From a virus, in the IMG/VR virus record IMGVR_UViG_3300017991_000048, positions 1-64,000 of that record: a DNA stretch of 64,000 bases, one strand, 5' to 3'. A program made the position numbers and the translations under genes. Every line of letters starts with the position of its first letter. Position 1 is the first letter of the stretch. Of the stretch, positions 1-64,000 are shown piece after piece. The notes under the pieces were generated by a model. The model searched no databases. It saw only the letters and a program-made list of their open reading frames with translations, and had not been told where the DNA came from.

Positions 1-51
1 CCCACCCACCGAGATCAAATAATTAAGACCGTTTCGAGGATTTGAAGAAAC

Positions 52-441
52 CTAGATTGATTCTAGGTATCGTTCGACCACACGCTCAGCGGTCTTGAAT
101 CGCTTTTCTGTTCGCCAGCGGCGAAACGGGCTTGGCTTCGGAATCTTTGGCAACTTCAAAAAAGGGACTGGCTTTGCGGGTCCGGGCGCTGTCGGCGGTT
201 TTGGTGGCACCGGAGGTCTGATTGGAGCCGGGGGTGGGTCCACGGGTATTTCTGGTCTTTCTGGCCGTCTGGGGTGCCTTGGCGGCTTTGCCTTGCCTCT
301 CCAGCGTGGATCTCCCGCCTCATTTGGACGGAGCTTCTGGAAGCGATCTGGCTCTTCTTTGAGCGTTTCTGGCAGAACGTAAACAGTGCGTCCAGTCTCT
401 TTATTCTTTACCGGGATCTCTTTGGCCCAGATGTCCTCCAT
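52..441 (-). CDS. Proline-rich protein with C-terminal RVVERYLESI tail
   Basis: Unrecognised 129-residue protein. Residues 1-50 are charged and may form a small domain. Residues about 50-105 are a Pro/Lys/Arg-rich low-complexity linker (repeated PxxP, KPP, IPK). The last 25 residues are basic and helical and end RVVERYLESI, which resembles the N-terminal VAERYL / IVARYA motifs of the proteins at 35667 and 36201. It lies 23 bases downstream of the GHKL/peptidase gene on the same strand. There is no good Shine-Dalgarno. The glycine-rich ORFs on the opposite strand are compositional shadows of the proline codons. No function is assigned. Confidence 0.7.
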   Translation of the reverse strand: MEDIWAKEIPVKNKETGRTVYVLPETLKEEPDRFQKLRPNEAGDPRWRGKAKPPRHPRRPERPEIPVDPPPAPIRPPVPPKPPTAPGPAKPVPFLKLPKIPKPSPFRRWRTEKRFKTAERVVERYLESI

Positions 442-464
442 ACTACTTCAGGAGGACAAGAGGT

Positions 465-1793
465 TTAGCTGGCATCCCTCAGATTGGCGACAATCCCACT
501 CCAAATCTTCTCGATTCGGCAAACGTGAGAGTGTGAACCGTCAAAGCTGGCTCCGCGATGAGCGACCTCATGGATAAGTACCTCAAGAGCGGAATTTCGA
601 CTCAGCTTGTTTTTGGCTATAAGAAACCTGTCTTCCTTGTACATACCTTCAATCTTCTCAGACCGAAAATCAACTATGTCGATTTCAGCAAGTGTGACAG
701 GCTCAACAGCGTTCACCAACTCGATTGCGGACTCAAGGTTACTCTTTTCTTCGTAGGTCAACTCAGACCAGCCGTAAGCATGAGCAACCTCATTAGCCAG
801 TTCTCGCTTAATTTCATCGGCTGTTCCAAATATCGTTTCAAGAACCGCCTGGAGAGGCTTATTATTCACAACCACTCCCTTTTTGCCGTAATGCTCGATG
901 TCTTTGGAGTCAAGCATGGTTGCCACAGGGACAGCATCTTCACCGTGCTTCTCCTTGAATGATGCGGCTGCCTGTTCCCGAACCTCTCTCGGAAGCTGTC
1001 GCGCCCCGTAGCTGTCGAGATCCGAAACATCCCCGGCAGAGTCTTCCAGTAGCCCCATGAACTTTGCCATAAGCTCTTGACGCTGCCCTATGGAAAGAAC
1101 CCAGATTTCGCGCATCCGCCATGAAAGGTCGTACCGGGCGATCATCTTTCGGTCTCGATCTACGCTCACATCCTTTGTGAGATCGTAACCGACAACCAGT
1201 TTTGGATCGTGCTCAACAAAAATGCCTTTGACAAAAACCCTCCCGACGTTTTCTTCCCCCAACAGCAGAGCACCGTACCTTGTATCAATCCGATACTCTT
1301 TATTGATCTTCTTGTTGAGAAACAAGAAGCACCCCTTCATTTGGGACCACTCTTCTTCAGAGACGTTTGAAACCTCAATCTGAACACGATTCTTTGGCTG
1401 ACGGCCTTTACTTATATAAAATACGAGCACATCAGCCTGGAACTTCTCTGATTTTTCGATCTTTGGAACCCAAACCTCGGCCCCTGACCTTATCTTTATG
1501 TCATAACCAGCCCGAACCAAAGCTAGAGCACCGAGCTTTAACCCCTCACCGAATTTACCGATCAAATCCTCTTTGCCGGTTTTGGTTGTATGTCCGAACA
1601 GTAACGCTTCGTGAGGCAGCGAAGTGTTCTTATTCTCAATGAGTAACTTCTTCGTATCGGCGCGATGCCTTACGCCCAAAGGAGCATTGAACTCCGTCTC
1701 AGCATCCTTGCCATTCTGAATCAGTTCTCTGATTCCCTCAAAGGCTCCCCACTCAGGCAAGTATGTGGTTTTGATGGAAAGTTCGATTTTCAT
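465..1793 (-). CDS. GHKL-type ATPase fused to HExxH metallopeptidase-like domain (paralogue 1)
   Basis: 442 residues. The N-terminal domain has the GHKL (gyrase/Hsp90/histidine kinase/MutL) signature: N-box ELIQNGKDAE at about 22-31 and a glycine-rich lid GKFGEGLKLG at about 78-87. The C-terminal end has LIHEVAHRGASFDG, an HExxH zinc site with a further His cluster (SHSH) a few residues on. The second copy at 17691 keeps both elements at the same relative places although overall identity looks low. T4 rIIA is also a GHKL phage protein, but I know of no established family joining GHKL to HExxH. A class A promoter and an AGGAGG Shine-Dalgarno about 8 nt before the ATG support the start. Function (anti-defence, chaperone-protease or toxin) is unknown. 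Confidence 0.85.
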   Translation of the reverse strand: MKIELSIKTTYLPEWGAFEGIRELIQNGKDAETEFNAPLGVRHRADTKKLLIENKNTSLPHEALLFGHTTKTGKEDLIGKFGEGLKLGALALVRAGYDIKIRSGAEVWVPKIEKSEKFQADVLVFYISKGRQPKNRVQIEVSNVSEEEWSQMKGCFLFLNKKINKEYRIDTRYGALLLGEENVGRVFVKGIFVEHDPKLVVGYDLTKDVSVDRDRKMIARYDLSWRMREIWVLSIGQRQELMAKFMGLLEDSAGDVSDLDSYGARQLPREVREQAAASFKEKHGEDAVPVATMLDSKDIEHYGKKGVVVNNKPLQAVLETIFGTADEIKRELANEVAHAYGWSELTYEEKSNLESAIELVNAVEPVTLAEIDIVDFRSEKIEGMYKEDRFLIAKNKLSRNSALEVLIHEVAHRGASFDGSHSHVCRIEKIWSGIVANLRDAS

Positions 1794-1810
1794 AGTAACG
1801 CCTCCTGCTA

Positions 1811-1840
1811 CTATTACACCGGAACTCTCTAAAACTCTAA
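1811..1840 (-). promoter_or_regulatory. Class A phage promoter
   Basis: Reading leftward: TTAGAGTTTT, then a spacer, then GTGTAATAG, followed by AGGAGG and the ATG of the GHKL/peptidase gene. It matches the TAGAGTTT / TGTAATAT pairs found at about 13 other sites in the window. Confidence 0.7.
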
Positions 1841-1872
1841 TAATATTTGTAACTGCTGATTTTTACAGGCTT

Positions 1873-2448
1873 TTATTCCTCGTCCTTCTCTTGTAAATGA
1901 CGCCAGAGATCCCGTTCCGACCCCTTAGGGACCGCTGTCGCAAGCTCAATAATTCCTAAAATCTTCAGCACAACATCTTCTGGCAAGTCCCTGGCTTGTA
2001 TATTGATCTTACCTATGCACTCTTCGCTAACACTAAGCGCAACCCCCTCCGGTATTCGGTCTTTCCGTTTCCAATGTTCAATAGTGTTCTCGGCTGATTG
2101 TATCAGTTGTCGTTTTCGCTCTTCTTCACGACGCATGGCTGTTTCAATATCAACAGACTCGCGGATATGAACAATGACACGTTCGAGTAAAAAGCCGCCG
2201 CCTTTTGTTTCCCTGAAACTTTTATGTTGAGTATTAGAAGATCTTACCACCAGAGTGTGCCGATCACTGCCACCCACGGGCCGAAAAAAAAGGACAACTC
2301 GATCGCGGCCCACATCCAATTGACATTCAACATATGAGCTTTGCGGTTCTTCTCCAACATTTGTCCGAGCACTACACACTCGACTGGTACGCCTCTCGAC
2401 TCCTTTGTAAACATCACCTATGAACTGCTGTATCTGTTTCAGTTCCAT
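1873..2448 (-). CDS. Hypothetical protein ending in degenerate LWDHL tag (DLWRHLQEKDEE)
   Basis: 191 residues, not recognised. The N-terminal half looks like an alpha/beta domain with a beta-rich stretch (VECQLDVGRDRVVLFF). The middle is a charged helix (about 105-130, EEERKRQLIQ) and the C-terminus ends DLWRHLQEKDEE, a variant of the LWDHL tag of this genome. Its ATG lies immediately after the stop of the phosphoesterase gene, so the two are probably translationally coupled. If the tag call is right, this is the leftmost carrier and lies well away from the main array. Confidence 0.75.
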   Translation of the reverse strand: MELKQIQQFIGDVYKGVERRTSRVCSARTNVGEEPQSSYVECQLDVGRDRVVLFFRPVGGSDRHTLVVRSSNTQHKSFRETKGGGFLLERVIVHIRESVDIETAMRREEERKRQLIQSAENTIEHWKRKDRIPEGVALSVSEECIGKINIQARDLPEDVVLKILGIIELATAVPKGSERDLWRHLQEKDEE

Positions 2449-3192
2449 TTACTCGTCACCATCACAATGAGTTGAGTCAAAGTAAGCCTTACGAGCATGG
2501 ACCTGAACAAACTCAGGATCACCATCAGATGTTAAAATCATTGCTGTGAGCCTACCGCCAAACACACACCCAGTGTCGATACCATAACAGCAGCCCTCTT
2601 CAAACTTATCTACACGCGGAGTTAATGAATGCCGAGCATGGCCATAAATAATACTCTCAGGACCACCCCATTTTTCAGCCCAGTAAACCGTGTTCTCAGG
2701 TTGCTTCATTGAACCTCTGGCATAACCAACTTTCTTCCCTTCTTCATCTACATAACGAACTCGTAGAACAGCATCACTTTGCCCGTCCACAGAAAAAGCC
2801 GGTTCCAACCCTCCATGAACAACTACGAAACCACTCTCAAGTTTATAAGTCAGAGGCAGCTTAGACATCCACTCAATCTCTTCTTCCGTCAAGTCCGCAT
2901 TCTGAGCCGCACGTTTGAGAGAAAAGGGCTTCATGGGGTTTTTCTTACCCGTAAGAATTCTCTTAACTTCATGCCTACGCCATCGAACATGCTTTTCCTC
3001 GTGGTTGCCCATTATGACAACAGCCCCTATTTTTCTGGCGTACCGGACACACTCTATCGGATCAGGACCACGATCCATAAGGTCACCGACCTGAACCAAA
3101 CGATCGGATTCTTCGGAAAAAGACAATAAATTCAATAACTCACGGAACTCATCCAAGCACCCGTGAACGTCACCGACTACGATTGTACGCAT
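2449..3192 (-). CDS. PP2A/ApaH-like metallophosphoesterase
   Basis: Calcineurin-like phosphoesterase of the PPP branch (lambda phosphatase / PrpE / symmetrical Ap4A hydrolase relatives). All metal-binding blocks are present: GDVHG near the N-terminus, GDLMDRG about 30 residues later, GNHEEKH about 30 residues further, then HGG and GHARH near the C-terminus. It probably removes phosphate from proteins or cleaves dinucleoside polyphosphates in the cytoplasm. The sequence does not separate these activities. A GGTGTAATG class B motif sits directly upstream and contains an in-frame ATG at 3201. I prefer ATG 3192 (MRTIVVGDVHG), whose distance to the motif matches other leaderless genes here. Confidence 0.9.
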   Translation of the reverse strand: MRTIVVGDVHGCLDEFRELLNLLSFSEESDRLVQVGDLMDRGPDPIECVRYARKIGAVVIMGNHEEKHVRWRRHEVKRILTGKKNPMKPFSLKRAAQNADLTEEEIEWMSKLPLTYKLESGFVVVHGGLEPAFSVDGQSDAVLRVRYVDEEGKKVGYARGSMKQPENTVYWAEKWGGPESIIYGHARHSLTPRVDKFEEGCCYGIDTGCVFGGRLTAMILTSDGDPEFVQVHARKAYFDSTHCDGDE

Positions 3193-3232
3193 ACGGTACA
3201 TTACACCGAAGCGAGTTTAAACTCCAGCAAAG

Positions 3233-3865
3233 TTACCGCCAAGCACGACGGCCCGATACTGCCCGTGATGCCTGTGCAGCCTTGAGCGCTCCCTCAAGAG
3301 CCGTTAAGTTCTTGAGAATTTCTTGGTACTCTTCCCCCTTGGCCACAGCATCTTTCACTCTTTGAGGGACCGGCTTGCCTTGGCTTATAGCCCAACTGAC
3401 GCTGTTTGTATGTGCCTTTATGAACGTCTTTGCCGCTACTACATTAATTGGTTGCCTGGACGCATCCATAACTGAAGGGACTTCTCTGTGCCACTGTTCT
3501 ATCATCCGAGTGGCAATGCCTTTTTTCCGATACCCGTCTCGCACCACAATCCATCTGGGTACTTGTTTATAGTTGCCGGGAATTATGTAAGAAGCGATAA
3601 TCCCGTCACCGTCATAAATAAGAACGCCTGCCCTCGTATCTCCTGTAAGAGGAATATGAGGGCACTCACCATGAATAGGTGCAATATCTTTTGCGACCGA
3701 AGTGTCTGATACCCCAAGCTGATAGGTATAAGGAGTGCCTTCAAGAGGGCGCTTCGGCCCCGCAAAAGGCTGTCTTGCCAACGGGCCATCCTGCCCTCTT
3801 GGTATAGGTCTAAAACAACCGAAGAGTTCATTCGGAGTCATTTCCCAACGATAAACAAGCGCCAT
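3233..3865 (-). CDS. GNAT-family acetyltransferase-like protein
   Basis: About 210 residues. The segment WIVVRDGYRKKGIATRMIEQW carries the acetyl-CoA loop R-x-x-G-I-A of GNAT motif A, preceded by the expected beta strands (AGVLIYDGDGIIASYIIPG). The C-terminal 60 residues form Lys/Ala-rich helices. The start at 3865 (MALVYRWEM) is chosen because an AGGAGAG lies 7 nt upstream; the longer ORF would run into the tail-fibre gene. The substrate is unknown. It lies just downstream of the tail gene, so modification of a virion or host surface molecule is possible but unproven. Confidence 0.75.
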   Translation of the reverse strand: MALVYRWEMTPNELFGCFRPIPRGQDGPLARQPFAGPKRPLEGTPYTYQLGVSDTSVAKDIAPIHGECPHIPLTGDTRAGVLIYDGDGIIASYIIPGNYKQVPRWIVVRDGYRKKGIATRMIEQWHREVPSVMDASRQPINVVAAKTFIKAHTNSVSWAISQGKPVPQRVKDAVAKGEEYQEILKNLTALEGALKAAQASRAVSGRRAWR

Positions 3866-3882
3866 TATCTCTCTCCTAATCT

Positions 3883-5652
3883 CTACGGTATAGCTTTTGC
3901 GCGTCTCCACTTCTTGATCGAAGCATTGTTAGGCATATCAGTTACCCAAGTACCTACCCCGTCCGAAATCAACCTGACAACTTGTGGAGCGCCTGATGCA
4001 GCACCCAATAACATGGACTCTCCTGGTGGTCCGGACGGTGTAACCGAATCAGATCCAGCCGGGTGAGCTACAAACCCAAATCCCGAAAATGGAGTTGTGC
4101 TACTCATCTTATTTTTCTTACCAAAATAACTAACGAACGTAATTTCTTTTCCCGCGCTTTCAGGTGTAATCTCTGGCATTGTCAAACAAACAAATGCGTT
4201 AGTTGCGTTGGGGTTTTGCATATAAAAAGAACGCCCCATTACCATATCATAAAAGTTAACATCGATACGAATAGGCCCAAACCCGTCGATGTCCTGTGTG
4301 TTTGCCAAGACCCATATCTGCGGGTCGGTTCCTACAAGCACACTGGTGGACACTGGCGCGGCTAAAATAAAAGCGCGATCCTTGTAAATACTGCCTGCTG
4401 TCGCTTTATAAGAAATACCCCCACTGACGGCTATCCCGTCATGGAATAAATTATCTGGACTTCCACGGAGCCACGCACCGCCAGTATTAACCTCCCAAGG
4501 GCCATTTTCTATGGGATCGGTTTGCCCAATGAGCAAAATATACTGGCCGTTGCCTAATACAACGCCGTCTGCTGTCACCGGTCCGGTTAGACTGACATTA
4601 TCCGTGGCTACAGCCTGAACAGAGCCAGACCAGAAAGTAACGCCGCCAGCCCAAACAGTGACCCAATTCTGAGGGTCTGTATCAACCGTTATAGGAATAC
4701 CAGACAAGTTCCAGAACGCCCACCGATTCACTGCTGGCGTAGCCACGCCCACCGGAAGCCCTAAAACTGTCAGAGAGGTGCTGGCAAGTGTATCAAGTTG
4801 AGATCCATCTCCGGTCGTATCTGATTCTAACTTAAGTAAGTCGCCAACATCCAACGATGGAGTGATCCCTGTAGTTTGAGCTAGAATCTGAGCCACGACA
4901 TCATTTTCGTCAGTGGGAGCCGCAAAAGTCACGGTTTGTGTGCCGCCACCGTCTACCTTTAGATTGAGGTCTAAACCATCCAAGTCACCGCCGCCACCGT
5001 AAACAAGACCCGTAAGATCAACTTGACCGATTATTGTAGCCGCCAAATCTTCAGTCGCCTCAACAATAGCGTCCTGAATTTCAGCCCCAGTGTCAGCGTC
5101 CGTGGCACGGGGCCACGCTCCCGCTTGAGCCACATAAATACCATTGGCTACTTGATCCTCAACACCCGGATCTTCCAAACACGCCCGAAGAATTCTATCC
5201 CCGTTCTGTACATCATAGCCCTCTTTAACGCCCAGATCCTCTAAGGTTGTAGCAGGATTAGTAAGAACCTTTTTGACATCAGCTAGAGTTGGAGCAGTAT
5301 CAGTCACATCGTAAATATCACCCGGAGTGCCGCCCCTCCATCTTACGGTGATATTGTGGTGGACGTGCCCACCGCTTGTGATCTGCGTCACATCCCCCAC
5401 ATTATTTATGGAGAACAGCTCGCTCTTTGTGTCAACAGTTTTCGCGTAGTTTTTAACCGAACCCGCCACTGGTGCTGGATCACTCGGCTGCACATCATAT
5501 TGAACAGGCGCTCCCGCATTTGTGGCAGAAGTTACAACCCTGTTGTGATCCATGAGAGAAGGATTGCCGTTCTCATCCACAAAAAACGCGGTATGCATCT
5601 CAGTAGGGGTTGGAACACTCTCAGCAGGTTTCTTTTTTAATGTTATCGCCAT
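3883..5652 (-). CDS. Tail fibre / virion adhesin-like protein
   Basis: 589 residues. The N-terminus ITLKKKPAESVPTP...FFVDENGNPSLMDH is the short motif that begins many tail-associated proteins and recurs at 10024, 10770, 11375, 22335 and 22568. Residues about 95-190 and 360-440 hold two copies of a tail-fibre repeat (GDRIL.....VANGIYVAQAGAWPRATDAD and NGQYILLIGQTDPIENGPWEV). The rest is Gly/Thr/Asp-rich beta sequence without membrane segments. A GGGGAG Shine-Dalgarno precedes the ATG. It is the most downstream of the tail proteins, just after the glycan cassette. The receptor is unknown. Confidence 0.85.
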   Translation of the reverse strand: MAITLKKKPAESVPTPTEMHTAFFVDENGNPSLMDHNRVVTSATNAGAPVQYDVQPSDPAPVAGSVKNYAKTVDTKSELFSINNVGDVTQITSGGHVHHNITVRWRGGTPGDIYDVTDTAPTLADVKKVLTNPATTLEDLGVKEGYDVQNGDRILRACLEDPGVEDQVANGIYVAQAGAWPRATDADTGAEIQDAIVEATEDLAATIIGQVDLTGLVYGGGGDLDGLDLNLKVDGGGTQTVTFAAPTDENDVVAQILAQTTGITPSLDVGDLLKLESDTTGDGSQLDTLASTSLTVLGLPVGVATPAVNRWAFWNLSGIPITVDTDPQNWVTVWAGGVTFWSGSVQAVATDNVSLTGPVTADGVVLGNGQYILLIGQTDPIENGPWEVNTGGAWLRGSPDNLFHDGIAVSGGISYKATAGSIYKDRAFILAAPVSTSVLVGTDPQIWVLANTQDIDGFGPIRIDVNFYDMVMGRSFYMQNPNATNAFVCLTMPEITPESAGKEITFVSYFGKKNKMSSTTPFSGFGFVAHPAGSDSVTPSGPPGESMLLGAASGAPQVVRLISDGVGTWVTDMPNNASIKKWRRAKAIP

Positions 5653-5752
5653 CTAAGATCTCCCCACAGAGGAACTGGGTGTTCGCAGTGGTTTCTCTTA
5701 AATAGTGTAATAATAGAATACTTGGGCTGCTTAGACCCCTAACTGCCTGATT
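5653..5752. other. Intergenic region between epimerase and tail-fibre gene
   Basis: 100 bases. On the + strand there is a lone AGTGTAATAATAG resembling the class B promoter motif, but no + strand gene follows it. On the - strand only the GGGGAG ribosome site of the tail-fibre gene is visible. I see no terminator. Confidence 0.4.
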
Positions 5753-6754
5753 TCAAAACATTCTTTCTGTCCAGGTCCGGGGAGTGCGCTCGTTCTGTAT
5801 TTCCACTTCCAAGTGGTAAACAAATTTTTTAGTGCCGCACCCCCGAATATAATCAACAATGGACTGGAACCCCTCCCTTAGCTGCACAGTGGTCTTATAT
5901 CCCAATCTGTCACGAGCCTTTTCAGCCGAACAGGTGGCTTCCTTTACCTCCATCGGGCGATCAGGAACATAAATAGGGTCTAAATCAAAGCCCACAATAT
6001 CGGCCAAAATCCTTGCCAACTCGTTAATAGTGATGAAATCCTCATCTGGACCGACATTAAAAACCTCGCCACTCAACCCCTTATCAAACCCTAAACGTTC
6101 CATAGGTGCCGTTACATCGTTCACAAAAGAGAAACACCTCTTTTGCTCTCCATTTCCGTAAATAATTGGCTGACGGCCCTGAAGCATTAGATTTGCCATA
6201 ATACTGGCGACATTTCTGTACGGGTCGTCATATTTCTGTCTGGGGCCGACTATATTATGGGGTACTGCGATTACGTACTCCATCCCATGCGTCTCACAAA
6301 GATTGCGTAACATTTGTTCAGCAGCCACTTTGCCAATTGCGTAAGGATCTTGAGGCTTTGGGATCATGTCTTCTTCAAAAGGGACTTGATTTGCCCCGTA
6401 CCGAGCCATACTTGAACAATATACAAACCTCTTGACGTTGTTCCTGATCGCCGCTGTGATCATGGATACAGATGCTTGAACTATGTTCCTAGTAACCAGT
6501 GTAGGACTGAAAACACTCAACCCTTCATAGGCGGTTGCTGCGCAGTGGTAGACCACATCGACCCCCTTGAGGTCATAGGTCATCGCCATCAGATTTGCGC
6601 AGTCGTCACGATGAAACTCCACCCCCTTGGGTACATTCAATGGATCGCCGCCAATAAGATTGTCGCACCCTACCACTTGGTGCCCTCGTTCCAGCAAACA
6701 ATCAGCAAGGTGGCTACCTAAAAATCCAGCAATGCCTGATATAAAAACCTTCAT
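5753..6754 (-). CDS. NAD-dependent sugar epimerase/dehydratase (extended SDR)
   Basis: 333 residues, full length for the GalE/WbpP-type family. It has the Rossmann loop GIAGFLGSHLAD at residues 7-18, the acidic residue binding the ribose hydroxyls (CDNL), a CSSMARYG strand and the catalytic Tyr-Lys of YAIGK. The C-terminal half holds the sugar-binding region (PHNIVGPRQ, SFVNDV). It should act on a nucleotide sugar (UDP- or dTDP-linked) in the cytoplasm. The exact substrate cannot be read from the sequence. It opens or shares the glycan cassette with the three genes up to 9161. Confidence 0.92.
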   Translation of the reverse strand: MKVFISGIAGFLGSHLADCLLERGHQVVGCDNLIGGDPLNVPKGVEFHRDDCANLMAMTYDLKGVDVVYHCAATAYEGLSVFSPTLVTRNIVQASVSMITAAIRNNVKRFVYCSSMARYGANQVPFEEDMIPKPQDPYAIGKVAAEQMLRNLCETHGMEYVIAVPHNIVGPRQKYDDPYRNVASIMANLMLQGRQPIIYGNGEQKRCFSFVNDVTAPMERLGFDKGLSGEVFNVGPDEDFITINELARILADIVGFDLDPIYVPDRPMEVKEATCSAEKARDRLGYKTTVQLREGFQSIVDYIRGCGTKKFVYHLEVEIQNERTPRTWTERMF

Positions 6755-6769
6755 CGTCTCACCATTTCG

Positions 6770-7342
6770 CTACCCAGAAACATCCACCTTCTTTTCCAAC
6801 CGAATGGCATAATCTGCAAAATGTTTATTGGACAAAGCTATCATAGGCCCTGCACCGGCTTGAATTACTTCAATAACAGCCCTGCACACTCCCGTTTTCC
6901 ACCCCTCTACACCGGGTGATAGGAACGGCTTGACAGCAAAGTCATGCCCCGCAATCACACCCCCTATCTTCACTGCCTTGATCGCTAACTGTAGATGCCG
7001 CGAAACATTTTCGTAATCATGGTGAGCATCTACATATGCAAAATCAAAGTAGCTATCACCAAATGTAGGTAAAATCTCTTCCACCCTTCCTTCGTGCAGC
7101 CTTGTCGTGCCCCGGCTTATGTGTTTTGCCAAACGCTTTTTAGTCTCTCTCTTATATTTCCTCCATATTTTAGGATCACCTGAATGCCCCTCCCACAAAT
7201 CAATCAGATGGAATTCACGTGGCGTGGCGGCACCCAGAATAAGTTGCGCGTTTTCACCACCCATCACTCCCACTTCACACCCAACAGCGTTCTTAGGTAA
7301 GCATTCATAGAACGCTGAACGGCTAGGGTACTCTTTTATCAT
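6770..7342 (-). CDS. Class I SAM-dependent methyltransferase
   Basis: 190 residues. Motif I is CEVGVMGGENAQ (E-x-G-x-x-G-G). FHLIDLWEG follows as the acidic loop. YVDAHHDYENVSRHL with IGGVIAGHDF is the typical second half of small glycan/O-methyltransferases (Methyltransf_24-like). It probably methylates a sugar or lipid-linked glycan. Its stop and the start of the upstream glycosyltransferase-like gene share bases at 7342, so the genes are coupled. Confidence 0.85.
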   Translation of the reverse strand: MIKEYPSRSAFYECLPKNAVGCEVGVMGGENAQLILGAATPREFHLIDLWEGHSGDPKIWRKYKRETKKRLAKHISRGTTRLHEGRVEEILPTFGDSYFDFAYVDAHHDYENVSRHLQLAIKAVKIGGVIAGHDFAVKPFLSPGVEGWKTGVCRAVIEVIQAGAGPMIALSNKHFADYAIRLEKKVDVSG

Positions 7343-8217
7343 TACATGCCCAGAACGGCATGTTTTGCCATCTCAATAGATTTCAGCTCTGCCGCATCTA
7401 GCCAGTCCATGTCTACCTTGGCCTGACGTTTATGGCAATGTGGGCATACTTGCTTTCGCCTGGACCTTTGCTTCCCCTCGTATCGAGCGCCACAGTTCCC
7501 GCAGATAAACGGTGCAGCAATCATATATAAGTTCATAGGTGTTCCCTTGTATAAGGCCGCGCTCTCCTCAAACTCGAAAGTATAACCAGGAAAGCCTTCG
7601 GCAGCATACCGGTGCTTGGGTATGTTATCCCAATCAGGTTTACTAAAAAGCCGGTCACTCTTTATCCAAAAGAATGTTCCTGGGTAATGCCATGTGGCCC
7701 GTGGACAACCCGCTGGCGATCCTCCAGTTCGATAGCAGCCTACACACGCATAGGTCTGCAACAGTTTATCAATCTTGTCTGGGTTCTTCAGACACTTGTC
7801 ATACATGGTGTCTCGCCACTGTCTTATAGCGTACCTCTCCAAAGGGTCACTTCGGCTAACACCCTTGCTGTGAGCAAAAAAGAAGGCTTCATCCGGGCTT
7901 GTTGACTCCAGAAGCCTTAAATTCTCATCGAACTCTGAAGCCTCTCTCAGCCCTGGAAATGGATCATTTTTGCGCTCGACAAACTGTACGCCCTCCAGTT
8001 CAGAAAACCAAGGCATGGCTTCATCCGGTGAGTAAACATTCTCCCCCACACGAAGTATAATAATCTTTCTTCCATTGAAAGCCTGCTTATAATGTATGAT
8101 CTTTCTTACGTTCAGGTAGGTCTCCACCGCGCCAGCAGCCCTGGCTTTGAACTTTTCACCCCATGCTGGTGCGGTATCTTTCAACGCACAACAGTCAAAC
8201 AGCAAATGCCTAATCAT
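7342..8217 (-). CDS. Glycosyltransferase-like protein with C-terminal zinc ribbon
   Basis: 291 residues from ATG 8217, which overlaps the upstream stop as ATGA and has GGAGG 6 nt before it. The N-terminal 200 residues resemble proteins of rhamnan/polysaccharide synthesis (FFFAHSKGVSR, then WHYPGTFFWIKSDRLF and an acidic FEFEESAALY), so I read it as a glycosyltransferase-like fold. No DxD is certain. Residues about 220-255 are an added zinc ribbon (CGNCGARYEG...CPHCHK). The combination of a sugar-enzyme-like domain with a zinc ribbon is uncommon. Confidence 0.65.
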   Translation of the reverse strand: MIRHLLFDCCALKDTAPAWGEKFKARAAGAVETYLNVRKIIHYKQAFNGRKIIILRVGENVYSPDEAMPWFSELEGVQFVERKNDPFPGLREASEFDENLRLLESTSPDEAFFFAHSKGVSRSDPLERYAIRQWRDTMYDKCLKNPDKIDKLLQTYACVGCYRTGGSPAGCPRATWHYPGTFFWIKSDRLFSKPDWDNIPKHRYAAEGFPGYTFEFEESAALYKGTPMNLYMIAAPFICGNCGARYEGKQRSRRKQVCPHCHKRQAKVDMDWLDAAELKSIEMAKHAVLGM

Positions 8218-9161
8218 AGTCCCTCCTGTATGGCATCGCGACAATGAGCAATCATCGTTTCTATATGCCTGTCTAACCGCAGTTTATCCTTTTGCCACTC
8301 AGAAGCAATCTTCTCCTGGTCTCCAAATAGCCCAGACAACGCCCTGCCAGAATCAAGATCACGGCACCACACCCTCGATAACATATCGCGATCAGAAAGA
8401 AATCCCTTCATCTTACGGTCTGACGGGAAAACCAGAAATGGCTTTTGTGCTCTATAGGTAAACAATGTAGCATGGAGAGAGCTAGATACAGTCCCAACTA
8501 CTTGTGGGTGTTCAATCAATGCAATCAAATCTCGCGGGTTATCGCTACTAACGACAGGCCACCCAAGATACTCTGATAGCGCCTTCACATATTGGGGTTC
8601 AAAAGACGTGAAGTTTACACATACCTTCTTGATGTCTGGAGTCGCACGATCAATCGCATGAGCCATGCGACGAAACTGCACCGCCTGTCTCCTGTTATAC
8701 ATATCCTGATGGAAGACATGAATTAACAAAATCTTCCCACCCGGCAGATCGGGCACAGTAGCCTGTCCAGGTTTCAAACACAACGACACACAAGGTACGA
8801 CTTCAACATCTGGCCGCGCTTCACGGATTATATCCGCGTCCCACTTAGACCGCACAGTAACATAACGATAATCCCGTAAAAATCCAAGATCACCTGGACT
8901 AGAGTTACACCCACAACCGTTCAGAATATTTCTACCGCTCTGCCGAAAGACTCTATATAACGGAAAGTCTTTTCGTATTAACTGACCACCGCCCACTATA
9001 ATTGTCGATGTCTCTACCTTAGCCACTTCCTCAACTGAATTCGGAAGCACCACATACGGCAGCTTCGCCTCTTCAAGTATTTGAACTAAAGCTAGCCCTA
9101 TGGCCCTATCGCCAAAGTTGGAAGTTGTATTGTCAAAAAGAATCCCGACAGGCTTGATCAT
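8214..9161 (-). CDS. Polysaccharide pyruvyl transferase family protein
   Basis: 315 residues. Features of the PS_pyruv_trans (CsaB/WcaK) family are visible: N-terminal NFGDRAIGLAL, the glycine loop IIVGGGQLI, a central beta-alpha GKILLIHVFHQD and the SSLHATLF histidine segment. Such enzymes transfer pyruvate from PEP onto sugars, or act in sugar exchange on surface polysaccharides. It is the first gene of the glycan cassette in transcription order and overlaps the next gene by 4 bases. Confidence 0.85.
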   Translation of the reverse strand: MIKPVGILFDNTTSNFGDRAIGLALVQILEEAKLPYVVLPNSVEEVAKVETSTIIVGGGQLIRKDFPLYRVFRQSGRNILNGCGCNSSPGDLGFLRDYRYVTVRSKWDADIIREARPDVEVVPCVSLCLKPGQATVPDLPGGKILLIHVFHQDMYNRRQAVQFRRMAHAIDRATPDIKKVCVNFTSFEPQYVKALSEYLGWPVVSSDNPRDLIALIEHPQVVGTVSSSLHATLFTYRAQKPFLVFPSDRKMKGFLSDRDMLSRVWCRDLDSGRALSGLFGDQEKIASEWQKDKLRLDRHIETMIAHCRDAIQEGL

Positions 9162-9177
9162 TACCCCCTCGCAAGGA

Positions 9178-10020
9178 CTACCGGGATCTAAATGTGGACT
9201 CAGTACGTATTATCTCAGTATAGTCGCCAATGACGCCTGCTGCACTAAAAGTCTTGGGGGAACTAGCGCCGTCTGAACTCCAGGTTGTCCCTGAAAACAA
9301 TCCATTCTTCGCTTTGACGGACCAGACATAATCCAGCGCGGTCAGACCGGGAAGCGTAGGAACCAGCGGGATATCCTTCGACATTTCGATTTGCTGTCGC
9401 CACATGAATATCTCCTCCTCAGTCATTGGATCTTCATGCCACGCCATGCCTACAAGCCAGTCCGACGTCGGAAGATCGCTTGAACCAGAGCTTGGCTGGA
9501 AGAAGTGGAAGTTCTGAGGAACAACCTCATTATCAAGAGTGATAGAGTCCACCGTAGGCTCTTTCTTGTGTCTGCGGCCATTGATATAAAAACCACCCTC
9601 AATATAATCGTCATCAGAGAGTACTATGGCCGTAAACTGAATCCCGGCATTGATCTGACTCCAATGTGACGTGCCATACTCGTTATTAATGTCGAACCCC
9701 TCTGCGTTCCAGGCCCCATCAGAGCTATTATTCTGAACCTCGAAGCTCATCTGACCAGTGACTTGAAGGTCCTCAGAACTCCCGCCTTGTCTATATAACT
9801 TATAATATGGCGAAGTATCCTCACACTCAAACAAATACTCATTCTTACCGGTTGGAGGGTGCCAAATTCCCTGCTTCCTTACCAGATGAACAATGAAGAT
9901 GGTCATCGCGGGTGCTCCGAACCGCAAAAACGAATCGTTTGATGCAAAATTAACATCCGTCCAGCTAAGGCCGTCTAACGGCTTAAGGATGTGCCACTTA
10001 TTATCTCTAGGTGCGACCAT
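9178..10020 (-). CDS. Probable tail adhesin with lectin/LamG-like fold
   Basis: 280 residues, no membrane segment. The pattern of beta strands, with IQFTAIVLSDDDYIEGGFYINGRR followed later by VGMAWHEDPMTEEEIFMWRQ, is what is seen at the ends of concanavalin-A/laminin-G-like jelly rolls in phage tail proteins. The C-terminus (SAAGVIGDYTEIIRTESTFRS) may be a trimerisation or attachment strand. It lies between the pyruvyltransferase gene and the collagen-like tail gene, so a receptor-binding role is likely. Confidence 0.6.
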   Translation of the reverse strand: MVAPRDNKWHILKPLDGLSWTDVNFASNDSFLRFGAPAMTIFIVHLVRKQGIWHPPTGKNEYLFECEDTSPYYKLYRQGGSSEDLQVTGQMSFEVQNNSSDGAWNAEGFDINNEYGTSHWSQINAGIQFTAIVLSDDDYIEGGFYINGRRHKKEPTVDSITLDNEVVPQNFHFFQPSSGSSDLPTSDWLVGMAWHEDPMTEEEIFMWRQQIEMSKDIPLVPTLPGLTALDYVWSVKAKNGLFSGTTWSSDGASSPKTFSAAGVIGDYTEIIRTESTFRSR

Positions 10021-10023
10021 CGT

Positions 10024-10767
10024 CTAACTCCTCTGTACGAATGCTTCGATACTCCAATCGATTGTTGCAACTTCATTCGGAACCGCTCTGATAACGAAGT
10101 CCGTGCCAGATACCACTGCATCGATACTCCAGATCAGACTCTCACTTTCCTGCGGACCGTTTAGTATTAGCAGATCATGCACCCGTTCTGCATTTGTGTC
10201 ATCTCTGCTGAATAGTGCCGAAAACACCCAAGTCTTATACTTCAACACAGTGCTATCGGTCGCAACGATAGTCCCCCAAATTACGTATGCTCCGTTGTCA
10301 GTGCCGGGATCAAAAGTGCCGAGATTCGCTGCCGTATCCGAGCTGGTCTGAATATCGGCATCAATATCAAACCCGCCACCGCCGCCACCGGGGATTGTTA
10401 CGACCGTTTTTCCGCCAGCATCCGCTGCTGTAACACCGGCTCCTACGAAGTTTAGATCGTCCCTTTGGGTTAATGGGGTGCCCTCATCTTCAATTGTATG
10501 ACCGCTTCCTGCTGGCCCGGTTGGACCAATAGGCCCGGTTGGACCAATAGGCCCGGTTGCCCCAAAACCGCCTGTTGGTCCAGTGGCTCCGGGTCCGCCT
10601 GTTGGCCCTGTCGGTCCTGGGGGTCCCGGTGGTCCGCCTGGGCCTGTAGCGCCGGTATGATCCAGAAGCTCTGGCTGGCCGCTCTCGTTGATATAAAACA
10701 CCACATACATATCCGAAGGCGGCGGCGGCACCGCCCCAGAAGGTCGTCTTCTTAATGCTATAGTCAT
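10024..10767 (-). CDS. Collagen-like tail fibre protein
   Basis: 247 residues from ATG 10767. It begins with the tail-protein motif ([36 protein letters not shown]). About 17 Gly-X-Y triplets follow ([19 protein letters not shown] style), a collagen-like shaft. Then comes the [17 protein letters not shown] module that also occurs in the gene at 11375, a Gly6 hinge and a C-terminal beta domain. Collagen repeats are common in phage fibre shafts. The longer ORF start at 10818 would overlap the upstream gene and is not used. Confidence 0.85.
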
Positions 10768-10769
10768 CT

Positions 10770-11333
10770 TTAACCTACCTGCATCCAGTTTGCTCCATCT
10801 GAACGGAGTTTGACCCACTCATAATCGGTGTTCATCACATGGCTCGCTGCCCCGTCTATCGTTTCGCCACCGAATGTGTTTATCGTGCAATTGTTGGTTG
10901 CCGCTGTAGTCAACTTGACCCAAATCTCACGGTTTGTTCCGCCAACTGCTGTAGGCAGAGTTACCGTGGCAACACCGCCTGAAACATCGACTCTGATAAG
11001 CTCCCCAAGAGCAGCGGCGATAGCTCCGGTCTGAACGGCTGTCTGAAGTACAGGCGTTCCACCTAATAAACCCGGAGCCTTCCAAGTAGCTGCCACAGCC
11101 GAGTCCGCTGTTAAAACGCCGCCTGCAACCGGAGGGGCTGATGCTGAAACATCAACTGGCGCTCCCGTGGTAGCCAGTTCGTCTGCTGTTCCAACCCCAG
11201 ATGGCCGCACAACACCGGCATCATCTTTGGTTTTCAGAATGTCATCAGCAAGATCAACAAACAGACTCAACTGGTCTGTCGCTGGTAACACCACACTAGC
11301 GGCACTCTGTTTCTTTAACGTAATCTGACCCAT
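10770..11333 (-). CDS. Tail-associated structural protein
   Basis: 187 residues. The N-terminal motif is [16 protein letters not shown]...[15 protein letters not shown]. It then has an Ala/Val/Gly-rich beta domain ending [17 protein letters not shown], a terminal strand pattern frequent in phage tail-fibre heads (phrasing of the kind 'SDGxNWxxVG'). It is packed 3 bases from the collagen-like gene and is presumably part of the same virion structure. Confidence 0.75.
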
Positions 11334-11374
11334 AATCTATTGCCTCCAAAAGACGACACTCAATGAATGAATGA

Positions 11375-12727
11375 TTATCCGTGTTCAACGGCTTTACCTG
11401 ACACCCGCCAATCAATGCTTTCTGCGGCGTCTCCAGTAACCTGAATATCAATAATCGGACCGCCACCAGGAATATCAAACGTGACGTCCCAAGCAGCGGC
11501 TCCCGCATCCTTATAAGGACCGTTTACAAAATTAACATCTTTGTTAGTCACGGTTGTGGCCCCCGCACCCCTACGGAAAGCCGCCGCAACTTTGAACAAC
11601 GCCACGTCTGACGTATCGTTAGATTGAGCCTCTATCAGAAAGTCAAGGGCTACAATTCGATTGTCAGCCAGAGTGGAGTAAGAATATAATGTGGTAGGTG
11701 TGGCATCTGCGGTACTAATATTGGCATCGATATATGTGGTCCCTGGATACGCCAGTTCCAAAGCAGTCGTAATATCGTAACCATCGTAAGGAGTGACATC
11801 TACAATATCCCCATCAACGATCAGAGTGCCGTCCACGATCAACGGCTCCACATACGGCATCCGGTCATTCTCTTGAACGACCCGCCTGGACCGTGGCGGG
11901 ATATAAGCTATTGAGAAGTTGTCTTCGGTCCTTACCGCTGTAGCATTGCCGTCGATAAAGAGGTTACCGCCATCCCCCACGACAACATTGTTCTCAAACA
12001 ACATGTCCTGTTTTTCAGGGACTGTCTGATCATCAGTAACTTCAGCTAGACTGTAGCCGCCACCGCCCTCGACCTCTACTTGAGTCTTACCTCCTGTATC
12101 AGTGACAGTGACGCCATCCCCCACGAAATTCATGGTGGCTCTTTGGGTTACCGGTACGCCTTCATCCTCAACCAAAGTGTAGCCGCCACCGCCAATGGCC
12201 TCAAAAGTCAGGGCTGTGGTGTTAAGGGTTATTGGAGCCGCTGTAGCCAAAATGAAAATCTGCTTGCCGTTCGCAGTTCCTTCTGGCCCTGTGGTAGTAA
12301 TACAACCGGGATTGACCTGATCTGACGCAGCAAAGTCTTCGCGCCGTTCCAGTATAAAAGGGTTAGCCCCGTCACCGAGTTGAGTGACAGTATAAATGCC
12401 GTTATCCTCGCCAGCCGCCCCGTTCTGTAGAAGAAGGTCATCAGTTAAGGCAGGAGCAACACCGTCAATAGAAGGCAGAGCACCGTTGGCGTTCGCCGTA
12501 ATAACATTATCTACCCGTGTGTAAGCTGGCAGAACCGCATCAGTGGCGAACCGAACAGCGTCATGGTAATCTTCTGGCCCTGAGGCCACCGGATAAATAA
12601 CGCCAAGGTGGTCTTTCCACTTTAAAGCTCCGTCCGCAACGTCCCGAAATAACCGAGCTTTTCCAGCCCCAGTCGCTACCGGAATAGCAGAAGCAAGCTC
12701 ACCTGTAAGTTGGATGTTAGACGCCAT
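11375..12727 (-). CDS. Tail fibre-like structural protein
   Basis: 450 residues. It begins with a variant of the tail motif (ASAIPVATGAGKARLFRDVADGALKWKDH). It has a fibre repeat (DDLLLQNGAAGEDNGIYTVTQL), the VEDEGVPVTQRATMNFVG module shared with the collagen-like gene, and a second Gly-rich linker, then a C-terminal beta domain (about 330-450). No signal peptide or membrane segment. The shared modules show that the genes from 9178 to 13318 form one adhesin/fibre locus built by domain shuffling. Confidence 0.85.
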   Translation of the reverse strand: MASNIQLTGELASAIPVATGAGKARLFRDVADGALKWKDHLGVIYPVASGPEDYHDAVRFATDAVLPAYTRVDNVITANANGALPSIDGVAPALTDDLLLQNGAAGEDNGIYTVTQLGDGANPFILERREDFAASDQVNPGCITTTGPEGTANGKQIFILATAAPITLNTTALTFEAIGGGGYTLVEDEGVPVTQRATMNFVGDGVTVTDTGGKTQVEVEGGGGYSLAEVTDDQTVPEKQDMLFENNVVVGDGGNLFIDGNATAVRTEDNFSIAYIPPRSRRVVQENDRMPYVEPLIVDGTLIVDGDIVDVTPYDGYDITTALELAYPGTTYIDANISTADATPTTLYSYSTLADNRIVALDFLIEAQSNDTSDVALFKVAAAFRRGAGATTVTNKDVNFVNGPYKDAGAAAWDVTFDIPGGGPIIDIQVTGDAAESIDWRVSGKAVEHG

Positions 12728-12730
12728 CTC

Positions 12731-13318
12731 CTAAATCTCCAGCACAATTAATTCGCCAATCGAATCCAACGTTCCCTCAACATTCACGCCACCAACAACA
12801 ATCATTTGCTGGTACTGAGGGATGGTTACGGTGGTTCCGCTTGGGACGGTTTCGTAACTAAAGTTGTCAAGACCTCCGCCACCCCCTCCCGAACGGATAA
12901 GAGGATTTAACTTTGTGGCCCACCCATAATCCGTGTTCCCCTCACGAGTTTCTAAGACAAACCCAACACGAGTGCTGAAGGCGGTAAGCGAAAAAGTACC
13001 AAAGGACGTTTCTAGCGGCCCTCCGGTGCCTGTGACAGTGCTTTTGAAGCCTACAGCCCTGCCCGTGCTCGCGGGAAACACAAACGTAACAACGGTTGTG
13101 GGGGTCAGAACTAGATGGGTAATGGGATTGACATCGGTGAGGGCGGGAGTTGTAGACAACTCATCTGTTCCCAAGACCTCCAAATACCACTCCACAACGC
13201 TAGAAGCGTCCTGTAGCTTGATGCTGATCGTATTGCCTGGGCCTACGTCTACGCCGTCCGTTGTGGGTACAAACGGTCCAACTCCGTCTTGAATCAAGCA
13301 GATAGGAGAAAGTGGCAT
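12731..13318 (-). CDS. Virion-associated hypothetical protein
   Basis: 195 residues, beta-rich and Thr/Val/Gly-rich, with a Gly6 hinge at about 145-150. The C-terminal 45 residues (VPSGTTVTIPQYQQMIVVGGVNVEGTLDSIGELIVLE) look like the beta-solenoid closing strand often found in fibre tips. It is the first gene of the left-pointing tail block. A weak CAGGTAG ribosome site lies before the ATG. Confidence 0.65.
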   Translation of the reverse strand: MPLSPICLIQDGVGPFVPTTDGVDVGPGNTISIKLQDASSVVEWYLEVLGTDELSTTPALTDVNPITHLVLTPTTVVTFVFPASTGRAVGFKSTVTGTGGPLETSFGTFSLTAFSTRVGFVLETREGNTDYGWATKLNPLIRSGGGGGGLDNFSYETVPSGTTVTIPQYQQMIVVGGVNVEGTLDSIGELIVLEI

Positions 13319-13403
13319 ATCACTACCTGCTGGTACATAAGGAAAAATTACGGGCTACAATGGTGTAAGTAAAAAAATAACCTTATGATTCTGAATTCTT
13401 AAG

Positions 13404-13688
13404 ATGTCTTCTGCGATGTTAGAACTATTCTGTAGCCGATGTGGTAAAACACCCCACCAATTCCAAAACCCTCTCAACGAAGAGTCCTATTGGAACTGTT
13501 CCAAATGTCACCAAAAGGTGAAAACAATGGATATTATAGAACAATTGGTCGCAATAGCGACACAGGCAAGAGATTGGGAAAGAAGAGCGCTACGGGCAGA
13601 GTCCGCGTTAGAAGACAGACCTAATGGGCGAAAACCCTGGAGAAGGGAAGATCGGAGTCGAGGTCTAATGAGGTACAGGTTCCGCTAA
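13404..13688 (+). CDS. Small zinc-ribbon protein with basic C-terminus
   Basis: 94 residues. A two-knuckle zinc ribbon (CSRCGK...CSKCHQK) fills the first 35 residues. Next come a helix (IIEQLVAIATQARDWERRALRAE) and an Arg-rich tail (RREDRSRGLMRYRFR) that could bind nucleic acid. A GTGTAAG motif lies about 35 bases upstream. It resembles, in layout, the zinc-ribbon/helix proteins near 58 kb but lacks the LWDHL tag. Function unknown. Confidence 0.6.
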   Translation: MSSAMLELFCSRCGKTPHQFQNPLNEESYWNCSKCHQKVKTMDIIEQLVAIATQARDWERRALRAESALEDRPNGRKPWRREDRSRGLMRYRFR

Positions 13689-14068
13689 CGGCAATCGTAA
13701 GTATACGCCGTTAGAATCCTCCGGGCTTTCAAATAAGAACCTAACTGACCCAAAGGAGGTAAAGGCATCTCCGGTGTTAACTCTCCAGGCTCCACAAAAA
13801 GCAGATCTTCAAAATTCTTCACTAATTTCGAAATAGGTATCTTCACAGTCATTGAGTCCACAACCGGTCCCACTGTCTCATCTAATATAACTGGGGTTCC
13901 CTTCACCCATTCCAGGGGCAGCCAATCTAACTGTTGGGTTTTATCAAACCGACCAACCACAGTTCCGTCAGTGACCAGCCAATCCCCACGCCGAAGTCTA
14001 ATTCGATGAGAAGGCTTTGGCCCCGTCAACAAATGATCTTTCATAACAAAGTGGTAGCCTGAACGCAT
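13685..14068 (-). CDS. Hypothetical protein
   Basis: About 127 residues, not recognised. Beta-rich N-terminal half (HRIRLRRGDWLVTDGTVVGRFD), then a proline-rich turn (MPLPPLGQ) and a terminal helix LGSYLKARRILTAY that resembles the RYL/RYA terminal motifs of the window. ATG 14068 is preferred. A TTG at 14086 would add six Lys-rich residues. It diverges from the + gene at 14126 and shares its promoter region. Confidence 0.55.
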   Translation of the reverse strand: MRSGYHFVMKDHLLTGPKPSHRIRLRRGDWLVTDGTVVGRFDKTQQLDWLPLEWVKGTPVILDETVGPVVDSMTVKIPISKLVKNFEDLLFVEPGELTPEMPLPPLGQLGSYLKARRILTAYTYDCR

Positions 14069-14089
14069 GTTTTTGATTTTTGACAAAAA

Positions 14090-14122
14090 GTTTAGAGATC
14101 TCCGAGTCTCAAGTGTAATATA
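14090..14122 (+). promoter_or_regulatory. Class A promoter, near-leaderless
   Basis: TTTAGAGAT, 13 nt containing CTCAAG, then TGTAATATA. Only a few bases separate it from the ATG at 14126, and no Shine-Dalgarno is present. Confidence 0.65.
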
Positions 14123-14125
14123 AGT

Positions 14126-14503
14126 ATGGAAGATTTATTCGAAAAAGAAATTGAGGCCCGTAAAGCAGCGGATGAACAAGTAGAAACAGAACAGAGTTCC
14201 CTTGAACCGGGTGACTTTTGCGTCCGTTACGCCCATGGGCTGGCAATCTATAGCGAAATCCTGGACGCCGCCACCCTTTCTCTGCGTGGTCGTCGCCTTG
14301 AAGACCTTGATGAAGACGAACGTGAAGAATACGAATTCGTCCGTACCTCTTATCAAGACGAACACATGCGGAACTACCGCTTCACTCGCTCGTATAGCTG
14401 TGTGTGCCCTCAAGGTGAACTGGGAGACATTCACGTGTCAACTGTCTCACGTTGTCTCACTCACGAAGAGTTTATCGCCGCTAAAAACAACGGTTGGCAA
14501 TGA
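14126..14503 (+). CDS. Hypothetical acidic protein
   Basis: 125 residues, not recognised. N-terminal acidic helix (EDLFEKEIEARKAADEQVETEQ), a small central beta segment (GDFCVRYAHGLAIYSEILDAATLSL) and a C-terminal part with two Cys (CVCPQG). The start is set by the class A promoter motif ending 4 bases before the ATG. Confidence 0.65.
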   Translation: MEDLFEKEIEARKAADEQVETEQSSLEPGDFCVRYAHGLAIYSEILDAATLSLRGRRLEDLDEDEREEYEFVRTSYQDEHMRNYRFTRSYSCVCPQGELGDIHVSTVSRCLTHEEFIAAKNNGWQ

Positions 14504-14526
14504 TTCTCTTTTGAGAACACACTGAC

Positions 14527-14880
14527 ATGCTAGGAGAATTCAAAAGTGTGCTCCCTGATTTGTCTGTTTATCCTTCTACCAAAGAAGGAGTTGAACACCT
14601 CATACAAGATTTAACCCCTGCAATTACCAATTTGTGGAAGACTGAGCGCAAAGATTCAGACGATTTGGTAGCAGTGATCGACGCTCATACCAATAATATA
14701 TCCCTGAAATCTAGAAAAGCTGTCTACGTGCAATTAAAAAGACACAACCCTGAGATAGATTTGCTCAAACGACTTCAAAAGCCTGCCTCAAAAGCAAACG
14801 GAACTGTAAAAATCTGGACAATTGTTGGGTTTTCAAACGGAAAAGTTTGCGCTCTTCCGATGGTTTTAGCTCGCAGCTAA
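14527..14880 (+). CDS. Hypothetical protein
   Basis: 117 residues, not recognised. Mixed alpha/beta, ending with a hydrophobic strand pair (VKIWTIVGFSNGKVCALPMVL). It follows the gene at 14126 after 23 bases and its end overlaps the end of the convergent Fic-like gene by 15 bases. Confidence 0.6.
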   Translation: MLGEFKSVLPDLSVYPSTKEGVEHLIQDLTPAITNLWKTERKDSDDLVAVIDAHTNNISLKSRKAVYVQLKRHNPEIDLLKRLQKPASKANGTVKIWTIVGFSNGKVCALPMVLARS

Positions 14881-15447
14881 AGCAGCACTAGAGTGGTCCC
14901 TGATCAAGTCAAAGTACTGCTCGCGGCCTTTACACAAAATGATACAAGGCTCGACGCCAACCAATAACGAATGGTTGATCGTAAGCACCCGGCCAACCTT
15001 TCCGTTATAGAGATCATAAGGATGGATATTTTCAAATTTACAATGAAGCTCCCAAACTTCGAAAACTCTCTGCTCCAATTCAGTGTTCTTTTGAAGACGT
15101 AACATATTTACTACTCTTTGAACCGAACGGTTCCACTCCCACATAAAATAAGGGACGTCAGCAACCGGCAATAAATGATTAAGGCCGATCTTTTTTTCCC
15201 TCCTCCGAAGTTTCCCGGCTAATAAATGATCTCGGAGTAGTAGCCTATGTACAGAATGAGGTAAAGCGAAGCGGCTTTCTGACGCCATTTTGATCGCGTA
15301 CATTACAGCTTCTCTGTGTCCGTCGTAAACTAACTCCCCTGGCTCACTCAGACCGGGCTGCGGATCAATCTTGTTAGACTCTGTTACAAATTCATGGACC
15401 CACTCCGCAGACAAGCCAGCCTGATAAAGCAACTCAGTTTCTTCCAT
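14866..15447 (-). CDS. Fic/Doc-family protein with altered catalytic motif
   Basis: 193 residues. The Fic fold is clear from the helix pattern: SVHRLLLRDHLLAGKLRRREKKIGLNHLLPVADVPYFM, then FENIHPYDLYNGKVGR followed by LTINHSLLVG. The canonical motif is HPFxDGNGRxxR. Here the catalytic His is kept, but the Asp-Gly pair is Leu-Tyr and the first Arg is Lys. Fic enzymes transfer AMP, UMP or phosphate to target proteins. With this loop the activity may be altered, as in Doc kinases. Two RHH genes lie directly upstream, fitting a toxin-antitoxin-like unit. Confidence 0.8.
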   Translation of the reverse strand: MEETELLYQAGLSAEWVHEFVTESNKIDPQPGLSEPGELVYDGHREAVMYAIKMASESRFALPHSVHRLLLRDHLLAGKLRRREKKIGLNHLLPVADVPYFMWEWNRSVQRVVNMLRLQKNTELEQRVFEVWELHCKFENIHPYDLYNGKVGRVLTINHSLLVGVEPCIILCKGREQYFDLIRDHSSAALAAS

Positions 15448-15449
15448 AC

Positions 15450-15701
15450 CTATTTCCTTTTAAGTTGCCGCGCTGCTTCCTGAAGATCTTTCGCGGAAGT
15501 GCGTTTGACTTCGGCCCAAGGCTTCGAAAGCTCAACCGCCTCTTGCAAAAGCTCTTTCATAACTGTTTGCCAGGGGCGTCCACGACGGTCGGCTATCTCT
15601 TTAATGGCTTCTTCCAAATCATAAGGTAACCGGAAAGTTACAATCCTACTCAACTTTCCCCGTGTCGTAAGCGGCTTATCTGGTTTTCGTCGATGGTGCA
15701 T
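15450..15701 (-). CDS. Ribbon-helix-helix DNA-binding protein (antitoxin-like)
   Basis: 83 residues. Basic N-terminus, then RIVTFRLPYDLEEAIKEIADRRGRPWQTVMKELLQEAVEL, a typical MetJ/Arc/CopG ribbon-helix-helix with the beta strand IVTFRLP. The C-terminal helix could contact the Fic-like protein encoded 2 bases downstream. TAATG overlap with the gene upstream indicates coupled translation. Likely repressor and/or antitoxin of the unit. Confidence 0.75.
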   Translation of the reverse strand: MHHRRKPDKPLTTRGKLSRIVTFRLPYDLEEAIKEIADRRGRPWQTVMKELLQEAVELSKPWAEVKRTSAKDLQEAARQLKRK

Positions 15702-15979
15702 TACGTTTCTGAGTCTGTTTTACGCTTTGCTAAACGCACTAGCCGTTGAATTTCGCGTTCTTGTGTCCTGGTTGGCCCCTGAACTTTGAACCGCCCAAAA
15801 GGTGTAGACCAACCATAATAACGAGCCTCCGACTTGAGGCCCTCTTCAACTAACCATTGTAAATATGTTTGATACTTGATTTCGTGGTATGCTGCTCCTT
15901 GCTGCAACAGTTCCAACACATGCGGTTCAATCCGAACAGTAATAGGTACTTTCGAAACCTTCTTACGCTTTGACACCAT
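15701..15979 (-). CDS. CopG-type antitoxin-like ribbon-helix-helix protein
   Basis: 92 residues from ATG 15979. KVPITVRIEPHVLELLQQGAAYHEIKYQTYLQWLVEEGLKSE is close to the CopG antitoxin pattern (beta strand, then two helices with YQT at the turn). A C-terminal basic helix (REIQRLVRLAKRKT) may touch DNA. Its start codon and that of the divergent gene overlap in the palindrome CCATGG, leaving no room for a separate leader on either side. Confidence 0.7.
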   Translation of the reverse strand: MVSKRKKVSKVPITVRIEPHVLELLQQGAAYHEIKYQTYLQWLVEEGLKSEARYYGWSTPFGRFKVQGPTRTQEREIQRLVRLAKRKTDSET

Positions 15980-16604
15980 GGACGACTCTACACCACTACC
16001 AAAAACAATGGAATATGGGCAACTTAGGGCCGAAAGCCTCGATGAAGTGGCTCCCCGGTTGGTGGAATTCACACAAGATCTCATCAAACGCCTGAGAGCT
16101 TGTAAAATCAAAATTGAAACTACTACGGTTTACCTGTTGAACTCTACGGATCATCCCATCGAAGTCCCATGTTCTGGAAACGGAGTTCCCATAGAAATGA
16201 ACTTCGATGCCTCGCTCCCGGTCTGGTCACCAGAGCCCAGAGCCAGAGTCCAGGTCAGTTTCAACCACGGAAAGCGTTACTTCTATCTTGAACGAGGCAA
16301 AGAGCTTCGGAACGCCAAGTTTCCGATGTCCAAGGTGCTAAAACGGTTTCTCGGTGAAATTAAGATCACTGAACGAAAGGTTCGAATTCAATCAGAAAAG
16401 AAAGAGAAAGCTCTAAAAGCAAGGCAAAACCTCAGTAAGCTCTGCAAAGAAATGGGAGCCTTACCCACGAAAAACCCCGATATTGTTCAGAAAAACAGCG
16501 TGAAGGTCACGTGCTTACCGCAAACGCCTACTCAAGTGTCCCTCACCCTTACTGTTACACACGACCAAGTACTTGAAATCATTAGAAAGTATACAAAAGT
16601 TTAA
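15978..16604 (+). CDS. Hypothetical protein
   Basis: About 208 residues, not recognised. Beta-rich first half, a charged helix (about 130-155, SEKKEKALKARQNLSKLCKE) and a beta C-terminus. Start candidates are ATG 15978, which overlaps the divergent antitoxin start codon, and ATG 16008 (MEYGQLRAESL). Neither has a Shine-Dalgarno. The gene ends just before the class A promoter of the next operon. Confidence 0.55.
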   Translation: MDDSTPLPKTMEYGQLRAESLDEVAPRLVEFTQDLIKRLRACKIKIETTTVYLLNSTDHPIEVPCSGNGVPIEMNFDASLPVWSPEPRARVQVSFNHGKRYFYLERGKELRNAKFPMSKVLKRFLGEIKITERKVRIQSEKKEKALKARQNLSKLCKEMGALPTKNPDIVQKNSVKVTCLPQTPTQVSLTLTVTHDQVLEIIRKYTKV

Positions 16605-16612
16605 CCTTAAAC

Positions 16613-16643
16613 TAAAGTTTTCCAACGCTGAAGTGTAATTAAA
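16613..16643 (+). promoter_or_regulatory. Class A promoter
   Basis: ACTAAAGTTTT, then CCAACGCTGAA, then GTGTAATTAAAT. It keeps the CGCTGAAG block seen in the spacer of several class A sites. A GGAGG at 16664-16668 follows. Confidence 0.6.
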
Positions 16644-16679
16644 TTAGGGCTAAGCTTTGGCCTATGGAGGTATATGTGT

Positions 16680-17027
16680 ATGAACAAACCAACTCACCAA
16701 GTCCCGATCGGGTCCATTGTCAAAGTTAAGGTGGACTTGTCGTATGGGGTTTGCAGCGAAGACGTCAAAATCGACTTGGCAGGAGACTGTCAGCTTTACG
16801 TTGTGGCTCATGCTGACAATGGATCAGAATCAACACCGTTGTATGTAGTCTCCGATTTACCCGTGGAGTATGCGGCGGACACAGAGCCACACAGTCAACC
16901 CCGATTACTGTACCGTTCCTTGGCTACGCTCGTAGAGTACTTCTTTGAGGACGCTATCGAACCGACAGGACAACAGCAAAAGCTCCACTCAAACCTTTCC
17001 GAGTGGATCGCAAAGGATGCCGCATGA
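16680..17027 (+). CDS. Hypothetical protein
   Basis: 115 residues, not recognised. Beta-rich (GSIVKVKVDLSYGV, CQLYVVAHAD, TPLYVVSDLPVEY) with a helical end. ATG 16680 has GGAGG at a better distance than ATG 16674. It is coupled to the next gene by an ATGA overlap. Confidence 0.6.
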   Translation: MNKPTHQVPIGSIVKVKVDLSYGVCSEDVKIDLAGDCQLYVVAHADNGSESTPLYVVSDLPVEYAADTEPHSQPRLLYRSLATLVEYFFEDAIEPTGQQQKLHSNLSEWIAKDAA

Positions 17028-17572
17028 CACCTTTCTTGAAAGTATACTTTGCAGTTGAAGCTCCTTTATCTGTTTTCTTCTACGACACCGGCAGACGAGA
17101 ACACGTTTGCAGTGGTTCTTCGCACACCGTGAGCGAAACTGCCAAGTTCTGTGAACAGTGTGGAGCTGCCGCCATGACCAAACCAATAATGGAGCCCACA
17201 GAGGTATTCAGAGCCTTCTGTGTCAAGATGGACTGCACCCCAGAATACGCTTTTGATGCACTCAGAAAAGGCGAATGGGAATGGTCTGATGAAGAGGGGT
17301 CAAGCCACACTCTTGGTTGGCACAAAGTTAACTACCTAGAAGACTCCGAGAGTTTAGCTGAAAGCTCCAGCGGTAAGCGGTTAATGGCTCTGGGAATAGA
17401 ATTGGCTTCCCGTGATCTAACAGACGACATAGTTTATGAATCCCGAAAACAAGAACTGTCATATACCCTTGATGACCTAGCCGCGTTCACTAGAGTTATG
17501 CAAGAAGTCAAAGACGAGTTTAACATCCCCGCAGCCCCGAAGCTCTATGTCCAAGGGTATCTGTCTTATTAG
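17024..17572 (+). CDS. Hypothetical protein with zinc-ribbon-like segment
   Basis: 182 residues from ATG 17024. A possible zinc site (HVCSG...KFCEQCG) lies at about 25-50. After it comes a helical region (EVFRAFCVKMDCTPEYAFDALRKGEWEW) and a helical C-terminus (YTLDDLAAFTRVMQEVKDEF). Not recognised. It shares the class A promoter at 16613 with the preceding gene. Confidence 0.6.
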   Translation: MTPFLKVYFAVEAPLSVFFYDTGRREHVCSGSSHTVSETAKFCEQCGAAAMTKPIMEPTEVFRAFCVKMDCTPEYAFDALRKGEWEWSDEEGSSHTLGWHKVNYLEDSESLAESSSGKRLMALGIELASRDLTDDIVYESRKQELSYTLDDLAAFTRVMQEVKDEFNIPAAPKLYVQGYLSY

Positions 17573-17599
17573 ATCTATTACACCTCACTTTCGTTCCTT

Positions 17600-17633
17600 T
17601 TATATATTACACTTCAACTCCACAAAACTCTAG
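17600..17633 (-). promoter_or_regulatory. Leftward class A promoter (antisense or regulatory)
   Basis: On the - strand: CTAGAGTTTT, then GTGGAGTTGAA, then GTGTAATATA. A transcript would run antisense to the genes at 17024 and 16680. No ORF begins after it. Confidence 0.5.
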
Positions 17634-17645
17634 TTTGACTTTTTC

Positions 17646-17680
17646 CTAGAGTTTCCCCGACCTCAAGTGTAATATATAAA
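17646..17680 (+). promoter_or_regulatory. Class A promoter of the GHKL/peptidase gene
   Basis: CTAGAGTTT, 13 nt, TGTAATATA, then AAAAGGACGGCAT before the ATG at 17691. The AAGGA acts as Shine-Dalgarno. Confidence 0.75.
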
Positions 17681-17690
17681 AGGACGGCAT

Positions 17691-19187
17691 ATGAGTAAGA
17701 ACTATCTACCCACCTTCGACGTTTCCAAGAAAGGTCTGGCGAACATACTGGCCAGGAGGGGCGTCGAGTTCATCGTTCTGGAACTGATTCAGAACGCCTT
17801 GGACGAAAACTCATCCAGGGTCGAAGTTGAGTTCATCCCCGTTCCTAATAAAAGAGGACTGTACCGATTGACCGTCGAAGACGACAACCCAGAAGGCTTC
17901 AAAAACATAGCCAACGTCTATACACTGTTTGGAGAATCCCCCAAGGCTTCCGATCCAACCAAGGCTGGACGTTATATGATGGGTGAGAAACTCGTTATTG
18001 CAAACTGCCAAGAGGCATCGGTTCTGACCACCACCGGGCATGTGCTGTTCAATGAAAAGGGCAGGCGTCATGGTCGGAAACGCCGAGACTTCGGATCAAT
18101 CTTCACCGGGACTTTGCGAATGACAAAGGCTCAGGCCGAATGTATCAGGGCTGCGGTAAGTACCGTTATCGTCCGTGAAGATGCCAAGCTGATATTCAAT
18201 GGCATCCAAATGCCATACTGGGAACCTGAGACAACGTTCCAGGGTACATTGACAACCGAAAAGGCTGACGAAGAGGGACGCATTCGCCGCACCAGACGCA
18301 AGACCAACATAGAGGTCTACAATGTTCAGGACGGTGACACCCCCATGCTTTACGAAATAGGACTACCGGTTGTCGAGATTGACTGCCCTTACCATATTAA
18401 TGTCTGCCAGCGAGTGCCTCTCAATGTTGAGAGAGACAATGTTACCCCGGCTTACATGCGTGAGATTCTAACACTTGTCCTGAACGAAATACACCAGGAG
18501 CTTGACGAAGAGGATGCCAAAGCACCCTGGATTGATGAAGCCCTGGAGTCTGGCAACGTAACCAACGAAGCTCTTGGAGATGTGATTACGGCTCGTTATG
18601 GTGACAAGGTTGTCTTGCAAGACCCCAAGGACCGGGAAGCTGAAAAGATTGCCGTATCCAAAGGCTACACAGTTATGCCCAACTCAATGCCGTCTGCCAC
18701 GCGGAAAGCGATAAAAACGTCTGGCCACGTGCTCCCGGCAGGACAAGTGACACCTAGCCCCAAGGCGTGGTCTGACGACCCAAATGCAAGCCCTGCTGAC
18801 TATATTCCTTACGAAAAGTGGTCGCCGGGTATGAAGCGGGTTGCCGTTTATGCGACACGGCTTGCTCGACTGCTGATGGATGTGACCCTGAATGTTTCTT
18901 ATGTCAGGGTGCCCAACAATTTCCAAGCCTGTTATGGAAGAGGCACCCACACAGGTGACCTCACATTCAACCTCCGCTATCAGAAAAAGGCGTGGTTTGA
19001 TGAGGCTTACGATAATATCGAGGAACTGGACAGCCTGCTCATTCACGAGTTCGGGCATCATTACAGCAGCGACCACCTGAGCGGCAGGTATCACAACGCC
19101 CTGTGTGACCTTGGAGCCAAGCTCAAAAAGCTGGCACTGGCCGGTAAGCTCAGGGAGCCGACCAAGAAACTTCAAGTACGGTCGTAG
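17691..19187 (+). CDS. GHKL-type ATPase fused to HEFGHH metallopeptidase-like domain (paralogue 2)
   Basis: 498 residues. The GHKL N-box is LELIQNALDE at about 27-36, followed by VEDDNPEGF and a lid-like GRYMMGEKLV. A middle region (about 190-290) probably corresponds to the transducer domain. Near the C-terminus LLIHEFGHHYSSDHLSGRYHN gives a full HExxH zinc site with a downstream His. Architecture equals that of the gene at 465, so an ATP-driven clamp joined to a protease-like domain is conserved twice in one phage. The substrate is unknown. The last 16 bases overlap the convergent gene at 19172. Confidence 0.87.
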   Translation: MSKNYLPTFDVSKKGLANILARRGVEFIVLELIQNALDENSSRVEVEFIPVPNKRGLYRLTVEDDNPEGFKNIANVYTLFGESPKASDPTKAGRYMMGEKLVIANCQEASVLTTTGHVLFNEKGRRHGRKRRDFGSIFTGTLRMTKAQAECIRAAVSTVIVREDAKLIFNGIQMPYWEPETTFQGTLTTEKADEEGRIRRTRRKTNIEVYNVQDGDTPMLYEIGLPVVEIDCPYHINVCQRVPLNVERDNVTPAYMREILTLVLNEIHQELDEEDAKAPWIDEALESGNVTNEALGDVITARYGDKVVLQDPKDREAEKIAVSKGYTVMPNSMPSATRKAIKTSGHVLPAGQVTPSPKAWSDDPNASPADYIPYEKWSPGMKRVAVYATRLARLLMDVTLNVSYVRVPNNFQACYGRGTHTGDLTFNLRYQKKAWFDEAYDNIEELDSLLIHEFGHHYSSDHLSGRYHNALCDLGAKLKKLALAGKLREPTKKLQVRS

Positions 19188-19354
19188 ATACCCTGCAAGC
19201 TTTTCATCTGTTTTGCCGTAAGGCTTTTCCCCTCTTCAAGGCGCTCTTCAATGTTGATTACAAACTCTTCTTCCCATTCAGTTAGCTCAAAGTTATCATC
19301 TAATTTAATACAGGTATTAATAGCTTCTATCATATCTTGTGGAGTTGTTGCCAT
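19172..19354 (-). CDS. Small conserved phage protein
   Basis: 60 residues. The core FELTEWEEEFVINIEERLEEGKSLTAKQMKSLQGIYDR is a small helical domain that I recognise as recurring in phages and plasmids, either alone or at the end of larger proteins, with unknown function. It is the last gene of the left-pointing cluster 24.1-19.2 kb. Confidence 0.7.
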   Translation of the reverse strand: MATTPQDMIEAINTCIKLDDNFELTEWEEEFVINIEERLEEGKSLTAKQMKSLQGIYDRT

Positions 19355-19362
19355 CAGTATTC

Positions 19363-19572
19363 CTACGCTGGTAGTTTAAAAACCTTAGATAGCTCTTGAG
19401 TAATGATCTCTTCTGTCTCGCCGTATGTTATGACAGCTTGCCCCTCCATCCCAAACTGAGTCAGATCGATTAAGATTGGTTTTCCCTCTCTCAAATGCTC
19501 AAGGTTTTTCTCGGAGAGGCCCAAGATCACAGCCGGTTTTCCCTCGTTAGTTTTTACGCCCAACTTAATCAT
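19363..19572 (-). CDS. Small conserved phage protein
   Basis: 69 residues. The pattern VILGLSEKNLEHLREGKPILIDLTQFGM...VITYGETEEII occurs in many phage proteins of unknown role. The ATG overlaps the end of the next upstream gene by 8 bases. Confidence 0.7.
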   Translation of the reverse strand: MIKLGVKTNEGKPAVILGLSEKNLEHLREGKPILIDLTQFGMEGQAVITYGETEEIITQELSKVFKLPA

Positions 19573-19777
19573 CGCTTTTACATCCCGAACACGGGCACGG
19601 ACGCCCCTTTCTTGGAGTCTTATATCGGCCTTTTGTCGCTTCTTTGAGAGCCGTTATAACCTTACAGCTATTCTCTTTGGGCACAAATGAAAGTTCGCCT
19701 CTCACAAGTTGCAGACACGTCTGATAAGCTAACCCTGTTGCCTTCTGTACTTTCCGTGCTCTACTGGCCGCGCTCAT
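19565..19777 (-). CDS. Small basic protein, possible HTH
   Basis: 70 residues. Residues 4-35 (SRARKVQKATGLAYQTCLQLVRG) could form a helix-turn-helix. The C-terminus is Arg/Pro/Cys-rich (RKGRPCPCSGCKSDD) and might bind zinc. Not assigned to a family. Confidence 0.6.
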   Translation of the reverse strand: MSAASRARKVQKATGLAYQTCLQLVRGELSFVPKENSCKVITALKEATKGRYKTPRKGRPCPCSGCKSDD

Positions 19778-20181
19778 CTAAGCCTCTTAAAACATTCGAT
19801 TGCCCCTGTTTTTAGATCACGACCACACGTGGGGCACGGGTCCCCCTCCATTTCCCCACTCTTTACGTGACCGCACTGCTCACAGCAGACTTTGAAAATG
19901 GCTGCGACTCTGCCCCACCCAGGCTCACCTTTATATGTCTGAGTTCCCGCTAAGCCACAAAGGACTCCGAGCAAACCTACCTGATAGCCCATCTTACCAT
20001 CTGGCCCTTCAGTTCCAGCCACTTGTATAGACGGGTGGGAAGCCAATGCATTATTACAATCTACCCGTGCTTCCACCAAAGCTCCAACCGCTTTCGGATC
20101 GAGTTTGATAGCGCTATTCATAACATCAATGATACGATCGGCTATCACCGCATCAACAACATCAGTGTTTTTCATGTCCAC
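19774..20181 (-). CDS. Hypothetical protein with zinc ribbon
   Basis: 135 residues. Helical N-terminus (VVDAVIADRIIDVMNSAIKL), a Gly-rich centre, and a four-Cys ribbon near the end (CEQCGHVKSG...CPTCGRDLKTG). No catalytic motif seen. Overlaps the next gene by 4 bases. Confidence 0.65.
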   Translation of the reverse strand: MDMKNTDVVDAVIADRIIDVMNSAIKLDPKAVGALVEARVDCNNALASHPSIQVAGTEGPDGKMGYQVGLLGVLCGLAGTQTYKGEPGWGRVAAIFKVCCEQCGHVKSGEMEGDPCPTCGRDLKTGAIECFKRLR

Positions 20182-20183
20182 CT

Positions 20184-21032
20184 CTACACCGCAGCCGCCG
20201 CTCTCTTACGATCCTCATGGTTTGCGGATAATACTTTATAACCTCTGGGTAAACCCGGATCAAGTTTAATGGAAACCCTTGCTCGTTGCTGCCATGCTTC
20301 ATCGTCACCATCCATGGTTCTGGACATCCAAAACCTGAGCTTCGTTCCGTTTATAATTTTGAACACCCACCCCCAGTATGTTCGGCCATCCTTACCGTCG
20401 AGACCATACTTAACAGGGACGCCGTTCTCATAAAACAAGAATTCCTCTCCTATTTCCGGAAGCTTGACGGGGCCGATGGCCGCATTCACATTGGTCCTTA
20501 TTCCCCCGGACGGTCCCACACTGGTAACGACAAATAATGTAGAAGGATTTTCCTTGCTCCGCCTGAAGAAAAAGGGCTTCAGATAATCCCAAGCCTCTTC
20601 GACTCTGCCCATGTAAGCTATTAGCTCCTGGTGAAGTTCTGAGAGTTTTTCGGGTGTGGTGTTATCATCAAAAAGTCCACCCATACTTACATCACTTTCA
20701 TCGTCCATCCAATCTAAGTCTGTTACCTCCGGGACTTCTATCACAGGTTCAGGCGATTCCTCCAAAGCCTCTTCCACCAAATCAGGGTTTACCAGCCTTT
20801 TGGACAAGGTGCGATATGTGTTAACATCACCAGGGATAAAGTCCAAAATACCCTCTACAGTATCCCGATAAAGAGAATCTGCCTTTTTCTTCTCAAATCC
20901 TCCTTGGCTAAAAGTCTCGTACAACCTTTTTAGCTCTACTGGAATAACCGCGTAGTTGTTTTTCCAACTACTCGCCAACCCCTTAATCAAACACTTTGCG
21001 TACCTCGAACGTGGGCCTATTTCTTTCGCCAT
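20184..21032 (-). CDS. Hypothetical protein
   Basis: 282 residues from ATG 21032, chosen for GGAGGA 7 nt upstream. An in-frame ATG at 21083 lies closer to a GGTGTAGG motif and is an alternative. N-terminal helical basic part, an acidic linker (EESPEPVIEVPEVTDLDWMDDESD, about 95-120), then a beta-rich C-terminal half (TLFVVTSVGPSGGIRTNVNAAIG...GWVFKIINGTKLRFWMSR). Not recognised. Confidence 0.6.
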   Translation of the reverse strand: MAKEIGPRSRYAKCLIKGLASSWKNNYAVIPVELKRLYETFSQGGFEKKKADSLYRDTVEGILDFIPGDVNTYRTLSKRLVNPDLVEEALEESPEPVIEVPEVTDLDWMDDESDVSMGGLFDDNTTPEKLSELHQELIAYMGRVEEAWDYLKPFFFRRSKENPSTLFVVTSVGPSGGIRTNVNAAIGPVKLPEIGEEFLFYENGVPVKYGLDGKDGRTYWGWVFKIINGTKLRFWMSRTMDGDDEAWQQRARVSIKLDPGLPRGYKVLSANHEDRKRAAAAV

Positions 21033-21158
21033 TTTCGTTTCCTCCATTTCAATTCGTTTCGCTTCGTAACTGCCCAAAAGCATGAGCAGTCACCTATGCG
21101 CCTACACCAAAAGATCCATAAGGCGCATTCCCCCAATCTAACTATAACTAACCTTACT

Positions 21159-21452
21159 CTAACACGTTGTGTGTCCTTGAGCCGTTGTAGTTGGACGCTT
21201 TATTTCATCGTTAAAAATGGTCCGCACCATTTCCAATGCGTCCTCTCGGTCCATGCCTTTCATTCTCTGGCATAGGTCAGCGACATGCTGAGCCACATCT
21301 GCCAGTACCAATCCCCACTGCCCACAATGCTCTTCCGCAGTTTTGCCCAAAGGCTTTATTATCACGTACAAGTCGTCGTCAGCGCCGATGGCGGCTCGTA
21401 AAATTTCTTGGCCCTTATCCACGGGCTCTGGGGCGGCATCATACTTTTTCAT
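21159..21452 (-). CDS. DUF5076 family protein
   Basis: 97 residues. APEPVDKGQEILRAAIGADDDLYVIIKPLG...WGLVLADVAQHVADLC and the end MVRTIFNDEIKRPT match the DUF5076 pattern that I know from Alphaproteobacteria and phages. AGGAG precedes the ATG. Upstream lies a 270-base structured leader. Confidence 0.8.
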   Translation of the reverse strand: MKKYDAAPEPVDKGQEILRAAIGADDDLYVIIKPLGKTAEEHCGQWGLVLADVAQHVADLCQRMKGMDREDALEMVRTIFNDEIKRPTTTAQGHTTC

Positions 21453-21726
21453 CTCTATGCTCCTGTTCTAACTGCATGAGAGCCCCACCGACAAGCCGAA
21501 AGGATCAAAGCACTTGCGGTGGGGCTTACCAGCAGTTTACAGCCTGTCTGGTACATGCTGTCTTTCCTCAATTCAGGCATCAAGGCTTCCGACATCTCGC
21601 GACAAACGAAACGGAGGTAAGGATCTCAGACATCCCACGTCGGAACTTCTGATGTCGTGTACAAAGGCACCAAAGTAAGCCTCTCTGAGCCGACACCCAC
21701 CAAATAGCAAAGAGCTATGGCTAAAT
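21453..21726 (-). other. Structured leader or RNA element
   Basis: 274 bases without a convincing gene. It contains a perfect 10-bp stem AGCCCCACCG / CGGTGGGGCT (21481-21490 and 21517-21526) with a CAAG/CTTG extension inside the loop, and a GACATC / GATGTC pair further upstream. On the - strand it precedes the DUF5076 gene, so it may be a structured 5' leader. ORFs of 46-58 codons on either strand look random. Confidence 0.45.
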
Positions 21727-22092
21727 TTATGTCCTTTCCCGGCCACTGTCAATTCCTTCTACAGCCTCTGCAAGCCCTTCGTCCTCTATGTAAAAGAGGT
21801 TAGGTGCCGCATTACTGATTAACTGGCCCAGACGGTAATGAGGGTTTGCTGCCCAAACCTTGTAAAGACGCTCAATTACAACTCTTTTCTCCGCTGCTGT
21901 CTGTGCTCGCCCCTCCATTTTCTTACCTCTCGTGTTATCAACTTTCCATTGGCGTTCGATCTTTCGCTTAGCTTCTTCGCCTTGAACCAAATATAAAAGC
22001 CGCCAAGTGAGGGGCGTCTTACTGTCGTTTAAAAAGCCCCAATGAAATTTCTTAGACCTGCGTTGGAGTTTCGGCCACTTGATCATCTTCAT
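21727..22092 (-). CDS. Small conserved phage protein
   Basis: 121 residues. The C-terminal segment RVVIERLYKVWAANPHYRLGQLISNAAPNLFYIEDEGLAEAVE is a conserved phage domain of unknown function. The N-terminal 58 residues (MKMIKWPKLQRR...) overlap the upstream gene by 41 bases. An internal ATG at 21918 has GAGAGG 7 nt before it and would yield just the conserved domain. Both starts are possible. Confidence 0.65.
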   Translation of the reverse strand: MKMIKWPKLQRRSKKFHWGFLNDSKTPLTWRLLYLVQGEEAKRKIERQWKVDNTRGKKMEGRAQTAAEKRVVIERLYKVWAANPHYRLGQLISNAAPNLFYIEDEGLAEAVEGIDSGRERT

Positions 22093-22342
22093 CTGCTTTC
22101 TTTATCCAACCGGAAACCCTCTTATCTCCCATTCCAGCGATTAATAATAATCGAAGACACTGACCGCTAAACCCTTCTCGTATGGCAAATATGTAAAAAT
22201 CGTCCTCTGGCACGTCCTTGATAATCACATTAAACCGATCCGGATGTAGGTAATCGGACGCATCCTCGAATACTGCTTCGGGCCATTTATCCTTGATCAG
22301 CCCACGCAACGCATAATCTCCGTAAACAAGTTCTTCAACCAT
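22052..22342 (-). CDS. Hypothetical protein
   Basis: 96 residues, not recognised. Alpha/beta, with FNVIIKDVPEDDFYIFAIREG and GQCLRLLLIAGMG strands. Coupled by an 8-base overlap to the upstream mini tail-like gene. Confidence 0.6.
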   Translation of the reverse strand: MVEELVYGDYALRGLIKDKWPEAVFEDASDYLHPDRFNVIIKDVPEDDFYIFAIREGFSGQCLRLLLIAGMGDKRVSGWIKKADEDDQVAETPTQV

Positions 22343-22568
22343 CGTCTTCCTCTATGTGCTCCCATAGAGTTTTACTGGGGCCTTCGAGTTCATCAGGTAA
22401 AGGCGGCACAAACTGTGCTCCAGGTTCAGTAGCAACTATCCTGTGAACAGTTCCGTCCCAACTCTTTGCTGACAGGACACCTTCTTCGTCTACAAAAATA
22501 GTAACACGCCCCATATCTGGAGTTCGAACACTGGCGGCACTGGTCTTTTTCATAGTCAAAGACGACAT
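22335..22568 (-). CDS. Mini tail-motif protein with LWEHI tag
   Basis: 77 residues from ATG 22568, whose A is the last base of the upstream TGA. It consists almost only of the tail-protein N-terminal motif (SLTMKKTSAASVRTPDMGRVTIFVDEEGVLSAKSWDGTVHRI), a Pro/Glu linker and the tag TLWEHIEEDDG. It lacks any fibre domain. The combination places the C-terminal tag on a motif otherwise met in virion proteins. Confidence 0.75.
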   Translation of the reverse strand: MSSLTMKKTSAASVRTPDMGRVTIFVDEEGVLSAKSWDGTVHRIVATEPGAQFVPPLPDELEGPSKTLWEHIEEDDG

Positions 22569-22870
22569 CAACCCTCTTCTTGAATGTAATCCCACAAAGT
22601 CATATTGTTCGGATCAGGTCCGGTCGGTTGCTCTCCAGGAGGTAGCGGTTCCTGTTCTTCCTCCTTTTTCTTAGAAAGCAGCCTGTATACATTGTTATAG
22701 TAGTCTTTGAAACAAGGAACACCCTCTTCATCTACAAAAAGGACTACTTGGCCAAACGCAGGGGCCTGTATCGCTGAGGCCCATTCCCCTCCCACAGTTA
22801 ACGTCTGGGTGTTTACCGCTCCTGTTGTTACAGAGTCCGGTGTTATTGGATTAAACTCAGTAGTCGGCAT
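22568..22870 (-). CDS. Mini tail-motif protein with LWDYI tag
   Basis: 100 residues. Residues about 28-72 are the tail-protein motif (WASAIQAPAFGQVVLFVDEEGVPCFKDYYNNVYRL). A Glu/Pro linker and the tag TLWDYIQEEG follow. A GGTGTAGG class B motif ends about 11 nt before the ATG, without a Shine-Dalgarno. Paralogue of the next gene. Confidence 0.75.
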   Translation of the reverse strand: MPTTEFNPITPDSVTTGAVNTQTLTVGGEWASAIQAPAFGQVVLFVDEEGVPCFKDYYNNVYRLLSKKKEEEQEPLPPGEQPTGPDPNNMTLWDYIQEEG

Positions 22871-22887
22871 AAATACAACCTACACCA

Positions 22888-22940
22888 AAAGTAACCCCCA
22901 CACACTGACTAGGTGACTAAAGAAGCCAGCGCGTGGGGGT
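22888..22940. other. Long stem-loop between genes
   Basis: ACCCCCAC and GTGGGGGT arms separated by about 30 bases, flanking the class B motif upstream of the mini tail-like gene. There is no clear T-run, so terminator function is uncertain. Confidence 0.4.
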
Positions 22941-23017
22941 CGTGTGGCTAGAAAAAAGAAACGCTTGGGTTACAAAGCGCCTTTTTCAAATTACACTTTA
23001 CACCAAATAATTATTAG

Positions 23018-23347
23018 CTACAGGTATTTTTGCTTGATCTCTGCCATATCCCAACAAACCGGAATACCTAAAATCCCGCCGTACTCTACTTCAGCGTCAG
23101 CACCAGAGCTTTCGCCCATGATCCGAAATATGACATCACACTCTCTTAGCCAACCTTTATCGAGTTCTGTCCAAAACTCCCTTTTCCTTGGCCTCATTAG
23201 ATCCCAAAAGAAATACAAGTGCGGAAGGAAAACCTGAAACCCGGCATCCTGAAGTTCTTCAGCCACCGCGACAGCTTTTCTGATATTCTCCCCCATACTC
23301 CCCGACGAGTACATTGGGCCTGCAATGAACACTTTCGGTCTACTCAT
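23018..23347 (-). CDS. Nucleoside 2-deoxyribosyltransferase-like protein (DUF4406 type)
   Basis: 109 residues from ATG 23347. KVFIAGPMYSSGSMGENIRKAVAVAEELQDAGF with VFLPHLYFFWD, then WLRECDVIFRIMGESSGADAEVEYGGILGIPV, follows the small Rossmann-like NDT fold, including the Ser-x-Gly-x-x-x-Glu substrate region. It may act on nucleosides or nucleotide sugars. Start set by overlap with the upstream stop (AATGA). Confidence 0.8.
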   Translation of the reverse strand: MSRPKVFIAGPMYSSGSMGENIRKAVAVAEELQDAGFQVFLPHLYFFWDLMRPRKREFWTELDKGWLRECDVIFRIMGESSGADAEVEYGGILGIPVCWDMAEIKQKYL

Positions 23348-23604
23348 TTTTCTAACCTCACATTCTGGATACCCCCGATCCACTCTTCAGTGATTTTCCG
23401 GACTAGCTCTTCAAGGGACCCCTCTCCCGGCTCAATAAATGGGTGTGTGACAGAGGACCAAACTTTTAAGGGACCGAATTTGACACTTACATTAATCCCG
23501 TCTGTCTCAACAGCAAAACGAACCACCCATCGATCAACGTCGCCTGCCTCAAGCTCTTTGTTCAGCTTCGTAACGACCTCTACGGCTTCCTGTATCAATT
23601 CCAT
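23344..23604 (-). CDS. Hypothetical protein
   Basis: 86 residues from ATG 23604, two bases after the upstream stop. Helix (LIQEAVEVVTKLNKELEAG), three beta strands (WVVRFAVETDGINVSVKFGPLKVWS) and a C-terminal helix. Not recognised. Confidence 0.65.
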   Translation of the reverse strand: MELIQEAVEVVTKLNKELEAGDVDRWVVRFAVETDGINVSVKFGPLKVWSSVTHPFIEPGEGSLEELVRKITEEWIGGIQNVRLEK

Positions 23605-23606
23605 CG

Positions 23607-24017
23607 TTACTCCCAATTCGGTGGCTTCGGCAGCTTCGGATAAGGCTTGGACCACCACCATCCAGACCACTGAACAAAAGACGTTATATCTCGCACACTC
23701 TTATCGGGTAGCACCGCCAAAGAGCGATCCTTGGCTCGCTCCCCAGTCTGCGCGGCTGTGGGGTATGTTCCTGGTGCAGTAGGTGCCTCTTTCTGCCAGC
23801 ATCCCGTCAAGAACTCCACCCACGCCGTTTCATTTACAACAGGCGAAAACAAAGCATCCCCAAGAGCCGTTTTCATTTCTCCGTCAGTAACTTCGGCTCC
23901 GCACTCAAAGCACTGATAGCGGATGTCGCCTCTGAGGTTTACGTTAAACACCATAGATGAGCTACCACACTCACACTTGTGTTCCCCGCTATCGAACTTG
24001 AGAGTTATTTTACCCAT
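23607..24017 (-). CDS. Zinc-ribbon protein
   Basis: 136 residues. A four-Cys ribbon at 13-40 (KCECGSSSMVF...YQCFECGAEV). The C-terminal third is Trp/Pro-rich (FVQWSGWWWSKPYPKLPKPPNWE), a tail I have seen on short phage proteins. GGTGTAAGAGCAATA lies directly before the ATG, so the transcript is probably leaderless. Confidence 0.7.
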   Translation of the reverse strand: MGKITLKFDSGEHKCECGSSSMVFNVNLRGDIRYQCFECGAEVTDGEMKTALGDALFSPVVNETAWVEFLTGCWQKEAPTAPGTYPTAAQTGERAKDRSLAVLPDKSVRDITSFVQWSGWWWSKPYPKLPKPPNWE

Positions 24018-24043
24018 TATTGCTCTTACACCAAAATCGACAA

Positions 24044-24136
24044 CTACTGGTCTTTCTTACGAAAAATTGCCCAGACGATACAGCCGAACACAACCAGTAA
24101 CCAAAACACGTCCGTTATGACAGAAGGCTCTTCCAT
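24044..24136 (-). CDS. 30-residue single-span membrane microprotein
   Basis: Short ORF with one hydrophobic segment (VFWLLVVFGCIVWAIF) flanked by an acidic N-terminus and RKKDQ. GGTGTAATTGCGAAAT ends at the ATG, the same spacing as other leaderless genes. The promoter position and the charge-bounded membrane segment make it credible. Role unknown. Confidence 0.6.
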   Translation of the reverse strand: MEEPSVITDVFWLLVVFGCIVWAIFRKKDQ

Positions 24137-24162
24137 ATTTCGCAATTACACCACTTTAAGAA

Positions 24163-24182
24163 CCTACTGATAAACGTCAGTA
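24163..24182. promoter_or_regulatory. Inverted repeat, possible operator
   Basis: CTACTGA / TCAGTAG arms around a 6-base centre, upstream of the gene at 24220. A GGGAG ribosome site follows downstream. Confidence 0.35.
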
Positions 24183-24219
24183 GTATGAATACACTACCCG
24201 TACTATCGAGGGAGAAGAC

Positions 24220-24543
24220 ATGAAAAAGATAGCCGAAAGCCCAAATCCGAGTCGGCAAGAGTTGGCTAGCTCTCTTAAAAAGTTAGCCAGACGGATAACG
24301 GCAAGAGGTTCCGACCTCGGTGATCTGATCTATGACCTCAAAGACGCTGTTGAGAGTGCTGGTATATATGCTACCCAAGACGCCTTGAAGGAACTCAAAA
24401 AAGAAAGACTCAAGGGTGAGCAAAAGGACTTAATCGATGACCTTATGAAACAAGGTTGGGATGCAGTTAACGAGATGTGGAATACGTTCCACTTGTGTGA
24501 GGAAACAGAAGACGAGTTGGCGGACCTAGAGCTAGAAAGCTGA
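24220..24543 (+). CDS. Helical protein with short MKKIA...PSR N-motif
   Basis: 107 residues, nearly all helical. The N-terminus MKKIAESPNPSRQELASSLKKLARRI is a shortened form of the MEKIA/PSR motif shared with the genes at 25225, 26709, 33291 and 55317. The remainder is charged helices ending in an acidic tail (EETEDELADLELES). GGGAG precedes the ATG. Role unknown; the motif may be a targeting sequence. Confidence 0.7.
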   Translation: MKKIAESPNPSRQELASSLKKLARRITARGSDLGDLIYDLKDAVESAGIYATQDALKELKKERLKGEQKDLIDDLMKQGWDAVNEMWNTFHLCEETEDELADLELES

Positions 24544-24544
24544 T

Positions 24545-25186
24545 ATGGCAGATTCAGACAGACCCTCCGAAACCAAAGCTCAAATAAAAGCCCGACATCA
24601 GGCAGAGCTTGAAGCAATGGGTTATGTTCCCTGGATAAAGAAATGGGGCGGGGTTGCCGGTGCCATTACAGCCATCATAGCATTATGTATCACGATTGGT
24701 ACGCAAGTCTGGCCTTGGATGGTTCAATATGGAGTCAAAAAAGAACTGACTACGGCACGTAAGACCGCAGAGTCCGTGGAGGATCTGAAAAAACTTGTGG
24801 AACAGACTCAAGCATTACTTCAGGCAACCATCAAAGCTACAGATGAGCAAGTTCAGGAAAGCGATTTGAGAGCACAACGAATGCATGATTCTATTGAGGC
24901 TCTGAGAAATGAGGTTCGACTGCGGCACGGAATAGAGTCTGGCATCGTTCTGACAGCCATACAGCCGGTTCATACCTCTGGAATCACTGTAGGATCAGCC
25001 GGTGGCGGTAGTGCTGGATCATCTTCCCGGCCAAGGCCAAGAAGAGCGCGGCCCATGACACGACAACAAAAGCTCAAGGCTGTAACGGAACAGGCAGACG
25101 CTACACTCAAAGCGGCGGAGATAGACCCGACAGCAGATTTCGATGACGACGTAAAAGCCAAACTTAAGATTCAGAAGAAAAAGTAA
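24545..25186 (+). CDS. Membrane protein with coiled coil
   Basis: 213 residues. A charged N-terminus, a membrane segment at about 34-58 (GGVAGAITAIIALCITIGTQVWPW), a long coiled coil (about 65-130, ARKTAESVEDLKKLVEQTQALLQ), a Gly/Ser/Pro/Arg linker and a Lys-rich helix. The layout fits an anchored scaffold. No spanin or holin signature is evident. One base separates it from the upstream gene. Confidence 0.65.
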   Translation: MADSDRPSETKAQIKARHQAELEAMGYVPWIKKWGGVAGAITAIIALCITIGTQVWPWMVQYGVKKELTTARKTAESVEDLKKLVEQTQALLQATIKATDEQVQESDLRAQRMHDSIEALRNEVRLRHGIESGIVLTAIQPVHTSGITVGSAGGGSAGSSSRPRPRRARPMTRQQKLKAVTEQADATLKAAEIDPTADFDDDVKAKLKIQKKK

Positions 25187-25224
25187 GGACGGGGAAAAGC
25201 GGAGACGCGGCCCAAGGTGATATT

Positions 25225-25665
25225 ATGGAAAAGATAGCCAACCCCCAAGAACTAGCCTCTGAACTGCGGTCCCTGATTCAAAAAGTTCAAGAACCGAATC
25301 CAAGCCGAGAGGAACTGTCTTCTGACTTAAAGAAGCTAGCCGCCATCCTCACCAAATTTTCCGGGTGGGAAGCCCATGCAACTCTTGTGGATTGTGTGGA
25401 AGCTATAACGCACAACAAGTTTCGCATTCGAGTTGGAAATGGAAGCCTAACAGTTGATTTGAACGGAGTCATCCATGCACTTGCTGACACGTTAGGGCTC
25501 AGCTTCCCCAACGTAGAACCTGTTCTCGATAACGCGCTTTTGAGAAGAGGGCAAATGGTGTCAAAGGAATTAATGAACGTCCAAAGAGACTTGAACAGAG
25601 TACTAGACGACGTGTTTGAAATTGCTGCGGACCTGGAAAAGTACCTGGATCGAGAGAGTGGTTAG
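25225..25665 (+). CDS. Helical protein with MEKIA...PSR N-motif
   Basis: 146 residues. The first 43 residues (MEKIANPQELASELRSLIQK then PNPSREELSSDLKKLAAIL) are the shared N-motif. A short beta pair (FRIRVGNGSLTVDLNGV) and helices follow. No catalytic residues stand out. Confidence 0.7.
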   Translation: MEKIANPQELASELRSLIQKVQEPNPSREELSSDLKKLAAILTKFSGWEAHATLVDCVEAITHNKFRIRVGNGSLTVDLNGVIHALADTLGLSFPNVEPVLDNALLRRGQMVSKELMNVQRDLNRVLDDVFEIAADLEKYLDRESG

Positions 25666-25692
25666 ACGGCTGATCTGGTGTAATTATACTCT

Positions 25693-25938
25693 GTGGCCCG
25701 TTACAGTCTTACAGCAGTGTTTAACGTCATGCGTTATTTCTGTGAGCACGAAGAAGCTTACAGCACCGACTTGATGAAAGCCTGTGATCTGTCGTATAAC
25801 CACGTCTACCATCTTCTCAAAGATTTGGAACAGGACGGGGAGTTGGTTTCCGAAATGCGAAACGGCCCTCACATGCAACGCAAATACTTCAGGCTATCTG
25901 ACAAAGCCAGAGCGGAATGGGAAACAAGCACTCACTGA
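25693..25938 (+). CDS. Winged-helix DNA-binding protein
   Basis: 81 residues starting at GTG. Helix-turn-helix (YSTDLMKACDLSYNHVYHLLKDLEQDGELV) followed by a wing (RKYFRLSDKARAEWE), like small PadR/MarR-type regulators. The start lies in GGTGTAATTATACTCT-GTG, a leaderless arrangement. The next 20 bases are almost entirely the parS-type palindrome. Confidence 0.7.
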   Translation: MARYSLTAVFNVMRYFCEHEEAYSTDLMKACDLSYNHVYHLLKDLEQDGELVSEMRNGPHMQRKYFRLSDKARAEWETSTH

Positions 25939-25939
25939 A

Positions 25940-25955
25940 TGTTTCACGTGAAACA
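25940..25955. promoter_or_regulatory. parS: Perfect parS-type centromere site
   Basis: TGTTTCACGTGAAACA is a 16-bp perfect palindrome identical to the bacterial chromosomal parS consensus (TGTTNCACGTGAAACA) bound by ParB CTPases. It fills the gap between two small genes. Chance occurrence of this palindrome class in 64 kb is well below one in a thousand. No parA or parB gene is visible in the window. Confidence 0.8.
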
Positions 25956-25958
25956 ATT

Positions 25959-26132
25959 ATGACCGACACAGAACTGGAAAAACTACACACGCAACTAGAT
26001 GAAGAGCTTCCGTGGTGGCAGCTTTTCGTTTTCGCTTACCGGTACAAAAACCTAAGAGCCTTGGCCCGGTATCTTATTAGAGAGCTTCAGGACGAAAAGA
26101 AAGGGGTCTGGAAAGGGAAAGACGTGGAATAA
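25959..26132 (+). CDS. Small helical protein next to parS
   Basis: 57 residues from ATG 25959, three bases after the parS palindrome. Helical and charged (ELEKLHTQLDEELPWWQLFVFAYRYKNLRALARYLIREL), with an aromatic central segment. No Shine-Dalgarno, since the palindrome occupies that place. ParB spreading from the site would be expected to affect this gene. Confidence 0.55.
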   Translation: MTDTELEKLHTQLDEELPWWQLFVFAYRYKNLRALARYLIRELQDEKKGVWKGKDVE

Positions 26133-26133
26133 A

Positions 26134-26415
26134 TCAAGTACGTTTCTCCATTTTATTATATTCCGCCCACCCCTTATCTGTCGGTGCCCACTTGAAGTTA
26201 TTTTCTTTCACGTAACCCTTTTCCTCAAGGATATGGATAGCTCTTATTGTTGTGATTTGTTTCCTCTTCACTGAGGGAAGTATTTCATGCAGCCGTATTG
26301 ACTCATGGGTGTGGCCAAACGTGCGCTTACGTTCGATTTCATTACACACAGACCACAAAATATACTTCTGGTTACTGGTTATGGAAGCAACTCTGCAATC
26401 GTAAGAATATTGCAT
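26134..26415 (-). CDS. Winged-helix-like protein
   Basis: 93 residues. Helices with a recognition-helix-like KRKQITTIRAIHILEEKGYVKE and a wing (NNFKWAPTDKGWAEYN). Probably a small transcription regulator. TGATG overlap with the upstream gene. Confidence 0.6.
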   Translation of the reverse strand: MQYSYDCRVASITSNQKYILWSVCNEIERKRTFGHTHESIRLHEILPSVKRKQITTIRAIHILEEKGYVKENNFKWAPTDKGWAEYNKMEKRT

Positions 26416-26699
26416 CAGGGAAGTTTGTACTCAATATAACGATAAGCTTCGTGTAGCCTGCCTAACGCATCATCTAGGCTCTCTCTACTCTCGGTCAATT
26501 GCTCATCTATATCCGCTTGGAACTCTTGCAACTCTATAAGGTCGTCCTCTCTAAGCATATTTTCAGGGTAGCCGAGCAAGGTGCCCCGTTGCGCGAGTTG
26601 GCGGCGTACTTGACCTAAGACCTCTTTGGCCTGTTTTAGCTCCCGTTCCCATTGCTTGATGGAAACAGTCGTTGCTGTGCGTTTGTAAGAGTACTCCAT
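26415..26699 (-). CDS. Coiled-coil protein
   Basis: 94 residues, two long charged helices (WERELKQAKEVLGQVRRQLAQRG and LQEFQADIDEQLTESRESLDDALGRL). Not recognised. Coupled to the winged-helix gene downstream. Confidence 0.6.
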   Translation of the reverse strand: MEYSYKRTATTVSIKQWERELKQAKEVLGQVRRQLAQRGTLLGYPENMLREDDLIELQEFQADIDEQLTESRESLDDALGRLHEAYRYIEYKLP

Positions 26700-26708
26700 T
26701 GATAACCC

Positions 26709-27293
26709 TTAAAGTTTCTCGAAGCCTATGCGATCGACAAAGTGATATTGAGAGCCAATCTGAACCACGTCACCGACAGACATGCTTGTGTGATCCAATC
26801 CCTTACGAGTAACCAATTGCCTTGCCTGTCCCATAGGACTCCAAGCCTCACCTTGCATCATACGAAAAATCTCTTCAAGGTTCCGTTCTCCCACAGTTCC
26901 TAATATGTTGTGGGTCTTTTCTGGGATCTCTGCCAGCAAATCAGGACGTCGCTCTTTAAGCCAGTCATATCCCATTATAATGTCGCGACGGTCCTCTATG
27001 GGGATCGCCTTTTTCACGTACCAAATGGTAGCGGCTTTCCCGTCATACTCAGGGTTCCCCGTTATCCTCGCGGCATCGGCCAAAGAACGGTACTGCTTCC
27101 GGTACTCCCTCTGAACGTCCCGCTCTTTTAGGCTTTGCTCAAGCCAGGGCTCAAGTGCTTTTGCCCCTAACCGAGACGCTAGAGAACGTAACTCGGTAGC
27201 TATCCTAACTCGGCTTGGGTTAGATCCTTGAGCGTATTCAAGGAGAGTTTCCAGTTCTTGGGCCAACTGTGCGGGAGTAGCTAACTTTTCCAT
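26709..27293 (-). CDS. MEKIA-motif protein with MSVGDVV C-terminal domain
   Basis: 194 residues. Residues 1-43 are the N-motif (MEKLATPAQLAQELETLLEY, then SNPSRVRIATELRSLASRL). A helical middle follows. The end TRKGLDHTSMSVGDVVQIGSQYHFVDRIGFEKL resembles the C-terminal HTSMSVGDVV segment of YodL-like / DUF phage proteins. A TATAAT hexamer lies about 10 bases before the ATG, unlike the usual phage motifs here. Confidence 0.7.
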   Translation of the reverse strand: MEKLATPAQLAQELETLLEYAQGSNPSRVRIATELRSLASRLGAKALEPWLEQSLKERDVQREYRKQYRSLADAARITGNPEYDGKAATIWYVKKAIPIEDRRDIIMGYDWLKERRPDLLAEIPEKTHNILGTVGERNLEEIFRMMQGEAWSPMGQARQLVTRKGLDHTSMSVGDVVQIGSQYHFVDRIGFEKL

Positions 27294-27344
27294 GCTTTTG
27301 AGGGATTATAAAAAGATCCAATTAAACAGGTGTAAGTACGCGAT

Positions 27345-27539
27345 ATGTGCAAGAATAATAGCACTCGACCTTTATGGATAAATAGCGAAATTGTCTATAT
27401 TGACGAGTGCATACACAAGCTGATCTGGTGTCTGAATCGGAATGGGATGGAAACGGTAGCCTCGTGCTGTGGGCACGGCAAGCAACCCGGCAGAATCCTA
27501 CTCAAGGATGGCCGGGAGATAATAATATCTGATCCTTGA
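27345..27539 (+). CDS. Small conserved phage protein
   Basis: 64 residues. YIDECIHKLIWCLNRNGMETVASCCGHGKQPGRILLKDGREIII is a well-spread phage protein of unknown function with a CCGH zinc-type motif. GGTGTAAGTACGCGAT ends at its ATG. Confidence 0.75.
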   Translation: MCKNNSTRPLWINSEIVYIDECIHKLIWCLNRNGMETVASCCGHGKQPGRILLKDGREIIISDP

Positions 27540-27609
27540 TCTTCTTTACCCAAGTCGGTGGCCTCAAATTCAGAGTCCATCGCTTTAGAGTTATGATAAA
27601 GTGTAAAAC

Positions 27610-27951
27610 ATGACGACACTATCCAATCTCCAGGATGAATTCACGGTATTTGTTACCCGTGACTTCGGGATGAACACCCACGCGGTCCCGCTCTGTGGCC
27701 TTTGTGGAAATACCGGGATTGTGAAAGCCATCTGGAAACCACCGTGGGCACCCACGGTAGATGCAAAAACCTATGAAATAGAGAGCTATTGCATCTGCTC
27801 AAACGGTCGGACTTTGCGTAAGAAAAACCCTCGCATAGGTCGGAAGTGGGGTGGATCATCGGTTACGAAGACACCTGACGGCTGTACCCTGGACGCGCCA
27901 GTGCCAGAAAAGGAGGGCCGAAGCCTCTGGGACCACGTGAAAGACGAATAA
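27610..27951 (+). CDS. Cys-containing protein with LWDHV tag
   Basis: 113 residues. Two Cys pairs (CGLCGNTG...YCICSNG) suggest a zinc site. The C-terminus KEGRSLWDHVKDE is the genome-specific tag after a charged linker. GTGTAAAAC lies directly before the ATG. Confidence 0.7.
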   Translation: MTTLSNLQDEFTVFVTRDFGMNTHAVPLCGLCGNTGIVKAIWKPPWAPTVDAKTYEIESYCICSNGRTLRKKNPRIGRKWGGSSVTKTPDGCTLDAPVPEKEGRSLWDHVKDE

Positions 27952-27960
27952 AGTTCCTAA

Positions 27961-28023
27961 ATGACTGAAGCCGCCCCTGGCACCAAAGACGGCCTCAGAA
28001 CTCCTTCTACCCAAGGCAGATGA
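27961..28023 (+). CDS. Possible 20-residue peptide ORF
   Basis: ATG to TGA encodes MTEAAPGTKDGLRTPSTQGR, ending ATGA-coupled to a second small ORF. No homology evidence and no strong ribosome site. Listed only because both ORFs lie in an otherwise empty 107-base gap with an inverted repeat CCGTG / CACGG around GGTTAACC. Confidence 0.2.
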   Translation: MTEAAPGTKDGLRTPSTQGR

Positions 28024-28088
28024 GCTACCGTGAGGTTAACCACGGCAAGCGCTATGTGTCAACGACCCACCCACCCATCGGCTTCTGA
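28020..28088 (+). CDS. Possible 22-residue peptide ORF
   Basis: Encodes MSYREVNHGKRYVSTTHPPIGF. Coupled by ATGA to the preceding short ORF and overlapping the 3' end of the convergent gene at 28059. Weak support. Confidence 0.2.
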   Translation: MSYREVNHGKRYVSTTHPPIGF

Positions 28089-28274
28089 CTCCTTTAAAAG
28101 CTTCTCAGTCTTACGTCTCCAGGCGGAAAACCGTTCAGCAGCCATATGCTCAGGGTAGTTATTCCACCGTTTGTCTCCACACCACTCGCACAAAGTGTAA
28201 GAACGGTCGAAAGTAGCTGAAATCTCATTGATTAATTCGATTATGGCGATAAGCCTGTCTCGGTTTGTTATCAC
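28059..28274 (-). CDS. Hypothetical small protein
   Basis: 71 residues, helical (DRLIAIIELINEISATFD and RFSAWRRKTEKLLKESEADGW) around one CEWCG pair. Not recognised. AGGAGG is visible just upstream of the ATG. Confidence 0.6.
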   Translation of the reverse strand: MITNRDRLIAIIELINEISATFDRSYTLCEWCGDKRWNNYPEHMAAERFSAWRRKTEKLLKESEADGWVGR

Positions 28275-28354
28275 GGCGAACCTCCTACATATTTAGGGGG
28301 TCTGGGAGCCGAGATGGTTTCAATTCAGCCAAAACGGTGTAATATTTCTCAACA

Positions 28355-28606
28355 ATGGAAGTTTTCAGACGCTTGTCAAACCCACCTTCTAAGTGGCATG
28401 TAGCCAACCCGGACGACGGGACAATAGCACTCTGTGGGTGGCACACAAACCCTGACGGAAATTCTGATTATATAAAACAGGCGATCGAAGTTTTCGAAAG
28501 CCACGCAATACCCGACGACAACCCCAGTGAGATATACTGCCATAACTGTCTACGAAAACGAAGAAAGGCTCTGAAAGACCTCTGGGATCACTTGTCCGAA
28601 AGTTGA
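28355..28606 (+). CDS. Small zinc-type protein with LWDHL tag
   Basis: 83 residues. One Cys near the middle and CHNC near the end suggest a zinc knuckle (IALCGWHT...IYCHNCLRK). The tag is KDLWDHLSES. The layout equals that of the gene at 32894 (LCGAYPTN...CKRCFRDLWDHLIKE), a likely paralogue. GGTGTAATATTTCTCAACA ends at the ATG; leaderless. Confidence 0.72.
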   Translation: MEVFRRLSNPPSKWHVANPDDGTIALCGWHTNPDGNSDYIKQAIEVFESHAIPDDNPSEIYCHNCLRKRRKALKDLWDHLSES

Positions 28607-28627
28607 TTAAATCAACTTGGTGTAATT

Positions 28628-28849
28628 GTGTCAGAACCTCCAAAATGCAAATGCGGAAAAACTCTTGATCTGTGGCCTGCTCGACACCATACCTTTCGAA
28701 CCTTCACCTCAACCCGAAAAAGCTTTTTACCCCCGACCTACGTTTGCACCAGATGCCATCTATCTTATCCAATAGATCACTTCGATACCAAAAACCTCTG
28801 GGAACATTTATCTGAGGACTCAAATGGCAAAAAAACTCAAAACAAGTGA
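28628..28849 (+). CDS. Zinc-ribbon protein with LWEHL tag
   Basis: 73 residues starting at GTG. Four-Cys ribbon (CKCGKT...VCTRCHL), then KNLWEHLSEDSNGKKTQNK. The start codon is part of GGTGTAATTGTG and the frame is closed by a stop three codons upstream, so translation must begin within or at the promoter motif. A TTGAT-N3-ATCAA palindrome sits just before it. Confidence 0.68.
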   Translation: MSEPPKCKCGKTLDLWPARHHTFRTFTSTRKSFLPPTYVCTRCHLSYPIDHFDTKNLWEHLSEDSNGKKTQNK

Positions 28850-29321
28850 CTTTTTCAACACCGCTGTCTCCAGAGACCTCGCTCAGGCTGTTGAAGTTAT
28901 TAAAGCTCAAGAGCAGACTGTTCAGGCTGTTAAAGCTCAAGCTGTTAAGGTTCAAGCCTACACACCCGCCACAGACTTCCAGACGGTTTACGCTACTGAA
29001 AACCCCTTCCATACAACGGAAGAGGGCGAAGTTAGGCGTCTAAGCCCTAAGAAACAAGGAGCCCAAAAAACGCTCGAAAAGTATAGACACAGTGTGCTGA
29101 AAGGTTACCCACGCGGAGAGACGGTAGAGAAATACTATAGAGCGGCTGTTATCTTAGACGAAGAACTGGACCACGACATTGAACTCGATCATATAAGATT
29201 GCTCTTGCGTGTTATTGACAAACTGCGAAACGAGCTTGATGTTGATACCCCCGGTGAACCGCCGCCTAAGAAGAGAAAGGCAAACGACCTTTGGGGCCAT
29301 CTTACCAACGATGAAGAATGA
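28824..29321 (+). CDS. Helical protein with LWGHL tag
   Basis: 165 residues. The N-terminus has a heptad-like repeat of VKAQ (VIKAQEQTVQAVKAQAVKVQ, about 24-44). The C-terminus has a Pro/Lys linker (TPGEPPPKKRKAN) and the tag DLWGHLTNDEE. The central helical part (about 85-140) may be a divergent member of the helical module seen in the 50-62 kb array. Overlaps both neighbours. Confidence 0.7.
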   Translation: MAKKLKTSDFFNTAVSRDLAQAVEVIKAQEQTVQAVKAQAVKVQAYTPATDFQTVYATENPFHTTEEGEVRRLSPKKQGAQKTLEKYRHSVLKGYPRGETVEKYYRAAVILDEELDHDIELDHIRLLLRVIDKLRNELDVDTPGEPPPKKRKANDLWGHLTNDEE

Positions 29322-29836
29322 ACCGTTACGAACTTGAAGAACTCTTAGAAGATGAAGACCGCATAGGCTTGGCAGTTTCACCCTGTAATGATGAGCCGCG
29401 TCTGTGGACTCATCACACTGGCCTTGTCGTTGGTGATCCTTACAATCAAACCGTTCTTGCCTTCTTTTGTATTTACGGCCAAAGAGCGGTTCAGATGCAC
29501 AACTGGCTGCAATCGTTAGACGTGTTCTCCTCCGATTTAATCCCCGAATCGGTAAACTTTCAAGGTCGTGTGTATGGCGATAGAGAGTCAATAGAAGTTG
29601 CTTGCTACCGATGTTATAAAGTTACTCGGATAACACCCACCCGGCTGATCACCAGGAACATACCATGTGGCTGTGCCGCTGGCACTTTTGGCCCTATTCA
29701 CTTGGTCAGATTTATAGACCTACCCAGGCCAGGGATTGAAGATTATGTCCCTTACTTGCAGCAGCGAGAAGGCAGGACACCAGAAACGACACCGGAACCT
29801 GAACTCGACTATTATGAATGTGTGAAAGACGATTAG
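29318..29836 (+). CDS. Hypothetical protein
   Basis: 172 residues, mostly beta (LWTHHTGLVVGD, TVLAFFCIYG), with CYRCYK and CGCA Cys groups that may bind zinc. The C-terminus ends in a Pro/Glu linker and YYECVKDD, which sits where the tag would be but has lost LWDH. ATGA overlap with the upstream gene. Confidence 0.65.
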   Translation: MNRYELEELLEDEDRIGLAVSPCNDEPRLWTHHTGLVVGDPYNQTVLAFFCIYGQRAVQMHNWLQSLDVFSSDLIPESVNFQGRVYGDRESIEVACYRCYKVTRITPTRLITRNIPCGCAAGTFGPIHLVRFIDLPRPGIEDYVPYLQQREGRTPETTPEPELDYYECVKDD

Positions 29837-29839
29837 GCT

Positions 29840-30610
29840 TTACCACTTGGTTCGGTTTTCATCCCGACCGGTAGAGCCTTCGGGGTAATGTATTGTGCCC
29901 TTCCATCCGGGCCAGAAGGGTTTCCAGGAATCGAGCCCTCTCCAAAGATACGTCTTTTCGCCCCAATCTCCGTAAGAAGCGCTACTCTCCATGTCGTAGG
30001 CTTTTGATCCCTTAATATAGCCCGAAGGGGTTTTAAGACCCATATACTCAAAAATGTCATCTGAGGCTAAATCGGCAAGAAGAGCATCTCTTGAAATAGG
30101 ACCGGGGTAGTTCTGTTCCAGTTTCTCTGGCTTGTTATAAAACGTACCATAAATAATACGAGCGGGTTTGGCGGTCGCCTGAAGTCCTTTGACTATCTTC
30201 CTGGGATCTCTGGCTCCATCCAGGGCTCTTTCCTCTTTCAAGAGTTTCTCAAATGTTTTTCGTAGCCGTCCAATGGTCTTGTCCCGGTTAGTTACGTAAC
30301 GCTCCATCCGTTGCTGCCGAACGGCCTCTGCTCTTTGCTTCTTTTTGACTTCCTCTTCTTCGATGGTCTGGACCTGGGCTGGCTCCCAGTTGCGAACCTT
30401 TTTCTCATAACGAGCCAGGAATCTTTCGGACTCTTTAAGTCTCCATTTAAGATCACGCTCAGCATCCTTGTAAACTCTGTCCCACTCGGCATCGCCCCGC
30501 TAGCCGTAGCCCGGACGCTTATAGCCATGGTGGGCCAATCTGCCGCGAGGACACTTGACTTTCTGCTCACAGAACCCGCAAGTCCCAATGTGCCGGGTCT
30601 TTGTAGCCAT
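29840..30610 (-). pseudogene. Zinc-finger protein gene interrupted by in-frame TAG
   Basis: From ATG 30610 the frame reads a Cys-type knuckle (CGFCEQKVKCPRGRLAHHGY), then KRPGYG and a TAG at 30500-30502. The same frame stays open for another 220 codons: a charged helix (RVYKDAERDLKWRLKESERF), then MERYVTNRDK (ATG 30307) to the end at 29840. Other phages carry CxxC...LAHHGYxRPG proteins that continue without a stop. Either a nonsense mutation or deletion has split the gene, or the downstream part is made from ATG 30307 alone. TAG is an ordinary stop elsewhere here. Confidence 0.6.
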
Positions 30611-30712
30611 GCCCTCAAGATACCGGGCAACTATATTATGGGCGGGAGTCATCTACAAAGCCGGTCTTACCAAAAGAGTATGATTTCCAGCCAAATCGGT
30701 GTAATATTAAGA

Positions 30713-30859
30713 ATGCGAGCATTCCTCCAAAACCTATACAAGAGGTACCAGCGATGGAAATGCCGCAGGGACTTCTCAAAGCTCCGTAAGAATGAACAAA
30801 AACTGTTTACATGGTTGGGGTACGACCCGGAAACTCTGATCCGAAGGGGAAAGCTGTAA
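30713..30859 (+). CDS. Small basic protein
   Basis: 48 residues, Arg/Lys-rich (LYKRYQRWKCRRDFSKLRKNEQK) with an aromatic end. CGGTGTAATATTAAGA ends at its ATG, identifying the start. Role unknown; it could bind nucleic acid. Confidence 0.55.
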   Translation: MRAFLQNLYKRYQRWKCRRDFSKLRKNEQKLFTWLGYDPETLIRRGKL

Positions 30860-30864
30860 ACGAT

Positions 30865-31149
30865 ATGGACAGGATACCTGAAACCATAATGTTTGGGGGT
30901 AAAGAACGGAAGGTCGAGCCGGGTTGGAGCAACTGGTATAAAATCCGCATTGGAAAGCTAGGAACGCTGGATATCCATGATTGCGGCAAATCCGGGTTTC
31001 AAGCCTTTTGCAATACAATTATCCCAAGGTGCAACGCCCAAGGATTCACGTTCCACGAGGCCGTCAGCAGCCTGGAAATAGCGATGAATGACTACCTTGA
31101 GGCTCTAGGTGTGGAACTCGGCTACGTGAGTTTTGATAAAAGCCGTTGA
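30865..31149 (+). CDS. FGGKxRKV-family small protein
   Basis: 94 residues. PETIMFGGKERKVEPGW at the N-terminus, then beta strands, then FTFHEAVSSLEIAMNDYLEALGVELGY. The same pattern appears in the genes at 52181 (twice in tandem) and 54776. The TFxEAVxxLE end resembles the helix of HicB-like small folds. No tag is present. Follows the 48-residue gene by 5 bases. Confidence 0.65.
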   Translation: MDRIPETIMFGGKERKVEPGWSNWYKIRIGKLGTLDIHDCGKSGFQAFCNTIIPRCNAQGFTFHEAVSSLEIAMNDYLEALGVELGYVSFDKSR

Positions 31150-31320
31150 TCCGGAACTTTATTATATCAAATGCTGACGGGAACAATTTTGCTTGTTAGC
31201 GAAATCATTTACTTTTTTGTCCAGAAATTTTTATTTTCGTGTAAATTGTTGAGATCGGTCCTGTTTTCGGTGTAGTAGATACTGTCAACCTTTTGGCGTA
31301 GGGCCAGAAAGAAAATGTAA
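31150..31320 (+). promoter_or_regulatory. 171-base intergenic region with class B motif
   Basis: AT-rich. It contains TTCGGTGTAGTAGATAC near 31270, a class B-like motif about 45 bases from the next ATG. No terminator and no ORF are visible. Confidence 0.4.
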
Positions 31321-32013
31321 ATGTTAACTAAGGCTAGAAAATATCAAGCAACCCTGAGAGGCGTGACTCCAATACTTATGAACAATGACAATCTCGCCTG
31401 GAAGGAAAGGGTAAAAGCGTGGCAGATCGACCCGGCCAACAAATCCAAGAGCGTAAAAGGTGACGACCGTTCCCCCGCCTGGACTTGGATTGGCTGTTTG
31501 TACAAGGCCAATGACTTGATCGTCGTTGAGTCTGACGCGATCATGGCAATGCTCCGAGACGCTGGACAGAAATGTCCAACCGGAAAAGGTAGGGCATCTT
31601 ACAAGGCCATAACCCAAAGCGGCATCCTTGTGGACCAAATCGGCTGGCCGGTGGAGACCTCCAAGGGGTTCATAAAGTGGTCATCTTTTGACGCCCTCCA
31701 TGATGACGAGGACTTTACAGTTCACGAAAAGGTGGCGAACCAGCACGGGATTGACCTTTTTGTCAAAAGGGTAACAATTGGCAACAGTAAGTGGGTCAGA
31801 GTCAGACCACGATTCGATCAGTGGAAGATTGAGGGAACCATTACTGTAGTGGACGATACCCTTACAACGGACGTCCTTCAGACTATCTTTAATGTCGGAG
31901 GGCACCGCTGCGGTCTGTGTGACTGGAGACCGGGAAGTCCCAAGAAGCCCGGTAGTTTCGGCATGTTTGAAACCACACTCAAAGAGATTAAAATGGAAGG
32001 AGTTGCGGCATGA
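31321..32013 (+). CDS. Conserved phage protein, possible RAMP-like fold
   Basis: 230 residues. ATLRGVTPILMNNDNLAWKERV at the start and GLCDWRPGSPKKPGSFGMFETTL at the end are landmarks of a conserved phage protein of unknown function. The terminal Gly-rich G-S-F-G-x-F loop and two ferredoxin-like halves recall RAMP proteins, but this is only an impression. It overlaps the next gene by 4 bases; the two appear as a pair in other phages as far as I recall. Confidence 0.65.
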   Translation: MLTKARKYQATLRGVTPILMNNDNLAWKERVKAWQIDPANKSKSVKGDDRSPAWTWIGCLYKANDLIVVESDAIMAMLRDAGQKCPTGKGRASYKAITQSGILVDQIGWPVETSKGFIKWSSFDALHDDEDFTVHEKVANQHGIDLFVKRVTIGNSKWVRVRPRFDQWKIEGTITVVDDTLTTDVLQTIFNVGGHRCGLCDWRPGSPKKPGSFGMFETTLKEIKMEGVAA

Positions 32014-32462
32014 GTGGCAAGACAAACGTATTTTTCGGCGGGGTGCCAACGGCTCCCGACGTAAAGAAACTCATGGATCATTTCGGAGTGCCTGAGGAAA
32101 ACGTGTTACTGAACTGGACCGAAATCGAAGAGGTGATAGGAGAGGAGAAAGGCTCCAGCCGTTTCACTTCCGTTACCGGGGCATGGAGGAAAAAGCTTCG
32201 TAAGGACCATAATATCGAAATGATCCCCGAAATCGGCAAGGGTCTGAAAGCCGCTAATCCGCATGAGCGTGTTGATCTGGCAGGAGGTCTTATCCACAAA
32301 GCCACCAATAGCATCAAACGCTCCATCTCTGTAGCCGACAAGACAGACGTAACCCGATTGGACGAAGAGCATAAGAAACGACACACTTTTCTTAGTGTGT
32401 TAGGCGGAAAGATGCGTATGCTTTTCATCAACGAGCAGAAGAAGCTGCCTACCGGCGAATAG
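32010..32462 (+). CDS. Conserved phage protein
   Basis: 150 residues. DVKKLMDHFGVPEENVLLNWTEIEEVIGEEKGSSRFTSVTGAWRKKLRKDHNIEM is a conserved segment of phage proteins likely to bind DNA or a partner. The helical C-terminus is TRLDEEHKKRHTFLSVLGGKMR. Coupled to the gene at 31321. Confidence 0.65.
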   Translation: MSGKTNVFFGGVPTAPDVKKLMDHFGVPEENVLLNWTEIEEVIGEEKGSSRFTSVTGAWRKKLRKDHNIEMIPEIGKGLKAANPHERVDLAGGLIHKATNSIKRSISVADKTDVTRLDEEHKKRHTFLSVLGGKMRMLFINEQKKLPTGE

Positions 32463-32893
32463 CCGGTAAACTGAGGATTCTGTTGCGGCAGGGTGTGCTT
32501 CGATTCGGCAGGGTTAGCCAGGGCTTGGTCAGGTCCGCTACGGTATGGTTGGGTGAGGATTATGGTTCGGCAAGGTTCGCCAGGGTACGGTAGGCTGCGG
32601 TCTACTACGGTTCGGTTGGTACGCTTTGGTTCGGTCGGGTCTGGTGAGGATTATGGCCCGGTGAGTTGGGCAGCGAGGTTAGGGACGTGGTTTGTTGAGA
32701 CTCGGTTGGCTTTGGCCCTGTTTGGTACGCTGCGGCAAGGTGAGGACCCTGGTTTGGTGAAGGTATGGCACGTTTCGTTTCGCTATGGTTGGGCCGGGTG
32801 AGGTATGGTACGGTCGGGTTGCCTTTGGTTTGGTGTGGCGAGGATTGCGTTTTGGCGAGCTATGGTATGGCAAGGTTTGGCGAGGATTAGGGT
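32463..32893. repeat. G/T-rich degenerate short-repeat tract, noncoding
   Basis: About 430 bases in which the + strand is almost free of A/C runs and built from GGTTCGGT, GGTATGGT, GGCAAGGT and GTGAGGATTATGG words at irregular spacing. Open frames across it are Gly/Arg/Trp-rich and look spurious. The opposite-strand form of the same words (GGACCGAACCGACC) recurs at 47600-47720. Confidence 0.7.
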
Positions 32894-33091
32894 ATGGCTA
32901 TGACCAACGCAGAGATTTATTGCTTTACCTGGAAATATATCGGAGGTGTCTACCACGCAAAAAATGAGGACGGTAATCCTCTGTGTGGTGCTTACCCAAC
33001 CAATCTCAGATCCTCCGATGTCAAACCCAGAGGCTACCGGCCCTGTAAACGGTGTTTCCGGGACTTGTGGGATCACTTGATTAAGGAATAA
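32894..33091 (+). CDS. Small zinc-type protein with LWDHL tag
   Basis: 65 residues. GNPLCGAYPTN and YRPCKRCFRDLWDHLIKE give three Cys plus the tag immediately after the CxxC. Paralogue of the gene at 28355. Start ATG 32894 or ATG 32900. It lies directly at the edge of the G/T-rich repeat tract. Confidence 0.7.
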   Translation: MAMTNAEIYCFTWKYIGGVYHAKNEDGNPLCGAYPTNLRSSDVKPRGYRPCKRCFRDLWDHLIKE

Positions 33092-33095
33092 AACG

Positions 33096-33288
33096 ATGGA
33101 TGGCGATGGTAATATTCCCGACAGCATTATCGAGTCTACGGTCCGCAAGTGGCTGAAGGGCAACTACCGTGATGTTTACCCAACCCCCACAATGATATAC
33201 AACGCTCTCTTGCGTATTAAAACTGGCTCTCAAAGAAACCGCCAGTCTGAAGTGGGAAGAGATAAAAGACGAAGCCCTGGTAAAGTAA
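33096..33288 (+). pseudogene. Small helical protein gene with +1 frameshift
   Basis: The first 42 codons (DSIIESTVRKWLKGNYRDVYPTPTMIYNALLRI) read well. After AAAA at 33219-33222 the sensible reading moves to another frame (KLALKETASLKWEEIKDEALVK, stop at 33286-33288). One A fewer would give a 63-residue protein. Without that change the ORF runs on into sequence antisense to the next gene. Either mutation, phase variation or a sequencing error. Confidence 0.55.
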
Positions 33289-33290
33289 CT

Positions 33291-33653
33291 CTACTCAGAC
33301 TGTGCAGCGACCCCGCCCCAATAGTAAGCGAACTCCCAAAGAGCGCTGGATATATTACGGGTATGAGCGAGAGGCATACGAGAGGTAGCGCTCATGGCTC
33401 TTTTGAGTGAGACTAATAACTCCGTGTGCATATCTTTAAGCGCACGAGCGGCTTCAGGATCGGCAGCTTTGAACCCGGCCTCATAAGATTCCATCATGGC
33501 TCTTATGATGGGCATGTCGGCTGTGGCGACCTTGTTAGCCAACTCTCTCAAGTCAGAAGCGAGCTTTTCGCGGCTTGGCTCCGGGCCTTGGGCATACTCA
33601 AGAAGGGTCTGTAGTTCTTGGGCTAATTCTTGGGGATTGGCTATCTTTTCCAT
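33291..33653 (-). CDS. Helical protein with MEKIA...PSR N-motif
   Basis: 120 residues. The best example of the N-motif: MEKIANPQELAQELQTLLEY, then PEPSREKLASDLRELANKV. The remainder is helical (ALKDMHTELLVSLKRAMSATSR) with an aromatic end. AAGGGAG precedes the ATG. Converges on the frameshifted gene at 33096. Confidence 0.75.
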   Translation of the reverse strand: MEKIANPQELAQELQTLLEYAQGPEPSREKLASDLRELANKVATADMPIIRAMMESYEAGFKAADPEAARALKDMHTELLVSLKRAMSATSRMPLAHTRNISSALWEFAYYWGGVAAQSE

Positions 33654-33726
33654 ACTTAGGCTCCCTTATTAGAAGTTTGTCAGGCCGCAACAAAAAGGTT
33701 GATTTTAATACTCTTTTCCCAAAAAC

Positions 33727-33756
33727 CTAGAGTTTTCTGGCCCTGATGTGTATTAG
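33727..33756 (+). promoter_or_regulatory. Class A promoter
   Basis: CTAGAGTTTT, then CTGGCCCTGAT, then GTGTATTA, ending just before ATG 33761. Confidence 0.65.
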
Positions 33757-33760
33757 AAAT

Positions 33761-33814
33761 ATGAGGAAAGGAAACTTCTTATTAGTTGCCTGGACTGAGG
33801 TGGAAAATGGCTGA
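33761..33814 (+). CDS. 17-residue leader ORF
   Basis: Encodes MRKGNFLLVAWTEVENG. It starts at the promoter, and its last codons contain the GAGGTGGAAA ribosome site of the next ORF, whose ATG (33807) overlaps its stop. Possibly a translationally coupling leader peptide. Confidence 0.35.
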   Translation: MRKGNFLLVAWTEVENG

Positions 33815-34333
33815 CAAGTGAGGCCAAAACCAAACAGGCAGCGAACAGCACAGCCAGGGTGAAACTGGACCTGGACTGGGATATCACCATTGGACCGGAG
33901 CGACAGGGTTACAAGGCTGTAATCGGTGTTGGGCATGACGACATCAAATTCGATAAATTAGTGCCCGAAGCAGGCGGTGGTTTGAAAGCCAAAGGCTACA
34001 ACTCCCATCTATACCGCGTACCGATAATCCCTCCAACAGTACAAGAAATGGTCGTGCGTTTGATAAACAAGGGGGGGGGGAACCACAGCCAAGGTGAAGG
34101 TGGGCTATAAGATCACTGTCGGCCCACAGTCAGGCAAGAAGCGGCATTTCCCGGCTGAAGTTGAGGTTGAGGCTGTACGTACCCCTCTCAAATTCATAAT
34201 GGTGCTCGATATGAGACGCCGTGACTTCCGGGTTTCAGCCGATGGCCCGGACTTTGATCTTTACTACGCCATGCCGCCAGCGGTCTTCAGAACGATTGAG
34301 CGTCTGGTTATTGAACAAGCTGGCTTGAGGTAA
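33807..34333 (+). pseudogene. Duplicated-domain protein gene with two frameshifts (poly-G10)
   Basis: Two ORFs (about 33859-34110 and 34094-34333) are repeats of one domain: TARVKLDLDWDITIGPERQG and TAKVKVGYKITVGPQSGKK. They join in frame if the G10 run at 34071-34080 were G9. A second break near 33816 separates the start MAD from SEAKTKQAAN. The next gene begins with the same MADK and ribosome site. A G10 tract inside a coding region suggests slipped-strand switching, but an assembly error is equally possible. Confidence 0.5.
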
Positions 34334-34352
34334 TCAACAACTGAGGTGCAAA

Positions 34353-34688
34353 ATGGCTGACAAATGGAAAACAAAGAAAGCGACAGAGGACTACAATCCT
34401 TACGAACCTTACGCAGACAACCTCAAGCGTCTTTACGACCATTTACAAGACGCAAGAATTCACACCCTAAGCAGTAGCTCCCTTTTCAATAGTATTCGTA
34501 AGAGTATTGCCGAACACTTCCGAAGCCAGCGCTTTTGGGGTCCGTCCGAAACAAAGGCCCAGGAAATCCAGATGGACAAGGCTGCTCGTAAGGAAATACG
34601 GGAAGTCCAGAAGCTTGTTGATGAGGCTGATGCAATCATCGTCAAAATCCTGAACATGACGTGGCGTGAGAAAACGATTGATAGGTGA
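34353..34688 (+). CDS. Helical hypothetical protein
   Basis: 111 residues. Starts MADKWKTKKATEDYNPYEPY, then helices (NLKRLYDHLQDARIHTL, KAARKEIREVQKLVDEADAIIVKILNM). GAGGTGCAAA before the ATG repeats the ribosome site of the flanking genes. Not recognised. Confidence 0.6.
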   Translation: MADKWKTKKATEDYNPYEPYADNLKRLYDHLQDARIHTLSSSSLFNSIRKSIAEHFRSQRFWGPSETKAQEIQMDKAARKEIREVQKLVDEADAIIVKILNMTWREKTIDR

Positions 34689-34696
34689 GGTGCGAA

Positions 34697-35023
34697 ATGA
34701 CGGATCATGAGATTTGGAAAAAAGGTGTCAAAGGCAGTGTGGCCGACACAATAAAGATTACAAAAACCTACGACATTGAGGTGAAACCGATCGAAGAGTG
34801 GCCCCCAGAACTACGAAAAACGGTCTATTGGGTGCGGATAGAGCTTACATCTACATCCCGGCACGGCCCTCACAACAAATACCAATACACGATCGATCAC
34901 ATTAAGCCTAATGGGAATCTTGATATTCGGGAAGGCGATGACCGAACTTGGCTGCTCCAACCCGTGGAGGTCAAGGAATCGGTCAAATCGGCCATTAAGA
35001 CTCTGAAGCGATGGGGGATGTAA
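34697..35023 (+). CDS. Hypothetical protein
   Basis: 108 residues from ATG 34697 (GAGGTGCGAA upstream). Beta-rich centre (TVYWVRIELTSTSRHGPHNKYQYTIDHIKPNGNLDI) and a terminal helix. Not recognised. Last gene of the class A unit that begins at 33727. Confidence 0.6.
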   Translation: MTDHEIWKKGVKGSVADTIKITKTYDIEVKPIEEWPPELRKTVYWVRIELTSTSRHGPHNKYQYTIDHIKPNGNLDIREGDDRTWLLQPVEVKESVKSAIKTLKRWGM

Positions 35024-35025
35024 TG

Positions 35026-35344
35026 TCACCCTTTTCGCTCGTTGCCCTCTGTGGTCAAGGCTGACATAGCCATCCCCAAAGCCACAATGCGGTTCGGGTG
35101 CGTAACCTCAATATAAGCGTCCTCGCTGTGATGGAGCTTCACGCGCCAGAAAGGGATTTGATCAGGCTTGTGTTCCAGGGACCTCGATATAAGCATCCTC
35201 ACTGTGATGGAGCTTCACCCGCCAGAAAGGGATTTGATCAGGCTTGTGCTCCAGGGACAGAGTTATCTCTGTCGGACCCCATGCTTTCTCAGCCGCTTCG
35301 CGTACAGCGGTAATTTCGTCTCTACGAGTTACGGTGGTATCCAT
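35026..35344 (-). pseudogene. Small phage protein broken by a 76-bp tandem duplication
   Basis: From ATG 35344 the protein runs MDTTVTRRDEITAVREAAEK...IPFWRVKLHHSEDAYIEV. It then enters a second copy of a 76-base unit (35105-35180 and 35181-35256), which shifts the frame and gives an early stop at 35162. Removing one copy restores an ORF of exactly 81 codons ending ...ALGMAMSALTTEGNERKG with stop at 35026. The start follows GGTGTAAAGCCTTGGGTA. Confidence 0.8.
35105..35256. repeat. 76-bp tandem direct repeat
   Basis: Two adjacent copies differing at only a few positions (for example caata/cgata, gcgtcctcgc/gcatcctcac, tgttcc/tgctcc). The few differences suggest a fairly recent duplication with some later substitution. 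Confidence 0.9.
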
Positions 35345-35388
35345 TACCCAAGGCTTTACACCAAAACAAGATGAGAAACTTGATAAAA

Positions 35389-35637
35389 TCAAGTTTCCCG
35401 AATCACACTCCAGAGGGTCACATCGTCACCTCTCTCACACTCGATCAGAGCAACCACGTCCGGGTGATGCCCCAAATGGCGAAGAATCCGATTGCCGTAC
35501 TTCTTACACCTGTGGTGCTGGAAGGCCGCGCCCACTCTGTGCTGCCCCTCTTCTTTGGGGCTGAGGTGTTTACAGTCAGACTCACATAAGCTGTGTGGTT
35601 TGGCCAAACGGCTACAGAAATCGCAAGATACAGGCAT
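35389..35637 (-). CDS. Cys/His-rich protein with LWSVI tag variant
   Basis: 82 residues. CDFCSRL...LCESDCKHLSPKEEGQH...HRCKKYGNRILRHLGHHPDVVALIEC matches the CxxDCxHL...CxKYG pattern of the gene at 61812 and of short phage proteins. It ends DDVTLWSVIRET, a degenerate tag. The promoter region is shared divergently with the gene at 35667 (GGTGTATACTATAAAA). Confidence 0.7.
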   Translation of the reverse strand: MPVSCDFCSRLAKPHSLCESDCKHLSPKEEGQHRVGAAFQHHRCKKYGNRILRHLGHHPDVVALIECERGDDVTLWSVIRET

Positions 35638-35666
35638 AGTGTTTATTTTATAGTATACACCATTGT

Positions 35667-36188
35667 ATGAGCGGGATACGACAGCGAGTGGCCGAACGGT
35701 ATTTAACCGGTGGGGCCAAAAGGCCAGAAGACCTCAAAAGGGAGGGCTGGCGTATTGAGCTTCGTGATGAAGGTTATGCCATTCTTATTTTGTTGTTTTC
35801 AGAAAAAGGCGGTGAGCTAGGGGGTCTTAGAATGCGATACCGCAACGAATGCAAGAGTTGGGAGGTTATGAACAGCAAGGCTCCGTCTGGCTTTGGGCCA
35901 TTATTATATGACCTCGCCATGGAATGGGCCGGGGACAAAGGTATTATACCCGATCGAGATAATGTTAGCGCCGATGCCCGGAACATCTGGAAACACTATT
36001 ATGACAAACGGCGAGATGTTTGGAAGTTCGACCTTGGAAATGAGCCTATCAATTGTGAAATGCACGAGCGTTATGAAGGAGACCTCTGGGAAAAAAATAT
36101 GGAATGGTTAGATTTCCGCTTTGTTGCCAAATCCAAGAAGGTGCTCCCGAAGCTCAAAGCCTTGGGTTTGTTCAAATACAAGAGTTGA
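35667..36188 (+). CDS. VAERYL-motif protein with GNAT-like domain
   Basis: 173 residues. The N-terminus SGIRQRVAERYLTGG is a short helical motif often present on phage proteins. The body (LRMRYRNECKSWEVMNSKAPSGFGPLLYDLAMEWAGDKGIIPDR...VSADARNIWKHYYDKR) has the Gly-Phe-Gly acetyl-CoA loop of GNAT-like phage proteins. Starts within a divergent promoter (TATACACCATTGT-ATG). No tag. Confidence 0.7.
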   Translation: MSGIRQRVAERYLTGGAKRPEDLKREGWRIELRDEGYAILILLFSEKGGELGGLRMRYRNECKSWEVMNSKAPSGFGPLLYDLAMEWAGDKGIIPDRDNVSADARNIWKHYYDKRRDVWKFDLGNEPINCEMHERYEGDLWEKNMEWLDFRFVAKSKKVLPKLKALGLFKYKS

Positions 36189-36200
36189 TTAAATCAAGTT

Positions 36201-36884
36201 ATGAGACTAACCCCGCAAAAAATTGTGGCCCGTTATGCGGCATCCCGGCCCAAGCTCTTCCTTTATAAAAGCGCCGATCAAATCGCTGTCAATTTGGGAA
36301 CGGACACAGAAGTTGGCTACTTGTTGCTTGGCCCAGTATCGTCAGTAAAGTCCAAATGCGAGTCTTTGGTAGAAGAGATCCAAAGAGAAGTCTTCGGAAG
36401 TAAGCCTGTACCACTGTGGCACGTAACCGATGTTCAACTGGACCCTGAGTTTCGAGGAAAGGGGTGGGGCCTCAAGATGTACGAGAAAGCCTTACGTGCA
36501 GCCCGTCCCGCAATCATCGTGTCCGGTGACTGTATAGGATATGGAACAACCGTTGTTTCTGACCCGATAATGCCGGGATTCTGTTCTTTGCTGTGCTTCA
36601 CAGCATGGCGGCAGAGTCTCAAAAACACGCATAAAGAACTGTGTCCAGCGGAGTCTAAGATTACTGATGAGTATGGCAGAAAAGCCCGTACTCTAACTTG
36701 CCACCTGCCTAGAGGTCATAAAGGCAGACACGCGGTGGAAATGAGTTGGTACGAAAAAGAGAACGTGATGCGCTCTCACGACATTGTGATTACCTGGGCA
36801 GGCGATGACTTACAAGAGGTCGATAATACCGGAGAGCCTTTGCCAAAAGATAAAGACCTGTGGGACCACCTGAGTGAAGCTTGA
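36201..36884 (+). CDS. GNAT domain / Cys-His domain chimera with LWDHL tag
   Basis: 227 residues. N-terminal motif TPQKIVARYAASRP. GNAT core VTDVQLDPEFRGKGWGLKMYEKALRAA (R-x-K-G-W-G loop). After about residue 125 the acetyltransferase pattern breaks off and a different segment follows (LTCHLPRGHKGRHAVEMSWYEKENVMRSHDIVITW), then EPLPKDKDLWDHLSEA. It carries both a VARYA-type N-motif and the C-terminal tag. The ATG lies three bases after a TTGAT-N3-ATCAA palindrome. Confidence 0.72.
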   Translation: MRLTPQKIVARYAASRPKLFLYKSADQIAVNLGTDTEVGYLLLGPVSSVKSKCESLVEEIQREVFGSKPVPLWHVTDVQLDPEFRGKGWGLKMYEKALRAARPAIIVSGDCIGYGTTVVSDPIMPGFCSLLCFTAWRQSLKNTHKELCPAESKITDEYGRKARTLTCHLPRGHKGRHAVEMSWYEKENVMRSHDIVITWAGDDLQEVDNTGEPLPKDKDLWDHLSEA

Positions 36885-36918
36885 TCTTATCAAGTAAAAC
36901 CGCTATTTCATCAAACTT

Positions 36919-37185
36919 ATGGAAACGGCTGAGATATTCGATGTGGTGGAGCGTAACGGTGATATTGTCCTGACCACCGAAAGCCTCAAGCCCGGAGATT
37001 TGGTGCTTCACTGGCCCAGTGGCGAGGTTTATGAGTTTTCTCATTTTTCTCAGAACTCAGCCAAACTTGATGTACGTAAAGACCTTCTGGTGTGCAAGCG
37101 TCCCTACCAAGCCTTTCCGATAAGGGAGATGAGACGGGTTATTTCCTACAAGACCCTCTGGGACCACCTGAGCGAGAGAACTTGA
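36919..37185 (+). CDS. Small beta protein with LWDHL tag
   Basis: 88 residues. A beta barrel-like body (EIFDVVERNGDIVLTTESLKPGDLVLHWPSGEVYEF) followed by RRVISYKTLWDHLSERT. Palindromes lie on both sides (36881-36893 and 37182-37194). Confidence 0.7.
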   Translation: METAEIFDVVERNGDIVLTTESLKPGDLVLHWPSGEVYEFSHFSQNSAKLDVRKDLLVCKRPYQAFPIREMRRVISYKTLWDHLSERT

Positions 37186-37228
37186 TTTTATCAAGTTTTT
37201 AGTGCAATCTTATCAACTTTTTGATAAA
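37182..37228. promoter_or_regulatory. Palindrome pair and class B motif upstream of Myb-like gene
   Basis: CTTGATTTTATCAAG at 37181-37195, then an inverted version (TTATCAA / TTGATAA), then CGGTGTACTATTC and a CAGGAGG ribosome site before ATG 37258. A plausible operator-promoter of the regulator operon. Confidence 0.5.
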
Positions 37229-37257
37229 ACGGTGTACTATTCACCCAGGAGGTTTTT

Positions 37258-38118
37258 ATGAGTAACTACGACAGCCCTGTATGGACCACACATGAGGATA
37301 ACAAGCTTACCATCCTTCGTGAAAAAGGTCTTACATTTGAACAAATCGCCAAACGTATGAAAGGTCGGTCCTCTGCCGGGTGTAATACTCGTTATGGAAG
37401 ACTAAAAAGGGCAAAGACAAAACCAAGCGCGAGGGCAAAAAAAGGAAAAGGTGCTCGACCGAAACCATGGACTCCCGCAGAAGACCAACTAATTACTGAA
37501 CTACGTGAGAAGGGCTGGTCTTTCCCGAAAATTTCCATAGAACATAATAAACGGTTCCCAAAAATCCCTCGTTCTACTCCTGGCTGTTGGGCGCGATATG
37601 AAAAGTTGAAAAGAAAGAAAGCAGTGACTAATTCTGCTGCTGTGCTCGATGGGCTGGCTACAAAGGAGGAGCAGCCACAAGTTCAGCCACAAGAGCGGGG
37701 CGGGTTATCTTTTCCGGGGCTAATAGCTAAGGTAATGGGAACAAAAGCCATGGACAATACAGAGATTGTGAAGGCTTTAAAAGCGAGTGGTGAGACACTA
37801 CCTTTAAGTAATAATTTGCCTGGTTATGTCTGTTCGGTCCTCAGCGGTCAAAGAAATCCTGACGGGAGCCGAAAGTTTAAGGCCGTTTCAAGAGGTGTGT
37901 ATCAAGTCGCCCCAAACACTGTCTTTAACAGTGTTCCTCCAAAGCCCAGGCCCAAAAAGAAAAAGGACCACCCTCATGTTCCAAAAAACGGAGCTTGGAA
38001 CATGAGTATAGATTCCGAGACAGGCTCTTTGAAGGTAGTGTTAGATGGCGATTTTTGTACCCAAGAAATTCAGAATAAAATCAAGAAGCTTCTTGGGAGT
38101 ATTGTAGCTGGTCAGTAA
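37258..38118 (+). CDS. Double Myb/SANT-like DNA-binding protein
   Basis: 286 residues. Two Myb-like three-helix units: WTTHEDNKLTILREKGLTFEQIAKRMKGRSSAGCNTRYGRLKR (about 9-51) and WTPAEDQLITELREKGWSFPKISIEHNKRFP...CWARYEKLKRKK (about 70-122). A third helical domain at about 150-220 (LIAKVMGTKAMDNTEIVKALKASGETLPLSNNLPGYVCSVL) ends RGVYQV like HARE-HTH domains. The rest is basic linker and a short C-terminal domain. Likely a transcription regulator, coupled to the next HTH gene. Confidence 0.75.
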   Translation: MSNYDSPVWTTHEDNKLTILREKGLTFEQIAKRMKGRSSAGCNTRYGRLKRAKTKPSARAKKGKGARPKPWTPAEDQLITELREKGWSFPKISIEHNKRFPKIPRSTPGCWARYEKLKRKKAVTNSAAVLDGLATKEEQPQVQPQERGGLSFPGLIAKVMGTKAMDNTEIVKALKASGETLPLSNNLPGYVCSVLSGQRNPDGSRKFKAVSRGVYQVAPNTVFNSVPPKPRPKKKKDHPHVPKNGAWNMSIDSETGSLKVVLDGDFCTQEIQNKIKKLLGSIVAGQ

Positions 38119-39308
38119 TGGCACACATATCTCGAATACGGCGGCAGAAAGAATTAACAGCCCACAAGGAGTTATTCCCCTACTTGCCAATAGAGGATCA
38201 AAGATTGCTCCGCTTTTATCTTCAAGAAAAGTGTAGCCAAGCGAGCCTCGCGGCAAAATTTAATACGCCGCAGTCAACAATACATTACCGTTTAACCAGG
38301 ATAGCCAAGCGCTTAGAGTTTCTGAAGTACTTTCCTATACTTTCCAAAACAGAACTCGAAAAACTATTTCACTCAATCGGAGTAGACTCTAAGACCGTAC
38401 AGATGATGGCGGCGTTGTACTTAACCACAAGTCAAGCCAGTGCTGCTAAAGAAGTTGGCTGCGGCCTAAGTGTAATTGCTTACAACCAACGAAAAACAAT
38501 TGCTTTGCTTCATAAATTAGTGGCAGCGGGAGCGTGGGACTACGAGCCCCTTTTGCGTGGTATGCTCATGATCAAAGACAATTACAAACTTCTGTGTAAG
38601 CCACAAAGAGAGGCCATTCGCAATGTATGGGCGGATAAAACATTAGACCAGATGAAAGACATTATTCTTGAGCACTTTTATGGTACAGGAAATTGGCCTA
38701 GCTCAAAAACCTCTCTAAAATTCAGATCCTTGGCTGAAACGCTTCGTAAATACAGAGGGACTTCATTGTCAAAACTCGTGGAGGAACTTGGTGGCCCTAA
38801 GGCAAGACCAACTATTTTATATGTTGGTCTTTCGCCCGAAAAGCGGAAACTGATTAAATTCTTGCCTAAAACAGAGCAAGATATGATTCGGGCTTATTAT
38901 ATCAAAGGTTTGAAGCAGGAACAGATCAGCCTGAAACATGATATGACACAGGCAGCGGTATCATATCGCTTAAAAACAGCCCATAAACGATTGGAGTTTT
39001 TGCTAAAATTTCCTATTCTGGAAAGGGATGAAATCACGAGAGTCTTGGAGTCAGCCGATTTCTTACCGGAATCTATACAGATATTGATAGCTTTATATGA
39101 GACTACTAGCCAAAGTGCTACTGCTAAGAGACTGGGGGTTTCACAAGGAAAGGTCAGGTGGCATCTCCATAATGCAATAAAGACGCTTGAGCCTCTTGTC
39201 GCTTCCGGTCGGGAAGACCTTAAAGATGTTCTGTTGGGGCTGACAATGGTTCGGGATTGGAGTGGGGCACTTCACTCTTACCCTCATTCAAAATTTAGCC
39301 GGGGCTAA
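38118..39308 (+). CDS. Internally duplicated HTH protein, sigma region 4-like
   Basis: 396 residues made of two copies of a 180-residue unit. Each has LPxEDQxxLRxYYxxxxxQxSLAxxFxxxQxxIHYRLxRIAKRLEFLxxFPIL followed by a second HTH (TTSQASAAKEVG and TTSQSATAKRLGVSQGKVRWHLHNA). The pattern D/EQxxLRxYxxx...SQxxLAxxxxxxQxxVSYRL resembles sigma-70 region 4 / LuxR-type HTHs, four in all. I infer a phage transcription factor, possibly the reader of the palindromes or of the non-canonical promoters nearby. The ATG overlaps the upstream stop. Confidence 0.75.
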   Translation: MAHISRIRRQKELTAHKELFPYLPIEDQRLLRFYLQEKCSQASLAAKFNTPQSTIHYRLTRIAKRLEFLKYFPILSKTELEKLFHSIGVDSKTVQMMAALYLTTSQASAAKEVGCGLSVIAYNQRKTIALLHKLVAAGAWDYEPLLRGMLMIKDNYKLLCKPQREAIRNVWADKTLDQMKDIILEHFYGTGNWPSSKTSLKFRSLAETLRKYRGTSLSKLVEELGGPKARPTILYVGLSPEKRKLIKFLPKTEQDMIRAYYIKGLKQEQISLKHDMTQAAVSYRLKTAHKRLEFLLKFPILERDEITRVLESADFLPESIQILIALYETTSQSATAKRLGVSQGKVRWHLHNAIKTLEPLVASGREDLKDVLLGLTMVRDWSGALHSYPHSKFSRG

Positions 39309-39894
39309 AAAATTCCAGATTTGCAAATAAGGGGTGGGTTTATAATTTAGACCCCCATACCTTGATTTTATCAACTTTTATTGCTATTTCATCAAGGTTT
39401 CAAACTTTCATCGATCGGTGTCCACGCGCATGATGGACGAGCCAATTCCGTGCCAATGGCATCATAAAAAAGATAAGCAAGCGGTTCTGTGTTTTTCCCC
39501 AATTTGATCAAGTTCCAGACCCCCCTCCCCCGGTAGGTGATCGACAACACACTGAGTCCGAGTTCGTGCCTACGGCACTCACTTGTGGACAGAGTTCTGT
39601 TTACCTTTTTTATTTTTCCTATTGAGATAATACTTGATATAATCAAGTTATCTTTTATATGATCAAGTTCACGGGCGTTACAGCACTTGATATAATCAAG
39701 TTTGCGTTATGCTATATTATCAAGTTCTAATCATGGCTAGTTCGCTGACGGTCGCTGACACGCAGGCACCCCCTCCCCCTTACCCCCTCCCCTGCCTATG
39801 AGCGTGTGTACCCATGGGGGTTGATTTAATCAACTTTGTCTTTTCCGGTGTATGGACCTTGATATAATCAACTCTCACCCCCTATGGAGGACAG
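39309..39894. promoter_or_regulatory. Noncoding palindrome cluster
   Basis: 586 bases without a convincing gene. TTGAT-N3-ATCAA occurs at 39362, 39634, 39687, 39821 and 39859, with partial sites near 39500, 39660 and 39713. A pyrimidine-rich tract lies at about 39765-39800 (CCCCCTCCCCC blocks). CGGTGTATGG and TATGGAGGACAG lead into ATG 39895. It could be an operator array, centromere or origin. Confidence 0.6.
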
Positions 39895-40761
39895 ATGTCT
39901 GAGGATACCATACAGAAGAGGCTGGCACAGTATAAGAAGCTGACGGCTGATATAGTCAAGCTCGAAGAGACTATAGTCAAATGCAAACAACTCAAGAGCG
40001 ATGTGGCCAAGGGGTTGCTGGACGAGAACGGCAAGGACAAGCTCTATGACCTGGGAGACGGCATACCCCTCTTCGTCTCAGGCACCAAAGCAGGCACTTG
40101 GTTTTTGGCCCCGCGTAAACGTACCATAGGTAGGAAAAAGAAGAAAAAGGCCGATTCCAAGCCCAAGGAAAAAGGGCCTTCTGAGCCCAAGGCCAAGAAA
40201 GGCAAGACGAAAAAGGTGATCCAGAACGGGCAGGTAGTAGAAGTCCCTGCTGAGAGCCCTGCCAAAAAGGGCCGCGTTATAGAGGCATCTGCGACCCTTA
40301 CCGGAACAGGCGCTATTTCGGCCCCTGAGCCAGACCCTGTTGAGCCGCCTCCCAGTCGGGATCTTCAGGCGGAGCCAGAACCAGTCGAGCCTGTTGAACC
40401 AGAACCTGTTGAACCAGTCGAGCCTGTAGAGGCCGATTCTGCCCCTGTTGAACCAGATCCGGAGCCAGACCCTGTTGAACCTGTTGCCCCAGTGGAACCA
40501 GACCCTGTTGAACCAGAGCCTGCCAAAAAGCCGGTCAAAATTACCCAAGAAATGGTTGATGAAATGAAGGCCCGTGCAGATCAGGGCATAGTGGACGCTG
40601 ATGCCGAAGCCGAAGCTCTCGAAAAGGCCCTACAAGAGGCTGACGAAAGCCCCGATCCAGAGCCCGTTTCTGACGCTACGGAGCAACAGGGCGCTTCTGA
40701 GAGCGATGAAGAGCTTGATCCTCTGGAACAGGCGCTTGCTGAATTGGAGCTTGATTCTTGA
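39895..40761 (+). CDS. Coiled-coil protein with Glu-Pro-Val repeat region
   Basis: 288 residues. N-terminal coiled coil (DTIQKRLAQYKKLTADIVKLEETIVKCKQLK, 4-35), a small domain, a Lys-rich segment (GRKKKKKADSKPKEKG) and about 60 residues of EPVEP/PDPVEP repeats. The C-terminus is an acidic helix (DPLEQALAELELDS). Low-complexity acidic-proline spacers of this type occur in scaffold or anchoring proteins. GGAGG precedes the ATG, and a strong terminator follows 70 bases downstream. Confidence 0.7.
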   Translation: MSEDTIQKRLAQYKKLTADIVKLEETIVKCKQLKSDVAKGLLDENGKDKLYDLGDGIPLFVSGTKAGTWFLAPRKRTIGRKKKKKADSKPKEKGPSEPKAKKGKTKKVIQNGQVVEVPAESPAKKGRVIEASATLTGTGAISAPEPDPVEPPPSRDLQAEPEPVEPVEPEPVEPVEPVEADSAPVEPDPEPDPVEPVAPVEPDPVEPEPAKKPVKITQEMVDEMKARADQGIVDADAEAEALEKALQEADESPDPEPVSDATEQQGASESDEELDPLEQALAELELDS

Positions 40762-40831
40762 CTTCCGAATTCGGGCGGCGTAGACTTGGGATCAAGTAGA
40801 GGGTAGTTGGACTTTTCAGAAGAAGCGATTT

Positions 40832-40870
40832 AAAACCCCCTGGCCGCATAGGAAAGGCCAGGGGGTTTTT
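40832..40870. terminator. Strong bidirectional rho-independent terminator
   Basis: AAAACCCCCTGGCC, loop, GGCCAGGGGGTTTTT. An A-run on one side and a T-run on the other allow it to stop transcription from both directions: the gene at 39895 on + and the predicted small RNA on -. Confidence 0.9.
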
Positions 40871-41086
40871 CTTTGTGGCTGATTGGCTCAAATGGGGTGC
40901 CCCGGCTTCCACGGGGGTCTCCCGGTTCTATCCGGGTGCTTTCCGGGGTGGTGCTGCCAGCGGCCTACTGGCACCTTCTCAGACCGGACGACGCCTTCCA
41001 ATCCGAGCTTTTCCAGCCCGTTCCGTTTCGCTTACGGAGTTAAGCTACATCCCTTTCAACCAACCAACCAACCTTGTCAAAGAACA
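40832..41086 (-). ncRNA. Predicted structured small RNA, about 250 nt
   Basis: A leftward class A promoter (41093-41124) faces a terminator (40832-40870) with no ORF between: the only ATG after the promoter is followed at once by TAG. In the predicted transcript I see successive hairpins: TCCGT/ACGGA, GGGCT/AGCTC with a GGAAA loop, GGTGC-CCAG/CTGG-GCACC, CCCGG/CCGGG, CCCCG/CGGGG, then the terminator. A run of TTGG repeats lies near the 5' end. I cannot match it to a known RNA family. Support is promoter plus structure only. Confidence 0.55.
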
Positions 41087-41092
41087 GTCTAA

Positions 41093-41124
41093 CTGTATTA
41101 CAGTTCAGCTTCGCAAAACTCTAG
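41093..41124 (-). promoter_or_regulatory. Leftward class A promoter of the predicted small RNA
   Basis: On the - strand: CTAGAGTTTT, then GCGAAGCTGAAC, then TGTAATACAG. Contains the GCTGAA spacer block. Confidence 0.7.
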
Positions 41125-41140
41125 AATTTCGAGTCGATTT

Positions 41141-41172
41141 AATAGAGTTTCGGGGCGCTGGTTTGTAATATC
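41141..41172 (+). promoter_or_regulatory. Rightward class A promoter
   Basis: AATAGAGTTT, CGGGGCGCTGGTT, TGTAATAT, followed by ATAGGAGGGA and ATG 41190. Almost identical over 35 bases to the promoter at 41559. Confidence 0.75.
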
Positions 41173-41189
41173 AATAGGAGGGAAGAGAC

Positions 41190-41546
41190 ATGAGACACGA
41201 AGGTTCAAGCTGGCTGCAAGACCACGAGACACTGAAGGACGAATATGTGCCCTTCGATCTGATAGACGAGAAGGGGCGTACCGTAGGTGTCCAGATAAGT
41301 ATCGACCGGCACGAGTATGTACCTCACACTGACGAGACCAGGGCTAAGGGTTCGTGGGGCGTAAACCCCGGTGTCTACTACATTGCCAGGGTTCAGCCGA
41401 CCAGAAACACCAAGCGGTTCGGCACACGGAGCGAGAAATGGCTCTCAACCTACGAGCAAGCCGAAGAGCAGGTAAGAAAAGCTACAGCCGCGAGTCGGAA
41501 ACGGTACACAAAGAAGTACGGTGTCCCATGGAACTTCAAGCTCTAA
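41190..41546 (+). CDS. Hypothetical protein
   Basis: 118 residues, not recognised. Alpha/beta (VPFDLIDEKGRTVGVQISIDRHEYVP...GVYYIARVQPTRNTKRFG) with a basic helical end (ATAASRKRYTKKYG). AGGAGG 9 nt before the ATG. Confidence 0.65.
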   Translation: MRHEGSSWLQDHETLKDEYVPFDLIDEKGRTVGVQISIDRHEYVPHTDETRAKGSWGVNPGVYYIARVQPTRNTKRFGTRSEKWLSTYEQAEEQVRKATAASRKRYTKKYGVPWNFKL

Positions 41547-41558
41547 CCGGAGTTTTAA

Positions 41559-41587
41559 TAGAGTTTCGGGGCGCTGATTTGTAATAT
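41559..41587 (+). promoter_or_regulatory. Class A promoter
   Basis: TAGAGTTT, CGGGGCGCTGATT, TGTAATAT. A duplicate of the promoter at 41141, with a GAGGG ribosome site before ATG 41602. Confidence 0.75.
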
Positions 41588-41601
41588 CTACAGAGGGAGC
41601 C

Positions 41602-42027
41602 ATGTCAAAACACGAAACACACACTGTAACCGAGTCCGGAACCTACCTCGTTATGGTAGCCGATATGGGTTACGTCTACTCAGCCGCCCGGATGGGCGAT
41701 ACCATCACCGAAAATGGCGGTCTTCGCCTTAAGTGTGAGGTGGCCGAAAGACTGGGACGTGCGGTTGCATGTCGGTCGGGTAAGCGCCTTGTACGGGTTT
41801 TTCACGATAGCTCAGCCGGTGGTGTCTTCGCAGAACTGGCCGATGAAGACCGTGAGCATCCCTCAAGAAGGCATGAGGGTCAGACCATAACAATAGAGCA
41901 CTGCCGTACCGGAGCCCGGTTGACCGGTGTCTACAAACACAAGGCACGGCGTCACAGCTTCGATTTTGAGCACGGTTCTTTTGACTGCGACCAGATCACA
42001 AGGTCGGAATGGTACGTTTGTGAGTAA
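41602..42027 (+). CDS. Hypothetical protein
   Basis: 141 residues, beta-rich (GTYLVMVADMGYVYSAARMGDTI, GKRLVRVFHDSSAGGVF), with scattered His/Cys. Not recognised. Own class A promoter; followed 10 bases later by the CxxC protein at 42038. Confidence 0.6.
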   Translation: MSKHETHTVTESGTYLVMVADMGYVYSAARMGDTITENGGLRLKCEVAERLGRAVACRSGKRLVRVFHDSSAGGVFAELADEDREHPSRRHEGQTITIEHCRTGARLTGVYKHKARRHSFDFEHGSFDCDQITRSEWYVCE

Positions 42028-42037
42028 GGAGCATCCA

Positions 42038-42298
42038 ATGAGAGACGTTGATAACTGTAAACAGTGTGGAGGTATCCGGATTATGCGAATCTCCGCCAAG
42101 TGTTCGGACCGATTCTATGCCTGCATGGGTCAAACGCCAGATGAGGTCGAGTACCAGGGCTACGTTTTGAGTGGCGCTGGCATTGGCGGCGGTGATTACG
42201 TCGAATTTGACTACTGTCTTGACTGTGGTCAAATCCAGGGCGACCAGTTCCCGATTGCGGATTCCTTTTCCACGTTGGTTGTGCGTCAATCCGAGTAA
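42038..42298 (+). CDS. Small zinc-type conserved phage protein
   Basis: 86 residues from ATG 42038 (AAGGAG upstream). CKQCGGIRIMRISAKCSD...GAGIGGGDYVEFDYCLDCGQIQGDQFP is a conserved phage pattern with two CxxC pairs, probably one zinc ribbon. Function unknown. Confidence 0.75.
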   Translation: MRDVDNCKQCGGIRIMRISAKCSDRFYACMGQTPDEVEYQGYVLSGAGIGGGDYVEFDYCLDCGQIQGDQFPIADSFSTLVVRQSE

Positions 42299-42302
42299 TA
42301 AA

Positions 42303-42332
42303 CTAGAGTTTTAGGCTCCTGAACTGTAATAT
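42303..42332 (+). promoter_or_regulatory. Class A promoter
   Basis: CTAGAGTTT, 13 nt, TGTAATAT, then TTGGAGGGA before ATG 42349. The best match to the class A consensus on the + strand. Confidence 0.75.
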
Positions 42333-42348
42333 AATTGGAGGGAGCGAC

Positions 42349-42678
42349 ATGATCATCGAAAGCGTAATAGAACTGGACAGTGACCACCCGGCTGAGTACA
42401 TCCAGGGGCACATGTACGATATTATGGTCGTAATAGAGTGCTATCCCGGCGAGACACACTTCAACAGCGTCTACTGGGAAGATGACCACGGCAACCGGGT
42501 CGAGCTTGAAGAAGAGGATCTACCTGAGTGGGCAGTCGAAAAGGCCATGGAAGATGCTTACGAGACTGCTTGTAACATCGAGTCTTCCAGGATCGAAGAT
42601 GCCTACTGGTCTAAGGTCAACAGTCAAATCGACGAAGCGCGGGGGAACTGGCTAACACTGAGCGTGACGACGGCATGA
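42349..42678 (+). CDS. Hypothetical acidic protein
   Basis: 109 residues, acidic. Beta start (ESVIELDSDHPAEYIQGHMYDIMVVIECYPG), acidic loop (VELEEEDLPEW) and a helical C-terminus. Not recognised. Monocistronic between a class A promoter and the terminator at 42774. Confidence 0.6.
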   Translation: MIIESVIELDSDHPAEYIQGHMYDIMVVIECYPGETHFNSVYWEDDHGNRVELEEEDLPEWAVEKAMEDAYETACNIESSRIEDAYWSKVNSQIDEARGNWLTLSVTTA

Positions 42679-42773
42679 CCGATGCTGAGCACGGTGTTGA
42701 TCCACCCATGCTGTAGAACTTGACAACGGCTTGGCCATGTTCTAACTTCCGAGTAGTTCCAAACTGATGGACT

Positions 42774-42812
42774 AAAACCCCTGGAAAGCACCTGTTCCAG
42801 GGGTTTTCTTTT
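42774..42812. terminator. Bidirectional rho-independent terminator
   Basis: AAAACCCCTGGAA, loop, TTCCAGGGGTTTTCTTTT between convergent genes. It serves the + gene at 42349 and the - gene at 42816. Confidence 0.88.
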
Positions 42813-42815
42813 GGC

Positions 42816-42992
42816 CTAAAAATCAGGTTCGGGCTCGATAGGCTCACAAACATCGTTTTGAGTGTAGCCTGTAAGGATCTCCGGGCGATAACGCTTGAGC
42901 TTCGCGTCCCGGCAGACCTCACAAACGATGCACAGTGGGATGCCCTGAGCATCGTATTCCCACCACCCGTCTACGCATGTGTGGTTGTCCAT
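42816..42992 (-). CDS. Conserved small Cys protein of phages/plasmids
   Basis: 58 residues, too short for a usual ORF list. DNHTCVDGWWEYDAQGIPLC, then CEVCRDAKLKRYRPEILTGY...EPIEPEPDF is a pattern I know from many proteobacterial plasmids and phages (G-I-P-L-x-x-x-C-x-x-C...YRPEI...EPIEP), function unknown. GTGTAATATCAGT ends at the ATG, so it is probably leaderless. Ends at the terminator 42774-42812. Confidence 0.8.
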   Translation of the reverse strand: MDNHTCVDGWWEYDAQGIPLCIVCEVCRDAKLKRYRPEILTGYTQNDVCEPIEPEPDF

Positions 42993-42996
42993 ACTG

Positions 42997-43027
42997 ATAT
43001 TACACTTCAGCGTCGGAAAACTCTAAT
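42997..43027 (-). promoter_or_regulatory. Class A promoter, leaderless
   Basis: On the - strand: TTAGAGTTTT, CCGACGCTGAA, GTGTAATAT, 4 bases, ATG 42992. Confidence 0.72.
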
Positions 43028-43035
43028 CTTAAAAG

Positions 43036-43063
43036 GACAAAGGCCCCGTGGGGAGCCTTTGTC
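43036..43063 (-). terminator. Terminator hairpin
   Basis: GACAAAGG-CCCC/GGGG-CCTTTGTC stem with a short T-run (CCTTTTAAG) on the - strand. It lies about 60 bases after the class A promoter at 43120, with no ORF between, so that promoter may make only a very short RNA or feed read-through. Confidence 0.65.
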
Positions 43064-43119
43064 AGAGACACAAACAAATGAAACGTTTTATTTTTTTATA
43101 TATATGGCCCTCCTTCTAT

Positions 43120-43151
43120 TAATATTACACTTGAGCGCCACGAAACTCTAG
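43120..43151 (-). promoter_or_regulatory. Class A promoter without an evident gene
   Basis: On the - strand: CTAGAGTTT, CGTGGCGCTCAAG, TGTAATAT, then AGAAGGAGGG, but no start codon at the right distance. The CTAG overlaps the stop codon of the gene at 43148. Confidence 0.65.
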
Positions 43152-43276
43152 TCTTTATCGCCAATTAATCGCTCTAATTTGTCGAGCCCCGGTCCTAAGA
43201 AGATGTAAAAACCGAGCCCTATCCCTACAACAGTTAGGAACACAAAAAGCCCCAGTGCGAACGCCTCAAGTGTCAA
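43148..43276 (-). CDS. 42-residue single-span membrane protein (TTG start)
   Basis: Hydrophobic segment FALGLFVFLTVVGIGLGFYIFLG (about 6-28) followed by a charged helix (LDKLERLIGDKD). TTG at 43276 overlaps the stop of the upstream gene (TTGA) with AGAGGA just before. A coherent membrane profile and the position at the end of the operon support it. Confidence 0.6.
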   Translation of the reverse strand: MTLEAFALGLFVFLTVVGIGLGFYIFLGPGLDKLERLIGDKD

Positions 43277-43542
43277 AAGTCCTCTTTTCTTCTGACTTCT
43301 AACCGGACGGTCAAGGTGGCATCCCGGTCGGAATGCCCTAAAAGCTTGATCTTGATATCAGGTACGGAAATGACGACCGGATCGGCCAGACTTTCGAAGT
43401 CCGCCTCTTCCAACTTCTGTTTCATCTGGTCGATGGATGAGTTGAGTACTTTGATGAGCTTACTGGTGTGCTCTACATCCTGAATAAAGTCGCTTGAGAG
43501 TTCGATTTTCATAGATTTGGCTCCCGTGATTTCAATTTTCAT
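43273..43542 (-). CDS. Hypothetical protein with duplicated start region
   Basis: 89 residues from ATG 43542 or 79 from ATG 43512. A 20-base segment containing ribosome site GGAGCC and MKIE is repeated (43505-43524 and 43536-43555), giving two equivalent starts ten codons apart. Body: coiled helix (SSDFIQDVEHTSKLIKVLNSSIDQMKQKLEEADFE) and a beta pair. It loosely resembles the MKIELS start of the gene at 465. Unknown. Confidence 0.6.
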   Translation of the reverse strand: MKIEITGAKSMKIELSSDFIQDVEHTSKLIKVLNSSIDQMKQKLEEADFESLADPVVISVPDIKIKLLGHSDRDATLTVRLEVRRKEDF

Positions 43543-43559
43543 AGATTTGGCTCCTTATT

Positions 43560-43802
43560 TTACCCAAACGCCTTCATAATGATGTCTGGTAAGCAGCACA
43601 AAAGGACGCTCCCAAAAAGTAAGAGGCAGACGAACCAGATCTGCCCCGCCACTTGAAAGATCCGTTTCCAATAGGGCCGGTCTTTGAACACTGGGAAGTT
43701 GAATGACACGAGATGTCCGATGCTGGTTACAACAAACGTGCCAGCCAGGAACATCGGGTAGGTTACCGCAACAAACAGTATAAACATGAGCACATTTGTC
43801 AT
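43560..43802 (-). CDS. Two-span membrane protein
   Basis: 80 residues from ATG 43802. Hydrophobic spans at about 3-27 (VLMFILFVAVTYPMFLAGTFVV) and 52-72 (IWFVCLLLFGSVLLCCLPDI). Function unknown. It begins one base after the upstream stop. Confidence 0.7.
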   Translation of the reverse strand: MTNVLMFILFVAVTYPMFLAGTFVVTSIGHLVSFNFPVFKDRPYWKRIFQVAGQIWFVCLLLFGSVLLCCLPDIIMKAFG

Positions 43803-43803
43803 A

Positions 43804-44331
43804 TCAAAACCTATATTTGAACTGACTTGATACCTTATTGGTCCGATGTGGACCCCACATGTTAGTGGCTTTGAGGTTTTTCCAGACCATACCCTCCAAG
43901 AATTCATCGTCTTTTTGAGACATGATCACTTCATATTCGGTTGCCGGTAACGATTTGACACACTCGATTACCAGACCGTTCTTTGAGAGAGACAGCCCTT
44001 TTAACTGCTGTATTCGAGGTCCGTATTCGGTCTTGAAGACCATTTCTCCGCCTATTAGGGCGTAATCCCAGACGTAGATCCGACCATCTCTGAGCAATTC
44101 TCCGTCCAGGAACCAGGGCTTTGGCAAGGGTAGCTCCGAAAGCCACTTCCATTCATCCAAATACCATTCTCGCTTCTCACGGCTGTAGGTTCGGACCTCT
44201 CCATTACAATGAATTTCGATCCTTTTGCCGTTCCATTTGGGCTGTAATCTCCAGTGAGTTAGATTGCCCAACTTTTTGAGCAACCCTTCCGGGTCAAAGA
44301 TCTCAATCGGCTTGTTAGGGTAAAAGAACAC
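43804..44331 (-). CDS. Minimal ATP-dependent DNA/RNA ligase-like nucleotidyltransferase
   Basis: 175 residues. Covalent nucleotidyltransferase motifs in order: motif I LQPKWNGKRIEI (Lys nucleophile; Asp replaced by Asn), SREKRE, motif III WFLDGELL, motif IIIa IYVWDYALI, motif IV FLEGMVWKNL and motif V SSQFKYRF. The usual C-terminal OB domain is absent. Such a core could seal DNA or RNA or only adenylate. A P-loop kinase of the polynucleotide-kinase type is encoded upstream in the same operon group, which hints at nucleic-acid end repair. Confidence 0.75.
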   Translation of the reverse strand: MFFYPNKPIEIFDPEGLLKKLGNLTHWRLQPKWNGKRIEIHCNGEVRTYSREKREWYLDEWKWLSELPLPKPWFLDGELLRDGRIYVWDYALIGGEMVFKTEYGPRIQQLKGLSLSKNGLVIECVKSLPATEYEVIMSQKDDEFLEGMVWKNLKATNMWGPHRTNKVSSQFKYRF

Positions 44332-44332
44332 T

Positions 44333-44545
44333 TCACACCCCTAGAAGTCTCTCCGCTTCCTTGATGGTAAGGCCGGTCGCACCCATGATGTAGAACAGCT
44401 TACAGAGCACGTCGGGAGTATGAGGTGTCAGAGCCGCCCTCATATCCATGTTTACAACCTGGACGCAGGACTTGACGACATCTTCCGTCGCCCGATCCCG
44501 GCTACTGGAGACGGCTTGCTTCAGTTCTTCTTCCATTATAACCAT
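44333..44545 (-). CDS. Hypothetical helical protein
   Basis: 70 residues from ATG 44545 (GGGAG 5 nt upstream). All-helical (MEEELKQAVSSSRDRATEDVVKSCVQVV, ATGLTIKEAERLLG). Not recognised; one base from the ligase-like gene. Confidence 0.6.
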   Translation of the reverse strand: MVIMEEELKQAVSSSRDRATEDVVKSCVQVVNMDMRAALTPHTPDVLCKLFYIMGATGLTIKEAERLLGV

Positions 44546-44546
44546 T

Positions 44547-44645
44547 CTAACTCCCAAAATTTGGTAGCCCCAGTGACCACCCGGCATATGGCATCTCGCA
44601 GCGCATTACGAGGCAATCTCCGGTAGATATGGGGCTGGATTTCAT
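44547..44645 (-). CDS. Possible 32-residue protein
   Basis: ORF MKSSPISTGDCLVMRCEMPY... between two operon genes, starting one base after the upstream stop and ending at the ribosome site of the next gene, with GGAG before its ATG. Composition is unremarkable. Position and spacing are the only support. Confidence 0.4.
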   Translation of the reverse strand: MKSSPISTGDCLVMRCEMPYAGWSLGLPNFGS

Positions 44646-44646
44646 G

Positions 44647-44940
44647 TTATTTTAACTCCAAAAGTAGAGCTTCATAGGCCCTCTGAACCTTAATGAACTC
44701 TTCGTGAGAGCCGCCCTGGTCCGGGTGCGCCTGGAAAGCCGCCTTTTTGAAGGCAGCTTTGAGTTCTTGAGCGGTAGGAGTCGAAGAGAGGCCCAAGATC
44801 CTCATGTTCTCACAGACGCTGGTGTCCTCAAGAGCAAGTTTGGCCAGTTTTTTGGCTTTTCGAGCCCAGTCGGACGCAGATCCGTAGCCCTCTTCGCTTG
44901 GATCGTAAGTTTTGTAGTCTTCAGGACGTGGGAAAGCCAT
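44647..44940 (-). CDS. J-domain (DnaJ-like) protein
   Basis: 97 residues. The C-terminal 50 residues are a J-domain: ILGLSSTPTAQELKAAFKKAAFQAHPDQGG...FIKVQRAYEALL with the essential HPD. The N-terminal 45 residues (YKTYDPSEEGYGSASDWARKAKKLAKLAL) lack Cys zinc centres. It should recruit host DnaK/Hsp70 to a phage client. Part of the left-pointing operon. Confidence 0.85.
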   Translation of the reverse strand: MAFPRPEDYKTYDPSEEGYGSASDWARKAKKLAKLALEDTSVCENMRILGLSSTPTAQELKAAFKKAAFQAHPDQGGSHEEFIKVQRAYEALLLELK

Positions 44941-44941
44941 T

Positions 44942-45127
44942 TTATTTGCCTGCTGAGTACGGGTACTTGCTTTTGAGTTCCTTGTTTTTTCGACGTTCCT
45001 TCTCCAAAGCGGCGATCAACCATGCAAACTTTTCTGCAACCTCTGGAACTGACCAGTTGAAGCTGCTTTCCAGCTTTTTGTGAAAGGCAGCCATTTCTGG
45101 GAGCCTATCTTTGTCAGAAGTCGCCAT
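44942..45127 (-). CDS. Small helical protein
   Basis: 61 residues from ATG 45127, coupled as TAATG to the upstream gene. Charged helices (EMAAFHKKLESSF, VAEKFAWLIAALEKERRKNKELKSKYP). Unknown. Confidence 0.6.
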   Translation of the reverse strand: MATSDKDRLPEMAAFHKKLESSFNWSVPEVAEKFAWLIAALEKERRKNKELKSKYPYSAGK

Positions 45128-45375
45128 TATTCTACTCCCAAAAAGTTTGCCAGAGGCTGCACCGGACAACCGTCGCACTCCTTTTCACATTCAGAACAGA
45201 TTAGCTCGATCCTGGTAAACATACCGATAAGCATCTCGGTCCCGGTGGCCAAGTCCCGGACGTTGCCGGTTGTGAGAGCTTGCCCCTGGTTATAAGCCAG
45301 TTCATCCTGGTCATTCTTATTGGCCAGAGCGATCCGGAACATTTTGAGGTCGCTTTTTGTGATTTTAAGGGACAT
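45127..45375 (-). CDS. Small Cys-containing protein
   Basis: 82 residues. Helical (LKMFRIALANKNDQDELAYNQGQALT), with a Cys cluster at 60-73 (ICSECEKECDGCP) that may bind metal. Unknown. Confidence 0.6.
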   Translation of the reverse strand: MSLKITKSDLKMFRIALANKNDQDELAYNQGQALTTGNVRDLATGTEMLIGMFTRIELICSECEKECDGCPVQPLANFLGVE

Positions 45376-45379
45376 GAAC

Positions 45380-45658
45380 CTATCGTCCGTTCCTGTTCAG
45401 GGCCTGTTCACCGGGGGAACCCAGTTGTTTCAGGGCTGGCAGCATGGCTTTGAGGTGTTTGCAGCGTCGGTGTCGAATCCAACCCATGCAAGAGCACTCC
45501 CACTGGCCATGAGTCGAGCCGTTGGTGGCCCTCTGAGCAACAATGTAGACCCGATTTGAGCTTTCGGAGCGGATCTCCATTCGATTTATGTGGGTACGGT
45601 TGTCGGGTAGAGTATCCGTTCCCATCTCCTCAGCGATTTTTGCGATTGTGGTAGTCAT
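45380..45658 (-). CDS. SWIM zinc-finger protein
   Basis: 92 residues. RVYIVAQRATNGSTHGQWECSCMGWIRHRRCKHLKAML is a SWIM finger (CxC...CxH), a fold that binds DNA or proteins. Class A promoter with TGTAATATCAAT ending at the ATG; probably leaderless. Confidence 0.8.
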   Translation of the reverse strand: MTTTIAKIAEEMGTDTLPDNRTHINRMEIRSESSNRVYIVAQRATNGSTHGQWECSCMGWIRHRRCKHLKAMLPALKQLGSPGEQALNRNGR

Positions 45659-45661
45659 ATT

Positions 45662-45692
45662 GATATTACAATCGAGCGGACCGGAACTCTAG
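45662..45692 (-). promoter_or_regulatory. Class A promoter, leaderless
   Basis: On the - strand: CTAGAGTTC, CGGTCCGCTCGAT, TGTAATAT, 4 bases, ATG 45658. Confidence 0.7.
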
Positions 45693-45695
45693 CTT

Positions 45696-46157
45696 TTAGT
45701 TATGAATAATTCGCTGATTGTACCAGGGCGGAACCTGAGCATTTATAAGGTCGGTGTACATTTTGAACATAACCTGATCAGGCACCCCGTGGGTCTGACG
45801 CTTCATTGCAACTTCGAGCGGAACCCAAACGGTCACAAGCTCAGTTTCATAGTCAAAAGCCTGAGCGTAGGTCATGTAAGGGGCGAATTCAGCGGCATTT
45901 ATGTTGGTGTTGTCAATTATAATGTGCTGCTTTCCAGCATCCACAGCCTCAACAAACTTCAGAAAACACGTCTTGTGGGCTATTGGGAGCAGACTTGGGT
46001 CAAAACCGTACTCGCCGTCCCTCATAAAGAAGTGATCGGCTGAGCAGATAACAGCCGCCTCGTCGCCGTAAACACAGTAGAGGTACGAAAGACTGGCGAG
46101 AATATGAGTTTTCCCGGAACCGGGCAACCCTCTGAGAACTGTTAAGTGCTTTGACAT
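45696..46157 (-). CDS. P-loop kinase (AAA_33 / polynucleotide-kinase type)
   Basis: 153 residues. Walker A GLPGSGKTH at 9-17, SADHFFMRDGEYGFDPSLLPIAHKTC, then IIIDNTNINAAEFAPYMTYA and VPLEVAMKRQTHGVP: the N4BP2L-like/T4 Pnk-like small kinase pattern, with Asp of SADHFF and Arg of the lid KRQTHGVP. It may phosphorylate nucleic-acid 5' ends or a small molecule. The class A promoter of the next gene lies just after its stop. Confidence 0.82.
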   Translation of the reverse strand: MSKHLTVLRGLPGSGKTHILASLSYLYCVYGDEAAVICSADHFFMRDGEYGFDPSLLPIAHKTCFLKFVEAVDAGKQHIIIDNTNINAAEFAPYMTYAQAFDYETELVTVWVPLEVAMKRQTHGVPDQVMFKMYTDLINAQVPPWYNQRIIHN

Positions 46158-46381
46158 GGTGCCTTTCCGTCGATCATGGCGACGTAAGTTTTGAACATTT
46201 CCTTGTCGAGGATAATCTCCTGGGCAAGCTCACCGTCCGGAAGGTGGATCATCAGGACAAGATCCTTGTGTTCGGTGTTAGACAGGATGGTGATACAGCC
46301 TTTGCCCCACTTGCCCTCATAACGGCGCTCACCGGGAACAACCGTCTCGTCTTTGATGGATATGATGATTTTCTGTTCCAT
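46142..46381 (-). CDS. Hypothetical protein
   Basis: 79 residues from ATG 46381. Beta-rich (QKIIISIKDETVV, GCITILSNTEHKDLVLMIHLPDGEL) with a short helix. The end overlaps the kinase start by 16 bases. Unknown. Confidence 0.6.
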   Translation of the reverse strand: MEQKIIISIKDETVVPGERRYEGKWGKGCITILSNTEHKDLVLMIHLPDGELAQEIILDKEMFKTYVAMIDGKAPCQST

Positions 46382-46390
46382 GTTGGAACC

Positions 46391-46416
46391 TTCAGACGGG
46401 CTTGGAGCCCGTCTTC
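46391..46416 (-). other. Intergenic stem-loop
   Basis: AGACGGGCT / AGCCCGTCT 9-bp perfect stem with a short loop between the genes at 46426 and 46142, without a T-run. Possibly an RNA stabiliser, processing site or attenuator rather than a terminator. Confidence 0.6.
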
Positions 46417-46425
46417 TGACAGAGG

Positions 46426-47022
46426 TTACTTGCGAACCTTGACGCTCGCCTTGTCTTGAGAGACAAGCCACTTGACCTTTTCAGGCAGCGAAAACTGCTT
46501 ACGGTCCATGTCGGGCTTTGCAGCCAGGGAAAGCTTGATCTCAAAGATTTGCTTGAACTTTTCAGGTCCGAGCTTTTCGATCAGAAGTTGCACAGTCTCA
46601 TCTGAGGTATCGACCAGAGTCAGAACCCGCCTTTCCTCAAAGTAGGTGTCGAACTCCTGTTCGGCGTCTTCCAAGTCTGCCTCGATGGTGTCCTTTTCAT
46701 CGATCGAAATGGCGGAGAACTTATCCTTGTAAGTTACCTGAACGCCCGGTGTCTCTTCACCAATGACGTTGAACGATTTGGTGAATGTCCCGCTGGTAGC
46801 GTGAGATTCGTACTTGGGAGCAACGATCTCCAATAACTGAGCTTCCAGGGCAGCGTGAGCAGCCTTGGAGTCTTTCATCAGCTTATTGGCTTCGACGATC
46901 TTGTCGGCCAGTTCCCCGCTCTCGGTTAACTCCGGGATACCGTTCTTCTTACCAGCCTTCGGCTTGGCACCGGCATTGGAGTTGAGGAAGTCCGAGACAT
47001 CTACCTTTTTCTTTTTTGCCAT
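46426..47022 (-). CDS. Conserved phage-type hypothetical protein
   Basis: 198 residues. Lys-rich start (AKKKKVDVSDFLNSN), coiled helix (ELADKIVEANKLMKDSKAAHAALEAQLLEIVAPKYE), beta middle and a C-terminal part (TVQLLIEKLGPEKFKQIFEIKLSLA...FSLPEKVKWLV). I recall similar phage proteins of unknown role. A 9-residue leader ORF and CGGAG precede its ATG. Confidence 0.65.
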   Translation of the reverse strand: MAKKKKVDVSDFLNSNAGAKPKAGKKNGIPELTESGELADKIVEANKLMKDSKAAHAALEAQLLEIVAPKYESHATSGTFTKSFNVIGEETPGVQVTYKDKFSAISIDEKDTIEADLEDAEQEFDTYFEERRVLTLVDTSDETVQLLIEKLGPEKFKQIFEIKLSLAAKPDMDRKQFSLPEKVKWLVSQDKASVKVRK

Positions 47023-47023
47023 G

Positions 47024-47053
47024 TTATCGTACTCCGGTTGAGTGTTGATCCAT
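47024..47053 (-). CDS. 9-residue leader ORF
   Basis: Encodes MDQHSTGVR. It begins 4 bases after the promoter motif GTGTAATAC and ends one base before the ATG of the gene at 46426, whose ribosome site lies inside it. A leaderless coupling peptide is possible. Confidence 0.35.
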   Translation of the reverse strand: MDQHSTGVR

Positions 47054-47057
47054 ATTG

Positions 47058-47087
47058 GTATTACACATCAGCGTCAGGTTTCTCTAG
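47058..47087 (-). promoter_or_regulatory. Class A promoter
   Basis: On the - strand: CTAGAGAAA, CCTGACGCTGATG, TGTAATAC. The CGCTGA spacer block is kept. Confidence 0.65.
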
Positions 47088-47089
47088 GT

Positions 47090-47502
47090 TTATTTAATCA
47101 AGTTTCGGGTTTTCTCAATCTCGACAATACGAAGTAACTCGTTAGCGATCGCCTCAACTTTGAAGCCAGCTTTCGGCTCCCTGAAGCTCTTACGGCCCTT
47201 CTTGATCCAGCCGTAGCCTATCGAAATGAGCATCTTACCGTTCCAAACGATATCAATGGGGTGATGCCCACTTTTTTCTGCATCCTGACAGTCAGGAACT
47301 CTCGGACGTCAACACCGTCAATATGTAAAGGCGGCTTATAGCCGTCGATAGCGACCGGAAGCATGGCTTCCCCCATGTCCGGGCTGTGGCCGTTGCTTTC
47401 GAGGTGGCTGACAAGCCGGTCCATAAAAGCAGCCAGCCGGGTACGGGCTTCAGCCTCAAGTACCTTGTTCTGCTCCCACTGTATCTGTGTTGAACCGTTC
47501 AC
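47090..47502 (-). pseudogene. Hypothetical gene with -1 frameshift at A6
   Basis: From GTG 47502 the frame reads ARTRLAAFMDRLVSHLESNG...DVREFLTVRMQKK. It then reaches T6 on + (A6 on -, 47272-47277), after which the coherent reading is in the -1 frame: GHHPIDIVWNGKMLISIGYG...AIANELLRIVEIEKTRNLIK, stop at 47090. GAAAAAAG could be a slippery site for programmed -1 frameshifting, but a single-base error or mutation explains it as well. Class A promoter upstream. Confidence 0.6.
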
Positions 47503-47516
47503 TGTTGCCTCTATTT

Positions 47517-47546
47517 ATATTACAGTTGAGCGACACGATCCTCTAG
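47517..47546 (-). promoter_or_regulatory. Class A promoter
   Basis: On the - strand: CTAGAGGAT, CGTGTCGCTCAAC, TGTAATAT, then a GAGG ribosome site before GTG 47502. Confidence 0.68.
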
Positions 47547-48204
47547 TTGATTTAATCAAGTTCCCAAAAATATAGACGCCGGGGCGCTCGCAGGCTGACA
47601 GGTTTATTTATTGGACCGAACCGACCGGGTGGTTTGTATAGGACCGACTGGATCGGACCGAACTGACTGGACCGAACCGACCGGAGTGACCGGATGGTTT
47701 ATAGGCCGACTGGACCTACAGGGATCTATCGGACCAACAGGCGATCTCGGATGCGTCAGCATCCGGTAGCAGAGATCCGACCAACGGTGCGCTCCTGCCG
47801 CTTCGCGGCGTCGAGCATACCGTGGGTATCTTTCCTGCTCGCCTACTTGATTTTATCAAGTTTACGATTTTTATTTTTCCTACTTGATAATATAAAGTTC
47901 GACATGCGTTTCGTGCTACTATTATAGCGCGAAACTTGATTTTATCAAGTTTATCATTTTTATAGAAAAAATAAATCCTCACCTGCTCGGTGGGCGCTCG
48001 TGACAACGGATTTTTTCAGTGGGAAAGGTCGTCCGTGTACATACAAAAATACCGCTGTCGCTGTAATCTAAGTATGTGAATTTGCGGGACTTTCGTGCCA
48101 AAAATCGTGCCAAGTTTTTGCGTCCGATTTTCCAGAATTTTCTCAAAACACGCTTGCAATTTTCAGAACTTGATTAAATCAAGTTTCCGGTGTAATACTC
48201 GGAT
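47547..48204. other. Noncoding repeat-rich region
   Basis: About 660 bases without a credible gene. Contents: palindromes TTGAT-N3-ATCAA at 47547, 47847, 47936 and 48170; GACCGAACCGACCGG-type short repeats at 47600-47720; hairpins GGATGC/GCATCC (about 47748-47763) and GCCGC/GCGGC. A class B motif TTCCGGTGTAATAC lies at its right end. It resembles the noncoding block at 39.3-39.9 kb. Confidence 0.55.
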
Positions 48205-48249
48205 ATGAAGCCCGTGAACTACGACATTGAACTTGATATCAACCTCTAG
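48205..48249 (+). CDS. 14-residue ORF after class B promoter
   Basis: MKPVNYDIELDINL. It starts where a leaderless gene is expected (GGTGTAATACTCGGAT-ATG) but stops after 14 codons, overlapping the end of the convergent gene. Probably a gene remnant or a leader. Confidence 0.3.
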   Translation: MKPVNYDIELDINL

Positions 48250-48554
48250 CCCTCTCTCAAATGGTCCCAAAGGGTCATTTCCGAGAAGTCTATCCTCTCC
48301 CCACCCTCTTCACATTTCGTGTTGCAGAACCCGACTTCATACCAAAGGATCATGCCACACACCTTGCAGCGGCTCGCTCCCTCAGCCGACATATCCAGCT
48401 TCCCCTCTCGCACCAGGGGCCTAACCTGTTTCTTGATTTCTTCAAAAGCGGCGTAATGCCTAACAAGCACACGCCGCACCTCCTTTGGCCCTATCTTGAT
48501 ATTCCCTGGAAGGTAAAGCGTCTCGTAGGTCAAATTCCTGAGCGAGATATCCAT
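48246..48554 (-). CDS. Zinc-type protein with LWDHL tag
   Basis: 102 residues. N-terminal beta domain (LRNLTYETLYLPGNIKIGPKEVRRVLVRHY), a Cys region (CKVCGMILWYEVGFCNTKC) and SEMTLWDHLREG. GGTGTAAGCAATAATT ends at the ATG; leaderless. One of the few - strand carriers of the tag. Confidence 0.75.
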   Translation of the reverse strand: MDISLRNLTYETLYLPGNIKIGPKEVRRVLVRHYAAFEEIKKQVRPLVREGKLDMSAEGASRCKVCGMILWYEVGFCNTKCEEGGERIDFSEMTLWDHLREG

Positions 48555-48577
48555 AATTATTGCTTACACCATTTTGC

Positions 48578-48610
48578 GGTGTAATACTTGATTATATCAA
48601 GTATTACACC
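48578..48610. promoter_or_regulatory. Perfect 33-bp palindrome merging two class B motifs
   Basis: GGTGTAATACTTGAT, TAT, ATCAAGTATTACACC: exact 15-bp arms. The class B promoter motif forms each outer end and the TTGAT palindrome forms the centre, so promoter and operator are one symmetric unit between divergent genes. Confidence 0.85.
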
Positions 48611-48623
48611 CTATGGTGAAAAT

Positions 48624-48914
48624 ATGCCCAAAGTTGGTGACATTATTTACGTCCCTCACAGTCTCTATGTCTATCGTGGCAGGGACGATTTCCATGGCGG
48701 CAAAGCCCGTGTCTCCAAGGTACAAGAGCAGTTCAACTCCACATTTGTCCACATTGAAGCCCGACCCGGCACTGGGTACAACTGGGCCGTTCTGGAAAAG
48801 CAGCAAGATGAGCTACAAGCCAGATTTGGAGACACCTGGGCCTATCCTGACCCCGACAACCACCAGGACGTCAATGACTCTGAAGCCGACTGGGTGCCCT
48901 ATATACCGAAATAA
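48624..48914 (+). CDS. Hypothetical protein
   Basis: 96 residues from ATG 48624. Beta barrel-like start (KVGDIIYVPHSLYVYRGRDDFHGGKARVSKV), suggestive of a small SH3-like or CpaM fold, ending DSEADWVPYIPK. No tag. Shares the 33-bp palindrome region as promoter. Confidence 0.6.
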   Translation: MPKVGDIIYVPHSLYVYRGRDDFHGGKARVSKVQEQFNSTFVHIEARPGTGYNWAVLEKQQDELQARFGDTWAYPDPDNHQDVNDSEADWVPYIPK

Positions 48915-49212
48915 TGCCTAGAAACGACCTCAAGTTCAATAAGCGTGGGTTCGCCAGATATGGTGAAGGCTCCTGCTCACATGGCATCGGGTGGCGTGTA
49001 CTCGAATCCTCAATGGCCGATGCCCCTCACTGTTGGCTCTTCACAACTGGTGTCCTGCGCGGTGTGGGCTCGGTTCAGGAGCGAACTCAGAGAGGCGCGT
49101 TGCACCTCAGTGTCGAACAAGCCTCGGAACTAATCAGTCATCTCCAGACCACTGGAAAAGTGACCCTCAACCTGAGACTACTGTCTGGGATCATCTAACG
49201 GACCAGGATTAA
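48914..49212 (+). pseudogene. Tagged protein gene with -1 frameshift before VWDHL
   Basis: Frame 0 reads FNKRGFARYGEGSCSHGIGW...LSVEQASELISHLQTTGK up to an A4 run at 49156-49159. In the -1 frame the sequence continues SDPQPETTVWDHLTDQD to a stop at 49212, exactly a linker plus tag. Without the shift the protein ends ...VTLNLRLLSGII. Either the tag is added by frameshifting or one base is missing. Confidence 0.6.
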
Positions 49213-49244
49213 TTTTTTTAATTCCCAACTTGATTTCATCAACT

Positions 49245-49757
49245 ATGCAAGACCGACCCCCATTAATCAAAACCAAGTGTACGCGCTGCACCCACATGGG
49301 CTATTCCCGCTACCCCAAGACCTACCGGTGCGGCGCGTGTTATTATGCTGGTTCAACACAAATGTACATAACAAAGGCATCTGACAGTCGTCAGAGAGCC
49401 GTCAAATACGATGCCAAGGCCCGTGAGTGCCTAAATAAGTCTAAAGCCTTCCAGGAACGTCACCCCAATGCAGGCATAATCAATGGCGTTCCGGTTACCG
49501 ATGGTCTTGTTCCCCCGGAGCCGCCTGACCCTCAAAACCATCCCTGGATAACGGACAGAAACCCCACTAACAAAGAATTGCGGCAAAACCCGGTAGACGA
49601 TTCCATAGGCAACCGTTTTCTGGTCTGTGCCGGTGGTCACATCTTTACCGACTTCTTTTTCAGAGAAGACCCGGCTGACAAGGGCAAGTGGAATATCTGT
49701 GAGCATGACAGGCTCACGGTTGTAGCCTGGACCCCTATACCCGAACTCCCCTGGTGA
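49245..49757 (+). CDS. Zinc-ribbon protein
   Basis: 170 residues from ATG 49245, right after a TTGAT-N3-ATCAA palindrome. Four-Cys ribbon (CTRCTHMGYSRY...CGACYYAG) at the N-terminus, Pro/Asn-rich middle and an acidic C-terminus ending WTPIPELPW. No tag. Unknown. Confidence 0.65.
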   Translation: MQDRPPLIKTKCTRCTHMGYSRYPKTYRCGACYYAGSTQMYITKASDSRQRAVKYDAKARECLNKSKAFQERHPNAGIINGVPVTDGLVPPEPPDPQNHPWITDRNPTNKELRQNPVDDSIGNRFLVCAGGHIFTDFFFREDPADKGKWNICEHDRLTVVAWTPIPELPW

Positions 49758-49760
49758 ACA

Positions 49761-50054
49761 ATGCGCCCTCCCAAAATTATCAAAGTCTTTGAGGTTCTGT
49801 TCACCTACAATGGTGCGTTTTACCAGACTGAGTTCTCCGCAGGTACAGATATCGCATGGACAGACGACGGAGAGATCACTCTCGTTTTTCACAGCGTGGA
49901 ACCTGGGGTCCAGTTCATGGGCAAAGGAGCCACGTTCCCGGACGCTATCAGGGATTTAGAGGCCAAGATGCACTCTATTGGACGGTATTTGTTGCGTTTT
50001 ATACAGAGTTCACCCTCTACAGACAACCAGAACCTTTGGGACCATGTGAGGTAA
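49761..50054 (+). CDS. HicB-like small domain with LWDHV tag
   Basis: 97 residues. VFEVLFTYNGAFYQTEFSAG...ITLVFHSVEPGVQFMGKGATFPDAIRDLEAKMHSIGRYL: beta strands plus a G-x-T-F-x-x-A-I-x-x-L-E helix, like HicB-type folds and like the modules at 56805 and 60064. Ends NQNLWDHVR. No HicA partner is visible. Confidence 0.65.
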   Translation: MRPPKIIKVFEVLFTYNGAFYQTEFSAGTDIAWTDDGEITLVFHSVEPGVQFMGKGATFPDAIRDLEAKMHSIGRYLLRFIQSSPSTDNQNLWDHVR

Positions 50055-50058
50055 TATA

Positions 50059-50534
50059 ATGTCGTTCGTTGTCCCGTACAGCAGTAGCCCAAATGCCTTC
50101 TATTGCTCCCGTTGCAACAAGACTTTTGTCTACAACAGAACTTTGGAAACCCCTCCCTGTCCTACCTGCGACGTGGTTGAGGCTGAGTTCCCTGACGAAC
50201 CGGACCGGGTAAAGGTTCTAGAAGCTGAGTTAGACATATACAGACATGCTTGCCAAAAAGCAGTCAATGCGCTTCGTGTCAAACGACTGGGATGCCAAGC
50301 TACTCAGCGATCGCCTGATGACCCCCAAGCTCTTTTGGACGAATGTGCCGTTCTCAATAACAATGATTACCGGCCTACCTCTATGCAGCGATTCTGCAAT
50401 ATTATAAAGGTGCTGACGATTTCCATGACGGTCTGCTCATCAAAAGAGAGATAGACTCCCTTTTTGACAAGGCACAAGCCTACTGGACTCCCACCCCTGA
50501 CTCCACCCTTTGGGACCATGTGAAGGAACCGTAA
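50059..50534 (+). pseudogene. Zinc-ribbon / helical-module protein with frameshift; LWDHV tag
   Basis: Ribbon CSRCNKTFVYNR...CPTCD, then helices with ACQKAVNALRVKRLG. Near 50390-50394 (GCGATTCTGC) one base is missing. The rest reads in another frame as LQYYKGADDFHDGLLIKREIDSLFDKAQAYW...TLWDHVKEP, stop 50532-50534. Intact paralogues at 57916 and 58445 align through this point. Confidence 0.65.
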
Positions 50535-50939
50535 ATGTCCAGAACACTCTCAATCGCAGAACAACAGCTTGAACTCGCTCGAAGTGACTTGGCAATCCTG
50601 GAACAAAGGCACAACCTTCTCAGGGCTCAACTCTTGAAGCTGATCACGGCACTCAGGGACAGGCGTACCACCACCGAAGATCAGAGCATCATACCTACCG
50701 ACATCACTGACGGTAACTTACGGGACTTGGTTGAGTATGAGATGAACCTGCTCAAAGAACTGCCCCTCTTCAGTGAGCTATATAGTAGTCTGGCTCGATA
50801 TTTTGGGGCTGCTCCCAACACCAACGTAATGGCTGACGCTAAACACCGGCTTGTCAGTCTTTATGAACAGGAGATGAGCAAACGTTATGGCAATCAACCC
50901 TCCATCTCTCTTTGGGCCGTTCTTAAGGATTTGCCATGA
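50535..50939 (+). CDS. Helical-module protein with LWAVL tag variant
   Basis: 134 residues. Coiled coil (LSIAEQQLELARSDLAILEQRHNLLRAQLLKLITALRDRR), then the shared helical module (LRDLVEYEMNLLKELPLFSELYSSLARYFGAA...KHRLVSLYEQEM) and SLWAVLKDLP. ATG overlaps the upstream stop region. Confidence 0.7.
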   Translation: MSRTLSIAEQQLELARSDLAILEQRHNLLRAQLLKLITALRDRRTTTEDQSIIPTDITDGNLRDLVEYEMNLLKELPLFSELYSSLARYFGAAPNTNVMADAKHRLVSLYEQEMSKRYGNQPSISLWAVLKDLP

Positions 50940-50964
50940 CTTTCCTGGTGTAATTATACTCTAT

Positions 50965-51672
50965 ATGGACCTACACCCCCTCTATCTCGAAGGCACCGAA
51001 CTTGACGACTGGGCTGTCAATAACGACCCTGACCCCGCCTTGTATTACAAGACAGCCATGGAAGCTCAAATTCAGAAACTTGAAGCTATCAGCGTCATTC
51101 TCCCGGACTTTGCCAATGCAGGCGTTCCCCCACGGGTTGTGGGGCATCACATTTCCAAGTCCGTCAAACTTCCTGTCACTTGCTTTATGTTCAGTCTTGA
51201 AGGCTTTGAGGCATTCGCTTTTATCCGGGACAATTTCCATGATATCAAGGTCGTGGTTGTTTCCGACGTTCCGGTCCACATCCCCTATTCCGTTGTCCAC
51301 ATCGAATGGACTCAAGAGCATTATGATTCCGAACTCAAAAGCTTCAGCGAGTACCTCTCAGATGAAACTCTGGGTCCAGAAGACGCTCGTAAGCGTAAAG
51401 ACCTGATCGCGTCCGGAACCGACGATTGGTACAAGCAATGGTCTTCTGGGACCATTTTACGTAAGGAAGGCCACATATATCGTGCCGGTAGCCACCAATC
51501 TCACTATTGTGAGGGTATCCGGGAACTCGGATTGGAGGAGTCCGTGTTCAAACCTTACGAGGCCGGTGACAAGGCTTTCGTCTGTGAGGTCTATTCTTAT
51601 TCCACCGTCGCCACAATTTTGGAGTGTATTATTAGCTCCCTCGATATGGCCGAATCTCTGGAGCAGGAATAA
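50965..51672 (+). CDS. Hypothetical protein
   Basis: 235 residues from ATG 50965, set by GGTGTAATTATACTCTAT. Alpha/beta (CFMFSLEGFEAFAFIRDNFHDIKVVVVSDVPVHIPYSVVHIEW), helices, and a beta C-terminus. No Cys ribbon and no tag (ends SLDMAESLEQE). The largest unrecognised protein of this segment. Confidence 0.65.
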   Translation: MDLHPLYLEGTELDDWAVNNDPDPALYYKTAMEAQIQKLEAISVILPDFANAGVPPRVVGHHISKSVKLPVTCFMFSLEGFEAFAFIRDNFHDIKVVVVSDVPVHIPYSVVHIEWTQEHYDSELKSFSEYLSDETLGPEDARKRKDLIASGTDDWYKQWSSGTILRKEGHIYRAGSHQSHYCEGIRELGLEESVFKPYEAGDKAFVCEVYSYSTVATILECIISSLDMAESLEQE

Positions 51673-51711
51673 TTCTCTGGCCGAACGGTGTAATAGTTGA
51701 TAATATCACCT

Positions 51712-52194
51712 ATGCCTGTCTGCAAGCACTGCAATTCCAATATCCCCTATGAAGGGGGTGTGATCGTTTCCGGGAAGCTTGAATACTGCTCTTTGACGTG
51801 CTTTGCGGTGCGTGTGTTGGAACCTGACCCCACTGACGCAAATCCTAAAAACGAGCTTCACGGCGGGTGTGTAGTCTGTCAAAAGCTAATTTACAATGTA
51901 GGCCCGGTTCATATCCCTGACCCAGACGACGCCGGTATGTGGTTCTGCCCCGATTGCTGCCCACCCGATGAGATAGTTAAGAAGGTGCGTCTTCAGGACG
52001 GTGATTATTACGTCTGTACTCATTGTGGCATGAGGTATCTTATCTCTACCTTCCCTCTCTGGCTTTCCGCGTTTGATAACGGCGTTTATTGCAGTTTGGC
52101 CTGTAGGCAAGGCTCCAGGAATGGCATCCGGAAGCCGTCGCCTGCCAACCTTTGGGACCATCTAACCTTTGGAGGTTCAAGTGACCATACCTAA
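51712..52194 (+). CDS. Multi-zinc-ribbon protein with LWDHL tag
   Basis: 160 residues. Five or more CxxC groups (CKHCN, CSLTCF, CVVCQ, CPDCC, CTHCG, CSLACR). Ends SPANLWDHLTFGGSSDHT. Paralogue of the gene at 62178, which shares even the promoter words (GGTGTAAYAGTTGATAATAT). No Shine-Dalgarno; start right after the motif. Confidence 0.75.
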   Translation: MPVCKHCNSNIPYEGGVIVSGKLEYCSLTCFAVRVLEPDPTDANPKNELHGGCVVCQKLIYNVGPVHIPDPDDAGMWFCPDCCPPDEIVKKVRLQDGDYYVCTHCGMRYLISTFPLWLSAFDNGVYCSLACRQGSRNGIRKPSPANLWDHLTFGGSSDHT

Positions 52195-52711
52195 AACCGT
52201 AATGTTCAAAGGCAAAAAGCGTAAAGTCAAAGCTTCTGCTGATGAGTGCGGCTCCTACACCGTCTCCCTTGGCAGTCAAGGCGTGATCCATGTCCGTAAG
52301 TACTTTTCCGGATTTGTAGCCCGGTGCAACGGGCGTAGCATTCAGGGTAATGGGATGTTCCGTCACACTTTCCAGGAAGCCGTCCAAAGCCTGGAAGAAA
52401 ACCTCTTACCTCAAACCATAATGTTTGGCGGCAAGAGACGTAAGGTTACTCCCGGACCCGTTATCATCTTTATTAATTTAGGTAAGGATTTGGGTGATAT
52501 CGAGGTACGTCCTTATCATTACGACTCCAAGTATCATATGCCTGACGGTGCCAGCAATTCCGGGTATTTCGCTCGATACGCCATGGGGAACACCGCTCAA
52601 GGAATAGTGAGAGGCGACACTTTCAGGGGAGCCGTCCAAAAACTTGAGGCGGAAGCACTCAAGTTTTTCAAGGCAATTGGTGCCGAACTTGGATATGAGG
52701 TTGAGGGTTAA
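52181..52711 (+). CDS. Tandem FGGKxRKV-family protein
   Basis: 176 residues from GTG 52181 (GGAGG upstream). Two copies of the domain: PKTVMFKGKKRKVKAS...FRHTFQEAVQSLEEN and PQTIMFGGKRRKVTPG...GDTFRGAVQKLEAEALKFFKAIGAELGYEV. Related to the genes at 30865 and 54776. No tag. Unknown; the fold may be HicB-like. Confidence 0.68.
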   Translation: MTIPKTVMFKGKKRKVKASADECGSYTVSLGSQGVIHVRKYFSGFVARCNGRSIQGNGMFRHTFQEAVQSLEENLLPQTIMFGGKRRKVTPGPVIIFINLGKDLGDIEVRPYHYDSKYHMPDGASNSGYFARYAMGNTAQGIVRGDTFRGAVQKLEAEALKFFKAIGAELGYEVEG

Positions 52712-52713
52712 CC

Positions 52714-52908
52714 ATGCCAGATCAGTTTGGGTGCCAGTTGTGCGGCGGCAAGGGCATGGCATTCATGCTCCGTATCCCCCTTGATACCGGAGAGACACGG
52801 ACTCTCTTTTTCTGTTCCGATGGATGCCGTGCCAGATTCAGAGCATTACTCCCCACCCCCAAAATCATACACCCCGATCTAAGTCTTTGGGATCACCTCA
52901 GAGAGTAA
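52714..52908 (+). CDS. Zinc-type protein with LWDHL tag
   Basis: 64 residues. CQLCGGKGMAFML...LFFCSDGCRARFRAL looks like a treble-clef/FLZ-type ribbon, followed by IHPDLSLWDHLRE. Confidence 0.72.
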   Translation: MPDQFGCQLCGGKGMAFMLRIPLDTGETRTLFFCSDGCRARFRALLPTPKIIHPDLSLWDHLRE

Positions 52909-52910
52909 TA

Positions 52911-53165
52911 ATGAACTGCCTGACCTGTAATGAGCCAATTGGCCATACAATTTACTTCCGAAGGCGGGGCAATCATTCTGACCAGAAGGCCCTGCTTTAC
53001 TTCTGTTCCGGGCATTGCAGGTTCCGTGCCATTACAGAAGGCGGCTTCACCTCGTGTGATGGTTGCCTACGAACCCCTTCTTGTGACCCTCACTGTTCAT
53101 CGGGCCGGGGAACCAACTTCACAATCAAACCCATGACTCTTTGGGATTATCTGAGGCATTCTTAA
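52911..53165 (+). CDS. Zinc-type protein with LWDYL tag
   Basis: 84 residues from ATG 52911. NCLTCNEPIGHTIYFRRRG...LLYFCSGHCRFRAI, the same ribbon type as the preceding gene, then CDGC...CDPHC and MTLWDYLRHS. Two bases from the upstream stop. Confidence 0.72.
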   Translation: MNCLTCNEPIGHTIYFRRRGNHSDQKALLYFCSGHCRFRAITEGGFTSCDGCLRTPSCDPHCSSGRGTNFTIKPMTLWDYLRHS

Positions 53166-53218
53166 AACACACCGTCTTGCGATTCGGTGTAATACTTGAT
53201 AATATCCACAAGGTCATT

Positions 53219-53815
53219 ATGCCCGAACTGATCGTCACAGACTCCGATTTGAGCGACCGGACCAAGGTTGCCCCTTGTACTCTTTACGTGTGCAAAAGTG
53301 ACCGTCCTGCTACCAACGACGGGCTTTACTGGCGCGTAGTGTACACAATTTCGGCATGTGTGGACGATGTTTTGGGGCATTTCCACACGAAAGAGGATGC
53401 GATCAAGTTCGCTGAAGAGCTTTCGGACCCCAGAGAGTTCCTTGGACTCAAAGTTCAGAACGACCATTTTCGGCAAGAGATAGCCGAACGACAGGGGCAA
53501 TTAGAAGCTCTCAAAAACATAGCCGACGCTATGGTCCAGGAACTTAAGAAAAGACGCGCTCCACACCCGGACGATTCTGAAGGGTTTACAACAGCGTCCG
53601 AATTGAGTTTTGAGTTAACGCAGTTGCGTCTCGGAGCCTTTGACCCCGACTTTCCCAGGCTTCTAACTTTTCTTCTGAGGCATTACCAGGGCGCGGAAAG
53701 CCCTCTGGAGTTAAAGTTGCAAGTCGATTCCGTCTGGGACTGGTATCAAATCAAGCAAATCGAGGGCGATCCTAACTCACCTACATTGTGGGACCACCTA
53801 GAAAACAAGGAATAA
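53219..53815 (+). CDS. YWRVV-module plus helical module, LWDHL tag
   Basis: 198 residues from ATG 53219. N-terminal module: CTLYVCKSDRPATNDGLYWRVVYTI...GHFHTKEDAIKFAEEL (also at 55039, 56805, 59445). Coiled coil (FRQEIAERQGQLEALKNIADAMVQELKKRR), then the helical module (LSFELTQLRLGAF...LLRHYQGAESPLELKLQVDSVWDWYQ) and SPTLWDHLENKE. CGGTGTAATACTTGATAATATC lies upstream. Confidence 0.75.
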   Translation: MPELIVTDSDLSDRTKVAPCTLYVCKSDRPATNDGLYWRVVYTISACVDDVLGHFHTKEDAIKFAEELSDPREFLGLKVQNDHFRQEIAERQGQLEALKNIADAMVQELKKRRAPHPDDSEGFTTASELSFELTQLRLGAFDPDFPRLLTFLLRHYQGAESPLELKLQVDSVWDWYQIKQIEGDPNSPTLWDHLENKE

Positions 53816-53816
53816 C

Positions 53817-54065
53817 ATGCCTGACATGCCTGACAGCGAATCCCTCAGAGCCTTGCAAGCCCTGTTATCAGAATATGACAAAGCGAATGATGAGACTCTG
53901 GAAGCTCTCAAAGCCGGGGATATGGCTAAGTATGAAAAACTCGCTCAAGCGAAAATGAAAGCCATAGGCGAGCTTGGCCCTGAAGCCTTAAGAAATGTTA
54001 TGAGGGAGCATCCCGAATTCAGACCCCAAGGTTATGACCCGGACTCGGAGGATCAAAATGCCTGA
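53817..54065 (+). CDS. Small acidic helical protein
   Basis: 82 residues, helical (SESLRALQALLSEYDKANDETLEALKAGDMAKYEKLAQAKMKAIGELG), ending in an acidic PDSEDQNA. Its last bases overlap the next ATG. Unknown. Confidence 0.65.
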   Translation: MPDMPDSESLRALQALLSEYDKANDETLEALKAGDMAKYEKLAQAKMKAIGELGPEALRNVMREHPEFRPQGYDPDSEDQNA

Positions 54066-54444
54066 GTACGGACCTTCTGAAACCATTGCGGAGTTAAGAT
54101 TCCGGTGTGGTCAGTATCAGGACAGGCTTGATGACCTCCAAATGAGGCTCAATAACATTGAACGTGTCGGCAAAGATTTGGTCCATGAACTCAAAAGTAG
54201 ACGGCCCCGACACCCAGAAGACTCTGAGGAGTATGAGTTAACAGCCGAACTTATGTTTGAAACGGGCCAGCTTCGTGACGGTGTTTGGGATCTCGACCTT
54301 GAAAAGGTTTTGGAGTACCTCGGAGAACGTTACAGATATACAGAGAACCCTTGGTTGATCAAAAGTCAGGTTGACACTGTTTGGGTAAGGTTCCAAGCCG
54401 AACAAACCAAACATTCCAACCTTTGGGATCATTTGAAGGGGTAG
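54058..54444 (+). CDS. Helical-module protein, LWDHL tag
   Basis: 128 residues from ATG 54058 (GGAGG upstream). Coiled coil (ETIAELRFRCGQYQDRLDDLQMRLNNIERVGKDLVHELKSRR), then LMFETGQLRDGVWDLDLEKVLEYLGERYRYTENPWLIKSQVDTVW, and SNLWDHLKG. Closest to the gene at 53219 without its N-terminal module. Confidence 0.75.
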   Translation: MPEYGPSETIAELRFRCGQYQDRLDDLQMRLNNIERVGKDLVHELKSRRPRHPEDSEEYELTAELMFETGQLRDGVWDLDLEKVLEYLGERYRYTENPWLIKSQVDTVWVRFQAEQTKHSNLWDHLKG

Positions 54445-54445
54445 T

Positions 54446-54760
54446 ATGGACTGGGTATCTCAATACTGGGTTGGCTTTTGTGTGGCGGGTTATATCTGCC
54501 TTTTGGTCCTTTATTTTCGCACCCTTTACCACTACTACAAGATGAGAGATCTTTACTCCCATGTCCAGGTTGAGAACTCAAAACTACTCAATCGTAACCT
54601 TGAACTACTTGAGCGCAACCATCAGCTTGACCGTCAAAATACCTATCTGGAGCGTCAAAATAGCTCGATGCTCAGAGCCCAACCAACCAAGACAAAAGCT
54701 CGAAAACCGAAACCACCACCGGACGACCCTAAAAGCCTTTGGGATCATGTGAAGGACTAG
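54446..54760 (+). CDS. Single-span membrane coiled-coil protein, LWDHV tag
   Basis: 104 residues. Membrane segment at about 7-28 (YWVGFCVAGYICLLVLYFRTLY), coiled coil with NxELLERN/QNTYLERQN repeats (about 38-75), Lys/Pro linker and KSLWDHVKD. The tag would be on the cytoplasmic side if the N-terminus is outside. Confidence 0.72.
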   Translation: MDWVSQYWVGFCVAGYICLLVLYFRTLYHYYKMRDLYSHVQVENSKLLNRNLELLERNHQLDRQNTYLERQNSSMLRAQPTKTKARKPKPPPDDPKSLWDHVKD

Positions 54761-54775
54761 AAAAGAGTTGATGTT

Positions 54776-55042
54776 ATGAAATTAGATGCACCTAAAACCG
54801 TAAAGTTCGCCGGTATCGAGAGAAAAGTCAAAGTACACAGGGGCTTTGCCCGTCTCAGACCTGGGATTGACGTGATAGTGCTCACAAGCGGCAGGTACTA
54901 CGCCATGGAGAGGCACCAGACCGACTCTGCCTTTACGGGCACAGGCGATACCTTCCAGGAAGCTGTATCCAACCTGGAAGCCAATGCACTATCCAAGTTC
55001 AAGGCTTTGGGCAAGATGCTAAATTATGATGTGGAGAAATGA
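54776..55042 (+). CDS. FGGKxRKV-family protein
   Basis: 88 residues. PKTVKFAGIERKVKVHRGFARL...GDTFQEAVSNLEANALSKFKALGKMLNYDV. Third locus of this family (30865, 52181). No tag. ATGA overlap with the next gene. Confidence 0.68.
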   Translation: MKLDAPKTVKFAGIERKVKVHRGFARLRPGIDVIVLTSGRYYAMERHQTDSAFTGTGDTFQEAVSNLEANALSKFKALGKMLNYDVEK

Positions 55043-55326
55043 CCAAAATCATACTCACAAGCGAAAGCACACCTGTCATTGACCGGGAAGGCGAGACCCC
55101 TCCTGGCACTTTGATTGTGTGCAAGACCAATAACCCGGATTCTATCAAGCGGGGGTTATATTGGCGTGTGGTACAGGTGCATTCCCAGATGGGTGTTGAC
55201 CTTCAGGGACGCTTTGCCACCAAAACGTCTGCCATAGCTTATACGGATAAAATGACAAACGGATCACCTATGACTGTTGTCCCTGAAACCACCAAAACCC
55301 TTTGGGACCATCTGCGATGCCAATAA
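55039..55326 (+). CDS. YWRVV-module protein with LWDHL tag
   Basis: 95 residues: the YWRVV module alone (PPGTLIVCKTNNPDSIKRGLYWRVVQVH...GRFATKTSAIAYTDKM), a short linker and TLWDHLRCQ. It shows that the module is a self-standing domain that can be tagged directly. Confidence 0.72.
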   Translation: MTKIILTSESTPVIDREGETPPGTLIVCKTNNPDSIKRGLYWRVVQVHSQMGVDLQGRFATKTSAIAYTDKMTNGSPMTVVPETTKTLWDHLRCQ

Positions 55327-55928
55327 GAAGAATTGACACACCGGAACAGCTACTAGAAGAAATCAGTCGCTTTTTCCGATCAAACGCCTCGGTAAGCAGG
55401 GTTGACGCTGCTTACACCTTGCGGCAACTGGCCAAGCGTATCAACCCGCCTGACGTCAACTCTTCTGAACCCCTTGACCCCAAACCTGAAGCAGTCCCAA
55501 TTGACGGCCTCAATAGAATCCACGGTATGGTCAAAGACCAAACAAAATCCATTAGAGAGCTACGCAACGCTCTTTTCCGAAGAAACAAAGAGGATCTAAA
55601 GACAAGCGACACGGGAAAGGCTTTGATCCGTGAAATGCGTGATCGTAGGGCCAGATATCCAAATGAGCCAACTCTTTACGAAACACCCCTCAGAGAGCTA
55701 CTTCAATACGAACTTGACTGTCTTCTGAAGGGCGCTTGGCATACGAAAAAAGACACCCTGGCTTATATCAAGCTAAACTATAACGTTACCGCCGACTTCA
55801 AAGAGGCGGTTGACTTCAAAAAGAACATCGATGCTCTCTGGGATCAGTTTGAAACCGAATGGATTGAAGACCATGGCGGCAAATCCACCCTTTGGGACCA
55901 TTTAGAAAAGGACGCCACAAATGACTGA
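55317..55928 (+). CDS. N-motif plus helical module plus LWDHL tag
   Basis: 203 residues from ATG 55317. Residues 1-42 are a divergent MEKIA/PSR N-motif (MPIRRIDTPEQLLEEISRFF, then SVSRVDAAYTLRQLAKRI). Then coiled coil, LREMRDRRA, the helical module (LQYELDCLLKGAWHTKKDTLAYIKLNYN...VDFKKNIDALWDQFE) and STLWDHLEKDATND. The only protein in the window with both terminal signals. Confidence 0.75.
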   Translation: MPIRRIDTPEQLLEEISRFFRSNASVSRVDAAYTLRQLAKRINPPDVNSSEPLDPKPEAVPIDGLNRIHGMVKDQTKSIRELRNALFRRNKEDLKTSDTGKALIREMRDRRARYPNEPTLYETPLRELLQYELDCLLKGAWHTKKDTLAYIKLNYNVTADFKEAVDFKKNIDALWDQFETEWIEDHGGKSTLWDHLEKDATND

Positions 55929-56325
55929 ACTGGCAGACATCGGTGGTATCTTTGCCCTTCTAGCTCTCTGGCATTTCATTGCTGACTGGCTGTTCCAATC
56001 TCACTATACGGCGGTCAATAAGTCTGCCAGACCCTTGATCCGGGCGTGGCACTCATTCGCCTATGCGGTGTACTTCTTTCCCCTCGTGTTCTTTGTTCCC
56101 ATTCTAACCGGAACCCTGCTACTCTTGTGGCTTTTCAGTTCCCATTACTTCATCGATTCTTACTACCCTCTCTACTGGTGGGCCAAGTACCAACGGAAGA
56201 TGCCAGAACCTAACAATCCCAGACAACTTGAGGCTTGGGTAGCCTCACCGTCAACCCTGTTCTGTTTATTACGGTTGACCAAATTTTTCACCTCATCTGC
56301 CTCTTACCTTTGGCGTGGCTCGTAA
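55921..56325 (+). CDS. DUF3307-like membrane protein
   Basis: 134 residues. ALWHFIADWLFQSHYTAVNKSARPLIRAWHSFAYAVYFFPLVFF has the HxxADxxxQ...NKS...H pattern of DUF3307 membrane proteins, with at least three hydrophobic spans. No tag. Overlaps the preceding gene by 8 bases. Confidence 0.75.
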   Translation: MTELADIGGIFALLALWHFIADWLFQSHYTAVNKSARPLIRAWHSFAYAVYFFPLVFFVPILTGTLLLLWLFSSHYFIDSYYPLYWWAKYQRKMPEPNNPRQLEAWVASPSTLFCLLRLTKFFTSSASYLWRGS

Positions 56326-56326
56326 G

Positions 56327-56572
56327 ATGAACACCTATATCTTCCCCTCAGACACCCGTGTACTGGTCGTTATGGCTGAAACGATAGAAGTGGCCGTTTC
56401 CATATTACAGCCGACGCAGTTGGAAATAAATAAGGTCGTGGTCCTATCTGACAGTAATACCACTGTGGAGATTTCATGGACCGATAAAAAGGCTCATATG
56501 GTCAAAAGGACCGGACCGCAGGAGCAGATCCGGGTTTTATGGGATCACCTGAAAAGTGATAATGAGGATTAG
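56327..56572 (+). CDS. Small beta protein with LWDHL tag
   Basis: 81 residues from ATG 56327. Beta strands (TRVLVVMAETIEVAVSIL, INKVVVLSDSNTTVEISW), then EQIRVLWDHLKSDNED. Unknown. Confidence 0.68.
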   Translation: MNTYIFPSDTRVLVVMAETIEVAVSILQPTQLEINKVVVLSDSNTTVEISWTDKKAHMVKRTGPQEQIRVLWDHLKSDNED

Positions 56573-56573
56573 T

Positions 56574-56804
56574 ATGGACCCCACAGAATGTCTTTTGGAA
56601 TTACTCAAGGCTTGCAAAGAGAAACGAACTATAGATGCCAGAGATCAAGCCAAGGCCCTGTATGAGCACCTACTGAGAAGCGGAGCCGTGCCTGACTCCG
56701 ACCGTGCTGTCATTGACTATGCAGACACCTATCTTCCAGAGAAGACCCCCTCAGAGGAACGTGAAGCGTTTATGGCGGCTCTCAACTTCATGGACGAAAA
56801 GTGA
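56574..56804 (+). CDS. Small helical protein
   Basis: 76 residues from ATG 56574. Helical repeats (TECLLELLKACKEKRTIDARDQAKALYEHLLRSG), acidic end FMDEK. No tag. Unknown. Confidence 0.62.
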   Translation: MDPTECLLELLKACKEKRTIDARDQAKALYEHLLRSGAVPDSDRAVIDYADTYLPEKTPSEEREAFMAALNFMDEK

Positions 56805-57540
56805 ATGGCCAAACTCGTAGTCACAGACGAACCCTCAGTTGTAATTGACCGGGAAGGGCTCACCCCAACGGGTACTCTGATTGTATGTAGAACCAATAAC
56901 CCCAATGCCTTCGACAGAGGGTTGTATTGGCGTGTGGTCAAAGTGGCAAAAACCGGAGTTGACGATATAGGCCAGTTCGCCACCAAACAGTCTGCATTGG
57001 ATTATGCTGAAAAGGTGGTGGAACCAGAAGTAATTAGGATTTTTGGGATCGAATTTACCCCTAGCGATGATATTGAGGCGGATGACAATGTTTATACTTC
57101 TGATCTTGTTCTTTGGGATTGGGTCGAGGTTTACTATCAACGATTGGGTGATGCGTTCCAGGTAGGCATCCGAACGGGCCTTAGAGGTTTGGGGCTGGCT
57201 GGCACTGGCCCTCATTTGAAGGCGGCTGTGCATGACTTGGAACGGCACATTGAGGGTATCCTGAATCTCTGCCTGCAACTCGTCAATACCAAGCCTGAGA
57301 AGTTTAATGAGACGCAAGTTTATCTCGAACGGATAGTCAAGCTTAGGGCCACGGTTCAAGAACAAATAGAGACGGAACAAAAATGGGAGTTTGAAGTATA
57401 TTGGCGACATCTATCGTGACGCCTATCCGAAAGGCTGCGATACGGCGTACCAGTATAAGCAAGACATTGATGCCGTTTGGGAACGTATCCAGCGCGATTA
57501 TGACCAGGGCGGCTCAACTCTTTGGGACCATTTAAAGTGA
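56805..57540 (+). pseudogene. Three-module protein with frameshift; LWDHL tag
   Basis: YWRVV module (TGTLIVCRTNNPNAFDRGLYWRVVKV...GQFATKQSALDYAEKV), a HicB-like module (RIFGIEFTPSDD...GTGPHLKAAVHDLERHIEGILNL) and a helix. At an A5 run (57379-57383) the frame ends soon after. With A4 it continues NGSLKYIGDIYRDAYPKGCDTAYQYKQDIDAVWERIQ...STLWDHLK, stop 57538-57540. Confidence 0.65.
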
Positions 57541-57923
57541 TTCAAACGATTAAAACACACCCCAAGACCTGTCCCATCACCAACGTGATCCACACGTCTG
57601 GAAACTTGGAGCAAATTTTCATTCATAATGAGCAGTACAGCGCCCTTTGTGAGACTCATTACCGGCTCGGACTCAAGCCGGTAGACTTTATGAAAACCGT
57701 TTTCGGACGTCAGACCTATTGCATGACCACTTTTCGCCGGTACTGGGTCTGGGAATTTGATACACACCGTGTCTATGCCAATAACCAAAAGGGCATAGTC
57801 TTTGAAGTCCCTCTCAATTCCAAGGGACGCAAGCCCCAACTTAAGCAAGCTCTTCAGGCATGGTGTGGGTTTTATCGCACCGTCGTTAGAACCGGACGAA
57901 AGATTGAGAAGCGACATGGCTAA
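57537..57923 (+). CDS. Hypothetical protein
   Basis: 128 residues from GTG 57537, which overlaps the preceding stop (GTGA). Contains ITNVIHTSGNLEQIFIHNEQYSALCETHYRLG and a basic C-terminus (NSKGRKPQLKQALQAW...RTGRKIEKRHG). No tag. Not recognised. Confidence 0.6.
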   Translation: MIQTIKTHPKTCPITNVIHTSGNLEQIFIHNEQYSALCETHYRLGLKPVDFMKTVFGRQTYCMTTFRRYWVWEFDTHRVYANNQKGIVFEVPLNSKGRKPQLKQALQAWCGFYRTVVRTGRKIEKRHG

Positions 57924-58452
57924 GACTTTTACAGAGTTTGCATCTTACACTCTGGGCTCGCACCCGACCGCTGTTTGTGCCCGTTGCGACAAGAGATACC
58001 ACGAGGAACCCCGTCGTCTTTGCCCTCATTGTGAACAGGAGTATTCTCAGAGGTATCGCCCCTACTTCTCTGAAGGCCATATACGGCAAATTCTGAACCT
58101 CGAACACCAAATCACTGAGTATAAGGAACTCGTTACTCGTTATGAAAACCTCTGTCTGGAAGCGACTAACGCCTTGCGGTTCCGTCGCATCAGAACCGGA
58201 CCCGAACATAGCAATTCATACCACGCCTTAGATCACGAGGTGCGTCTGTTGACAGGGGGTAGGGACTGGAAGCCTTCCACAGTATTCACAAATCAAGTCG
58301 TCAGAGGCTACTATGAAAAAGCCGAAACCGCTGATGAGAGCTTTAACCTCAAGAAACATCTTGATGCCATTTGGGAAGAGGCACATTCTAACAAGTGGTT
58401 CTCATCCGTCAAAAGCTTTTGGGATCATTTAAAGGGAGCAAAGAATGGCTAG
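57916..58452 (+). CDS. Zinc-ribbon plus helical module, FWDHL tag
   Basis: 178 residues from ATG 57916. Ribbon CARCDKRYHEEPRRLCPHCEQEY, helices with NLCLEATNALRFRR, the module (ALDHEVRLLTGGRDWKPSTVFTNQVVRGYYEKAETADESFNLKKHLDAIWEEA) and KSFWDHLKGAKNG. Sister of the genes at 50059 and 58445. Confidence 0.75.
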   Translation: MAKTFTEFASYTLGSHPTAVCARCDKRYHEEPRRLCPHCEQEYSQRYRPYFSEGHIRQILNLEHQITEYKELVTRYENLCLEATNALRFRRIRTGPEHSNSYHALDHEVRLLTGGRDWKPSTVFTNQVVRGYYEKAETADESFNLKKHLDAIWEEAHSNKWFSSVKSFWDHLKGAKNG

Positions 58453-58969
58453 AACGGACCCGGAATGGTCAAACTCACGATCCCGGCGTTATGAAACCGT
58501 GCTTGCCGTTTGCTCTATATGTCGCAGAGAGTATCACAAACACTACTATCCCAAGGGCTGCCCCGACTGCACTGATCCTGTTTATCCTTACGCTTTTCCC
58601 CCGGTAGAGCCAGACGTACTAAAAATGGTCCAGATGCGTGGAGAACTTAATCGTTGTCACCAACAGATGACCCGGTATGAGGAACTTTGTCAGGAAGCTA
58701 CCGATTCTTTACGCCGTCGCCGTGTTTTGGAGGGAGAAAAACACAAAGATACCTGCCAAGCCTTGCTTGATGAGTTGCGTATCCTTGACGATGATGACTG
58801 GACCCCGACCACGGGATTTGTATACCGTGTCGTCGCACGATACTACGACAGAGCCAGCACCCCCAAGGAAGGCTTCCATTTGAGAAAACAGCTTGAGGGT
58901 ATTTACGAAAATGCCCGTGATAAGTGGGTATTGTCTGTCAAAAACTTCTGGGACCATTTGAGAAAATGA
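58445..58969 (+). CDS. Zinc-ribbon plus helical module, FWDHL tag
   Basis: 174 residues. Ribbon CSICRREYHKHYYPKGCPDC, helix, EELCQEATDSLRRRR, the module (LLDELRILDDDDWTPTTGFVYRVVARYYDRASTPKEGFHLRKQLEGIYENA) and KNFWDHLRK. Tandem neighbour and close paralogue of the gene at 57916. Confidence 0.75.
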   Translation: MARTDPEWSNSRSRRYETVLAVCSICRREYHKHYYPKGCPDCTDPVYPYAFPPVEPDVLKMVQMRGELNRCHQQMTRYEELCQEATDSLRRRRVLEGEKHKDTCQALLDELRILDDDDWTPTTGFVYRVVARYYDRASTPKEGFHLRKQLEGIYENARDKWVLSVKNFWDHLRK

Positions 58970-59439
58970 CCGATAAGGATACAGAAAATAGACTCAGGCG
59001 TATCTGTCAGGAAATGGGGCACCCGAACCGGGAAGTTGCCAACCGGGAAGAAACGGAAGCTTTGCTTCGTACTATTGATTCACTCCGCAAGGACGAGTGT
59101 CCGTGTTGCAAAGACGGGGAACAGTTAGAATCTTATAAAGCCGTCTGCTGGTCGGCAATCACAGCTTTACAACAGAACCGCACCGGTCGAAAGCCCTTCC
59201 CCACGAACCACGCTGAATCCGTAAGAGAACTATATAATGAGATCGAACAGATGAGGCATCCCGATTGGGAGCCCCACCATACATATGTAAATGAAGTCGT
59301 TACCTCGTACTTTGAGGGAGCTACAACCTACGAGGAAGCTATTGAGCGTAAGAAGTTTCTAGATCGCATCTGGAATCAACAGCTTCAAAGCCATTGGACT
59401 TCTGATTACACCCTTTGGAGCGCCCTTAAAGATGGCTAG
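58966..59439 (+). CDS. Helical-module protein with LWSAL tag variant
   Basis: 157 residues from ATG 58966 (ATGA overlap). Only one CxxC remains (ECPCCKDG). Module: REVANREETEALLRTIDSLRK at the front, AESVRELYNEIEQMRHPDWEPHHTYVNEVVTSYFEGATTYEEAIERKKFLDRIWNQQ, then YTLWSALKDG. Confidence 0.7.
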   Translation: MTDKDTENRLRRICQEMGHPNREVANREETEALLRTIDSLRKDECPCCKDGEQLESYKAVCWSAITALQQNRTGRKPFPTNHAESVRELYNEIEQMRHPDWEPHHTYVNEVVTSYFEGATTYEEAIERKKFLDRIWNQQLQSHWTSDYTLWSALKDG

Positions 59440-59444
59440 GTGCT

Positions 59445-60071
59445 ATGCTGATAATCTCAGATTCTGATACGATAAGCCTGCACCCGGTTATAACCCCAAC
59501 GGGCACCATAATTGTATGCAGGACCACTGATCGTGATATTGCTCAGAACGATAAGGGCTGGAGAGTAGTCCGGGTAAACGAGTTTGAAAACCTTGCTCAG
59601 TTAGGTCGGTACAGTACAAAAGAAGAGGCGGTAGAAGTCGGATTGGAGATAACTCGCAACCTAGTCCACACCACCGAGTCGGCCCGAATTGATGAACTTG
59701 AACGCAGGCTATCAGATCGTGATACCCGGCTTGACGCGCTCAATAAACACATAGCTAATTGGGAACGGACTGCCCAGGAACTCGTTAAGAGAATAAGGTC
59801 AAAAAGACAGGTCGTTTTTAGTGATGACCCTCCCCCCGTAAGACGGTCGCAACTCGATGAATTGCAGCGAGAGTGTGAGATCCTGGAAGAGGGCCACGCC
59901 TGGGAACCAATATTCTCTCAGATTACAGATTGGGTGTATAAAGCGTATTGTCAGAACTCATCGGAAGCGTATAGGTACAAGATATTACTCGACAGTATAT
60001 GGGATCAGTACCAAGAAGAATTAGCTAAACGCGGCGAGATATCGACTCTCTGGGATCATTTGAATGATTAG
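59445..60071 (+). CDS. YWRVV-type module plus helical module, LWDHL tag
   Basis: 208 residues. N-terminal module TPTGTIIVCRTTDRDIAQNDKGWRVVRVNEF...GRYSTKEEAVEVGLEI, coiled coil (ARIDELERRLSDRDTRLDALNKHIANWERTAQELVKRIRSKR), helical module (LDELQRECEILEEGHAWEPIFSQITDWVYKAYCQ...YKILLDSIWDQYQ) and STLWDHLND. Confidence 0.75.
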   Translation: MLIISDSDTISLHPVITPTGTIIVCRTTDRDIAQNDKGWRVVRVNEFENLAQLGRYSTKEEAVEVGLEITRNLVHTTESARIDELERRLSDRDTRLDALNKHIANWERTAQELVKRIRSKRQVVFSDDPPPVRRSQLDELQRECEILEEGHAWEPIFSQITDWVYKAYCQNSSEAYRYKILLDSIWDQYQEELAKRGEISTLWDHLND

Positions 60072-60729
60072 ACCCGAAAGTGTTAAGATCTTTGATGTTG
60101 AGTTCTCCAAGGAGGAGGGCTCCACACTCTATACTTCTGACTCTTTCGACGGGTGGGTCGAGGTTTGGGAAGTGCAGTATAAGATCGAGGTCAGTCTCCG
60201 CATCGAGAAACGTATCATCGGGTCTTCTGGGGATACCTTGGAAGAAGCGATCGAGAGCCTCGAAAACTTGGTAGAAAGGATTTGGGCTGGACTTCACAAG
60301 GTCGTCACCTCCAAATGGGGCTCTTCCAAACCTTATTTAGGTCGGATAGCCGAACTCGAAGGGAAAGTTAAATCACTTGAGGCTATGCTTTCGGGGTATC
60401 AAAGACGTGATACCGAGTGGCAAACTCTTGCCGACGATCTTTACAAGGCCATGCGAGCCAGGAGACAAGTAGTACCCGCTGACAATCGTGTGATATCAGA
60501 GTTTATCGAGCTTTTACGCAGAGAGTATGAGATTCTGTTAGACGGTGCCGCTTGGCAGCCGACTTTTACTCAGATTCAAGGGCAACTTGAGAACATCTAC
60601 CAATGTGACCCCGCGAGTGCCCCTGAACGTAAACGAGCGATAGACAGTGTTTGGGAGCTTGCTCAATTAAAGCTCGCTCTCGCTGGCTACCGCACAACCC
60701 TTTGGGAGCACTTGAACGGTGATAGTTGA
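60064..60729 (+). CDS. HicB-like module plus helical module, LWEHL tag
   Basis: 221 residues. N-terminal VKIFDVEFSKEEGSTLYTSDSFDGWVEVWEVQYKIEVSLRIEK...GDTLEEAIESLENLVERIWAGL (compare 49761 and 56805), coiled coil, MRARRQ, module (FIELLRREYEILLDGAAWQPTFTQIQGQLENIYQ...RKRAIDSVWELA) and TTLWEHLNGDS. Confidence 0.75.
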   Translation: MIRPESVKIFDVEFSKEEGSTLYTSDSFDGWVEVWEVQYKIEVSLRIEKRIIGSSGDTLEEAIESLENLVERIWAGLHKVVTSKWGSSKPYLGRIAELEGKVKSLEAMLSGYQRRDTEWQTLADDLYKAMRARRQVVPADNRVISEFIELLRREYEILLDGAAWQPTFTQIQGQLENIYQCDPASAPERKRAIDSVWELAQLKLALAGYRTTLWEHLNGDS

Positions 60730-60931
60730 TTGCTCATACGATGAAATCAACTACTGGTTTTACACGGTCTGGTTCCAGGAAAAACGGAGAGTGGTTCTCG
60801 GATACTGTGAGAACACAGACGGGAAGCATCCCATGGTTTATGTGGATGAAGAGTGGCTGGAACCAAGGGGCTGGATAGCCAGAACATTCGTCAACTGTAT
60901 TGGACGATACCTGAAGTGGGCACAATGCTAG
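60719..60931 (+). CDS. Small hypothetical protein
   Basis: 70 residues starting at GTG 60719. Beta-rich (CSYDEINYWFYTVWFQEKRRVVLGYCENTDGKHPMVYVDEEWLEP), then IGRYLKWAQC. No tag. Overlaps both neighbours. Confidence 0.58.
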   Translation: MIVDCSYDEINYWFYTVWFQEKRRVVLGYCENTDGKHPMVYVDEEWLEPRGWIARTFVNCIGRYLKWAQC

Positions 60932-61305
60932 TTAGTATGGAGGATTTGATTATGAAAACCAAAAATGAGTCAGAACAAGATATCTTAAAGAGGAAGTACG
61001 GCAAGGTGTATGACCAGCTAATTAAAATGACAACTTTACTCCGATCCAGACGGGGCGAAAGGGAGTACGCCCCTGGCAACACTCCGTCAAATATCATTCA
61101 TAACACAATCGAGTGGGAGATAGATCAACTCAGAGGTGCCCCTAAAATTCCAGAGCTATTGAAATGGATAGAACAGTATTACAACTCACTCGATACTACT
61201 CAAGAGTTGATCGCCTTCAAACGGTTGCTTGACCGTCAGTGGGAAGAGCAATTGACAGAGAGCATGGGTAGCTCCAAGATTCTTTGGGATCATCTCACGG
61301 AGTAG
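60925..61305 (+). CDS. Helical-module protein, LWDHL tag
   Basis: 126 residues from ATG 60925; an internal ATG at 60952 has GGAGG upstream and may be the true start. Coiled coil, TTLLRSRRGE, module (HNTIEWEIDQLRGAPKIPELLKWIEQYYNSLDTTQELIAFKRLLDRQWEEQ) and SKILWDHLTE. Confidence 0.72.
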   Translation: MLVSMEDLIMKTKNESEQDILKRKYGKVYDQLIKMTTLLRSRRGEREYAPGNTPSNIIHNTIEWEIDQLRGAPKIPELLKWIEQYYNSLDTTQELIAFKRLLDRQWEEQLTESMGSSKILWDHLTE

Positions 61306-61311
61306 ATCGAA

Positions 61312-61815
61312 ATGCGACTGTTAGTTTTTGACGAAAAGTGTAGGTGTTCAAAAGGTTTTTTGATCCCTGTCAATACAGGCTTGCCTCAGCCATGCGATTG
61401 TCTTTCTGAGGCTGAATTTGACAAAGTAAAAGGCAAGCTGGAGCTTTGCGTCCAGTCGAGTTCCCCGTGGCGTGTTCTTGAATATCAGACCAAAGCTTTG
61501 GAAGATCAGCTTCGTACAATGCGTAACCAGCTTCGCAAGATTGTTAGGTTGCTTAGATTCAGGCGGGGTGTAGTTGACGCTGACTTTGATAAGGCGAGCA
61601 CTGATAGTTTGGCGCGGACTGAAATCCATGAGTTAGAACAGACTCCTGGATTTGCGGAAATACTAACGTCGTTGAATCGGTGTTATAAGAATGCCACGAC
61701 TGAAGATTTGACCCGGTATAAGCGCACCCTCGATGATCTTTGGGAAAAGTGGACAATAACACGCGGCTCTAAAGACCCAAAGGCACTATGGGACCATCTG
61801 CTCGACAACTCTTAG
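61312..61815 (+). CDS. Cys-rich N-terminus plus helical module, LWDHL tag
   Basis: 167 residues. Short Cys motif (CRCSKGFLIPVNTGLPQPCDC, DnaJ-type zinc-like half), coiled coil (LEYQTKALEDQLRTMRNQLRKIVRLLRFRRG), module (RTEIHELEQTPGFAEILTSLNRCYKNATTEDLTRYKRTLDDLWEKW) and KALWDHLLDNS. Confidence 0.72.
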   Translation: MRLLVFDEKCRCSKGFLIPVNTGLPQPCDCLSEAEFDKVKGKLELCVQSSSPWRVLEYQTKALEDQLRTMRNQLRKIVRLLRFRRGVVDADFDKASTDSLARTEIHELEQTPGFAEILTSLNRCYKNATTEDLTRYKRTLDDLWEKWTITRGSKDPKALWDHLLDNS

Positions 61816-62099
61816 GAATTTTTCAAGTGATCCCATAGTGTTATAATCTTGTCGCCGCACTCATCCTTGGCTATTATCATGTCACGAGAGCCGCCGACCG
61901 GGACACTTCCCCAGTGCGGCCAAGCGTGTTTGACTTCTCCCCCATATTTCATGCACAAATGGGGTGGTTTAGGCGACGGCATAGCCTTCTGTTCTGCTTC
62001 TGTCGGCTTCAGGTGTGGGCAGTCTGGTTTACATAATTTCGCCATGTTAGGCTCTGGGAAAGGCCATTTTAGGGGTAGAGGCGGGTAATGATACGCCAT
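61812..62099 (-). CDS. Cys/His protein with LWDHL tag (reverse strand)
   Basis: 95 residues from ATG 62099 (GGTGTAATATATTAGAC before it); ATG 62045 is an alternative. CKPDCPHLKPTEAEQKA...HLCMKYGGEVKHAWPHWGS matches the gene at 35389 and a phage CxxDCxHL family. Ends DKIITLWDHLKNS. Its end overlaps the end of the convergent tagged gene, so both tag coding ends meet tail to tail. Confidence 0.7.
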   Translation of the reverse strand: MAYHYPPLPLKWPFPEPNMAKLCKPDCPHLKPTEAEQKAMPSPKPPHLCMKYGGEVKHAWPHWGSVPVGGSRDMIIAKDECGDKIITLWDHLKNS

Positions 62100-62177
62100 G
62101 TCTAATATATTACACCATCATTTGTGGTTTTTACACCAATTCCTTGCCGTTCGGTGTAACAGTTGATAATATCACCT

Positions 62178-62678
62178 ATGCCCCAATGTAGACAATGCCG
62201 CTGTGTTTACACCCACAAGGGTGTGACTTTTCTCGGACCAAATAGTAACATTCATTGGTGCTCATGGGTCTGTTATAACCTAGCCAGAGCCAACGCCGTC
62301 ACCGAAAAGTGTGACGAATGCGGTAAGCATCTTCATAAGGGGCCTGCTTACATTTGCGAGACTCTCACAGGTGGTAATTACTTCCGGTGTGAGGCGTGTT
62401 ATTCAGTTGCCGATCCAAACGAAATCCCGGAAGTCAAATGTTTTCGCGATCGAATGGTTCATGTGCGAATTAATGACAATGAGATGTTTTTCCGTTGCGA
62501 TTCGTGCAACGGTTACGCCCCTCTTGAACGCCCTGTTTACTTTAGTCTCTACAACCATGGAACCTATTGTAGCCCTGTCTGTAGTCACAATAGTCATGGC
62601 AAACAAGACCCTGAATCCGACAAGGATCTTTGGGGCCACCTAACAAAGGAGCCTGAACAATGTCAGAAGAAGAGTTAG
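62178..62678 (+). CDS. Multi-zinc-ribbon protein with LWGHL tag
   Basis: 166 residues from ATG 62178. CRQCRCVY, CSWVCY, CDECGKHLHKGPAYIC, CEACYS, CDSCNGYAPL, CSPVC: several ribbons, same order as the paralogue at 51712. Ends DKDLWGHLTKEPEQCQKKS. The CGGTGTAACAGTTGATAATATC promoter words are shared with that paralogue. Confidence 0.75.
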   Translation: MPQCRQCRCVYTHKGVTFLGPNSNIHWCSWVCYNLARANAVTEKCDECGKHLHKGPAYICETLTGGNYFRCEACYSVADPNEIPEVKCFRDRMVHVRINDNEMFFRCDSCNGYAPLERPVYFSLYNHGTYCSPVCSHNSHGKQDPESDKDLWGHLTKEPEQCQKKS

Positions 62679-62896
62679 AACCTTTTAAGTTAGGGCCTAC
62701 CGGCGAGCACCCCAAGGGCAAGCTGCACGAAACTGATGAGGGTGAGATCCGATTGGGTGTAGCAAGCTATAAGGGCAATGTGGTTATCAACTTTGCGACA
62801 CCTGTAGCTTGGCTCGCCATGACTCCTGCTGAGGCGATCCAGTTCGCTGAGGTGGTCAAGAACTGTGCCGTAAATATGAAGACACCGGAGAAGTGA
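62660..62896 (+). CDS. Conserved small phage protein
   Basis: 78 residues. FKLGPTGEHPKGKLHETDEGEIRLGVASYKGNVVINFATPVAWLAMTPAEAIQFAEVVKNCA is a phage protein I recognise as widespread and of unknown function. No tag. Confidence 0.75.
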   Translation: MSEEELEPFKLGPTGEHPKGKLHETDEGEIRLGVASYKGNVVINFATPVAWLAMTPAEAIQFAEVVKNCAVNMKTPEK

Positions 62897-63084
62897 TGGA
62901 TCATTTGCTAGCTCGAATAGGCACTATCGCTGTGCCAATAATTGGTGTTGCACTGTTATTGGTTGCTGGTTCCCTCGTTATGAAGATGTTTGGGCTGGCT
63001 CTTATGATGAGCATGTACTTTGCCGTTTATGAGATGGGCAAATATGACGGTATAAAACGGGCGGGACAGAGAAAAGGCGGTTGA
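62896..63084 (+). CDS. Membrane protein
   Basis: 62 residues from ATG 62896 (TGATG overlap). One or two hydrophobic spans (IAVPIIGVALLLVAGSLVMKMFGLALMMSMYFAV), then a basic tail (KYDGIKRAGQRKGG). Unknown. Confidence 0.65.
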   Translation: MDHLLARIGTIAVPIIGVALLLVAGSLVMKMFGLALMMSMYFAVYEMGKYDGIKRAGQRKGG

Positions 63085-63088
63085 CTGT

Positions 63089-63667
63089 ATGCCGTCAAAA
63101 AAGACCAAAGTAATAGTTCAAAAGACAGGTTCGACAAGCATTGGCTTTGGCAGCGCCCTGACCCTTATACTCATCACACTCAAGCTGACGGGCCACATTG
63201 ACTGGTCTTGGATTTGGGTTCTGTTTCCGTTTTGGCTCCCTGTAGCAGCCATGATCGGTCTGGCGTTAGGGGCCATTCTGATGGTTGCCCTGTTCGGTAC
63301 TGGCTTCATGGTGGTTGAGTTCTTCACAGAGCGACATGCCAAGAAAAAGCAAGACTCGCATGAACGATTGCATAGACAATTGCATGAGCAAAGACTAGAA
63401 ACCGAGAGGACGGCTCGACAACGGCACCAACGTTCACACGAGCGAAGGCTAGAGTACCCTTTACTCCGTGAAAGGGTACGAGGATTGAGAGCGGCACATG
63501 ATCTAGCCTTGTCTTTTTCTGGCGTTGAAGCTGATCTTGAAGCTGAGGAACAAAGGCTTGAGGCTGAGATACAAGAGCTTGAATCTCGTCTACAGGAAAA
63601 GAGTGACCCGCCAGAGGACAAACCGACAGAACCCGAACAGACTTTATGGGATCACCTGAAGGATTAA
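63089..63667 (+). CDS. Membrane protein with Arg-rich coiled coil and LWDHL tag
   Basis: 192 residues. Two or three spans (FGSALTLILITLKLTGHIDWSWIWVLFPFWLPVAAMIGLALGAILMVALFGTGFMVVEF), like the conserved LKLTGxIDWSWxWVL phage membrane proteins. Then an Arg/His/Gln-rich coiled coil (about 95-130), a Glu-rich coil and PEQTLWDHLKD. The tag sits about 100 residues away from the membrane. Confidence 0.75.
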   Translation: MPSKKTKVIVQKTGSTSIGFGSALTLILITLKLTGHIDWSWIWVLFPFWLPVAAMIGLALGAILMVALFGTGFMVVEFFTERHAKKKQDSHERLHRQLHEQRLETERTARQRHQRSHERRLEYPLLRERVRGLRAAHDLALSFSGVEADLEAEEQRLEAEIQELESRLQEKSDPPEDKPTEPEQTLWDHLKD

Positions 63668-63669
63668 TC

Positions 63670-63906
63670 ATGCCCAACCCAATACTTGTACTGTCGCCAG
63701 AACCCGATTGTGCCTTATGCGAGGGCCAAGGGGTTCTTACCGATTCAGATTCAAAACTTCGCACAGAAGACGGAACCGATCTTGAAGTTACATACGTCTG
63801 CGAGTGTGTAAGCAGTGTGGATCTTTGGGAGTTACTGACAGATCGTATCAAAGACGGAACCGCTACTCGGAATCTTTTTGACCACCTGATACACGGAGAT
63901 GGCTAA
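63670..63906 (+). CDS. Small Cys protein with LFDHL tag variant
   Basis: 78 residues from ATG 63670. CALCEGQGVLTDSD...VCECVSSV (DnaJ-like CxxCxGxG half), a helix (VDLWELLTDRIKDG) and RNLFDHLIHGDG. The internal DLWELL may be a second, degenerate tag-like helix. Confidence 0.68.
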   Translation: MPNPILVLSPEPDCALCEGQGVLTDSDSKLRTEDGTDLEVTYVCECVSSVDLWELLTDRIKDGTATRNLFDHLIHGDG

Positions 63907-63907
63907 C

Positions 63908-64000
63908 ATGGAAAAAGTTAGACCCCTCGCAGAGATGTCCAGCCTTGAAGAGCAAATCTGGGCAGCAGCGTACATACAACAATTGACCAATCCGCCAATC
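63908..64000 (+). CDS. Partial gene running off the window
   Basis: ATG 63908 followed by 31 open codons (MEKVRPLAEMSSLEEQIWAA...) to the window end. Too short to identify. It lies one base after the preceding stop. Confidence 0.5.
   Translation, partial: MEKVRPLAEMSSLEEQIWAAAYIQQLTNPPI

What the first reader, a model, noticed from the sequence alone, without database searches (positions are those of the whole stretch)
40832..41124. Promoter-to-terminator unit without an ORF: a structured small RNA
A leftward class A promoter and a strong terminator enclose about 250 bases with no coding potential and five consecutive hairpins in the - strand transcript. The rightward promoter of the next operon starts only 17 bases away, so the unit is carefully placed. 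The RNA does not overlap a gene, so it is not a simple antisense.
Basis: partly seen in the sequence, partly recalled or inferred. Interest (0 to 1): 0.74.

Follow-up and report, generated by a model that had tools for sequence, protein, structure and literature searches.

The report
New structured RNA family, giant phage
A giant phage carries two copies of a roughly 220-letter RNA gene with its own promoter and no protein-coding content; a related phage has a third copy that differs in sequence but keeps the same branched fold through dozens of matched base changes, so it is a real, previously unlisted RNA family whose job is still unknown.

Summary
A leftward promoter (41095-41123, 1 mismatch to TAGAGTTT-N13-TGTAATAT; 25 sites genome-wide versus 1 for the reversed pattern) and a perfect 14-bp inverted-repeat terminator (40832-40869) enclose about 220 nt without a conserved reading frame. 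The minus strand folds far better than shuffled sequence (z -4.4 without the terminator; plus strand -0.6). A covariance model built from this single sequence found two more copies: one in the same 398-kb phage genome (83331-83536), behind the only other promoter of this class without an evident gene, and one in a related phage (G002:187652-187858) behind a similar promoter. Across the three, 28 of 71 pairs show compensatory changes on both sides (0-4 in slid controls) and 96% of cells pair. The five hairpins sit in nested junctions closed by a long 5'-3' stem. No Rfam family matches; pattern scans of viral and genome collections found no further member. Most likely a trans-acting, protein-binding structured RNA: two of three copies have no downstream gene and unpaired stretches are short. 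Function is inferred, not shown. In passing: a C-terminal LWDHL tag on dozens of this phage's proteins.

The parts
41095..41123 (-). Class A phage promoter of the RNA (TAGAGTTT-N13-TGTAATAC); predicted start of transcription about 41088
   Evidence: 1 mismatch to motif present 25x in genome vs 1 for reversed control
40868..41088 (-). Structured RNA (221 nt modelled)
   Evidence: z -4.4; homologues by covariance model; 28 compensatory pairs
40869..41084 (-). Closing stem P1: 41084-41078 with 40875-40869, and 41070-41048 with 40899-40876
   Evidence: 8 two-sided compensatory pairs in its inner part
40938..41045 (-). P2 (41045-41042 with 40941-40938), conserved GCUUAA / AAGC
41022..41038 (-). P3 hairpin (absent in G002, longer in the second copy)
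40944..41020 (-). P4 stem, encloses P5 and P6; conserved junction GGAAAA
   Evidence: 4 two-sided pairs
40978..41007 (-). P5 hairpin
   Evidence: 3 two-sided pairs
40953..40975 (-). P6 hairpin
   Evidence: 5 two-sided pairs
40921..40936 (-). P7 hairpin
   Evidence: all 5 pairs covary
40900..40916 (-). P8 hairpin (least well supported, 82% of cells paired)
40832..40869 (.). Intrinsic terminator, perfect 14-bp inverted repeat, works in both directions by sequence
41143..41171 (+). Divergent class A promoter of gene 41190-41546
   Evidence: 0 mismatches

Best explanation
The unit is a gene for a stand-alone, compactly folded non-coding RNA of about 220 nt plus terminator, transcribed from a phage-class promoter. 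It belongs to a new RNA family present twice in this giant phage and once in a relative. Shown: the sequence elements, the fold and its conservation by compensatory change. Inferred: that it is transcribed from about 41088 and acts in trans. I think it most likely works as a structured RNA that binds a protein (a ribonucleoprotein core, or a decoy for a host or phage RNA-binding protein), because its ends are locked in a long stem, few single-stranded stretches are long enough for base-pairing with targets, and conserved unpaired motifs (GGAAAA at the P4/P5 junction, AGA between P7 and P8) sit at junctions.
For: Covariance model from one sequence finds the G002 copy at 93.9 bits (E 5.7e-28) and the second copy at 49.3 bits (E 9e-14), against 13.4 bits or less for all other matches. 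Refined model gives 204.5/188.8/131.7 bits, next best 11.5. 28/71 pairs with two-sided changes, 0/500 shuffles reach any measure, slid structures give 0-4. A sequence-only alignment folds to the same architecture with 23 two-sided pairs. The second copy's own minimum-energy fold is the same structure, z -4.55. Own promoter in front of each copy: 41095-41123, 83302-83330, and TTAGGTT-N13-TGTAA in G002. No conserved reading frame. No downstream gene on the same strand for copy 1 or close behind copy 2.
Against: No expression data. Only three sequences, so helix P8 and any tertiary contacts are uncertain. The G002 copy lies 4 nt before the ATG of a plausible 101-aa ORF, as a cis-acting leader would. 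No protein partner is identified. No terminator was found behind copy 2. The model-made alignment leans towards the structure it was built on.
Confidence: 0.6

Rival explanations
1. Trans-acting small RNA that regulates mRNAs by base-pairing (classical antisense sRNA).
For: Stand-alone unit with promoter and terminator; short conserved unpaired stretches exist (ACAAG, GGAAAA).
Against: Unpaired stretches are at most about 10 nt in copy 1 and the ends are paired. In 118 kb of the phage the longest complement of copy 1 is 17 nt, but it lies on the non-coding strand of gene 11375-12727, so the mRNA shares the sequence instead of pairing; otherwise 13 nt or less. Host targets could not be tested.
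Confidence: 0.15
2. Cis-regulatory leader (riboswitch-like) of a downstream gene.
For: In G002 an ORF of 101 aa starts 4 nt after the RNA.
Against: In the window the terminator follows and the next gene leftwards is on the opposite strand; copy 2 runs into the end of a convergent gene. The G002 ORF has no homologue found in this genome.
Confidence: 0.12
3. Phage assembly or packaging RNA comparable in role to phi29 pRNA, or an RNA-only oligomer like ROOL/GOLLD.
For: Ends closed by a long stem, junction-rich, phage-encoded, no partner protein evident. Loop AGGCC of P6 is conserved in two copies and contains a GGCC palindrome.
Against: The loop is not conserved in copy 2; no loop-loop or pseudoknot complementarity shared by the copies; no Rfam match; much smaller than ROOL/GOLLD.
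Confidence: 0.08
4. The structure works as DNA (for example a folded single strand at an origin or packaging site), not as RNA.
For: Compensatory changes also fit folded single-stranded DNA.
Against: Only the minus strand folds unusually well with RNA parameters, which points to G-U pairs; a promoter in the right direction precedes every copy.
Confidence: 0.04

Closest known systems
ROOL and GOLLD RNAs (phage/prophage ornate large RNAs; PMC12286853)
   Same: Phage-encoded, elaborate multi-branched RNA of unknown function; tRNA genes occur in the same genome about 9 kb from copy 2.
   Different: About 220 nt, far smaller (many GOLLD members exceed 800 nt, PMC12286853); no covariance-model match; no tRNA genes found in the window.
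phi29 packaging RNA (pRNA/prohead RNA)
   Same: Short phage RNA with paired ends and junctions (from general knowledge).
   Different: No Rfam match; no shared loop-loop complementarity; different branching.
Non-coding RNA candidates of giant phage PhiKZ found by Grad-seq (PMC8545117)
   Same: Non-coding RNAs encoded by a giant phage.
   Different: The one read about here is about 100 nt, two stem-loops, and thought to be processed from a 3' UTR; here an independent promoter and a large junction fold.

Membership tests
Rfam families (release 15, 4227 models) | Covariance-model score at or above gathering threshold | tested here: not met
   None in the window; only chance-level matches for all three copies at E up to 10
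ROOL / GOLLD | Match to the family model | tested here: not met
   unit is 221 nt plus terminator
phi29-type pRNA | Complementary loops for ring assembly | tested here: not met
   No loop-loop complementarity shared by the three copies
phi29-type pRNA | Presence on procapsids, needed for packaging | not testable with these tools
   needs experiment
tRNA / tmRNA | ARAGORN detection | tested here: not met
Guide RNA of a TnpB/Cas12f-type nuclease, or retron RNA | Nuclease or reverse transcriptase gene in the phage | tested here: inconclusive
   No PF07282 and no RVT_1 match in G000 or G002; controls rang, but other nuclease families were not sought
Independent structured non-coding RNA (general kind) | Own promoter and terminator, no ORF, fold kept by compensatory change | tested here: met
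   terminator shown for copy 1 only (none found at copy 2)
Independent structured non-coding RNA (general kind) | Transcript detected | not testable with these tools
   needs RNA-seq or Northern blot

The most novel reading that the evidence does not exclude
A new class of trans-acting RNA machine of giant phages, whose conserved branched core binds a phage or host protein (or itself) to carry out a step of infection, kept in two diverged copies in one genome.
Probability: 0.35. Interest if true: 0.8.

Novelty: new variant of a known kind. Interest (0 to 1): 0.66.

Why it matters
Phage-encoded structured RNAs with independent promoters are few and mostly unexplained. This one is small enough for structure determination and genetics, is supported by strong covariation from only three copies, and gives a calibrated model with which other giant-phage genomes can be searched. 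It also shows that a covariance model from a single unannotated sequence can uncover a family that plain sequence search misses.

Tried and rejected
Coding on either strand: rejected (no conserved frame; the antisense frame that resembles itself between copy 1 and G002 at 39% has two stops in G002, and copy 2's antisense frames have stops). Sequence homologues by blastn in phages and plasmids: only chance matches; in related records: none. Same position next to gene B in the nearest relative: the genes are adjacent there but the 236-bp gap holds no such RNA. Wider members by pattern scans in viral and genome collections filtered with the covariance model: none. Possible fourth copy at 94700-94791(-): lies in a coding gene with only the closing-stem motif, rejected. 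Conserved pseudoknot or kissing loops: none found. Antisense targets in the phage: none convincing. TnpB-like nuclease or reverse transcriptase partner: none found.

Full report
Setting. The window is bases 1-64000 of a 398,071-bp virus record, a giant phage. Flanking genes have no Pfam family except the upstream Myb-like and sigma-70-region-4-like proteins at 37258-39308.

Observation. A motif TAGAGTTT-N13-TGTAATAT occurs 25 times with up to 2 mismatches in the record, against once for the reversed pattern, and nearly every site examined lies directly in front of an ORF (and reading of the sequence behind each site). The leftward site 41095-41123 has no ORF behind it. The terminator at 40832-40869 is a perfect 14-bp inverted repeat that also lies behind the + strand gene 39895-40761. 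Minus-strand folding energy is far below that of dinucleotide shuffles (z -5.3 with terminator; -4.4 without); the plus strand is ordinary (-0.6), as are nearly all of 64 other stretches tested (mean -0.2, sd 1.2, one exception).

Finding the family. Sequence searches found nothing and Rfam has no match. Relatives of the phage were found through the protein 17691-19187. A covariance model made from the single sequence hit the relative G002 at 187652-187858 with 93.9 bits and, in the same genome as the window, 83338-83535 with 49.3 bits; all other matches were at 13.4 bits or below. The second copy lies right behind the promoter 83302-83330, which had already been singled out as a class A promoter without an evident ORF (before the model was built). 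A copy found there by the model is therefore independent support.

Covariation. On the three-sequence alignment 28 of 71 pairs change on both sides and stay paired, 96.4% of cells pair, no shuffle of 500 reaches any measure, and sliding the partner by 1-3 columns leaves 0-4 such pairs (first alignment). Because that alignment was fitted to the structure, I also folded a MAFFT alignment made without structure: it returns the same architecture except for P2 and P3, with 23 two-sided pairs. The unconstrained minimum-energy fold of the second copy is the same (z -4.55). The G002 copy's minimum-energy fold keeps P1, P6 and P7 (z -3.55), and its energy when constrained to the consensus is within 0.5 kcal/mol of its minimum. 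Pairwise identities are 124/194, 110/189 and 90/174 aligned positions.

Architecture. The 5' and 3' ends close in P1 (7 bp shared by copy 1 and G002, then about 20 bp). Inside lie P2, P7 and P8. P2 encloses P3 and P4; P4 encloses P5 and P6. Conserved unpaired motifs are GGAAAA around the P4/P5 junction and AGA between P7 and P8. P3 is variable and missing in G002.

Context. The gene pair on both sides of copy 1 is adjacent in G002 with no RNA between. The G002 copy and copy 2 both lie upstream of, and point towards, the same conserved convergent gene (G000 84080-85498, G002 190546-191862), so copy 2 and the G002 copy are probably positional orthologues and copy 1 an additional copy; yet copy 1 is closer in sequence to the G002 copy than copy 2 is. 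This is unresolved.

Mechanism. Shown: promoter and terminator sequences, non-coding nature, conserved fold. Inferred: transcription, trans action and protein binding. The cis-leader rival rests on the G002 copy alone. The antisense rival suffers from the lack of long accessible stretches and of phage targets; host targets are untested because the host is unknown.

Comparison. ROOL and GOLLD are phage-encoded ornate RNAs of unknown function, often near tRNA genes (PMC12286853). PhiKZ has two ncRNA candidates, the first a likely processed 3' UTR (PMC8545117). This RNA has no match to any Rfam model, so it is a new family within a known kind of thing.

Limits. Three sequences, one held relative with the RNA, no expression data, E-values from short calibration.

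Noticed in passing
window e.g. 27610-27951(+), 36201-36884(+), 36919-37185(+), 54034-54444(+), 59445-60071(+), 63089-63667(+); L039 and L041 of the same genome: About 45-50 otherwise unrelated, mostly short ORFs in the first 105 kb end in a shared C-terminal peptide (T/N/D)LWDHL(K/R/S)(E/D); the relative G002 has some too, stretches of more distant relatives none. It looks like a sorting, packaging or assembly tag; no paper in the library names it.
   Followed up: partly
window 43025(-), 45691(-), 14093(+); L040 1133(+): Many class A promoters lie so close to the ATG (a few nt after the -10 box) that the mRNAs would be leaderless or nearly so.
   Followed up: no
window 12653-12669(-) and 41003-41019(-): A 17-nt identity (GGGCTGGAAAAGCTCGG) between the RNA's most conserved junction and the coding strand of gene 11375-12727 near its start.
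   Followed up: partly
L040 8617-8693 (genome 92617-92693, +): A predicted tRNA with a four-base anticodon (tccg) in a small tRNA cluster.
   Followed up: no
window 8001-8221 (+): One background stretch folds unusually well on the strand opposite to coding genes (z about -6.3 from only 12 shuffles).
   Followed up: no
window 38118-39308 (+): Protein with sigma-70 region-4-like domains next to a Myb-like protein, candidates for recognising the class A promoter.
   Followed up: no
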